A stretch of DNA of 33,583 nt from positions 1 to 33,583 of the forward strand of contig JAKUNN010000003.1 of NCBI GenBank assembly GCA_022451885.1, given 5' to 3'. Under the pieces are notes generated by a model that saw only the letters and a program-made list of their open reading frames with translations, searched no databases and had not been told where the DNA came from. The DNA comes from Dehalococcoidia bacterium (GTDB lineage Bacteria > Chloroflexota > Dehalococcoidia > Tepidiformales > Tepidiformaceae). Shown here piece by piece: positions 1-33,583 of the stretch. Every line of letters starts with the position of its first letter. The first letter of the stretch is position 1. A program made the translations under genes and the position numbers.

Positions 1-2
1 GT

Positions 3-260
3 AGTGCTGCTGTAATGCTGGCTCTCCTTCCAACAATTTCTTCATTTTGGATTGGAGTTTTGTACCTCCTTTTATTCGGCATTGGAACCGTTCTGTCAAT
101 GTCGCTCATCACATTAATACTTGGGATTCCATTTGCACTTACGGGATCAAGCAAAAAACTCTATGCCGGAGTTACTGGTATAGCTGGGGGACTGAGTATT
201 CTATTTGGAATCGCCTTAATGTCTGATATTGCATATGGAACAACACTAATCCCCTTTTAA
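3..260 (+). CDS. C-terminal end of a TauE/UreH-like membrane transporter (partial)
   Basis: The reading frame is open from the left edge of the window, so the ATG at 15 is probably internal and the gene starts outside. The visible 86 residues hold three hydrophobic segments (about residues 12-30, 34-48 and 56-78 counted from codon 3). The pattern LLFGIGTVLSMSLITLILG, followed by a short basic loop (SSKKLY) and a glycine-rich last helix, resembles the C-terminal end of the UreH/TauE-SafE group of cytoplasmic-membrane exporters and nickel-type transporters. The family call rests on general pattern only, since most of the protein is missing. The next gene is convergent, 60 bases away. Confidence 0.5.
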   Translation, partial: SAAVMLALLPTISSFWIGVLYLLLFGIGTVLSMSLITLILGIPFALTGSSKKLYAGVTGIAGGLSILFGIALMSDIAYGTTLIPF

Positions 261-320
261 TTCCTTTTTAAAATAGCGGCATTTTTGTCACTTTCCGTAC
301 TTCGGGTAAAAGAAAAATTC

Positions 321-1445
321 TTAATTCCTCAATCTGGAAACTTTTCTGCGCTTCCCATTCAAAAGAGAACCGATAAATGTATACCTCACTAATAGTTGAT
401 AACTAACAAAACAAATAAAAGATGTGAGTACACAAGCAATTAAAAACTCTCCTTCGGGCCACCAATCAAAATTAAATAAATAGAAGGTAATCCCACATAC
501 GACAGGTAAATGCAGAATATATGTCCAATAAGACGAATCAACTAACCAACGAATAGTCACACTCACAGAATGGATAAATCTTTCAGTTAAACCAATAAAT
601 CCTAAAGAAAGAGTTGTAGCAGCAACACCATACGAAACAAACTCCCGATCCTCACCCTTAAGACCATTCACAATACAAAAACCTATAGCTAAGAACCCAA
701 GACTTAAGAGTATGCCTATAGATTTCGTACTTTTTAATTTTTCGATCAACTCTCTGGAGTGATATAAACCATAACCGTAGAAGAAAAATGCAGCAGAATA
801 AATTAGATCAGCCCAATTTGGTGGCCAAACTGGCTTATCCTCACCACCGTTGTTGGCTCGCAGAATTAATAGCCCTATAACCACAAGTGTGAAAATTAAT
901 GGGTAGGGCGTGTAAAACCATCTCTTCCACTTTTGAAGCAAACCTTCTGCGAAAACAAAATTCACCTTCTTCTGAAAAAACTGCACAAAGGCCACAAGCA
1001 AATAAAAGAAGAGTAAATAGTAGATAAACCAGAGATGCCAAAAACTGAAGAAAACATCGCTATTCAAAGGTTTTATCAAATTATAGTTACCTATATAGCC
1101 GTAGTTAAAAATACCTACCATTATGAAGTGCATAGCCACTCCAAAAATAATCAAGGGAAGGACAATTCTTTTAAAGCGGTCCCTATAAAAATAGGTAAAA
1201 GAACGTCGTGCAAGTACAAGATTTGCAAAAAATCCAGCTAGCAGAAAAAAGACGGGCATGCGCCAAACATGGATAAACTCAAATAAGGCGTAGAGCGGCT
1301 CAGAAAAATTATCTCCATAAACAAAATAGCTATTCTGTGGCCAAGCACCTAAAGCAAAGTAAGGGAGAGTTGCATGCAAAACTATGCCAAGCAACATTGC
1401 AAAAGCTCTTAATCCATCTAACCCATGATACCGAACATCATTCAT
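321..1445 (-). CDS. Acyltransferase-3 / OpgC-like multi-pass membrane protein
   Basis: This 374-residue protein begins with the HGLDGLRAFAMLLGIVLHA signature of the acyltransferase-3 family, with His24 in the place of the conserved catalytic histidine. The second signature, RMPVFFLLAGFFA, follows at about residues 62-74. Roughly ten hydrophobic segments cover the rest, and a basic tail (KRRKVSRLR) ends the protein. The family transfers acyl groups such as acetyl or succinyl to extracytoplasmic sugars, glycans or lipids; OpgC, the glucan succinyltransferase, is the nearest named type by general layout. The substrate cannot be read from the sequence. Length is normal for the family. The gene stands alone: the lipoprotein gene upstream is divergent and the transporter end downstream is convergent. 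No convincing ribosome binding site precedes the ATG. Confidence 0.85.
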   Translation of the reverse strand: MNDVRYHGLDGLRAFAMLLGIVLHATLPYFALGAWPQNSYFVYGDNFSEPLYALFEFIHVWRMPVFFLLAGFFANLVLARRSFTYFYRDRFKRIVLPLIIFGVAMHFIMVGIFNYGYIGNYNLIKPLNSDVFFSFWHLWFIYYLLFFYLLVAFVQFFQKKVNFVFAEGLLQKWKRWFYTPYPLIFTLVVIGLLILRANNGGEDKPVWPPNWADLIYSAAFFFYGYGLYHSRELIEKLKSTKSIGILLSLGFLAIGFCIVNGLKGEDREFVSYGVAATTLSLGFIGLTERFIHSVSVTIRWLVDSSYWTYILHLPVVCGITFYLFNFDWWPEGEFLIACVLTSFICFVSYQLLVRYTFIGSLLNGKRRKVSRLRN

Positions 1446-1495
1446 TACATTAGGACACCATATCCCTGTGAGTTATTAAAAGTTACGATCACCCG

Positions 1496-1921
1496 ATGAA
1501 GCAACCAGTAAGAATGGTAATAACAAGTACTACTTTTCTAATTCTGCTCCTTTGTAGCTCATGTATAGTTCCCTATTCAGAAAACAGTCCTCCGCCTACT
1601 ACAACTCCCCCGATCACAAACACAAACTATGGACCTGATGTTAGACATGTCTTTTTGACGGCATGTGAAAGTGCCAAAAATCGTGAATGGATTTCCCTAG
1701 ATTTCGCCCAGGAAAAATTTATTAAAGTATACGACCATCTTTGGAACAATTTAGAAGGAAATTGTTTATTTTTTCTAGAATGTATAGAAGAACATTTGAC
1801 CCAAGAAGAATTTATTAACTATCCAAATTTTAAATATCCAAATTCGGTAAAAGGAATGGAGACTTGCATACAACAAGTCAATGAAAGGCCAGACTGGCAA
1901 CAAGAAGAGTCAGGAATATGA
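1496..1921 (+). CDS. Putative small lipoprotein of unknown function
   Basis: The 141-residue product starts with two basic residues, a hydrophobic core (about residues 8-20) and CSSC, where the second Cys (about residue 23) could be lipidated. The residue at -3 is Cys rather than the usual Leu, so the lipobox is imperfect. A proline- and threonine-rich linker (about residues 30-43) follows, then a charged, mainly helical domain with several further cysteines. I do not recognise the family. The domain does not look enzymatic, and a cell-surface role is only inferred from the signal. An in-frame Met at residue 7 is an alternative start. The gene ends 11 bases from the convergent Rieske ferredoxin gene. 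Confidence 0.6.
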   Translation: MKQPVRMVITSTTFLILLLCSSCIVPYSENSPPPTTTPPITNTNYGPDVRHVFLTACESAKNREWISLDFAQEKFIKVYDHLWNNLEGNCLFFLECIEEHLTQEEFINYPNFKYPNSVKGMETCIQQVNERPDWQQEESGI

Positions 1922-1932
1922 TCAAGAACTAA

Positions 1933-2328
1933 TTAACCCTGGTTCCTATCACCAATCAGTCGGAAAGCTGGAGGTTCCGGTTTTGTATACTGCACTTCGA
2001 TTTTTCCCTCACGAATTCGTAAAGGAAATGTCACTAAAGGCTGAAGCAGCCATTCGCTAGATTCCTCACCACTAGTTACATCAAATTTTGCACCGTGGCG
2101 AGAACATTCAATTTCCCACCCAATCAATCTTCCTAGCCCTAAAGGGGCATTGTCATGAGTACAAAGGTTTTGAATAGCATAATATTGTCCTTCAGAATTA
2201 CAGATCAAGATGCTATCTCCTTCAATTGCAACTTCTGCAACTTCGTTTGGCCGAAGCATATCCTCATCTCCGACAGCAACAAATGGTATGTCTGGAGAGA
2301 CACTGCTATCTTCTAAACATTCACTCAT
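1933..2328 (-). CDS. Rieske-type [2Fe-2S] ferredoxin
   Basis: This 131-residue protein carries a complete Rieske cluster site: C56-T-H58 in the first loop and C75-S-R-H78 in the second, with the usual spacing and the following G-x-x-F-D-x-x-S-G stretch. It has no signal peptide or membrane helix, so it is a soluble cytoplasmic ferredoxin of the kind that feeds electrons to Rieske oxygenases; NirD-like small subunits look similar. Its first codons overlap the end of the upstream membrane-protein gene by 8 bases, so the two are probably translated together. AGGGGA lies 10 bases before the ATG. The tandem flavin monooxygenases are divergent to this pair. A Rieske oxygenase sits about 14 kb away at 16401-18041 and is a possible partner by inference. 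Confidence 0.9.
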   Translation of the reverse strand: MSECLEDSSVSPDIPFVAVGDEDMLRPNEVAEVAIEGDSILICNSEGQYYAIQNLCTHDNAPLGLGRLIGWEIECSRHGAKFDVTSGEESSEWLLQPLVTFPLRIREGKIEVQYTKPEPPAFRLIGDRNQG

Positions 2329-2542
2329 TTTCTGTAATTCCCCTCGTGCGAAGCCATTGAAAAGCTTGAAAACATAAAGTAGCCACTATCAGTAAGGCAC
2401 CGACTAATGCAAGCAATCCTATACCCGCAACCACTGTAGAACCAAAAAATGATCCTGTCGCATCCAAGATAAAAGGCATGCCAATTCCTATAATTAATAA
2501 AATGAAAACTATTGCCACAAGGAAGGCAGGATTCGAAAACAT
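2321..2542 (-). CDS. Small two-helix membrane protein
   Basis: With the start chosen here (MFSNPAFLVAIVFIL) the product has 73 residues and two hydrophobic segments (about residues 5-22 and 34-57), ending in a charged tail (RTRGITENE). In-frame starts exist further upstream (ATG at 2578, GTG at 2587), but none has a clear ribosome binding site. The shorter form begins just before the first helix. I do not recognise the family. The 8-base overlap with the Rieske ferredoxin suggests that the pair is co-expressed and that the protein could dock the ferredoxin at the membrane, which is a guess from position only. Confidence 0.55.
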   Translation of the reverse strand: MFSNPAFLVAIVFILLIIGIGMPFILDATGSFFGSTVVAGIGLLALVGALLIVATLCFQAFQWLRTRGITENE

Positions 2543-2604
2543 AAAAAAACTGTAACCGGATTTTGATTCAAGAACCATACAAATCACTGTTTTACTAATA
2601 ACAC

Positions 2605-2633
2605 TTGGCGATTCGTCAACAAAATTCTAAAAT
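2605..2633 (+). promoter_or_regulatory. Putative sigma-70-type promoter for the tandem monooxygenase genes
   Basis: TTGGCG at 2605-2610 matches the -35 consensus at four of six positions, and TAAAAT at 2628-2633 matches the -10 consensus at five of six. The spacer is exactly 17 bases. Transcription would start near 2640, giving a leader of about 20 bases that contains only the strong ribosome binding site of the next gene. This placement argues against the in-frame TTG at 2605 as a start codon, because it would lie inside the -35 box. Confidence 0.45.
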
Positions 2634-2650
2634 AAGTCTCCAAACAATTC

Positions 2651-2656
2651 GGAGGG
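2651..2656 (+). promoter_or_regulatory. Ribosome binding site fixing the start at 2662
   Basis: GGAGGG lies five bases before the ATG at 2662. It is a near-perfect Shine-Dalgarno sequence and selects this start over the in-frame TTG 57 bases upstream. The resulting N-terminus, MVQQEIL, also lines up with that of the neighbouring paralogue, MVRQELK. Confidence 0.85.
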
Positions 2657-2661
2657 AAGCA

Positions 2662-3885
2662 ATGGTCCAACAAGAAATTCTTGATAAGAGTGCGGAATTA
2701 TCAAAAACACCGATTCTAGATCGTATAGAAAATATTAAAGAAGAGCTTACTGAAATTGGTAATGAAGCTCAAAAGATCAGACGGCTACCTGACTGGGGTA
2801 GTAATACTCTCGCCGATGCCGGGCTCTATCGGCATACTATGCCAACCGAGTTAGGTGGCGAAGATATGCTTGCCCGAAAACAAATCGAAGTTATTGAAGC
2901 AACGGCAGCAATCGATGGTTCAGTGGGTTGGTGTGTACAAATTAATTCAGAAATTAACGCATTAATATTACGCCAAATGGAACTAGGCCTAGCCCATGAA
3001 ATTGCTGATGATTGGTACATGCTTGTTTGCTCCGGCCTAGGAAGTCCTAATGGTCCATTCCCGGGAAGAGAAGCGACTCGAGCAGGTAGCGGATGGGATG
3101 TTAAATATCAAGGAGCATTCGCGAGCGGAAGTTATAACGCAACTTGGAATTTAATTCTCACTGGTGAGACTATGGACCCAGCTACAGGGAAGCAAGCAGA
3201 AGCAGCTTTTATGGTGCCTCGAGGTGAATTTGAGGTTGTAGATACCTGGAATATGGCAGGATTAAGGGGTTCAGGTAGTCATGATGTTCGTATAGTCGGA
3301 CATATACCCGAAGAACACACCCTGCCTCAAGATGCTCTTGCCTCGACAACAACATGGGAAAATCCAACCCATCGTAATCCAGCACAAGTTCCTTATAACA
3401 AGGCTGCAGTAGCACTTGGCATTGCACGAGGAGCGATGGATGAGTTTATAAAACTTGCGACCCATAAAACCCCATGGATGTCTGGTTCCCTGTTAAAAGA
3501 CCAGCCCGAAGCATACATTCGTTTAGCTGAAAATGAGGCAAATTGGATGGCAGCACGTGCTTTCTTGATGGAAGCACAAGAGCAAATTGAAGAAAACTTA
3601 GGCCCTCTGGAAGGTGGAAGAAGTGTACCAGAGTGGGAATTTGGAAGACGGGGGTTACTCTCTTCAACACATGCTGCTCAAGCAAGCCGAGTGATTGTCG
3701 ATAACATTCATAACCTTGCAGGAACAACTGCCAGCCGAATGAATCATCCACTAGAACGCAAGTTGCGCGATTCACATCAGGCAGCTGCACACGGTGGTGT
3801 TAGCTGGCGTCATTATGGTGCTCTTGGCAAAACAATGCTAGGTGAGGATCCACCTGAAACATATCGAACGGTAAAACGAGCCTAG
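2662..3885 (+). CDS. Acyl-CoA-dehydrogenase-fold flavin monooxygenase, paralogue 1
   Basis: The 407-residue product belongs to the acyl-CoA dehydrogenase superfamily and most resembles the oxygenase components of two-component (group D) flavin monooxygenases such as HsaA or the C2 component of hydroxyphenylacetate hydroxylase. Conserved blocks shared with the two paralogues in this window are GSVGWCVQINSEIN, SGSYNATW, DTWNMAGLRGSGSHDVR, FIKLATHKTPW, and near the end HPLERKLRDSHQAAAHGG. The RD-x-H-x5-H pattern lies where this family keeps its catalytic histidine. Such enzymes use reduced flavin and O2 to hydroxylate aromatic or related substrates in the cytoplasm and need a separate flavin reductase. 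An acyl-CoA dehydrogenase role is less likely but cannot be excluded. The second paralogue follows after two bases, so the two are co-transcribed. Confidence 0.82.
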   Translation: MVQQEILDKSAELSKTPILDRIENIKEELTEIGNEAQKIRRLPDWGSNTLADAGLYRHTMPTELGGEDMLARKQIEVIEATAAIDGSVGWCVQINSEINALILRQMELGLAHEIADDWYMLVCSGLGSPNGPFPGREATRAGSGWDVKYQGAFASGSYNATWNLILTGETMDPATGKQAEAAFMVPRGEFEVVDTWNMAGLRGSGSHDVRIVGHIPEEHTLPQDALASTTTWENPTHRNPAQVPYNKAAVALGIARGAMDEFIKLATHKTPWMSGSLLKDQPEAYIRLAENEANWMAARAFLMEAQEQIEENLGPLEGGRSVPEWEFGRRGLLSSTHAAQASRVIVDNIHNLAGTTASRMNHPLERKLRDSHQAAAHGGVSWRHYGALGKTMLGEDPPETYRTVKRA

Positions 3886-3887
3886 GA

Positions 3888-5114
3888 GTGGTTCGACAAG
3901 AACTGAAGGACCGCATCGCCACCCTTCAGAAAACTCCGATGCTTGATCGCATTGAAAATATGCGGGAAATGCTCGTTTCTGCTGCTGATGAAGCGCAAGA
4001 AATTCGACGCCTACCGGAATGGGCAGCAAAAGAAATGATTGATGCTGGCCTATATCGCTTTGCAATGCCTGCAGAACTCGCAGGTGAGGATTTTCTTGCA
4101 AAAGAACAAATTGAAACACTCGAAGCAACAGCAGCAATTGATGGCTCAATTGGCTGGTGTGTTTCAATTAATTCTGAGATCAATTCGTTAGTACTTAGAA
4201 AAATACCCTTAGACCTTGCAGAAAAAATCTGCGATGACTGGAACATGCTAGTCTGCTCAGGCCAAGGTTATGCAAATGGCCCCAATCCTGGTCGTGAAGC
4301 ACATCGTGAAGGAGAAGGATGGCAACTGACCTACCAAGGCTCCTTCGCAAGCGGCTGTCATAACGCAACTTATGCTATGGTCTTCGATTCTGTTGGAGTA
4401 CCTGATAAAACAACAGGGGAAACCGCCGAAGCATCATGGGTGATTCCTCAGGGTGAATTCGAAATCATCGATACTTGGGACATGGCAGGACTCCGTGGAA
4501 CCGGTAGTCATGATGTTCGTATTGAGCAATATGTTCCACCAGAACATGTTTTACCACTTGATGCATTAGATTCATCAGATTTATGGGAAAACCCAACATA
4601 TCGAAATCCTGCACAAGTCCCTTACAACAAAGGAGCCGTCGGTCTCGGAATAGCCCGAGGTGTCATGGACGAATTCATAAAACTTGCGACACATAAAACT
4701 CCCTGGGGTTCGGGAACATTGTTGAAAGAGCAACCAGAGGCGTACATCCGTATCGGTGAAGCTGAGGCAACCTACCAAGCAGCCCGCGCATTTCTAATTA
4801 ATAGCCAAGAACGAGTCGAGGAATATTTAGGTCCCTTAAAAGGTGGTCACTCAGAACCATCTACAGAACTTGCACAATTGGCACTTCTCTCGTCTACTCA
4901 TGCAGCACAAGCAATGAGGCATGTAGTAGATACTATCCACAATACCGCCGGAACAACTGCGAGTCGTATGAGCCATCCATTAGAACGAAAACTACGTGAT
5001 GCACACCAAGCGGCCTCACACGGTGCAATAAGTTATCGCAATTATGGCAATGTCGGAAAAACGTTACTTGGGGAAGAACCTCCACAACTTTTAACCAAAG
5101 TTAATCGAGCCTAA
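3888..5114 (+). CDS. Acyl-CoA-dehydrogenase-fold flavin monooxygenase, paralogue 2
   Basis: This 408-residue protein is collinear with paralogue 1 and shares all of its conserved blocks: GSIGWCVSINSEIN, SGCHNATY, DTWDMAGLRGTGSHDVR, NPAQVPYNKGAVGLGIARG, and HPLERKLRDAHQAASHG. It probably acts as an oxygenase component taking reduced flavin from a reductase. The start is GTG at 3888, two bases after the stop of paralogue 1. The only purine-rich motif, AGGAG at 3884-3888, overlaps the start codon and is too close to work as a normal ribosome binding site, so translation is probably coupled to the upstream gene. Alignment of MVRQEL with MVQQEI supports the start. The tandem pair looks like a local duplication, and the two subunits could form a hetero-oligomer. 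Confidence 0.82.
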   Translation: MVRQELKDRIATLQKTPMLDRIENMREMLVSAADEAQEIRRLPEWAAKEMIDAGLYRFAMPAELAGEDFLAKEQIETLEATAAIDGSIGWCVSINSEINSLVLRKIPLDLAEKICDDWNMLVCSGQGYANGPNPGREAHREGEGWQLTYQGSFASGCHNATYAMVFDSVGVPDKTTGETAEASWVIPQGEFEIIDTWDMAGLRGTGSHDVRIEQYVPPEHVLPLDALDSSDLWENPTYRNPAQVPYNKGAVGLGIARGVMDEFIKLATHKTPWGSGTLLKEQPEAYIRIGEAEATYQAARAFLINSQERVEEYLGPLKGGHSEPSTELAQLALLSSTHAAQAMRHVVDTIHNTAGTTASRMSHPLERKLRDAHQAASHGAISYRNYGNVGKTLLGEEPPQLLTKVNRA

Positions 5115-5140
5115 CGGGATTCTTAGTCTCTTAATATGTG

Positions 5141-6328
5141 TTAACAAGCCTCAAAAAGAGATGCGAACCCTTGTCCACCACCAACACACATTGTAACAAT
5201 CCCATAACGCTTTCCAGAACGTCTTAACTGGCGTATTAAAGAACCAGTCATTCGAGAACCAGTCATACCAAATGGATGACCAATAGAAATGGAACCACCC
5301 ATCGGATTCAGCTTTTCATTAGGAATTTGAAGAACACGCTGACAATGTAAAAGCTGTGCAGCAAATGCCTCATTTAACTCAATAATGTCAATGTCATTCA
5401 TGGTTAAACCATGCCTCTTAAGAAGCTTTGGGACTGCCACAACTGGGCCAATGCCCATCTCTTCAGGACCACAACCTGCTACAGCACTGCCCCGATATAT
5501 AGCCAACGGTTCAATATTAAGCTGCTTAGCACGTTCCGAACTCATGAGTAATGTTGCTGAAGCTCCATCGGAAAGCTGTGAAGCATTTCCTGCCGTTACC
5601 GTCCCATCCTCTTTAAAAACAGGCTTTAATTTTTGTAACCCCTCCAATGTAGTTGAAGGTCGATTACACTCATCTTGATCAACCACCCATTCTTCCTCAA
5701 AGGGATCGCCATCTTTCGGCTGCACGTTTCTAGTTACAGACATAGGTGCTATTTCTTCAGCTATAAAACCCTGCTCAACTGCTGCTGCATATCGCTGTTG
5801 GCTTTGCAAAGAATAAACATCCTGATCCTCTCGTGAAACATCGTATCTTTCGGCAACAATCTCGGCAGTAATTCCCATTGGATAGTAGAGACCTGGAAAA
5901 CGTTCACGAGCACGTTTATGGACCATACGTGTTTTATTTTGTGACCCATCCTGAATCATTGTGATTGTCTCAACACCACCACCAATCGCTACATCAGCAC
6001 CATTATTAATAATCTGATCCGCAGCCATCATCACCGCCTGAGAACCTGACGAGCAAAATCTGTTCACTGTTGTAGCAGCAGCACTTTGCGGGATACCGGC
6101 ATTCATTGATGCAATCCGAGCCATATTCATACCCATACACCCTTCGGGATGCCCACAGCCAATAATGACATCTTCAATTTCAGACGGATCAAGTTCTGGA
6201 TGCTCTTCTATAACTGCCTCCAAGACATGGGATGTGTAATCAACTGGCTCCGTTATATTGAAAGAACCTCGGTGCGCTTTTGTTAAACCTGTTCGTAAAC
6301 TACCTACAATTACTGCTTCTCTTGCCAT
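5141..6328 (-). CDS. Thiolase (acetyl-CoA acyltransferase)
   Basis: The 395-residue product is a full-length thiolase with all expected catalytic residues: nucleophilic Cys92 in VNRFCSSGSQA, the NEAFA motif at 319-323, His351 in GGSISIGHPFGMTGSRM, and Cys381 in TMCVGGGQG. Numbering is close to that of classical biosynthetic thiolases. It condenses two acetyl-CoA units or cleaves 3-oxoacyl-CoA in the cytoplasm; sequence alone does not separate the two directions. The start at 6328 is chosen because GGGGGA lies six bases upstream and MAREAVIVG is the usual thiolase N-terminus. A frame extension to 6385 lacks such support. The gene converges on the monooxygenase pair with a 26-base gap and could process ring-cleavage or beta-oxidation products. 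Confidence 0.93.
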   Translation of the reverse strand: MAREAVIVGSLRTGLTKAHRGSFNITEPVDYTSHVLEAVIEEHPELDPSEIEDVIIGCGHPEGCMGMNMARIASMNAGIPQSAAATTVNRFCSSGSQAVMMAADQIINNGADVAIGGGVETITMIQDGSQNKTRMVHKRARERFPGLYYPMGITAEIVAERYDVSREDQDVYSLQSQQRYAAAVEQGFIAEEIAPMSVTRNVQPKDGDPFEEEWVVDQDECNRPSTTLEGLQKLKPVFKEDGTVTAGNASQLSDGASATLLMSSERAKQLNIEPLAIYRGSAVAGCGPEEMGIGPVVAVPKLLKRHGLTMNDIDIIELNEAFAAQLLHCQRVLQIPNEKLNPMGGSISIGHPFGMTGSRMTGSLIRQLRRSGKRYGIVTMCVGGGQGFASLFEAC

Positions 6329-6399
6329 AAAATCCCCCTTTTCGACTAGCAGCTTCATAGTATGACACTTGCGAAAGGTCAACAATGACTATCAATAGA

Positions 6400-6879
6400 C
6401 TAGCCTTTTAAAGCAGAATTTTTTGTATTATCCCAAGTAACTACCCGATCTGGAGTAAAAACAACCCAGCGACGAGTACGTCCGGACGCGGAGCCCGAGT
6501 GGCGTGGCGGCTTTCCATTTTCACTTGGGCTTGAATACTTTTCACCCATTTGTAAACGTGCCTCTTCAAGATATGGATCATTCATTTCTGCATCTACATC
6601 TTCAAGTACAATCGCGGTCCCTTGTAACATCGCACCCTGAAGCTCATGGTACAACTCATTACGATCTACTATGACCGTTGCATTTGGATTACGTCGTAAA
6701 TTTCGAACCTTTTGACCTCGACAAAGTGTATACACTTTTCCATCAGCCCAACCATAGACAAGTGGTGTGACATTAATACGGCCACCAGGGCTAAAAGTAG
6801 CTATACGCATATGTACACAGGTCTTCATAAAATTATCAAGTTCGTCTGGGGTCATTGCTAATTCAGATGGCAAGGGCAT
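6400..6879 (-). CDS. PPOX-type FMN/F420-binding split-barrel protein 1
   Basis: The 159-residue product has the pyridoxamine-phosphate-oxidase-like split barrel: MRIATFSPGGRINVTPLVYGWADGK, then RNLRRNPNATVIVD, then the GTAIVLED strand. This family contains flavin or F420 reductases, oxidases and haem-binding members, and the cofactor cannot be fixed here. The start at 6879 is supported by GGAG seven bases upstream; an in-frame Met at 6912 has none. The gene lies directly upstream of the thiolase gene (71 bases) on the same strand and is divergent from a second PPOX-type gene at 7044. A role in supplying reduced flavin to the nearby two-component monooxygenases is possible but unproven. The C-terminal part contains a basic stretch, SGRTRRWVVFTPDRVV. 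Confidence 0.78.
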   Translation of the reverse strand: MPLPSELAMTPDELDNFMKTCVHMRIATFSPGGRINVTPLVYGWADGKVYTLCRGQKVRNLRRNPNATVIVDRNELYHELQGAMLQGTAIVLEDVDAEMNDPYLEEARLQMGEKYSSPSENGKPPRHSGSASGRTRRWVVFTPDRVVTWDNTKNSALKG

Positions 6880-7043
6880 AATCACACTCCGAAAAAATAC
6901 TTCGCTAACCATACTTACTGCAAAGAAAACGATCTATATGCAGAATTGTTATAAGAACATTCCTTTAAAAACATGCTTGCTATCTCTACTAAGTCCCAGA
7001 TACCCTAACCGTCAGAGATACTTTATAAATAAGGAAGTAAAAA

Positions 7044-7616
7044 ATGGCAGATCCAACAAAAGACCATGAAATAGTTTCGTGGTATCCGCTAGACGATGAT
7101 GTACGAGAGGAACTGCTTACAACAGCTAGGGAAGCTGTTCTAAATTGGACAACAAAAGATGGCTGGGCTGTGGGTGTTATGCACGGTTATTACTGGGGAA
7201 AAGGTTCGATCTGGATGACTGCCGCTTCACATCGACACCGAATGTCTGCATTGCGACGTGATCCTCGCTGTTCTGTAGTGATAACAAGTACCGGTACCCA
7301 TTTAGGCCTCGGTAAAACACTTACAATTAAGGGCCGCTGCATCATGCATGAGGACCGAGAAACCAAAGATTGGTTCTATCATCAACTAGCATGGCGCCCC
7401 GGTGCAGATCCTGAACAAGCAGCAAATTTTGAGAAAATGCTCGACTCTCCTCTACGGGTTGTAATGGAAATAGTTCCAGAAAAATGGATAACCTTTGACG
7501 GAGCAAAAATGGCTAAGGATACCGCGGGAATACTGACTGATGAAGAGCGTGGACCAATGCTTTCAAGTGATGCTGAACGCCTGCCTACTGAGATGGCAAA
7601 AAGAGGAATTGACTAA
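7044..7616 (+). CDS. PPOX-type FMN/F420-binding split-barrel protein 2
   Basis: This 190-residue protein has the split-barrel signature WTTKDGWAVGVMHGYYWGKGSIWMTA, followed by HRHRMSALRRDPRCSVVITS and the strand LTIKGRCIMHED. It is related to PPOX protein 1 only at fold level. An AAGGAAG ribosome binding site lies seven bases before the ATG. The gene is divergent from PPOX protein 1, with a 164-base region between them that probably holds both promoters. The final four bases overlap the convergent membrane-protein gene. Its cofactor (FMN, F420 or haem) and substrate are not visible in the sequence. Like its neighbour, it is a candidate flavin-handling partner for the monooxygenases at 2662-5114. 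Confidence 0.78.
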   Translation: MADPTKDHEIVSWYPLDDDVREELLTTAREAVLNWTTKDGWAVGVMHGYYWGKGSIWMTAASHRHRMSALRRDPRCSVVITSTGTHLGLGKTLTIKGRCIMHEDRETKDWFYHQLAWRPGADPEQAANFEKMLDSPLRVVMEIVPEKWITFDGAKMAKDTAGILTDEERGPMLSSDAERLPTEMAKRGID

Positions 7617-8074
7617 CTTCGTTGTTCCTCACCGACATCGTTTTCCACTTGTTGTCGAACCGCAAATAGACCAAGCTTTTCATACGAATCTTGATAACTA
7701 CTGCCTAAACGCGCATTTCGTATTTTTTGCAATTCTTGTGTGAATGCGACCATTCGCACATGCGCATACTGATTCGTACTATGCCGAGGCAAAACATAGG
7801 TTTGCCGAAAATATTTATTTGAACTTCTACCATAAGGTGAGAATCCATCAAGGCGCTTCTCAAGTCTTTTAATTGCTATAACACAAATTATAGCAATTAA
7901 AAGGAGCAGTCCCCCAATGCCAAGTAGAAGAGCAAAAAATGTATCGGTATGAAAGGCGACAATCCCAGTAATTCCAAGTACTAATGACACACTACAGATC
8001 ACAAATAGCAAAGAAACACAGGTTACAAAAAACACAGTTAAAGATCTCAAAACAAGCGGGCTTGAAAAAGTCAT
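7613..8074 (-). CDS. Two-helix membrane protein of unknown function
   Basis: The 153-residue product has two hydrophobic segments (about residues 10-40 and 46-67), a basic stop-transfer stretch (KRLEKRL) and an 80-residue soluble C-terminal part rich in Arg, Gln and Tyr. A GGAAGG ribosome binding site precedes the ATG, which supports it as a real gene. I do not recognise the family. It lies between PPOX protein 2 (convergent, 4-base overlap) and ctaB (co-directional, 65 bases downstream), so it may be transcribed with genes upstream of neither. Its coding sequence contains a perfect 16-bp inverted repeat where the second helix meets the basic stretch (see the repeat entry at 7866-7903). Confidence 0.6.
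   Translation of the reverse strand: MTFSSPLVLRSLTVFFVTCVSLLFVICSVSLVLGITGIVAFHTDTFFALLLGIGGLLLLIAIICVIAIKRLEKRLDGFSPYGRSSNKYFRQTYVLPRHSTNQYAHVRMVAFTQELQKIRNARLGSSYQDSYEKLGLFAVRQQVENDVGEEQRS
7866..7903. repeat. Perfect 16-bp inverted repeat inside a membrane-protein gene
   Basis: The arms at 7866-7881 and 7888-7903 are exact reverse complements (CTTTTAATTGCTATAA on the left) separated by the six bases CACAAA. The repeat lies wholly inside the gene at 7613-8074 and encodes the end of its second membrane helix. Stems this long are not expected by chance in a window of this size. Confidence 0.9.
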
Positions 8075-8139
8075 TAATGCCTTCCAATTGAGACAATGCT
8101 AACAAGCAAACCAAATCTTTGAAATAAAAAAGTTAAGCC

Positions 8140-9066
8140 CTATATCAAACTGGGGAAAAAAGCTTGATCAATTACCATAGCTCCAAAAAGAAGCGATAAG
8201 TAAATAGTCGAATATCTAAACATCCCTCGAGCACCCTGTGAACCAGCTTCACGAGTCAAGCGAAGTGATATCAGCAAAAAACCCACTCCAGTAACAAAAG
8301 CCACAATTAAATAAAACCAACCCATTGAAGCTACAAAAGTAAAGAGAATCGATGTAAGCAATGTCAGTGAAGACCACAAAACCATTTGCTTTTTCGTCAA
8401 CTCAGAGCCAATAACATTAGGTGCCATAGGTATCTTTGCCGCAGCATAATCACGTATTAATCCTAAAGAAAGTGCCCAAAAATGTGGTGGCTGCCAACAA
8501 AAAACAATCAAAAATAAAAGTATGCCTGTTGGATTAATTCCATTAGTTACAGCAGTCCAGCCTATCAATACCGGCAACGAACCCGCCACGCCACCTAGAA
8601 CAGTGTTATGTACGGTTTTCCTTTTCAAAAATAAACTGTATACGATGCCGTAATAAAAAAACGCAAACAAAGCCAATGCCATCGAGAGCGGATTTACCAT
8701 CCACCAAAACCATACCCCGGAAATAATCCCTAACACCAAACCATAAATAACTGCATTACGCGGTTTAATTGCACCTCGAGGTATTGGACGGGATTTAGTA
8801 CGGTCCATAAGAGCATCGATTTCAGCATCTGCTGCCATATTTAACGCTGCTGCACCACCTGCAGAAAGAATTAGACCAAAAAAAGCTGAACTAACAAGAC
8901 CCCAACCAGGCCACCCTTCTTCAGCAAGTACCATCGCTGGCAGGGTAGTAACAAGCAGTAACGAAATTATGGATGGCTTCATTAGAGTTAGATAATCAAA
9001 AACAAGCCTTAAAAAAGCCTTTAATCTAGATGCGTGGTCTGAATTATCTGAAACTAAATAAGTCAT
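8140..9066 (-). CDS. ctaB: Protoheme IX farnesyltransferase (haem O synthase)
   Basis: The 308-residue integral membrane prenyltransferase farnesylates protohaem to haem O for the cytochrome oxidase. It shows the UbiA-family layout of about eight to nine hydrophobic segments. The first aspartate-rich region is N-M-A-A-D-A-E-I-D-A-L-M-D-R-T, followed by the typical K-S-R-P-I-P-R-G. The second conserved region includes WQPPHFWALSLGLIRDYAAAKIPMAPNV, which is diagnostic of haem O synthases. Its ATG overlaps the stop of ctaA as ATGA, so the two genes are translationally coupled. Together they make haem A, which implies an aa3-type terminal oxidase encoded elsewhere. The first 20 or so residues are a hydrophilic N-terminal extension. 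Confidence 0.95.
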   Translation of the reverse strand: MTYLVSDNSDHASRLKAFLRLVFDYLTLMKPSIISLLLVTTLPAMVLAEEGWPGWGLVSSAFFGLILSAGGAAALNMAADAEIDALMDRTKSRPIPRGAIKPRNAVIYGLVLGIISGVWFWWMVNPLSMALALFAFFYYGIVYSLFLKRKTVHNTVLGGVAGSLPVLIGWTAVTNGINPTGILLFLIVFCWQPPHFWALSLGLIRDYAAAKIPMAPNVIGSELTKKQMVLWSSLTLLTSILFTFVASMGWFYLIVAFVTGVGFLLISLRLTREAGSQGARGMFRYSTIYLSLLFGAMVIDQAFFPSLI

Positions 9067-9986
9067 TTAGAAATTGTTATCTCTCGATTTTCGTAAAGTG
9101 CTAAAACACCTGTTGCACACAACAATGCCCAAACTGATGCTGAAAAAACTAGATGGAGTACCCGAGCCCACTCATCCCACTCTGTCCAAACATTTAAAGC
9201 ACCAACAAAAATTTGTACAACAAAAAGACTGGCTGCAAAAATCGCGAGGATTCTTAATCTCATATCTGGACTAGGCAAACGACTTATTGTCATGTGCAAA
9301 TAGCCAAGTGTAAAGAATGGTATCAAAACAGAAAAACGATGAATCCAGTGGATACTTTGTAACCGCCCTCCAGTAACAAACGGTGTCATAGCTTCTTTAC
9401 AGTCTGGCCATGTTGTACATGCAAATCCTGCATCTGTGGCAACAGCATAGGTACCAATTGCCATCACACCTGCAACTGAAAATGCGCAGATCCAAGCAGC
9501 TCGCACAACTCTACTTCTTTGAACCGTAAAAGTTCGAATTCTGTTTGTTCCCAACCACGCATATGTTGTAATAATCGATAAAACAGCTACCAAAACTAAT
9601 GCAGTAAACAGATGGAATGCAACAAGCTCTGGCGGTAGTTCCGATTCGACGGTACGCCTACCTAATTCGGCCTGTATCAGCAGTAGAGGTATTGTCAAAA
9701 TCGATAACTTAACTAACACACCGTCTTTTCTTCTGAATAAACAGGTGATTACGGCTTGGCCAATAATTAAAAGTCCTGTAAGCGCAGCAAAAGTTCTATG
9801 CGACCATTCAATAATCGCTGTCTTTTCTGCGGGTGGTAAAACCTGACCGTAACAAAGAGGCCAATCAGGACAGCCTAAACCAGATTCAGTAGTACGAACG
9901 ATCGAACCAATTGTGATCAGAGTCAGGGTCACAACGACCGTCACAATTGTCAGATAATTATAACTACTTAATTTCAAGGTACTCAT
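9063..9986 (-). CDS. ctaA: Haem A synthase (COX15/CtaA family)
   Basis: The 307-residue eight-helix membrane protein converts haem O to haem A. It has the twofold layout of CtaA: extracytoplasmic cysteine pairs C39/C45 (GLGCPDWPLC) and C190/C196 (FACTTWPDC), and the four haem-ligand histidines His63 (SHRTFAALTG), His125 (FHLFTALVL), His216 (IHRFSVL) and about His281 (LHLVFSASVWA). Spacing closely follows the Bacillus-type enzyme. The gene is first in the ctaA-ctaB pair and is divergent from the nuclease gene at 10090, with about 100 bases between them. No cytochrome oxidase subunit genes are in the window. No strong ribosome binding site was seen, though the N-terminus is of normal length. 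Confidence 0.95.
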   Translation of the reverse strand: MSTLKLSSYNYLTIVTVVVTLTLITIGSIVRTTESGLGCPDWPLCYGQVLPPAEKTAIIEWSHRTFAALTGLLIIGQAVITCLFRRKDGVLVKLSILTIPLLLIQAELGRRTVESELPPELVAFHLFTALVLVAVLSIITTYAWLGTNRIRTFTVQRSRVVRAAWICAFSVAGVMAIGTYAVATDAGFACTTWPDCKEAMTPFVTGGRLQSIHWIHRFSVLIPFFTLGYLHMTISRLPSPDMRLRILAIFAASLFVVQIFVGALNVWTEWDEWARVLHLVFSASVWALLCATGVLALYENREITISK

Positions 9987-10089
9987 TTATCAATAACACT
10001 CTGGTCTGGGAATTTTATCCCTTTAGCGTCTTAGAATATTGTTATTGGACACAAATGATCCTCTCGCCAATATGAAATAGGTTTATTAA

Positions 10090-11883
10090 ATGCAAAAAAT
10101 AAAGTCGACCAATAATTTTCAAGAATCAAATGAGTGGGTTTCAGCCTCAGCCACCCAAAATTATGTTCTTAACAACCCGCTTATTGATTGGCTTGATTTA
10201 TACGGTAAAGAAAATGGATTTGTAAAAGACCAAATCGACAAGAGAATTGACTTTCAAGTCGCCTTTTCAGAGCAAGAAAAAAAATTTGAAAGTGCAGTAC
10301 TACAACACTTAGAGACTCTTGCCAAAGTAATCAAAATTGGATCTCCTAACACAAAGAAAGATGAGAGTTCGGTAATACAAGCAACCCGTACAGCTGTGCG
10401 AGAAGGAGCAGAAATTATTTTTCAAGGTTTGCTTGCCGACCCAGATTCAAAAACCTATGGATCTCCGGATTTTTTGTTCCGCTCAGATATACTCGCCAGA
10501 ATATTTCCTTCCACCATTTCAAAAAGAGAAGCGAATTATGCTGCGCCAGGTTTACCAAAATCAAAATGGCATTACTTAGTGGTAAACACCAAATTTATTA
10601 CTCTAGAAGTCCGTAGTGATGGAACTCTAAGTCATAGCCAAAATTTTAAAGCATTGAAAGTACAAGCATTTATTTCTAATCAAGCATTAGGGAAAATTCA
10701 AGGTTATGCACCCTCATCTGCTTTTTTACTCGGACGAGGGTGGAAACGGAGATCCTCAAGGAAAGAACTCTCGAGTTTCAATGCAATGGACAAACTGGGA
10801 CGCATAATTATTGACCAAGAAACTGATGAAGGGAAAGAACTTGCGGCCCTAGCAAGTGATGCAACTACTTGGATCCGGCGTCTCTGTAAAGATGGAAAAA
10901 TGTGGAGTGTCCAGCCAACGCCATCTACAGAAGAACTTAGGGTAAACGCAAAGGCTTCACAGCATTATTGGTCAAAAGCAGTGAAAAAAATTCTAGAGCA
11001 AACAGAAGACCTAACCACTCTTTTTCGAGTAAGTGCAAAAAATCGTTCCCTAGCCAATAGTAGAGGAATAGAAAGATGGAGCGATCCATTAGTTAATGCT
11101 GAAAATGTTGGGATTTCTGGTGATGTTCAAGTACCGAGATTCAATGCATTGTTAGATATCAACCGAGATCAGTCTGTAAAATCTGTGAACCCAGAACAAA
11201 TCCTAGCTAATCGATCCATGTGGCACGAAGAACCTAAACTTGAATTCTATGTTGATTTCGAAATCATTAACACACTTAATTTAAATTTTTCGACTTTCCC
11301 CAACATCATAGGAAACGAACTTATTTTTATGATTGGTTGCGGACATTTGGAGAATGGAAACTGGCAATTTAAAAGCTTTATTGCAGACCGATTAACGGAA
11401 GCTGCTGAAGGCAATATGATCGACAAGTGGTTTCGCCATATGAACAAAACATATGAACGTATTAAACCAGAAGCAAACCCACAAATTATCCATTGGTCTT
11501 CTGCTGAGGTTAATTGGCTTGATACCGGAGCCAATTCAGCAAGAAAACGACACCTCGGCTACAGTTGGCCTCAGCTAAAATGGTTTGATTTCCTCGAATT
11601 GGTTATCAAAGCTGAGCCTGTCGCGATCAGGGGATCGCACAATTTTGGATTGAAATCAGTTACAAAAGCTCTTAATAACTTACATCTAATAAACCTAGAT
11701 TGGCCTGAAGAGCCGACTGATGGTCTTGGAGCAATGGTTGCAGCTTGGTCATGTGAGCAAGAGGCTCAAAAAAAACAATGTAACCTAGCCGACTTAAAGC
11801 TCATGGAAGAAATCAAGACATATAACGAAGTTGACTGCTTAGCCATGAAAGAAATTGTCTTCTACTTACGAAAAAACCATTAA
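10090..11883 (+). CDS. RecB-like nuclease with C-terminal RNase H-like DEDD exonuclease domain
   Basis: This 597-residue protein resembles the TM0106/RecB-like nuclease group. The N-terminal half has a PD-(D/E)XK-like arrangement: GAEIIFQGLLADP, then GSPDFLFRSD with Asp127, then LVVNTKFITLEV with Lys168. The position that normally carries Asp/Glu two residues before the lysine is Asn166, so this active site may be impaired. The C-terminal half has an RNase H-like exonuclease pattern: FYVDFEIIN (Asp389, Glu391), a central HWSSAEVNW region, GSHNFGLKSVTKAL, and YNEVDC (Asp582). No helicase motifs and no iron-sulfur cysteine cluster are present, which argues against Cas4 or AddB. A DNA or RNA processing role is likely. 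The gene stands alone, divergent from ctaA and convergent with the ABM gene. Confidence 0.72.
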   Translation: MQKIKSTNNFQESNEWVSASATQNYVLNNPLIDWLDLYGKENGFVKDQIDKRIDFQVAFSEQEKKFESAVLQHLETLAKVIKIGSPNTKKDESSVIQATRTAVREGAEIIFQGLLADPDSKTYGSPDFLFRSDILARIFPSTISKREANYAAPGLPKSKWHYLVVNTKFITLEVRSDGTLSHSQNFKALKVQAFISNQALGKIQGYAPSSAFLLGRGWKRRSSRKELSSFNAMDKLGRIIIDQETDEGKELAALASDATTWIRRLCKDGKMWSVQPTPSTEELRVNAKASQHYWSKAVKKILEQTEDLTTLFRVSAKNRSLANSRGIERWSDPLVNAENVGISGDVQVPRFNALLDINRDQSVKSVNPEQILANRSMWHEEPKLEFYVDFEIINTLNLNFSTFPNIIGNELIFMIGCGHLENGNWQFKSFIADRLTEAAEGNMIDKWFRHMNKTYERIKPEANPQIIHWSSAEVNWLDTGANSARKRHLGYSWPQLKWFDFLELVIKAEPVAIRGSHNFGLKSVTKALNNLHLINLDWPEEPTDGLGAMVAAWSCEQEAQKKQCNLADLKLMEEIKTYNEVDCLAMKEIVFYLRKNH

Positions 11884-11927
11884 TTATGAAAAGAAAAGTA
11901 GCTCTCTTCTACTACAATTAATTTCCT

Positions 11928-12269
11928 TTAAGCTGTAAAAAAATCTGCTCGGGGTGTTCCTGTTGGATCATACACAGGTTCCTCTAAATCCACTCGAAAC
12001 TTTGAAATTTCCGAACCGGTAGTCCCACAAGCGCCCAAGTGAGCCCCCATATCTTTATAGGGTGCTTCGGCAAAATGGAATGCTAGAGAATCCTCATCAT
12101 CCCATAATTCATAAACCCAGATACGATTTGGAACCTGAACGTCTGCAGTCCATGTATAAGCACGACAACCTGGTTCTGCTAACGCTGCATCGATATAAGG
12201 TTTTGCATCTATAAGTCCCTGATCTCGCTTAATTGGATCAAGTTCAATCCAGCCTGCAATTACAATCAT
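11928..12269 (-). CDS. ABM-fold (antibiotic biosynthesis monooxygenase-like) protein 1
   Basis: The 113-residue product is a one-domain ferredoxin-like ABM protein: first strand MIVIAGWIELDP, a helix, AEPGCRAYTWT, then NRIWVYELWDDEDSLAFH and the acidic-hydrophobic C-terminal strand. ABM proteins include cofactor-independent monooxygenases of aromatic compounds and haem-degrading enzymes; many have no known substrate. GGGAG lies five to six bases before the ATG. It follows the Zn-ribbon gene at 12309 by 39 bases on the same strand, so the pair is probably one transcript. A second ABM protein with a helical insertion occurs at 15109, next to a paralogue of the same Zn-ribbon protein. The end is convergent with the nuclease gene. 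Confidence 0.82.
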   Translation of the reverse strand: MIVIAGWIELDPIKRDQGLIDAKPYIDAALAEPGCRAYTWTADVQVPNRIWVYELWDDEDSLAFHFAEAPYKDMGAHLGACGTTGSEISKFRVDLEEPVYDPTGTPRADFFTA

Positions 12270-12308
12270 TTTTTACTCCCTTGGATCATTCTAGAAAAAA
12301 TATTATCT

Positions 12309-13214
12309 TCACACCTTTTCTTCGTCTTTACAATTTAAACAATGTGGAACATTTTCACCATTTGGAGCTACACTCGGAACTTCCCTAGTGCAATTTGTTT
12401 CATCCGATTCATTGCCAGCACATAGTTTATAAGTAATTCCATTAAATAAATCTCGTGCAACTAAAGCCCATAGCCAACCAGCTAAACAAAGAGGTTGTAA
12501 ATTCCACACAACCATTGACATCTCAGTGTTTTGAGAAATATCTAAACTTGTATATTTCCTTAACTTTTGTGCAACTAAGCCTGTTGCTTCGGTTATATCA
12601 TCACCGACTACTTTGCAAAGATTTTGTCTTAATTCTTCTGCTTTTTTATCTTTTGCTACGACAGCTGCTTCAATCGATCTTCTAGCAAAAATCTGTACAC
12701 TCATAGTTTCAACTTGAGTCATTGAATGAAGGGTGTTCGCCTCATTTTGTATTAATTCTATTTCACGCAGTGCTCCTACTACGTAGGCAATTTCTCCGAA
12801 TTCCGTAAACCAATCTTTTAATGTCGGCTTTTTAGATGAAGACGTAACCAATTCTCCATATTCACGAATAAAATCAACCACAAATTCACTGAACCTGGCA
12901 ATCTTTACATCCTCACTCAAATCAGAAAAACTATCACTTATTCTTCTATGAAGATCCCAACATTCCAAAACCCAAGGATCGAAAAGGTCACCCGATATCT
13001 TCTCAATGTACAAATGCTGTTTCCAGAATTGGTCTTCCACTGAATTCTCGAGGTGTAAAAGATTCGTAACCGCCCAGCCTGAGGTAGAAAGCCTGGTATC
13101 TGATCGTGCTACTTTCGCTTTACGTAAAAGATCTTTATCGCTACCCACAGCAGGAACAAATTCAACTAAAGAAAAGCGATCTTGCCGAAACCCTTCAACT
13201 ATCTCCACACGCAT
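12309..13214 (-). CDS. Putative Zn-ribbon protein of unknown function, paralogue A
   Basis: The 301-residue product is mostly helical and ends in a cysteine cluster (C-x9-C, then C-x2-C) in the stretch from KLCAGN to CLNCKDEEKV. Just before it is LCLAGWLWALVARDLFNGITY, an arrangement seen in proteins whose C-terminal treble-clef or CGNR-like zinc ribbon follows a hydrophobic helix. It is a paralogue of the gene at 15620: both begin with an IV-x-GFRQ motif, both have FDPW-x5-W-x-x-HRRI, and both end with LAGW-x-WAL and the cysteine cluster. This copy has 59 more residues between GFRQ and FDPW. The role is unknown; nucleic-acid binding is inferred from the zinc-ribbon pattern only. A perfect 18-bp inverted repeat lies 43 bases upstream of the ATG. 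Confidence 0.6.
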   Translation of the reverse strand: MRVEIVEGFRQDRFSLVEFVPAVGSDKDLLRKAKVARSDTRLSTSGWAVTNLLHLENSVEDQFWKQHLYIEKISGDLFDPWVLECWDLHRRISDSFSDLSEDVKIARFSEFVVDFIREYGELVTSSSKKPTLKDWFTEFGEIAYVVGALREIELIQNEANTLHSMTQVETMSVQIFARRSIEAAVVAKDKKAEELRQNLCKVVGDDITEATGLVAQKLRKYTSLDISQNTEMSMVVWNLQPLCLAGWLWALVARDLFNGITYKLCAGNESDETNCTREVPSVAPNGENVPHCLNCKDEEKV

Positions 13215-13257
13215 ACAATAGTCTTGCTTATTAAGATGATCTTGAAAAGTAGCTGCA

Positions 13258-13298
13258 ATATACGTTATTTTTAAATAATATTTAAAAATAACGTATAT
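13258..13298. promoter_or_regulatory. Perfect 18-bp inverted repeat in a divergent promoter region
   Basis: The arms at 13258-13275 and 13281-13298 are exact reverse complements separated by TAATA. The inner part reads TTTAAA-TAATA-TTTAAA and each arm carries an ACGT step. It sits between the Zn-ribbon gene (minus, start 13214) and the VOC gene (plus, start 13341), where no transcript ends, so it is not a normal terminator. It could be an operator for a dimeric regulator or a leader hairpin for either gene. Confidence 0.75.
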
Positions 13299-13340
13299 AT
13301 ATTACTTGTGCTGCCTAGATAAACCGAGTAGTTTCCAGAC

Positions 13341-13796
13341 ATGGTTAGATACGACGATCTTTTTCACCTAGGGATTATTGTCCCCGATATTCAAAAAGGC
13401 ATGCAAGACCTCTCAAATCGCTTCGGTGTCACTTGGCCAAGAAAACCACGTATTTCACAAACCCTAATACGCACAAAAAATGGTACCTCCCCCATTACAA
13501 TCAGCGGTGTGTATTCTACCGAAGGGCCGCCATGGTTTGAGGTTTTCGAAGCTGTCCCAGGAAGCCTTTGGTCAACACAAGCTTCAAATATTCACCATAT
13601 GGGTTTTTTCGTAGATAGCATAGACGACGAAATTGAACGCCTCGTTGCAGAAGGAAACGAACTTGAAATGGAAGCAGTCGATGCAAATGGGAATCGCATC
13701 AGCGGCTGCTACCTAAATACAGACCTCAATATAAGATTAGAAATAGTTGATGCATCGATAAGAGAAAGTTTAATAGAAAGGATCAAAAGCCCTTAG
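13341..13796 (+). CDS. VOC-superfamily (glyoxalase/dioxygenase-like) protein
   Basis: The 151-residue protein has two beta-alpha-beta-beta-beta modules of the vicinal oxygen chelate fold. The metal ligands expected for this superfamily appear in order: His in DDLFHLGIIVPD, Glu in WFEVFEAVPGS, His in IHHMGFFVDSID, and Glu in NIRLEIVD. Members include glyoxalase I, extradiol dioxygenases, methylmalonyl-CoA epimerase and resistance proteins. The spacing here suits the Glyoxalase_4/epimerase-like subgroup, but the reaction cannot be named. The gene starts 42 bases after the inverted repeat and precedes the third flavin monooxygenase by 29 bases on the same strand, so it probably acts in the same pathway, for example on an oxygenated product. 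No clear ribosome binding site was found. Confidence 0.82.
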   Translation: MVRYDDLFHLGIIVPDIQKGMQDLSNRFGVTWPRKPRISQTLIRTKNGTSPITISGVYSTEGPPWFEVFEAVPGSLWSTQASNIHHMGFFVDSIDDEIERLVAEGNELEMEAVDANGNRISGCYLNTDLNIRLEIVDASIRESLIERIKSP

Positions 13797-13825
13797 GGTA
13801 GTACTAGTAAAATTTGGATGCTTTT

Positions 13826-15073
13826 ATGAAACAGGAACTTTTTGATCAGATAGAAGTTTTAAAGGGGAAAACTCCAGCTGAGCGTATACACGATATGTAC
13901 GACCTGTTACAAGAGGCAGGTGATGAGGCTCAAAAAATTAGACACCTGCCTGAATGGGCAGCTAAAGAAATGGTCGATGCCGGACTTTATCGATTTGCTC
14001 TTCCCTCCGAATTAGCGGGGGAAGACCTCCGTGCACGTGATCAAATTGAGGCAGTTGAAGCCGCTTCGGCAATCGATGGTTCAGTCGGTTGGTGTATTCA
14101 AATTAATTCTGAAATTAATGCGATTGCACTTCGTCACATAGATCGAAAATTAGCAGAAAAAGTTTTTGGCGATTGGCATGTCATTATTTCCTCGGGTGGC
14201 GGCCCACCCAATGGTCCAAATCCAGGAAAGAAAGCAACGAAAGAAAAAAATGGATGGAACATAACCTATCAAGGATCCTTTGCAAGTGGCTGCCATAATG
14301 CAACTTGGGACTTTGTCTATGATCACAATCTTGGCTGGGAAAACTCACCCACTGGGGCTGCTGAGGCCGCATGGCTGGTGCCAAAAGCTGAATTTGAAAT
14401 CATTGATACGTGGGATATGGCTGGATTAAGGGGTTCTGGCAGTCATGATGTACGTATGGAGAACCTCCACATCCCTTCTGAACACACCGTTCCATATAAC
14501 TGGAAGGAACAAGAGATCTTGTGGGAAAATCCAACCTATCGTAATCCATGCCATGCGTACTACAACAAGGCAGCAGTTGCTCTGGGTGTTGCCCGGGGAA
14601 CGATGGATGAATTCGTAAAACTTGCAACTCATAAGACCCCTTGGGGCTCAGGTACTCTGCTAAAAGATCAACCAGAAGCCTATATGCGTCTTGCGGAAAG
14701 CGAAGCAAATTGGATGGCAGCCCGTGCTTTCCTAATCGAAAGCCAAGAAGCTATCGAAGAAGATTTAGGACCATTATCAGATAAAAAAGAGAACGCAAAC
14801 TTTGAAATTCAGCGCCGTGGATTTTTGGCGTCAACACATGCTGCGCAAGCCTGCCGTCATATTGTTGATACTATCCACAATACTTCTGGAACAACTGCCA
14901 GTCGTATGAACCATCCACTAGAACGCAAGTTACGTGATGCACACCAAGCAGCATCGCACGCTCTAATTAGTTGGCGACAATATGGCAACTGGGGAAAAAC
15001 TTTTTTGGGTGGCGAACCCCCTGGATTCGGACTCAATCCCCTAAAAGCCAAAAACAAACCTGCAATAAAATAA
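13826..15073 (+). CDS. Acyl-CoA-dehydrogenase-fold flavin monooxygenase, paralogue 3
   Basis: The 415-residue protein is collinear with the tandem pair at 2662-5114 and keeps every conserved block: GSVGWCIQINSEIN, SGCHNATW, DTWDMAGLRGSGSHDVR, YYNKAAVALGVARG, LATHKTPWGSG, and HPLERKLRDAHQAASHA. It differs from them by a short insertion after SGCHNATW and by a C-terminal tail (LNPLKAKNKPAIK). It is probably another oxygenase component of a two-component flavin monooxygenase. The ATG at 13826 gives MKQELFDQ, which aligns with the paralogues; the in-frame TTG at 13814 is the alternative. It lies between the VOC gene and the second ABM gene, all co-directional, which suggests one oxidative pathway. 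No dedicated flavin reductase is adjacent. Confidence 0.82.
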   Translation: MKQELFDQIEVLKGKTPAERIHDMYDLLQEAGDEAQKIRHLPEWAAKEMVDAGLYRFALPSELAGEDLRARDQIEAVEAASAIDGSVGWCIQINSEINAIALRHIDRKLAEKVFGDWHVIISSGGGPPNGPNPGKKATKEKNGWNITYQGSFASGCHNATWDFVYDHNLGWENSPTGAAEAAWLVPKAEFEIIDTWDMAGLRGSGSHDVRMENLHIPSEHTVPYNWKEQEILWENPTYRNPCHAYYNKAAVALGVARGTMDEFVKLATHKTPWGSGTLLKDQPEAYMRLAESEANWMAARAFLIESQEAIEEDLGPLSDKKENANFEIQRRGFLASTHAAQACRHIVDTIHNTSGTTASRMNHPLERKLRDAHQAASHALISWRQYGNWGKTFLGGEPPGFGLNPLKAKNKPAIK

Positions 15074-15108
15074 CACGAACCAATTGAAAGCATGTTTAAT
15101 CCAAAATA

Positions 15109-15618
15109 ATGATCATTTTGACAGGAAGGGTAGAGCAAACGATTTCTAATAAGCTAGCCCAAGCAGTACATTTAGAAAATGAAGCGAACACACTATTTTC
15201 GGAAGCAAGCCGCTTAGAAAAAGAAATTGATCGATACCGACCAATTGGCGCCACATATCCGTTCGACGAAAAATATGCGGAGGCAAAAGAAATGAAAATA
15301 TTAGGCAACGACAAGCGATCAGAGGCACAAACGATTCGTTTAACTATTACTAAAATACGAAACAATTTGGTACATGAATTACAAAAGTATGTTCACGAAA
15401 CAAACACTAGTCCTGGTTGCCAGACTTTCGTAGTAACACCCGATAATTTTCACGAAGATCGTATATGGATATATGGTCTTTGGCAGAATGAACTAACTCT
15501 TGAAAATTATCTAGCTGGCCCTTTTCTTAAAATGAAACAGTACCTTAAGAAAAATGGATTTCAAAAAATAGAAATTTCAAAAGTACCCTCAAATTTGCAA
15601 GCACCTACATCACACTAA
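15109..15618 (+). CDS. ABM-like protein 2 with a helical insertion
   Basis: The 169-residue product is homologous to the ABM protein at 11928. Both begin with the same first strand (MIILTGRVE against MIVIAGWIE) and share the block PGC-x8 to 12-RIW(V/I)Y-x-LW. In this protein the PGC is at residues 102-104 rather than 33-35, so about 69 residues have been inserted between the first strand and the first helix. The insertion is rich in Glu, Lys, Ala and Leu (NEANTLFSEASRLEKEID and AKEMKILGNDKRSEAQT) and is predicted by eye to form an antiparallel helical hairpin or coiled coil. Such an insertion is unusual for this small fold. The gene follows the third monooxygenase by 35 bases and is convergent with the second Zn-ribbon gene. 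Confidence 0.65.
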   Translation: MIILTGRVEQTISNKLAQAVHLENEANTLFSEASRLEKEIDRYRPIGATYPFDEKYAEAKEMKILGNDKRSEAQTIRLTITKIRNNLVHELQKYVHETNTSPGCQTFVVTPDNFHEDRIWIYGLWQNELTLENYLAGPFLKMKQYLKKNGFQKIEISKVPSNLQAPTSH

Positions 15619-15619
15619 A

Positions 15620-16309
15620 TCATAAATTCGAAGAGGCCTTTTTTCTACTCGCACGTTTTTGACAAGTCCCAGAACAATGCAAGATCATTTTTCCGGATGG
15701 AGTCAAGTTAGGAAGTTCGCGACCACAAATTTCAAAACCGGAGCATTTTGTGTAAGTTATATTTTCTACTACATCACGGCATATTAACGCCCAAACCCAA
15801 CCTGCTAAAGAGGTTGGCCTTAAAGCCATAGTTCGATTACTTGACGTCTTTAACCTCTTTACAAAATCAACCGTAGTGTACTGCTGCAGTTTTAAACTAA
15901 TAAGTGAATTGGAAACTTGAGAACTTTTATAAGAAAAAAAGGGCATTGCTTCTTGTACCTCTGCATCTAACAAAACCTGACCATCACCATCATCTATTAA
16001 TTGAATCGCCCTTGAGATATCACGCCACTCTACCAAAAACTTAGAACCTACTACAGCAGCATCAATTATAGACTTTTCTGAACCAACTCTAGAAAAGCTT
16101 GAATTTATTTCTTCAGAATTAAATAAATCACCGTATAACTTGTTGAAATTTCTCATTCTTGTAGAAACCTCTTTTGTCGTTAGGTGTACTGGCAATTCAC
16201 GATACCAACCAGCAATACGCCTATGAAAATCCCAATTTTGACTTTCCCACGGATCAAAATATTCACTATCAGGTATAGATTGCCTAAAACCACGAACAAT
16301 AAAAACCAT
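15620..16309 (-). CDS. Putative Zn-ribbon protein of unknown function, paralogue B
   Basis: This 229-residue protein is a shorter paralogue of the one at 12309. Shared elements are the N-terminal IVRGFRQ, FDPWESQNWDFHRRI, YTTVDF in the middle, PTSLAGWVWALICRDV, and the terminal cluster. Here the cluster reads C-x5-C-G-R-E and then C-S-G-T-C-Q-K-R-A-S-R-K-K, which is close to the common C-x3-C-x-x-x-A-x-R-x zinc-ribbon ending with a basic tail. A DNA- or RNA-binding function is inferred from this and is not established. The ATG lies only 10 bases from a 40-bp perfect palindrome, with GGTGA between them as a weak ribosome binding site. The gene is co-directional with the Rieske oxygenase upstream and convergent with ABM protein 2. 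Confidence 0.62.
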   Translation of the reverse strand: MVFIVRGFRQSIPDSEYFDPWESQNWDFHRRIAGWYRELPVHLTTKEVSTRMRNFNKLYGDLFNSEEINSSFSRVGSEKSIIDAAVVGSKFLVEWRDISRAIQLIDDGDGQVLLDAEVQEAMPFFSYKSSQVSNSLISLKLQQYTTVDFVKRLKTSSNRTMALRPTSLAGWVWALICRDVVENITYTKCSGFEICGRELPNLTPSGKMILHCSGTCQKRASRKKASSNL

Positions 16310-16319
16310 GCATCACCAA

Positions 16320-16359
16320 AAATAGTCTGAGTTTAAAGTACTTTAAACTCAGACTATTT
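16320..16359. promoter_or_regulatory. 40-bp perfect palindrome next to the start of Zn-ribbon paralogue B
   Basis: All 20 bases on each side of the centre (16339/16340) are reverse complements; the core is TTTAAA-GTAC-TTTAAA. In the minus direction it lies 41 bases after the Rieske oxygenase stop and 10 bases before the ATG at 16309, and it is followed by a five-T run. It may therefore be a terminator for the oxygenase gene, an attenuator, or an operator for the Zn-ribbon gene. A second, overlapping palindrome (CTATTTAATTAAATAG, 16354-16369) shares its outer arm, so two alternative stems are possible. Confidence 0.85.
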
Positions 16360-16368
16360 AATTAAATA

Positions 16369-16395
16369 GCTTTTGTCGAGCAACTCAACAAAAGC
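16369..16395 (-). terminator. Hairpin just after the Rieske oxygenase stop codon
   Basis: GCTTTTGT (16369-16376) pairs with ACAAAAGC (16388-16395); after one mismatch, GAG pairs with CTC around a three-base loop. In the minus direction the hairpin starts five bases after the stop codon at 16401 and is followed by an AT-rich stretch rather than a clean T run. It is a plausible weak terminator or mRNA-stabilising hairpin. Confidence 0.5.
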
Positions 16396-16400
16396 CACAG

Positions 16401-18041
16401 CTACTCAATACTCAACCATTCGTTATAAAGGTTATGGAAATGGCGCACCTTTGACTCTGCATATGAAGAGAGAAAAATAGTAGGTTGTGCTTTAGCCTTC
16501 ACACCTTTTTGAATCTTTGGCAAATTATACGTGTCTTGGTTTAAAACTCTTGCAAGTTCACCCATTTCTTCAGCATCTGTAAATGGCTCATCTGGACCCA
16601 GCCAATGAATCGGCACTGGTGGTGGTTTCGGCTGTCCTTCAGGCCAAGGCACCAGGTACATAACTTCCATAATACTCATTGCAGGATCATCACCATATGG
16701 ACGGAATCTATACACAATCCGACTAAAAGCACCCCACGGATGAAAATTAGGGAACAGGTTATTGAAATATCCATCAACTAATTCTGCATCACAGAATTCA
16801 TCTGCCTTACCACCCATGACAGGCCGCAATGCTTCTCTAATGTTATCTGCTCCAGCCTTCCTACCGGCAAAAATTTCTTCCAATGGAGGATAAATAGCAC
16901 GCTGAGGACTAGTTCCACCTGAACCAGTTGTCGTAGCGCGACACCAATTGCCAAAAGCGTCATAACTCATATTCGAACCATCACCACCACCAACCATCGA
17001 TTGTGGATGAGTCGCCATTACGTGATAGCCCTCACAAAAGGCTTCCTGGGTCAACTTCCAGTTAGCACGAACAATCTTTGCCACATGACTAACTTTGACA
17101 CGATCCTCGAAATGCCAACGTTCATAATGCTCTGGCATTGATCCTAAAAAGTCCTCCAACGGCTCACAGTCTGGATCAGGATTTATGAAAACGAAACCAC
17201 CCCATGTTCCAACCTGAGCTTCAACTAAATGAGCAGCTTCTTCACGAACCTCTGGGAAATCCCATTCAGAAGGGATTTCACGCAGTTGGCCATCTATTTC
17301 CCAAGACCAACCATGGAACGGACAACGGAATTCTGTTGCACACTTGCCGTCGTATTCACGAAGCTGACGACCCCTATGCAAACAAACATTGTTATAAGCC
17401 TTAAACGTGGTCTCATCTACACGAACAACGATGAACGACAAATGAGCGATATCATAGACAATATAGTCACCAACCTCAGGGATATCATCTTCACGACACG
17501 CAAATTGCCAAACACGTTTCCATAACTTCTCCACCTCAAGATCATGGAATTCCTGGGAATAGAATCTGTCGGTCGAAACTTTCATAACTCCACCTGGCAA
17601 AGGTGAATCTTCTTTTAATGTGTCTGGAACCAACTCAGGACGGCTGTCTCCCGCAACAAGTTCCTGAAACGTAGGGCCAGCTGACCGCATTCCATTTTCT
17701 GTCATTCGACCTGGATCACCTACATACTTCGCAACTTGAGGCTGGCCTTCATTTCTGAACATGACCCTTCCTGTTGCAGTACGTCTAGGATCACGTACTG
17801 TTCCGTGATAGCTATCATTAGCTTTGTCCCCAGCTTCTTTTGCAGCTTCTTCTAAGGTAGAAGCCAATTGAGGTCCGCCTATAAACTGTAAAAAGTGTAG
17901 ATCTGGAGTCAATATGTCACCTTCAACCCAACCAGTCTCCCAATGGAAAACACCTGCCGAATCATCTTTGGTAATCTTTACCAGGCCATCACCTAGTTCT
18001 TCATAAAGAGCCCCACTAATTGGATGTGTATCTGAACGCAT
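16401..18041 (-). CDS. Rieske non-haem iron oxygenase, alpha subunit, with N-terminal extension
   Basis: The 546-residue product has a Rieske domain with Cys220-x-His222 (NNVCLHRGRQL) and Cys240-x-x-His243 (FRCPFHGWSW), then the mononuclear iron site NWKLTQEAFCEGYHVMATH with His340 and His345, and Glu337 at the bridging position. Such enzymes dihydroxylate, hydroxylate or demethylate aromatic and alicyclic substrates using electrons from a ferredoxin and reductase. In typical members the first Rieske cysteine is near residue 80 to 100, so this protein carries about 130 extra N-terminal residues of unknown fold. The start at 18041 is fixed by GGAGG six bases upstream; the frame extends ten codons further without support. 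No beta subunit gene is adjacent. It follows the amidase gene by 71 bases on the same strand. Confidence 0.9.
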   Translation of the reverse strand: MRSDTHPISGALYEELGDGLVKITKDDSAGVFHWETGWVEGDILTPDLHFLQFIGGPQLASTLEEAAKEAGDKANDSYHGTVRDPRRTATGRVMFRNEGQPQVAKYVGDPGRMTENGMRSAGPTFQELVAGDSRPELVPDTLKEDSPLPGGVMKVSTDRFYSQEFHDLEVEKLWKRVWQFACREDDIPEVGDYIVYDIAHLSFIVVRVDETTFKAYNNVCLHRGRQLREYDGKCATEFRCPFHGWSWEIDGQLREIPSEWDFPEVREEAAHLVEAQVGTWGGFVFINPDPDCEPLEDFLGSMPEHYERWHFEDRVKVSHVAKIVRANWKLTQEAFCEGYHVMATHPQSMVGGGDGSNMSYDAFGNWCRATTTGSGGTSPQRAIYPPLEEIFAGRKAGADNIREALRPVMGGKADEFCDAELVDGYFNNLFPNFHPWGAFSRIVYRFRPYGDDPAMSIMEVMYLVPWPEGQPKPPPVPIHWLGPDEPFTDAEEMGELARVLNQDTYNLPKIQKGVKAKAQPTIFLSSYAESKVRHFHNLYNEWLSIE

Positions 18042-18047
18042 TGCCAA

Positions 18048-18052
18048 CCTCC
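18048..18052 (-). promoter_or_regulatory. Ribosome binding site fixing the Rieske oxygenase start
   Basis: In the minus direction GGAGG lies six bases before the ATG at 18041. It selects this start, MRSDTHPISG, over an upstream in-frame ATG at 18071 that has no such site. Confidence 0.8.
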
Positions 18053-18112
18053 GAACATAATTGCTAGTCAAGATATCTTAAGAGAAACATTTTTATTTGT
18101 CGTTAAAATTTC

Positions 18113-19516
18113 TTATAAATCCGGCCAAACATCAGACCATGGCCGCAAATTTTCATAATCATGAGAAGCTCGTAAAACAATATCATCCCGGAAGCGCGGA
18201 CCAACAATCTGTAAACCACAAGGCAATCCAGTATCGCTAAATCCTGCTCGCACAGATGCAGCTGGGTGTCCAGTAAAATTAAATGGGTATGTAAAAGCTA
18301 TCGCGTTAAACCGCTCTCCATCCAATTCTGTTGGAATTGGGCCTTCTGCGAGAAATGCTTCCGTAGGCAAGGTAGGCGTGAGTAGAAGATCATAATTTTC
18401 GAACAATTGGCTCGTCCATGCTATAAGTTCACCTCTCAATTGCAAAAAATTCGCAAAGTCATCCGGACCTACATCCAGTGCCCGATCGAGTGCTTTTGTA
18501 TATCGATCTGTAAACAAGTCGTGGTTTTTCCCGTAATTCTCCCATTCCAAACCTAATGATTGGAAGGCTGAAACACGACCCCACCAACCACCCATTTCAG
18601 GAATAACATCTGAAGTTTCCTCAACCTCATGGCCAAGATCGGAAAACACTTCAAGTGCACGATAAAACTCTCTTCGAACATCACTCTGAAGACGAGTTAC
18701 TCCAAGTGTTTCATTGAAAGCAATTTTTAAAGGAGGAAGCGATTCTTTTAAGGAATTTTCATAAGAGAAATTGTGTGCTGGTAAACTGGTCGGGTCCGCA
18801 TTATGCGGACCCGCAACTATATCCAAATATCGGGCAGCGTCTTTGACCGATCTTGTCAATGGCCCGTAGCAGGATATAGCAAGCCATGGGTGCCGAGCAC
18901 GTGGACCTATAGGAACTCGGCCTTGTGAAGGCTTTAAACCATATAAGCCGCTATAACACGCCGGTATCCGAATGCTTCCACCACCGTCAGTTGCAGTCGC
19001 CAGTGGAAGCATAGCTGAAGCCAGAGCAGCCGCAGAGCCACCACTCGAACCGCCAGGTGTTTTTGTCTCATCCCACGGATTACGAGTCGGCCCAAAAAGA
19101 TCATTATCCGTAAATGGGATATGCCCAAATTCTGGAGTATTTGTTTTACCTACCAGAATTGCACCAGAACGCTTTATTCTCTCGACTAAAACATCATCAA
19201 AATCAACAATGTTATCTCGATATAAACGTGACCCCTTTGTCGTAGCAAAACCTTTAGCATTTTCAAGGTCTTTTACAGCAAAGGGTAGACCACCAAACGG
19301 ACCTAGATCATGGCCATGAGCGATCTGCTCCGTCTGTCGACTCGCTTCTTTAAGCGCCATTTCCTCATCCATCGCTACAATTGCATTAAATCTTGGATTT
19401 AAATCCTTAATTCGCTCAAGTGTCCATTCCATCAATTCAGTAGGGGAAATCTCTTTCGAACGAATTAAATCCGCAATTTCTATTGCTGAAGAAAAATAAT
19501 TGAAAGACAGAGGCAT
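18113..19516 (-). CDS. Amidase-signature hydrolase
   Basis: The 467-residue protein contains the amidase signature triad: Lys82 in LPFAVKD, the cis-serine Ser157 in PGGSSGGS, and the nucleophile Ser181 in TDGGGSIRIPA. Such enzymes hydrolyse amides or some esters in the cytoplasm. GatA, the Glu-tRNA amidotransferase subunit, shares the fold, but no gatB or gatC is adjacent and the C-terminal half lacks the GatA pattern, so a catabolic amidase is more likely. The start overlaps a ribosome binding site, GGGAGGG, that lies in the last codons of the MoaD-like gene two bases upstream, so the two are translationally coupled. The coding sequence contains a GC-rich perfect inverted repeat at 18791-18813. 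An oxygenase follows, so the amidase may act on a substrate or product of that oxygenase. Confidence 0.92.
   Translation of the reverse strand: MPLSFNYFSSAIEIADLIRSKEISPTELMEWTLERIKDLNPRFNAIVAMDEEMALKEASRQTEQIAHGHDLGPFGGLPFAVKDLENAKGFATTKGSRLYRDNIVDFDDVLVERIKRSGAILVGKTNTPEFGHIPFTDNDLFGPTRNPWDETKTPGGSSGGSAAALASAMLPLATATDGGGSIRIPACYSGLYGLKPSQGRVPIGPRARHPWLAISCYGPLTRSVKDAARYLDIVAGPHNADPTSLPAHNFSYENSLKESLPPLKIAFNETLGVTRLQSDVRREFYRALEVFSDLGHEVEETSDVIPEMGGWWGRVSAFQSLGLEWENYGKNHDLFTDRYTKALDRALDVGPDDFANFLQLRGELIAWTSQLFENYDLLLTPTLPTEAFLAEGPIPTELDGERFNAIAFTYPFNFTGHPAASVRAGFSDTGLPCGLQIVGPRFRDDIVLRASHDYENLRPWSDVWPDL
18791..18813. repeat. GC-rich 11-bp inverted repeat inside the amidase gene
   Basis: CGGGTCCGCAT at 18791-18801 and ATGCGGACCCG at 18803-18813 are perfect reverse complements around a single T. 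The GC content stands out against the AT-rich surroundings. It encodes part of a variable loop (AGPHNADPTS). Confidence 0.85.
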
Positions 19517-19518
19517 GG

Positions 19519-19758
19519 TTACCCTCCCTGCAAATTAATGCGCAGTTCAAGGCAATCACCATCTTGAAGAGGTGTTGTTAGCCGTCCTTGCTGATCATTA
19601 ATCACAGGCAAAATAGCATCTGCATCTTTTTCATCAAAACCTTCATCTTGAAGAATTTCCATAGCCGTCAAACCTTCATGCCAAACAACCTCAAAATTCT
19701 CACGTTTCGACAATGACAAGTTTTGTAACGTTGGGAATAAGCGTACTTCAATAGACAT
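19519..19758 (-). CDS. MoaD/ThiS-family sulfur carrier protein
   Basis: The 79-residue protein has the small ubiquitin-like fold pattern of sulfur carriers: first strand SIEVRLFPTLQNL, a central helix TAMEILQDEGF, and the final strand DCLELRINLQGG. It ends exactly at the Gly-Gly that is adenylated and thiocarboxylated by a MoeB/ThiF-type E1 enzyme. It could serve molybdopterin, thiamine or another sulfur-transfer route; no partner gene (moaE, thiG or an E1) is nearby, so its customer is unknown. Its last codons carry the ribosome binding site of the amidase gene, and it follows the luciferase-like gene by 43 bases. This unusual link to an amidase makes a specialised sulfur-carrier role possible. 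Confidence 0.85.
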   Translation of the reverse strand: MSIEVRLFPTLQNLSLSKRENFEVVWHEGLTAMEILQDEGFDEKDADAILPVINDQQGRLTTPLQDGDCLELRINLQGG

Positions 19759-19801
19759 TGCACCATTCTACCGAGGTGCTGATAAAAAATCCTAAAGTAC
19801 T

Positions 19802-20824
19802 CTATCGGGCCTTAAGCGAGAAAGCCTCCGCCAAAAGTTCATAAGACCGAAGCCGAGACTCAAAATCATGGGTAATAGTAACTATGACAAATTCATTTGT
19901 ACCGTACTCTTCACCAATTTCAAGAAGTTGTGCTTTTACTTCGGCCGGATCTCCATAAATAGAACGTCCCTTCATCTCTTCAAGAGCTTCTAATTCAGCA
20001 TCACTGTAATCAAAAGCCTGCGCTTCTTCTACCGTAGGTATTCCACCCGATGAAACACGACCCATAAGCCTCCACCCCCAACGACTCCAAGATAATCGCT
20101 CAGCTTCTTCATGAGTTTCAGCACACAGGACCGAAACACCTATCGATGTTCGAGGGGTGTTAGAAACAGGTGAAGGGGAAAAAAGTTTTCTATATGCATC
20201 AAAGGATGACCTGGCACTATGAGGATTAATGAAATAAGCATGACAAAAATTCCAGCCAAGTTCAGCCGCATATTCAGCTCCAACATCAGATGAACCCAGA
20301 ATCCATAAATCGGGAATAGTTTCTCCTAATGGTTGTGCACGAATACCATGAAACCTGTGCTCTTTTGGAAAATCACCGGATAAAAAGCCGTACAAATTCA
20401 TTAAATGTTCCGGAAAATTCTGCAAATTAGAAGGGTTCCCAGACGGGGCTAGTGCACGTGCAGTGCGAGCATCACTGCCTGGTGCACGACCCACGCCCAA
20501 ATCAATACGGCCAGGATATAAAGTTGCAAGTAGGTTAAAGGACTCCGCTACTTTTAAGGGACTGTAATGACTAAGCATTACTCCGCCAGATCCAACACGA
20601 ATACCTTTTGTATTAGCAGCAATATGCCCAATTAGGACCTCCGGAGCCGTAGAAGCAAGACCCGTCATATTATGGTGCTCTGCTACCCAATATCGTGTGT
20701 AACCCAGTCGATCTGCCGCCTGAGCAAGCAGTAGAGATTCTTGGACAGCTTCTTGAGCAGTCCCACCCGATCTCACTGGAGATTGATCTAGAACACTAAG
20801 TGAGACTTGCTGGACACCCAACAT
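19802..20824 (-). CDS. Luciferase-like (LLM class) flavin-dependent monooxygenase
   Basis: The 340-residue product is a bacterial-luciferase-type TIM-barrel oxidoreductase. Diagnostic stretches are SVLDQSPVRSGGTAQEAV at the N-terminus, LGYTRYWVAEHHN, the VGSGGVMLSHYSPLKVAE strand, and LYPGRIDLGVGRAPGSD. Together they resemble the MsnO8-like subgroup of uncharacterised LLM proteins. The family uses FMNH2 or F420H2; which one is used is not decided by these motifs. Its ATG overlaps the MFS stop as TAATG, with GGAG a few bases upstream in the MFS coding sequence, so the two are translationally coupled. It probably supports oxidation of a substrate handled by the linked transporter, by inference from the overlap. 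Confidence 0.9.
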   Translation of the reverse strand: MLGVQQVSLSVLDQSPVRSGGTAQEAVQESLLLAQAADRLGYTRYWVAEHHNMTGLASTAPEVLIGHIAANTKGIRVGSGGVMLSHYSPLKVAESFNLLATLYPGRIDLGVGRAPGSDARTARALAPSGNPSNLQNFPEHLMNLYGFLSGDFPKEHRFHGIRAQPLGETIPDLWILGSSDVGAEYAAELGWNFCHAYFINPHSARSSFDAYRKLFSPSPVSNTPRTSIGVSVLCAETHEEAERLSWSRWGWRLMGRVSSGGIPTVEEAQAFDYSDAELEALEEMKGRSIYGDPAEVKAQLLEIGEEYGTNEFVIVTITHDFESRLRSYELLAEAFSLKAR

Positions 20825-22215
20825 TACTTCTCCAAATCCTTTCTAGTCGTAGAAGTAGCATCATCGAAATCGACTTCAGCATGAGTTAGCACCTCTGCTT
20901 CCGAGCGGGAAAGTTTCCCCTTTGCAATTAACTCTTCAGCCTGAACATGGGAAAGAGCTGCTTCACCTTTAAATTCCAGTCGCAAATTTCTGAACCTTGG
21001 GACCAAAAGAAAAGTGAGGACAATTACCGAAACAAGTATTAGAGAAGAAACAGTAAATGTTGCTGGAGTTCCAAATTCGTCAGCGGCAAAGCCTAAAGGG
21101 ATCACTCCTAACGGCATTACGCCAAATGACATCATCGTAAAAGAATTTACCCGACCACGCATTTCACCTGGGGAAAGCGCCTGAATGACAGTGTTGTTAG
21201 ATGCCATGAACATCATTTGCCCAATATTAGAACCTGCAAAAAACAAGAAGGAAAACAGAAACACATCTGTACGCGCAAAGGCAAAAATAAAGGCGGCCAT
21301 AATCAAACCGCTTACAAACATCAGCCGACCTTTAGATGGGAATTTATCAAATGTTGCAGCAAAAATAGCTCCAATAACTCCACCTATACCCCCCGCAGCC
21401 ATAAGGAAACCATAGGCACGACCATCAGACATATCCAACACTTCACTAGAATGAACCTGAAGAAGAGTTTGCAAAGGAAATGCAAAGAAAGGCATTACCA
21501 TTCCAGCAACTAAAAGAAGAGCAATTGTGGGCGTAGAACGAATAAAACGAAAACCTCCACGCATACTTTCTATAGTACTTTCAATCTTCTTCGAACCAAT
21601 AAGGCCATGAGAGGGCAAACGAAATTCTGAAATGATTGCAAAAATAAAGCAAAAAGTCGTTATCACAAAAACCCATCCCACACCTATTGGAGCAATGAGT
21701 AATCCTCCAATTGCTGGTGCAATAATTCTAGTAAGATTCTGGCTACCCATCTGCAAAGAAACAGCATTCATTAGACGGTGCTGAGGCACTAACAAGGGCA
21801 CGAGTGCTTGTCTTGCAGGGCCATTTAACGAAAAAATTGCCCCTGACGCGAACGAAAGGAAAAAAAGGTACTCGTAAGTCATCCAGCCAAAAAAGACCAT
21901 TAGAGTAGTAACCACACTAACCACAGCTGATGCAGATTGAGTAACAATTAATAGTGTGCGCTTATTGAATCTGTCTGCGATAACTCCACCAAAAGGAGTT
22001 ATGGTGAGGAAAGGTAATGCGATAGGCAAAGTCAATAATGTCGTCGATAATGCAGATTGAGTTAATTCCCAAGCAAGAAAATACCGGAGAATAAATTGCA
22101 TTTGCATACCAGTGAAAAAGGCAGAATTTCCTGATAAAAACCAAACGAATTCACGTTCACGTAACGATGCAAACGTATCACTAATTCTATTTTCTAAAAC
22201 CCGCGGAAGATACAT
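20824..22215 (-). CDS. MFS exporter of the EntS/MFS_3 type
   Basis: The 463-residue protein has the repeated hydrophobic segments of a 12-helix major facilitator. Conserved motif A is visible as GGVIADRFNKRTLL after helix 2 and in a related form, AATFDKFPSKGRLM, after helix 8. The sequence SLNGPARQALVPLLVPQHRLMNAVSL is typical of the EntS-like MFS_3 family, whose members export siderophores or drugs; the substrate here is unknown. A 50-residue cytoplasmic tail contains a short SHOCT-like helix, AEELIAKGKLSRSEAE. The gene follows the CCA-adding enzyme by 47 bases and overlaps the luciferase-like gene by one base, so it belongs to a minus-strand operon. Confidence 0.88.
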   Translation of the reverse strand: MYLPRVLENRISDTFASLREREFVWFLSGNSAFFTGMQMQFILRYFLAWELTQSALSTTLLTLPIALPFLTITPFGGVIADRFNKRTLLIVTQSASAVVSVVTTLMVFFGWMTYEYLFFLSFASGAIFSLNGPARQALVPLLVPQHRLMNAVSLQMGSQNLTRIIAPAIGGLLIAPIGVGWVFVITTFCFIFAIISEFRLPSHGLIGSKKIESTIESMRGGFRFIRSTPTIALLLVAGMVMPFFAFPLQTLLQVHSSEVLDMSDGRAYGFLMAAGGIGGVIGAIFAATFDKFPSKGRLMFVSGLIMAAFIFAFARTDVFLFSFLFFAGSNIGQMMFMASNNTVIQALSPGEMRGRVNSFTMMSFGVMPLGVIPLGFAADEFGTPATFTVSSLILVSVIVLTFLLVPRFRNLRLEFKGEAALSHVQAEELIAKGKLSRSEAEVLTHAEVDFDDATSTTRKDLEK

Positions 22216-22262
22216 ATGTAAAACAAGCGCCTAAATGCTGGCAAATACAGTCTAACGTAGAA

Positions 22263-23630
22263 TTAGCTTTTACCCTCAGAATCTTGATCACGTCCAAACA
22301 TTTGCAACGCAATCCTAGTTGCTGAGCCTTTATCCCCAGGCTCTATTTCTCCATCAAGCACCATCTCACTTAAACGATCTTTGACACGTCCTATCCAAAA
22401 GCCTGGTTTACGACCACAAATTTCCATCAACTCATGACCATCAAGAGGGCTTTCAGCACGTAATGCAGCGGAATCTTCTTCTTCGATGCGCTGACAGGCA
22501 ATTTCTAGACCATCATGATATTCATCGTCATCATAAGTGTGACTGGCATTGTCAGCTCGTTTAAGTGCAACCATATCGCGCCAATGGCCATCCAAACGAT
22601 TCATGAAACGACGTACGAGACGGGCATCATTCAGTGTTGGTCGATCCATATGTCTACGTACCAGGAGGCTGATCGTATTTATATCTTGCTTACTTAACCG
22701 AAGACGTTGAGTAAGCTCTTCAGTCAATTCTGCTCCAACAATCTCATGGCGATAAAAACCCCATTCCCCATTCTTTTTAACATGTCTAACACTAGGCTTT
22801 CCAAGATCATGCATTAATGCAACCCATCTACGTAAACGCCGATTTTCTTGGCAATCAATCGAGGCAACAGTTGCAACAGTGTGACCCCAAACATCGAACT
22901 GGTGAAATCTGTTCTGCTCACAATCAGGCATCCCAGCTAACTCGGGCAAAATAATAGGTAGAGCACCAATTGCAGAAAGCAAATTAAGACCTTGTTCCGG
23001 GTAACTTCCTACCAATAAACGTTCTAACTCAGCGGTAATGCGCTCTTGTGAAAGTGATCGAAGTGACTCAACTGTTGATGTCATCCCCGCTTGGGTTGTT
23101 GGTTCCAAAGCAAAACCTAATTCACTTACAAACCGTACACCACGAAGAATACGCAGTGGATCTTCCTGGTACCTCTCTTTGGGTTCCCCTACTGTACGTA
23201 TAATTTTCTTTGAAAGATCCGCTAAGCCATCAAAGGGGTCAAGCCGCTCACCCGTAATTGTATTTTCAGCAATAGCATTTATCGTAAAGTCTCGTCGCGC
23301 CAGATCTTCATGAATTGTATGCCCGAAGGAAACATCAGGATGACGATCACCAGGGCAATAACTTTCACCTCGAAAAGTAGTGACCTCACACCATCCTTCG
23401 TCAGTTTCTATACCAATTGTTCCAAAGCGTTTCCCTATAGTTACAGTACGTGCTCTGAAACTTTCACAAATTGTAATTATAGAATCTGGTAAGGCTGAGG
23501 TAGCATAATCGTAGTCTCTTCGATCAACCGAAACACCCCTTAAGTTATCTCGCACAGCTCCACCTACAAGCCACAATTCATAGCCAGCATTTTCAAAAGC
23601 GGTGATTAAATCTTTTCTACTAGGAGCCAT
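22263..23630 (-). CDS. cca: CCA-adding tRNA nucleotidyltransferase with HD domain
   Basis: The 455-residue protein belongs to the class II nucleotidyltransferases. It shows LVGGAVRDNLRG (Gly23-Gly24, Arg27-Asp28), the metal-binding Asp39-Tyr-Asp41, RRDFTINAIA, and the nucleotide-recognition stretch DPLRILRGVRF. A C-terminal HD phosphohydrolase domain follows (ALMHDLGKPSVRH, about residues 270-285). It adds or repairs the CCA end of tRNA in the cytoplasm. Bacterial poly(A) polymerase is related, but the HD domain and length favour the CCA enzyme. It is the first gene of the minus-strand run that continues into the MFS, luciferase-like, MoaD and amidase genes. A 203-base intergenic region separates it from the ferredoxin gene upstream. 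Confidence 0.9.
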   Translation of the reverse strand: MAPSRKDLITAFENAGYELWLVGGAVRDNLRGVSVDRRDYDYATSALPDSIITICESFRARTVTIGKRFGTIGIETDEGWCEVTTFRGESYCPGDRHPDVSFGHTIHEDLARRDFTINAIAENTITGERLDPFDGLADLSKKIIRTVGEPKERYQEDPLRILRGVRFVSELGFALEPTTQAGMTSTVESLRSLSQERITAELERLLVGSYPEQGLNLLSAIGALPIILPELAGMPDCEQNRFHQFDVWGHTVATVASIDCQENRRLRRWVALMHDLGKPSVRHVKKNGEWGFYRHEIVGAELTEELTQRLRLSKQDINTISLLVRRHMDRPTLNDARLVRRFMNRLDGHWRDMVALKRADNASHTYDDDEYHDGLEIACQRIEEEDSAALRAESPLDGHELMEICGRKPGFWIGRVKDRLSEMVLDGEIEPGDKGSATRIALQMFGRDQDSEGKS

Positions 23631-23681
23631 GTATAAAGTGTAGCTGAATTAATCGCCGAGCTAACCACCAAACAGGCACCG

Positions 23682-23695
23682 CTTATTTAAATAAG
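23682..23695. repeat. 14-bp AT palindrome upstream of cca
   Basis: CTTATTTAAATAAG is a perfect palindrome in the 203-base region between the ferredoxin gene and cca, on whose minus-strand transcript it lies about 50 bases before the ATG. It is much shorter than the palindromes at 13258 and 16320 but has the same TTTAAA centre. It may be a weak operator or hairpin; chance is also possible. Confidence 0.3.
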
Positions 23696-23723
23696 TTAAA
23701 AAAACATCTTTGCAGTAAAGGTA

Positions 23724-23804
23724 TTAACCGGTGAAACGATTACGAAAACGATCAAAAAGAAATTGAATAAACCAAAACAAGGTCCCAAATAGCATCGCCC
23801 TCAT
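23724..23804 (-). CDS. Possible 26-residue hydrophobic small protein
   Basis: In the region between the ferredoxin gene and cca, an ATG at 23804 (minus) opens a 26-codon frame: a hydrophobic aromatic stretch (LFGTLFWFIQFLF) followed by a basic tail (DRFRNRFTG). GGGAA lies eight bases before the ATG. The composition would suit a small membrane-associated amphipathic helix. No family is recognisable, and a frame this short could be random. Confidence 0.25.
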   Translation of the reverse strand: MRAMLFGTLFWFIQFLFDRFRNRFTG

Positions 23805-23833
23805 CAAATAAATTCCCGAACCTTACTCATTAC

Positions 23834-24052
23834 CTAGTCTGGAACAACCTGTTCGGTATCGTCCTCACCTAACCTAACCGCATAACCAGGACAATTACTT
23901 CTGGCCCATGTTGCATCATCATGCGCATCACCTTCAGGGTCTGCATTTAACACTTCAGGAAAAGAATCATCTTTCTCTTTAAAAAGTTCTGGAAAATCCC
24001 TATAGCAATTGCCTGTTTTGATGCAGCGATTGTAATTAATCCATAAAGACAC
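23834..24052 (-). CDS. Small 3Fe-4S type ferredoxin
   Basis: The 72-residue protein has Cys10-x5-Cys16 (RCIKTGNC) and a third Cys54 followed by Pro (NCPGYAVRL). With only these three cysteines it fits the single-cluster [3Fe-4S] ferredoxins that often donate electrons to cytochromes P450 and some oxygenases; a [4Fe-4S] cluster would need a non-cysteine fourth ligand. The acidic composition is typical of ferredoxins. It lies 19 bases after fabF on the same strand, so the two are co-transcribed. No P450 gene is in the window. It could serve the Rieske or flavin enzymes, but its partner is not visible here. Confidence 0.88.
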   Translation of the reverse strand: MSLWINYNRCIKTGNCYRDFPELFKEKDDSFPEVLNADPEGDAHDDATWARSNCPGYAVRLGEDDTEQVVPD

Positions 24053-24071
24053 TATGTGCTCCTAAGTCTTT

Positions 24072-25331
24072 TTAAGGTTCGTATCTGGCAAGAATTAGAC
24101 AAGAATTCTGCCCTCCAAAACCAAAACTATTTTTTAGCGCCACCCTAACATCCTTTTTCCGTACACCTTCAGGAACATAGTCAAGATCGCAGGCCGGATC
24201 TGGATTCTCTAAATTGATTGTAGGATGAATTAAGCCTTCAACAATCGTTTTGACCGTGGCTACGGTTTCCATGCCCCCACTAGCACCAAGACCATGACCA
24301 ATCAAGCTTTTGGTTGCGCTAATTGCGAGTTTATATGCATCTTGTCCAAAAACATCTTTTAACGCGTTTGTCTCTGCACTATCGCCTACTTGCGTACTTG
24401 TGGCATGAGCATTTACGTAATCGACATCCCCTGGAGCTATACCGCTATCAGCCAACGCTTGGTTAATCGCTCTTGACGCACCGTTTCCATCCTCTGGCGG
24501 TGCCACAACATGAAATGCATCAGAGGTACAACCAAAGCCAGCAAGTTCGGCATATATCCTTGCTCCACGTGCATGGGCATACTCCTCACTTTCAAGAACA
24601 AGAAGGCCTGCTCCTTCACAAGGCACAAAACCATCTCGATTTGCATCAAATGGCCGACTAGCGGCCGAAGGTTCACCTGTACTACTTGTAAGCGCTTTCA
24701 TAGTACAAAAGCCAGCAAGACCTAATGCGCTTATTCCTGCTTCAGATCCTCCACCCAGCATGACATCGGCTCGTCCCATTCGAATCTGTAAAGCAGCTTC
24801 ACCAATTGCTTGCGTCCCTGCCGCACAAGCAGTAGAAAAGGTTCCGTTATAACCACGTAAACCATACTGCATAGCTACTTGAGCACCCGCCATGTTTCCC
24901 AAATGCTTCGAAAAAAAGAACGGGTCAATACGCATACCACCGCGTTCAAAAAGGGTTTCGCATGCCTCTTCTATCCCTGGAAAACCACCACCACCACATC
25001 CCGTCACGATACCTATTCGATCTCGATCTGCAGCATCTAAGTCAATTCCAGAATCCACCAATGCTTCATTCGCGGCAACAACTAATAATTGGGAAAATCG
25101 CGCCATTCTCCGAGCCTGCTTACGGCCAATTATGTCATTTGGATCAAAATCTTGAATCTCACCCGCAAATTTACAAGGGTAATCAGTTGTATCGAAATTC
25201 GTTATGTTTTTTATTCCTGATTTCCCCGTAATGAGACTCTCCCAGAAGGAGTCAACATCTAGGCCTGCCGGAGTAACCGCACCTAATCCCGTAATCACAA
25301 CCCTTTTTCTTGCTCTTAAAAGTTCATTCAT
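24072..25331 (-). CDS. fabF: 3-oxoacyl-ACP synthase II (KAS II)
   Basis: The 419-residue product is a full-length condensing enzyme with the Cys-His-His triad: Cys169 in FSTACAAGTQ, the first His in VNAHATSTQVGD and the second in LIGHGLGASGG. It begins with the usual RVVITGLGAVTPAG and ends with NSFGFGGQN. It elongates acyl-ACP with malonyl-ACP in fatty acid synthesis. No acpP, fabH, fabD or fabG is adjacent, which is not the usual fab cluster; instead the gene is followed by a ferredoxin. A role in a polyketide-like pathway cannot be excluded, but motifs and length are those of FabF. It is divergent from the CoA-binding fusion gene, with 100 bases between them. Confidence 0.92.
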   Translation of the reverse strand: MNELLRARKRVVITGLGAVTPAGLDVDSFWESLITGKSGIKNITNFDTTDYPCKFAGEIQDFDPNDIIGRKQARRMARFSQLLVVAANEALVDSGIDLDAADRDRIGIVTGCGGGGFPGIEEACETLFERGGMRIDPFFFSKHLGNMAGAQVAMQYGLRGYNGTFSTACAAGTQAIGEAALQIRMGRADVMLGGGSEAGISALGLAGFCTMKALTSSTGEPSAASRPFDANRDGFVPCEGAGLLVLESEEYAHARGARIYAELAGFGCTSDAFHVVAPPEDGNGASRAINQALADSGIAPGDVDYVNAHATSTQVGDSAETNALKDVFGQDAYKLAISATKSLIGHGLGASGGMETVATVKTIVEGLIHPTINLENPDPACDLDYVPEGVRKKDVRVALKNSFGFGGQNSCLILARYEP

Positions 25332-25431
25332 TCATCACATAACCTGCAATACATTGTAGCCTATACATCATCGGCGAATAAGGTTTTATAGAATAATAAA
25401 AGTCGAAATCTGAATTGAAGAAAATACCTGA

Positions 25432-26523
25432 ATGACGGAACTTGATTTCCCACCCCATATTGCCATGAAACGACGAGATGGCCGTTTCTCTGTTATCTTG
25501 CACCGCTCAATCGCGCTTCTTGATAAAGAACATATAGAAATTAAAAACGCGCGCAGTACAATTTATATACCACTACTAGGAATTCTCACATCCAGTGGGG
25601 CAGGGGCATTAATAGCTGTGCAAGCAGGAAATTTACCTCTCTGGTCCTTAATAACTCTCTTGCTTTTTTCAATATTTGTTTTCCCAACTTCAGTTATGGG
25701 AATTGTCTCGTCTTTAATAGGTTCCGACGTTGTAATTGATAAGCGAAAGGGCTCAATTACTTGGCAACAAGGCTATCTCGGACTTGGACTTGGGACACGT
25801 GAGCTTGTTCCATTCCCAAAAGTTGAAAAAATAGAAATTACAATTGAGGGTGACAAGCCTGAAAGATGGCGAGAGGAGGCAGACAATATAAGACAATTCT
25901 CGCTCGAATTAATTAAGACAAACGGGCGTAGATTGATATTAGCCCAAGTACCCGTCATTGCCAGCAAACAAGTTGACGGGATGGATAGAACATTCGCAGT
26001 TGGAAAAGTAATCGCAGATGCGATACAGGTCCCCATCTCAATCCCCTCAGACTGGGAATTGATCGAATTAGACATAGATACTGAACATGAGGAAATAAAA
26101 GACCCCGCTTTAAAAATCCTAATGGATGCCACTACTATTGCTGTAGTTGGTTTAGACTCCCGAACCGAACGAAGTGCATACCAGGTAGCAAAATACTTAC
26201 AAGACCAGCAGTACCGTATTATCCCTGTACCAACAAAGAGATCAGAAAAAGAAGTCTTGGGAGAGAAAGCCTGGGAAAGTCTGAAGGATATTCCGCTAGA
26301 AGTTGATGTAGTTAATCTTTTTGTACGTTCGGAACAAACTACCCCTTTTATTCAAGAAGCCATAGAAATCGGAGCAAAAGCAATTTGGCTACAATTAGAC
26401 ATATACAATGAACCAGAGCTTGCTCAAGCACGAAAAGTTGGAATAGCAACTACAGAAAATCGTTGCACAAAAATTGAACATCAACTTGCATCGGTGAATA
26501 AAAATAAACTCAAGGAAATCTAA
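25432..26523 (+). CDS. Membrane protein with C-terminal CoA-binding (YccU-like) domain
   Basis: The 363-residue protein joins two parts. Residues 1-230 hold two membrane helices (about 42-60 and 65-88) and a beta-rich region (GSITWQQGYLGLGLGTRELVPFPKV and so on), resembling a bacterial PH-like membrane domain. Residues 235-355 form a CoA_binding_2 Rossmann domain: TTIAVVGLDSRTERSAYQVAKYL, YRIIPVPTKRSE, VDVVNLFVRSEQT, AIEIGAKAIWLQLDIYNEPE, and the end motif ENRCTKIEH. The second domain is usually found as a stand-alone YccU-like protein; its fusion to a membrane domain is unusual. It may tether a CoA- or nucleotide-sensing domain at the membrane. It precedes purF by 71 bases on the same strand. 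Its function is unknown. Confidence 0.75.
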   Translation: MTELDFPPHIAMKRRDGRFSVILHRSIALLDKEHIEIKNARSTIYIPLLGILTSSGAGALIAVQAGNLPLWSLITLLLFSIFVFPTSVMGIVSSLIGSDVVIDKRKGSITWQQGYLGLGLGTRELVPFPKVEKIEITIEGDKPERWREEADNIRQFSLELIKTNGRRLILAQVPVIASKQVDGMDRTFAVGKVIADAIQVPISIPSDWELIELDIDTEHEEIKDPALKILMDATTIAVVGLDSRTERSAYQVAKYLQDQQYRIIPVPTKRSEKEVLGEKAWESLKDIPLEVDVVNLFVRSEQTTPFIQEAIEIGAKAIWLQLDIYNEPELAQARKVGIATTENRCTKIEHQLASVNKNKLKEI

Positions 26524-26576
26524 TTACACATACTTCTAATGAGGTATGCTAATGAGGCTTATAAAAGACTCTGCTA

Positions 26577-26585
26577 GGGAGAGGG
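26577..26585 (+). promoter_or_regulatory. Ribosome binding site for purF
   Basis: GGGAGAGGG is a strong purine-rich Shine-Dalgarno stretch. It ends nine bases before a CTG at 26595, six before GTA at 26592 and three before ATC at 26589. It supports translation starting here although no ATG, GTG or TTG is in frame. Confidence 0.6.
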
Positions 26586-26594
26586 CACATCGTA

Positions 26595-28007
26595 CTGAAC
26601 GATACAGACCATCCAAAAGAATCCTGCGGGGTTTTTGGTGTTTATGGACCTGGTGAGGACGTTGCACGACTAACCTTTTACGGCCTTTATGCATTACAAC
26701 ACCGTGGACAGGAAAGTGCTGGAATAGCAACTAGTAACGGAAAAGATTTTTCCTTGCATACCGGTATGGGATTAGTTTCACAGGTTTTTGACGAAGATAA
26801 CCTAGGAGATCTACAAGGACATATCGCTATTGGCCACACAAGGTACAGTACAACCGGTGGCTCAGATCCTTGCAACGCACAACCAGTGCTTGTTCAAGAC
26901 GCACATACAGGCGACACAATTGCCCTTGCACACAATGGAAACATTACAAACGCCTCAACTTTACGTGAAGATCTACTAGCACAGGGCATCAAGCTACAAG
27001 GTACTGCTGATACAGAATTAGTTGCTCATTTACTAGCGCAAGCACCCGGACAAAGCTGGGAGGAACGGTTTAAATATTTAATGAGGCGATTGAGAGGTGC
27101 CTACTCACTCGTAATCATGACAAAAGATACATTATTTGCCCTGCGCGACCCAATGGGAGTACGGCCACTCAGCATCGGACGATTGGGAAGTGGTTGGGTG
27201 GCAGCGTCCGAAACTTGTGCACTCCAGCACCTACACGCAACGGAAGAACAGAGAGAAGTCGAGCCAGGAGAAATCATACAAATTGATGCGACCGGAATGC
27301 GTAGTTTTCGCGCAGCACCAAGAAATATTCGACAAGCAGGATGCACACTTGAATACGTCTACTTTTCCAGGCCTGATAGCCATTTACGTGGCGAGCTCTT
27401 ATATCGTGCTAGAGAACGAATGGGTCAGCATCTAGCCCAAGAACATCCAGCAGATGCTGACGTGGTTATCGGAGTCCCGGATTCAGCACTGCCGGCAGCG
27501 ATAGGATATGCGCAAGAAGCTGGCCTTCCATATCGTGAAGGATTAGTTAAAAACCGTTACGTTGGGCGTACTTTTATCCAACCCGATCAACGAATTCGCG
27601 AAGCTGGGGTTGGTCTAAAATTTAACGCCCTTCGGGAAGTGCTCGAAAATCAACGCATAGTTGTCATCGATGACTCAATAGTTAGAGGAACAACAAAACC
27701 GCGGGTCGTGGAATTGTTAAGACGTGCCGGCGCAAAAGAGGTACACGTGCGTATTGCATCTCCAGTTATTACCTCCCCATGTTTTCTCGGCGTTGATATG
27801 GCAACAAAAACAGAATTAATCGGGGCTAATCTAGAAATTGAAGAAATTAAACAACACATTGGGGCAGACTCATTAGGATATTTAAGTCTAGATGGCCTCA
27901 ATAAAGCCATTGATGCTGGAGAAAATACCCTCTGCAACGCATGCTTTACTGGAAAATACCCACTTGATGTACAGGAACGTTTACCACTTGCAATTGCAGA
28001 GCTATAA
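26595..28007 (+). CDS. purF: Amidophosphoribosyltransferase, probable non-ATG start
   Basis: PurF makes phosphoribosylamine from PRPP and glutamine, the first step of purine synthesis. With a CTG start the protein has 470 residues, normal for the family. The short propeptide LNDTDHPKES is followed by the nucleophile Cys11 (ESCGVFGVYGP), then the Ntn glutaminase domain and the PRPP-binding motif VVIDDSIVRGTT. Cysteines that bind [4Fe-4S] in the Bacillus-type enzyme are present: AGCTLEYVYFSRPDS, SPCFLGVDM and LCNACFTGKYP. The frame is closed by TAA at 26562, and no ATG, GTG or TTG occurs before a TTG at 26754, which lies deep in the glutaminase domain. CTG at 26595, or ATC or GTA just before it, is the likely start. 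A sequencing error is the alternative. Confidence 0.93.
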   Translation: MNDTDHPKESCGVFGVYGPGEDVARLTFYGLYALQHRGQESAGIATSNGKDFSLHTGMGLVSQVFDEDNLGDLQGHIAIGHTRYSTTGGSDPCNAQPVLVQDAHTGDTIALAHNGNITNASTLREDLLAQGIKLQGTADTELVAHLLAQAPGQSWEERFKYLMRRLRGAYSLVIMTKDTLFALRDPMGVRPLSIGRLGSGWVAASETCALQHLHATEEQREVEPGEIIQIDATGMRSFRAAPRNIRQAGCTLEYVYFSRPDSHLRGELLYRARERMGQHLAQEHPADADVVIGVPDSALPAAIGYAQEAGLPYREGLVKNRYVGRTFIQPDQRIREAGVGLKFNALREVLENQRIVVIDDSIVRGTTKPRVVELLRRAGAKEVHVRIASPVITSPCFLGVDMATKTELIGANLEIEEIKQHIGADSLGYLSLDGLNKAIDAGENTLCNACFTGKYPLDVQERLPLAIAEL

Positions 28008-28011
28008 CCCT

Positions 28012-28341
28012 TTAGCGCGAACTTACACCGTAAGCAGCAACGCCAACTCCTAATACAGTAAATCCAACCAATAAAAGTATCCCGATAATAATCTCTTCTG
28101 CACCATCTTTAGTGCTTTCAGCAACAGTCATTTCTTCGGAATCGGCAACTTCTTGAAAAACAGACCCACTAGCTAAATCCGATATTGGCCCTTCTAAATT
28201 ATTCACTACTTCAGTAGTCAAAAAATTTCCCTCCCTTTCACTGGCAGAGACGGAACTAGTATTAACAAGAAAGACCGAACTTAGCATCATGGAAATAATA
28301 ACCACTAATGCTAGACGGGGGATTGAGAAATTGTAGAGCAA
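28012..28341 (-). CDS. Small exported/membrane protein with signal peptide and C-terminal helix
   Basis: The 109-residue product is read from a TTG start chosen because GGAGG lies five bases upstream (28347-28351 on the plus strand). A frame extension to 28440 would overlap the upstream gene by 71 bases and has no such site. A signal sequence (about residues 8-33, ending SVSA) is followed by an acidic, serine-rich linker and a second hydrophobic helix, IIIGILLLVGFTVLGVGVAAYG. The family is unknown. It probably sits in the membrane with its linker outside the cell. It begins 28 bases after the end of the gene at 28370-29194 on the same strand and may be co-transcribed with it; its downstream end is four bases from the convergent purF. 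Confidence 0.6.
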   Translation of the reverse strand: MLYNFSIPRLALVVIISMMLSSVFLVNTSSVSASEREGNFLTTEVVNNLEGPISDLASGSVFQEVADSEEMTVAESTKDGAEEIIIGILLLVGFTVLGVGVAAYGVSSR

Positions 28342-28346
28342 ATGAT

Positions 28347-28351
28347 CCTCC
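28347..28351 (-). promoter_or_regulatory. Ribosome binding site fixing a TTG start at 28341
   Basis: In the minus direction GGAGG precedes the TTG by five bases. It is the only strong site in this region and identifies the TTG at 28341 as the start. Confidence 0.7.
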
Positions 28352-28369
28352 AAAAACGTAATTTTCTTT

Positions 28370-29194
28370 TCAGGACACAGATGAAGGTATCGGGTCAACC
28401 ACCTTTTGGTCAATCCGACCCACATCAATAAAATGTTCATGGAGCTCAGAAATCCCGCTTTCAGACAGGGTAAACCCTCTCGAATTATATTCTGGCCCTA
28501 ATCTCGAAAGCATTGCCAAGCCCTTACGGGTATCACTCGCTACACGAGCACCATCCTGCCGGTGACAGCGAAATTTAAATAGCCAGTAAAGAAAACCTCT
28601 CCATTCACATTGAGAAAGCTCTTCCCCAAACTGTGTGCCAACAGAATCAGCATACCGGGCTATCAATCTATCAATATCTAAATCATAAATGCGCACAAAA
28701 ATCTGCTCAAAAAAACCAAGTCCTTCCCCGGGAAACGCCATAGCCCTTTGCTCTTTTACTATCTCTTCTTCGATGGCAAATTGTAAAGATTCCTCCACTA
28801 CTACTCCATATAAATAATTCAGATGTGCACTATATTTCCAAGCTCCGAGGCGTTTTTCAAAATCTTCTTCACTTAACGGAAGCGGCCATTTACCTTCAAA
28901 TAAAAATACCTCGACTTCATTTGGTGGGAGAAGCTCAGGAACTGCATCACATAAACGCTCAGCCAATCTTAGCCAATCAAAAGCTTCACCAGCATACAAA
29001 TATTTGTAATGAACACCATTAATGTTTTCTTCAGTAATACCCCAAGAACCTATAGCATCCAAAAGTGCATCAAACCAATGCTTCCCTCTTTCAATATCTA
29101 ATCGAAACTGTGAGACCACCTCTTCACTTGCCACACCAAGCTCTCCCATATCAACGAAAACATCTGTTTTGATAGGGTTTTCCAATTGGCTCAT
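28370..29194 (-). CDS. Uncharacterised soluble protein
   Basis: The 274-residue product (ATG at 29194; an in-frame TTG at 29233 is an alternative) has no signal peptide or membrane helix. It is acidic, aromatic-rich and mostly helical by eye: WFDALLDAIGSWG, YLYAGEAFDWLRLAERLCD, and a C-terminal block CEWRGFLYWLFKFRCHRQDG. I do not recognise a family or a catalytic motif. The AGGAT motif before the ATG is very close to it. The gene is divergent from holB with 77 bases between the starts, and the small exported protein follows on the same strand. It could be a lineage-specific gene of its group, judging only from the lack of recognisable features. Confidence 0.6.
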   Translation of the reverse strand: MSQLENPIKTDVFVDMGELGVASEEVVSQFRLDIERGKHWFDALLDAIGSWGITEENINGVHYKYLYAGEAFDWLRLAERLCDAVPELLPPNEVEVFLFEGKWPLPLSEEDFEKRLGAWKYSAHLNYLYGVVVEESLQFAIEEEIVKEQRAMAFPGEGLGFFEQIFVRIYDLDIDRLIARYADSVGTQFGEELSQCEWRGFLYWLFKFRCHRQDGARVASDTRKGLAMLSRLGPEYNSRGFTLSESGISELHEHFIDVGRIDQKVVDPIPSSVS

Positions 29195-29271
29195 ATCCTG
29201 ATGATAGCAATCAAAGGATTTAAAACGAACCAAATAATAGGATTATCTAAAAAACTCCTTACAATGTATCC

Positions 29272-30276
29272 ATGTCCCAAGACAAGAATAAAATCATAGG
29301 CAACACACTAGTGGTGGAAACATTGCAGCAAATGGCTAAAAACGGACAAGTTGCACATTCTATTTTACTAGCTGGCCCAGAAAAAATTGGACGTACAACT
29401 ATAGCTCTCCAATTTGCAGCAATGCTAAATTGCGAAGATACGGAAAGCTCCAAAAAACCATGCGAGCAATGCAGAACTTGCCGGTTAATCATGAACAAAA
29501 ATCATCCTGATGTAATTCATCTAGTTCCTGGAAATGTGCTATGCCGTGGCGAAGGCGGACATGAATCTCATCCCAACTCACGAGATATCAGGATTTGTCA
29601 AATACGTGGAGTTATTGAAACAGTCTCCAGATATCCTTTCGAAGCTCCGTGGAGAGTAATCATCATAGAACCTGCAGAACATCTTGGCCGTGAATCTGCA
29701 AATGCACTTCTCAAAACACTAGAGGAACCTCCGGAACACACTGTTTTTATTCTTATCAGTGCAACCCCCCATTCACTCCCCGAAACAATAGTAAGCAGGT
29801 GCAGACAAGTTACATGCTCTCTCGTAAATCCAAAAATTATTGAACAGGAGTTGCTGCTCAGAGATATACCACCTGAATTAGCAAGTAAAGCAACCAAAGC
29901 AGCAAACAAGAGGCCTGGAGAAGCGATTAAATTTTGTCACCACCCCGATCTAATCGAAACTCGCAATATGAAACTTGAAAATTGTAAAAATATCATTGCT
30001 GCAGGAAATACCGACCGCTTTCAATACGCATCTGAACTAGCCAATAATTGGCGAAAAGATCGATCAATGGTGTATGAAGAATTAGAGATCTGGAGCTCTT
30101 TTTGGGAAGAAAACCTTTTACAAACAGCTAGAACTGAAAACCTGACACATCCAACGATTCATGCATCACTAACTGGGTTAAAGGCTGTTGATAACGCAAA
30201 AAATAATTTAGACGCCCTAGTAATGCCTCGCTTATGCCTAGAGCTAATGCTGTTACAGTTTCCTGCACTTAACTAG
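29272..30276 (+). CDS. holB: DNA polymerase III delta-prime subunit
   Basis: The 334-residue protein is the clamp-loader subunit delta-prime. It has an AAA+ domain with the Walker A-like GPEKIGRTT (residues 35-43), a zinc module with Cys54, Cys64, Cys67 and Cys70 (CEQCRTC), the Walker B/linker region LLKTLEEPPEH, and the sensor motif VSRCRQ. The Walker A lysine is replaced by Arg (G-R-T), as is usual for delta-prime, which does not hydrolyse ATP itself. DnaX would be the alternative, but the degenerate P-loop and length favour delta-prime. The last eight bases overlap the convergent hydrolase gene. DnaE is encoded nearby at 31802-33583. Confidence 0.85.
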   Translation: MSQDKNKIIGNTLVVETLQQMAKNGQVAHSILLAGPEKIGRTTIALQFAAMLNCEDTESSKKPCEQCRTCRLIMNKNHPDVIHLVPGNVLCRGEGGHESHPNSRDIRICQIRGVIETVSRYPFEAPWRVIIIEPAEHLGRESANALLKTLEEPPEHTVFILISATPHSLPETIVSRCRQVTCSLVNPKIIEQELLLRDIPPELASKATKAANKRPGEAIKFCHHPDLIETRNMKLENCKNIIAAGNTDRFQYASELANNWRKDRSMVYEELEIWSSFWEENLLQTARTENLTHPTIHASLTGLKAVDNAKNNLDALVMPRLCLELMLLQFPALN

Positions 30277-31147
30277 TTACTACAGTAATCAGATCCTTTA
30301 CTTGTTCTGCCACTAAGACAGGATCTTCCATAGGAATGAAATGAGACCTTTCATACAGCAAAATATCACTTGCATTTTGAAAGCTCCCTGCAAGGCTTTT
30401 TACTGTAGGGGAAGCACTCATGTTTGGGGTCTTATCATCCTCATCAGGTTTTTTTGAGCTCGTGAAAGATGAACGTAAGATACGCACAGGAATATGAACA
30501 TCCCCGAGTAGTGGATACGGATCTTTTGCTTTGGCACCATCATATACAGCAGCCTCTATTGCTGGAGGGCACGCCAAAACAAAACCTGTCCCTTCACTAT
30601 TAGGTAACAATCCATACTCGCAATATAATTGCAGCGCTTCCTCTCGCCAAGAATTAAATGGGGGACGAGTACTAAATCGCTCAAACATTTCTGAAACCGA
30701 GGACCATTCATTACGTCGCCGAGCAACAAAATGTTGGTTTGTCGATCCAGTTTCAACATAGGCTTCAGGAGGCAAAATAACCGGATCTATAAGAAGTAAG
30801 GCAGAAAATATCTTTGGGTTTAAGGCAGCGGCTAGGGTAACAGCAAAGCCACCCATTGAATGGCCTACACCAATAGCCCCTTTTATATCGAAAGATTCAC
30901 ATAAACCTAATATATCTTCGGCAAACACAGGCCAAGGATAAGGTGGTGGCGTTTTCTCACTCCGCCCATGCCCACGAAGATCTGGCGCATAACATTGTTG
31001 GTTAGCTAAATTTTCAATGACCTCATCCCAGCACCGTGCATGAAAACCCGTAGCGTGCGCAAAAACAACAGAAGGGTCTTGTCCAGCTTGTTCAAAACAG
31101 ACCGCTTTCATCCCATTAATATCCAGCTGATGCTCAACTAAGTTCAT
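30269..31147 (-). CDS. Alpha/beta-hydrolase-fold protein
   Basis: The 292-residue protein is a soluble alpha/beta hydrolase. The oxyanion region is FAHATGFHARCW, followed by PDLRGHGRSEKTPPP, then the nucleophile elbow GVGHSMGGFA with Ser97. The catalytic His is about residue 267 in YERSHFIPMEDP; an acid residue should lie in the strand VHIPVRILRS or just after it. The family covers esterases, epoxide hydrolases, ring-fission-product hydrolases and others; the substrate cannot be read from the sequence. A ring-cleavage product hydrolase would fit the oxidative genes in the window but is only a guess. It overlaps the convergent holB by 8 bases and is divergent from the DinB-like gene. Confidence 0.88.
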   Translation of the reverse strand: MNLVEHQLDINGMKAVCFEQAGQDPSVVFAHATGFHARCWDEVIENLANQQCYAPDLRGHGRSEKTPPPYPWPVFAEDILGLCESFDIKGAIGVGHSMGGFAVTLAAALNPKIFSALLLIDPVILPPEAYVETGSTNQHFVARRRNEWSSVSEMFERFSTRPPFNSWREEALQLYCEYGLLPNSEGTGFVLACPPAIEAAVYDGAKAKDPYPLLGDVHIPVRILRSSFTSSKKPDEDDKTPNMSASPTVKSLAGSFQNASDILLYERSHFIPMEDPVLVAEQVKDLITVVTS

Positions 31148-31298
31148 ATATCTCCAACCTAAAAATCATCGACAAACATGCCAAGTAACTTTTAAAACTC
31201 TCTATGCAAAAGACAACAATAGAAGTTACGAACAAAATTCTGGAAATCATGATATCAAAGATCCATACTGCAGAAGGAAATTGAAAGGATTTCTATAT

Positions 31299-31805
31299 AT
31301 GGTACCTAACGAAGTTATTGAAAGCATGAAAAAAACACCTTCCCTTGTAGCACACTTGATCGCAGAAACCAACAATGAACAACTGGATGCAACAGATGGA
31401 AAAAACTGGAGCACACGTACAATACTTGCACATCTCCGAGACGCAGAAATGTACGAATTTAGATTGTCTATCGAACGTCTTGTAGCGGAAGATTCTCCCA
31501 ATTTATATTTTTGGGAACCGGAAAGATGGGAGATAGAACGATCCTTACATCGTGATTCGAAAGAACAAATTCTTGTAGATTTTGCATTGCAAAGACAAGC
31601 ATCTATAGCCTTACTGCAATCACTTAGTAATGAACAATGTACGCGAAAAGGCATGATAGGAGATAAGGAAATTAACCTACTAACCGTCGTAGACTGGTGG
31701 GCACATCATGATTTATCTCATATCGAGCAAATGGAAGTAACTTTAGGTGAAACGGTAGCGGATGCTCAATCTAGGCAACTCAAGAAAGGTACTCTTAGTG
31801 ACTAG
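31299..31805 (+). CDS. DinB/YfiT-like four-helix metal-binding protein
   Basis: The 168-residue protein matches the DinB-like superfamily, a four-helix bundle with three metal-binding histidines. Visible motifs are WSTRTILAHLRDAEMYEFRL (first His) and WWAHHDLSHIEQME (second and third His near the C-terminus). Members include thiol-transferases using mycothiol or bacillithiol and other metal-dependent enzymes; the substrate is not known here. The start is ATG at 31299 with AAAGGA nine bases upstream; an in-frame TTG at 31281 is less likely. The final four bases overlap the convergent dnaE. The region before it (31148-31298) is divergent with the hydrolase gene and shows nothing else clear. Confidence 0.85.
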   Translation: MVPNEVIESMKKTPSLVAHLIAETNNEQLDATDGKNWSTRTILAHLRDAEMYEFRLSIERLVAEDSPNLYFWEPERWEIERSLHRDSKEQILVDFALQRQASIALLQSLSNEQCTRKGMIGDKEINLLTVVDWWAHHDLSHIEQMEVTLGETVADAQSRQLKKGTLSD

Positions 31806-33583
31806 GTGGAAGTAGTTGCGCTAATAATTCTATCTGTTGGCTTCCTGAGAAAACGGGCTGAACCCTTATTGGCAGAGAGAAGTTTTTCAATGCTATGAAC
31901 AAGTTCTTCAGATACAGAGGCTTTCTCCAAATCGAACTCACTTTCATCGCCTTCACTATCGTGCACCACTAATCTAACCTCATCTTCTCCTGGGTGATCC
32001 GCTATAAAAGCAACTACAGATTTGAGTAATTGCTTATCGGTCATTAGATCATCTGTTTCATACATCGTAATAATAAGTCGGGCAGCTTCATGGTTAACAG
32101 GCGATCGAACAGTTGGAGAATCAGCTTCGGTTGTAACTACGGGTTGCCTGGAATATTCAGTCTTTGCAGAACCATTCATATAATGCTGGGCCCCATTACG
32201 GTTACCCCTACTAGGGGTAACTCTCGGCTGAACCTGCCATTGAGAAGGATCAAAACCTACTAGCCTAGACTCATCGATGTCCCAAGGAACAACTTTCCGC
32301 ACGCTTACTGCAAGACGATCGTTACGCTCCCGACACTCAACTTCAAGTAGTAAGATTTGCCCCTCTGACCACGTACCAGGAGCACTCTCATCAATTGTAT
32401 TATTCCAAACAGTTACTTCAATGGAACCAGACAAATCCTCAAGAGCCACTATATAGAACCTACGATTATCACGAGTAAAACGCGTCGTAACATGCATAAC
32501 CATACCAGCGACTGAAACCGTCTTCCCAGCTAACTCAAGCGAAAGGTCATCCAAAATATGACTCGTATGTGCCGATATTTCCTTGGATGCTTCCTGAAAT
32601 GGATGCTCTGTAAGATAAAAACCTAATAAGTCCTTTTCATTCTGTAGTATGTCTTGACGATTAGTGGGTGCGGGCTGCAATTCCAAAGCTATTCCTGGCA
32701 CATCAACCTCCGCACCGAAAAGATCAAACATCGTTGATTGACCACTATCACGCAAATCTTTTTCTTTCCGCGCAACCTCAATAATCCTGTGGCTATTCGC
32801 ACGAAGCGTGCCACGATCAATTTGAAAACTATCTAGTGCACCAGACATACTTAGATTCTCAATAGTCCCCCCCGTAGCACCTTCTAAATTTGCTCTTTTA
32901 CAAAAATCTTCTAGATTCTGATAGGCTCCTTCTTCCTTTCTCACAGCCAAGACACCGGTAAGCGCAGCTGATCCAATACCTTTAATATCTCCAAGACCAA
33001 ACCTTATATCCATAGACTGATCTGGATTCGATTCAATGCTAAATTGCTCATTACTTAAGTTAATATCGGGAGGAAAAACCTTAATACCTAAACGCGAACA
33101 CTCAGCCGTTGCCGCGGCAATTCGGGACATCGGGTCCGAACTCGAACGCGATAACTGAAGAACAGCTGTCATAAACTGCACCGGGTAATGAGCTTTCAAA
33201 AAAGCAGTCTGATAAGCAATATTTCCATAAGACCAAGAATGCGCCTTATTGAAAGCGTAGCCTGCAAATGGTTCGATAAGCTTAAAAACCTCGTCTGCTT
33301 CATTATTGGTATAACCACTTCGAATAGCCCCATCAACAAAGCGGCTCCGCTCACCTGCCATTACCTCCGGCTGCTTTTTACCCATTGCTTTACGCATCAC
33401 ATCAGCCTGACCTAATGAATAACCGGCAAACTTACGAGCAATATGTAAAACCTGATCTTGATAAACAATAACCCCATAAGTTTCATCTAAAATATCGGCA
33501 AGGTCAGGATGCGGATAGACAATACTTGAATTGTCATTTTTTCCTTTGCAATAAGTTGGAATATGATCCATCGGTCCAGGGCG
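31802..33583 (-). CDS. dnaE: DNA polymerase III alpha subunit, C-terminal part (truncated by the window edge)
   Basis: The frame is open to the right edge, and 593 codons are visible; the N-terminal PHP domain and part of the palm lie outside. At the edge the protein reads RPGPMDHIPTYCKGKND, which is part of the conserved polymerase core. YGVIVYQDQVLHIARKFAGY and GQADVMRKAMGKK follow, then FNKAHSWSYGNIAYQTAFLKAHYP, then the helix-hairpin-helix region GLGDIKGIGSAAL, and an OB fold from about VSVAGMVMHVTTRF. The C-terminal end is a less conserved segment after the OB fold. It is the replicative polymerase (DnaE1 type by domain order). It is convergent with the DinB-like gene (4-base overlap). 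Confidence 0.95.
   Translation of the reverse strand, partial: RPGPMDHIPTYCKGKNDNSSIVYPHPDLADILDETYGVIVYQDQVLHIARKFAGYSLGQADVMRKAMGKKQPEVMAGERSRFVDGAIRSGYTNNEADEVFKLIEPFAGYAFNKAHSWSYGNIAYQTAFLKAHYPVQFMTAVLQLSRSSSDPMSRIAAATAECSRLGIKVFPPDINLSNEQFSIESNPDQSMDIRFGLGDIKGIGSAALTGVLAVRKEEGAYQNLEDFCKRANLEGATGGTIENLSMSGALDSFQIDRGTLRANSHRIIEVARKEKDLRDSGQSTMFDLFGAEVDVPGIALELQPAPTNRQDILQNEKDLLGFYLTEHPFQEASKEISAHTSHILDDLSLELAGKTVSVAGMVMHVTTRFTRDNRRFYIVALEDLSGSIEVTVWNNTIDESAPGTWSEGQILLLEVECRERNDRLAVSVRKVVPWDIDESRLVGFDPSQWQVQPRVTPSRGNRNGAQHYMNGSAKTEYSRQPVVTTEADSPTVRSPVNHEAARLIITMYETDDLMTDKQLLKSVVAFIADHPGEDEVRLVVHDSEGDESEFDLEKASVSEELVHSIEKLLSANKGSARFLRKPTDRIISATTST
32201..32221. repeat. 10-bp inverted repeat inside dnaE
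   Basis: GTTACCCCTA at 32201-32210 and TAGGGGTAAC at 32212-32221 are perfect reverse complements with a single central C. It lies in the less conserved region after the OB fold. About 0.03 repeats with this exact geometry are expected by chance in the window, so it may be coincidental. Confidence 0.6.

Follow-up and report, generated by a model that had tools for sequence, protein, structure and literature searches.

Two long perfect palindromes and a lineage-restricted zinc-finger family in a probable catabolic gene patch of a Dehalococcoidia bacterium

Introduction

The closest described counterparts of the zinc-finger proteins reported here are those of the ABATE/CGNR group (PF07336/PF11706), with which they share a C-terminal four-cysteine finger of the form C-x4/5-C ... 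C-x3-C. In Jann_2411 this finger is a treble clef of the CGNR type (C147/C152/C168/C172), and the protein has been put forward as a ligand-responsive regulator of transcription (PMC2954205). The cysteine spacing of Jann_2411 equals that of our family to within one residue, and its last ligand reads CQNR where that of one of our proteins, ZN2, reads CQKR. Our family differs from ABATE/CGNR in having a longer and divergent N-terminal part, and the basic helix of the finger has been lost in several of its members, among them ZN1, the other zinc-finger protein of the locus.

The oxidative genes around ZN1 and ZN2 also have described relatives. HsaA and HpaH are the oxygenase subunits of two-component flavin monooxygenases; beside the related gene of this locus (13814-15073) no reductase gene was identified. 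Expansions of catabolic enzymes have been reported for SAR202 (PMC6946804), and likewise a Rieske oxygenase, a luciferase-like monooxygenase and four HsaA-like paralogues occur together here in one small genome. In a text search of that paper, neither transcription nor zinc nor regulators turned up. The genome analysed here (1.43 Mb, 87% complete) is a compact Dehalococcoidia genome, from a Chloroflexota bacterium of marine type, and, judging by its size and gene content, probably of the SAR202 type. An initial annotation had presented the locus as a candidate new system, built from a duplicated module of ABM-fold and zinc-ribbon genes, in which each zinc-ribbon protein might bind a long palindrome upstream of its own gene.

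Results

A patch of oxidative genes containing two zinc-finger genes

The locus lies in a stretch of 33,583 nucleotides analysed as a whole, referred to below as the window. All the open reading frames claimed initially are present at the stated coordinates, and the gene order is ABM1(-) ZN1(-) / VOC(+) monooxygenase(+) ABM2(+) / ZN2(-) Rieske oxygenase(-), with the features listed in Table 1. A search with PADLOC gave no match to a defence system, and no Rfam element was found across positions 11000-19000 at E <= 1. Together the VOC, HsaA-like monooxygenase, ABM and Rieske oxygenase genes probably form a catabolic patch for the degradation of organic matter, with ZN1 and ZN2 embedded in it.

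Table 1. Positions in the window of the genes and inverted repeats of the locus
Feature	Position	Strand	Basis and remarks
ABM1, ABM-fold protein, 113 aa	11928..12269	-	PF03992 E 2.1e-9, above cut-off; 3' of ZN1, same strand
ZN1, zinc-finger family member, 301 aa, N-terminal extension	12309..13214	-	27% identity to ZN2; Cys pattern
Palindrome 1 (I1), 41 bp, perfect	13258..13298	.	Inverted-repeat scan; probable divergent operator
VOC-superfamily protein, 151 aa; opens divergent operon	13341..13796	+	PF13669 Glyoxalase_4 E 3e-9
HsaA/HpaH-like monooxygenase, acyl-CoA dehydrogenase fold, 419 aa	13814..15073	+	PF08028 E 8.1e-27; NF045629 E 6.6e-37
ABM2, ABM-like protein, 169 aa	15109..15618	+	31% to ABM1 over 85 aa; PF03992 E 0.0082
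ZN2, zinc-finger family member, 229 aa	15620..16309	-	ZN1 homology; Cys pattern
Palindrome 2 (I2), 40 bp, perfect	16320..16359	.	Inverted-repeat scan; RNA fold
Second hairpin, inverted repeat I8, immediately 3' of Rieske stop codon	16369..16395	-	Repeat scan and fold
Rieske ring-hydroxylating oxygenase alpha subunit, 556 aa	16401..18071	-	PF00848 E 6.6e-17, PF00355 E 5e-15

ABM1 clearly belongs to the ABM family and exceeds the PF03992 gathering score (37.9 versus 23.1 bits), and ABM2, which taken by itself falls under the curated cut-off with 16.7 bits, is ABM-like through its alignment to ABM1 (E 9e-14), its single match in the genome. About 65 residues are inserted behind the first strand of ABM2, and no relatives of this protein were found in phage records. 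The VOC gene was borne out by its Glyoxalase_4 match. The gene initially called a flavin monooxygenase is closest to HsaA and HpaH and has the acyl-CoA dehydrogenase fold, but its product scores far under the equivalog cut-offs of both, with 127.2 bits against 450 for HsaA (NF045629) and E 6.2e-24 for the HpaH type (NF045920). Its listed start is a TTG codon, and an in-frame ATG follows 12 bp further on. Two of the four HsaA-like paralogues scored in the genome stand in tandem at window positions 2605-5114, next to genes for a Rieske ferredoxin-like protein (1933-2328) and a thiolase (5141-6385); tandem pairs of a similar kind also occur in genomes of the same family. The 597-aa product of window positions 10090-11883 bears no more than a weak likeness to the RNase_H_2 (E 0.044) and TM0106 RecB-like nuclease (E 8e-4) models.

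The two palindromes share a rare layout and sit in different contexts

Both long inverted repeats upstream of the zinc-finger genes were confirmed as 100% complementary, and they are the two longest among the four inverted repeats reported in the window. Palindrome 1 has 20-nt arms about a 1-nt centre, and palindrome 2 has 20-nt arms and no gap. In 407 kb of sampled stretches of the genome, used as background, there are eight perfect palindromes with arms of at least 15 nt and a gap of at most 2, and palindromes 1 and 2 are the longest of these. The two are thus beyond chance, yet not unique in the genome. Among the long palindromes elsewhere, a CIRCE-like repeat before hrcA (L038) and a repeat before dnaJ (L045) are probable operators, while those between the convergent moaA and groEL genes and before ABC permease genes are probable 3' or intercistronic stem-loops. 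The repeat at L045 4266-4296 is a perfect palindrome, CTAAACTTGATAATACTATTATCAAGTTTAG, with a MerR-type regulator gene following dnaJ, and may be a HAIR-like HspR operator.

The layouts initially described, TTTAAA-N5-TTTAAA in palindrome 1 and TTTAAA-N4-TTTAAA in palindrome 2, are exact. Such TTTAAA-N4/5-TTTAAA sites number three in the whole genome, and the one outside the locus (on contig C29) is not a long palindrome. Since both sites are palindromic, the doubling of TTTAAA within each is automatic. The arms of the two palindromes are alike at 11 of 20 letters, with a common 6-mer at equal offset, a resemblance to which post hoc shuffling of these AT-rich arms assigns a probability of 0.02-0.11.

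Palindrome 1 lies 43 bp from the start codon of ZN1 and 42 bp from that of VOC, and there is no T-run on either side of it. Because it is centred between these divergent starts, we read it as a putative operator that would couple ZN1 to the VOC-monooxygenase-ABM2 operon, and its placement, like that of an operator serving both a regulator gene and a divergently transcribed catabolic operon, supports the initial interpretation in this respect. A dimeric regulator would be expected to bind it, with ZN1 the nearest candidate though not a strong one.

Palindrome 2 was correctly placed upstream of ZN2, whose start is 10 bp away, but the Rieske oxygenase gene ending at 16401 had been overlooked, and the palindrome lies 41 bp beyond the stop codon of that gene. 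Read on the Rieske strand (-), it forms an 18-bp stem with a GUAC loop followed by TTTTT, and the gap between the Rieske gene and ZN2 is filled by two consecutive hairpins (-40.4 kcal/mol, z -7.5). The output of a consensus terminator scan does not contain palindrome 2. Its main role would be that of a stem-loop at the 3' end of the Rieske gene, either a terminator or an mRNA stabiliser, in tandem with the second hairpin, and this reading is more likely than one as an operator. Since palindrome 2 ends so close to the start of ZN2, it may have an added operator role for that gene.

ZN1 and ZN2 belong to an unnamed family with a four-cysteine finger

ZN1 and ZN2 are paralogues, as initially proposed (E 2e-24 over 219 aa), and their zinc-finger character is upheld by the four-cysteine pattern. 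The description of a duplicated module is overstated, in that a sister relationship of ZN1 and ZN2 within the family, and with it a local duplication, is not supported, nor is it rejected (AU p 0.32). The cysteines of ZN2 are arranged as C189-x5-C195, x16, C212-x3-C216, and are followed by the basic tail QKRASRKKASSNL. In ZN1 the last pair reads C-x2-C, the C-terminus is HCLNCKDEEKV and the net charge from the third cysteine onward is -1; this protein lacks the basic tail that a DNA-binding finger would be expected to have. The family is divided in this respect: a basic tail after the last ligand is present in ZN2, L020 and L022 (net charge +4 to +5) and absent from ZN1, L023, L024 and L025 (0 to -2). 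Across 16 aligned members from seven genomes the four cysteines are invariant, as are one histidine, one glycine and one tryptophan; L025, which is outside this alignment, has lost the last cysteine.

Neither ZN1 nor ZN2 has a convincing match in Pfam or NCBIfam, and no Pfam match to PF11706 or PF07336 was obtained for ZN1, ZN2 or their relatives. A search of the genome with PF11706 reached at best 14.7 bits (cut-off 24, E 0.05), and hhalign against three CGNR sequences aligned the cysteine region with a probability of 0.4% and E 0.16. The best PDB relative found by profile had an E of 0.028, which we judged to be chance, and an AlphaFold model, with a mean pLDDT of 41.6, was of too low quality for further use. 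Homology to CGNR is therefore not statistically shown by either the family model or the profile comparison, and we would describe these proteins as resembling ABATE/CGNR in cysteine spacing, with those members that keep the basic tail possibly binding nucleic acid.

A profile of 13 members matched 20 stretches of the host genome, corresponding to about 17 scattered genes, and with the same profile none was found in the 37 other genomes of the host's family. A scan of 393 genomes from the class added eight with one to four matches each, mostly in a single family (f2). In genome contigs a first scan found no relatives, and a second scan found two loci of a distant relative, in records named UBA2979 (Dehalococcoidia) and RS381 (Chloroflexi). 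The family is thus unnamed, large and lineage-restricted, and is in neither Pfam nor NCBIfam.

Palindromes and ABM neighbours do not follow the family

For 16 family members of the host genome and 341 other genes, we took the highest-scoring inverted repeat within the 150 bp preceding the gene. ZN1 and ZN2 each scored 20 and the remaining 14 members 4-7, the latter being indistinguishable from the other genes (median 5 versus 5, p 0.48). A score of at least 15 was reached by 2 of the 16 members and by 3 of the 341 other genes, so that the members are still enriched (Fisher p 0.017); of the three other genes one is VOC, which scores through palindrome 1 itself. A palindrome as a signature of the family was consequently rejected, and as 14 tested sister genes are without one, the pairing of ZN genes with palindromes looks local.

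Searches with phmmer, using ABM1 and ABM2 as queries, found no ABM gene next to a family member at about 30 other loci. One locus of the host genome (L096, 3982-6069, on G000:C52) has a member flanked by NIPSNAP and Dabb genes and then by a VOC gene that is a close paralogue of the one in the window (E 1.8e-57). NIPSNAP and Dabb proteins are small barrels whose fold is related to that of ABM. The C52 locus suggests a partial echo of the gene set in the window, and to that extent the expectation of ABM neighbours had some basis. Elsewhere the neighbours have no common theme and include genes for a cytochrome P450, a CaiB-type transferase, a response regulator, a translation initiation factor, a dihydroxy-acid dehydratase, a copper amine oxidase and a Mur ligase, those lacking a Pfam call having been named from sequence. 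Members also occur in two Chloroflexota genomes (L128 3806-6603 and L129 5488-6294), at L128 23 bp behind the copper amine oxidase gene.

With so few palindromes and so few ABM neighbours among the homologues, the idea that these features travel with the family is largely refuted. The locus as a candidate new system is, for the most part, left without support.

Discussion

We lean towards a reading, drawn from sequence, in which palindrome 1 is an operator, palindrome 2 forms a stem-loop 3' of the Rieske gene and the ZN genes come from an expanded family; the two palindromes are then probably two different things. In favour of this, similar palindromes in the genome fall into both classes, operators and 3' stem-loops. 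Against it count the terminator scan that left out palindrome 2, the enrichment of palindromes upstream of family members, and the fact that two of the three TTTAAA-N4/5-TTTAAA sites are palindromes 1 and 2, which hints at one common binder. In the model of the initial annotation, each ZN paralogue would regulate its own gene through its own palindrome, the TTTAAA core being common to both and the outer arms differing between the paralogues, which would let the oxidative genes be controlled separately. Both palindromes are directly upstream of ZN genes, TTTAAA is equally placed in both arms in a layout that is rare in the genome, and a four-cysteine finger, with a basic tail in ZN2, would suit the task. 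We nevertheless consider autoregulation improbable, since 14 of the 16 paralogues have no palindrome at all, ZN1 lacks the basic tail, palindrome 2 sits in a stem-loop context behind the Rieske gene and the arms show weak similarity after correction for composition. The claim that the same kind of site is found at both genes is weakened by two of these points, the fit of palindrome 2 to a Rieske stem-loop and the missing tail of ZN1.

The regulator could instead be encoded elsewhere, with palindrome 1, and possibly palindrome 2, as the operator of an unlinked catabolic regulator and the ZN genes as regulated bystanders of some other function. This we hold to be rather unlikely: palindrome 1 does sit between divergent genes, and most family members stand singly, without palindromes, among unrelated housekeeping or catabolic genes, but the genome has no further long palindrome of the TTTAAA layout, the C29 site not being one. 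It is also conceivable, though very unlikely, that both palindromes are RNA or DNA stems without a dedicated protein, arising as terminators, sites of mRNA processing or products of replication template-switching. Long perfect palindromes do occur at convergent gene ends and within genes, as at window positions 7866-7903 (16-nt arms and a 6-nt loop, within the open reading frame 7613-8074 on the minus strand) and at L027 1060-1107 (21-nt arms and a 6-nt loop, in the 3' part of the open reading frame 410-1225, near a convergent gene). Palindrome 1, however, is equidistant from two divergent start codons, where no transcript end is needed.

The pairing of zinc-finger genes with palindromes is by itself a modest observation; what is odder, and of more lasting interest, is that the zinc-finger family has expanded in this lineage. 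A far-reaching and doubtful extension would make its roughly 17 divergent, treble-clef-like copies local ligand-responsive regulators that tune catabolic patches, some of them with palindromic operators of their own. If the family is regulatory, its members would be unnamed regulators in bacteria to which the oxidation of recalcitrant marine organic matter is attributed, and whose catabolic control is little known.
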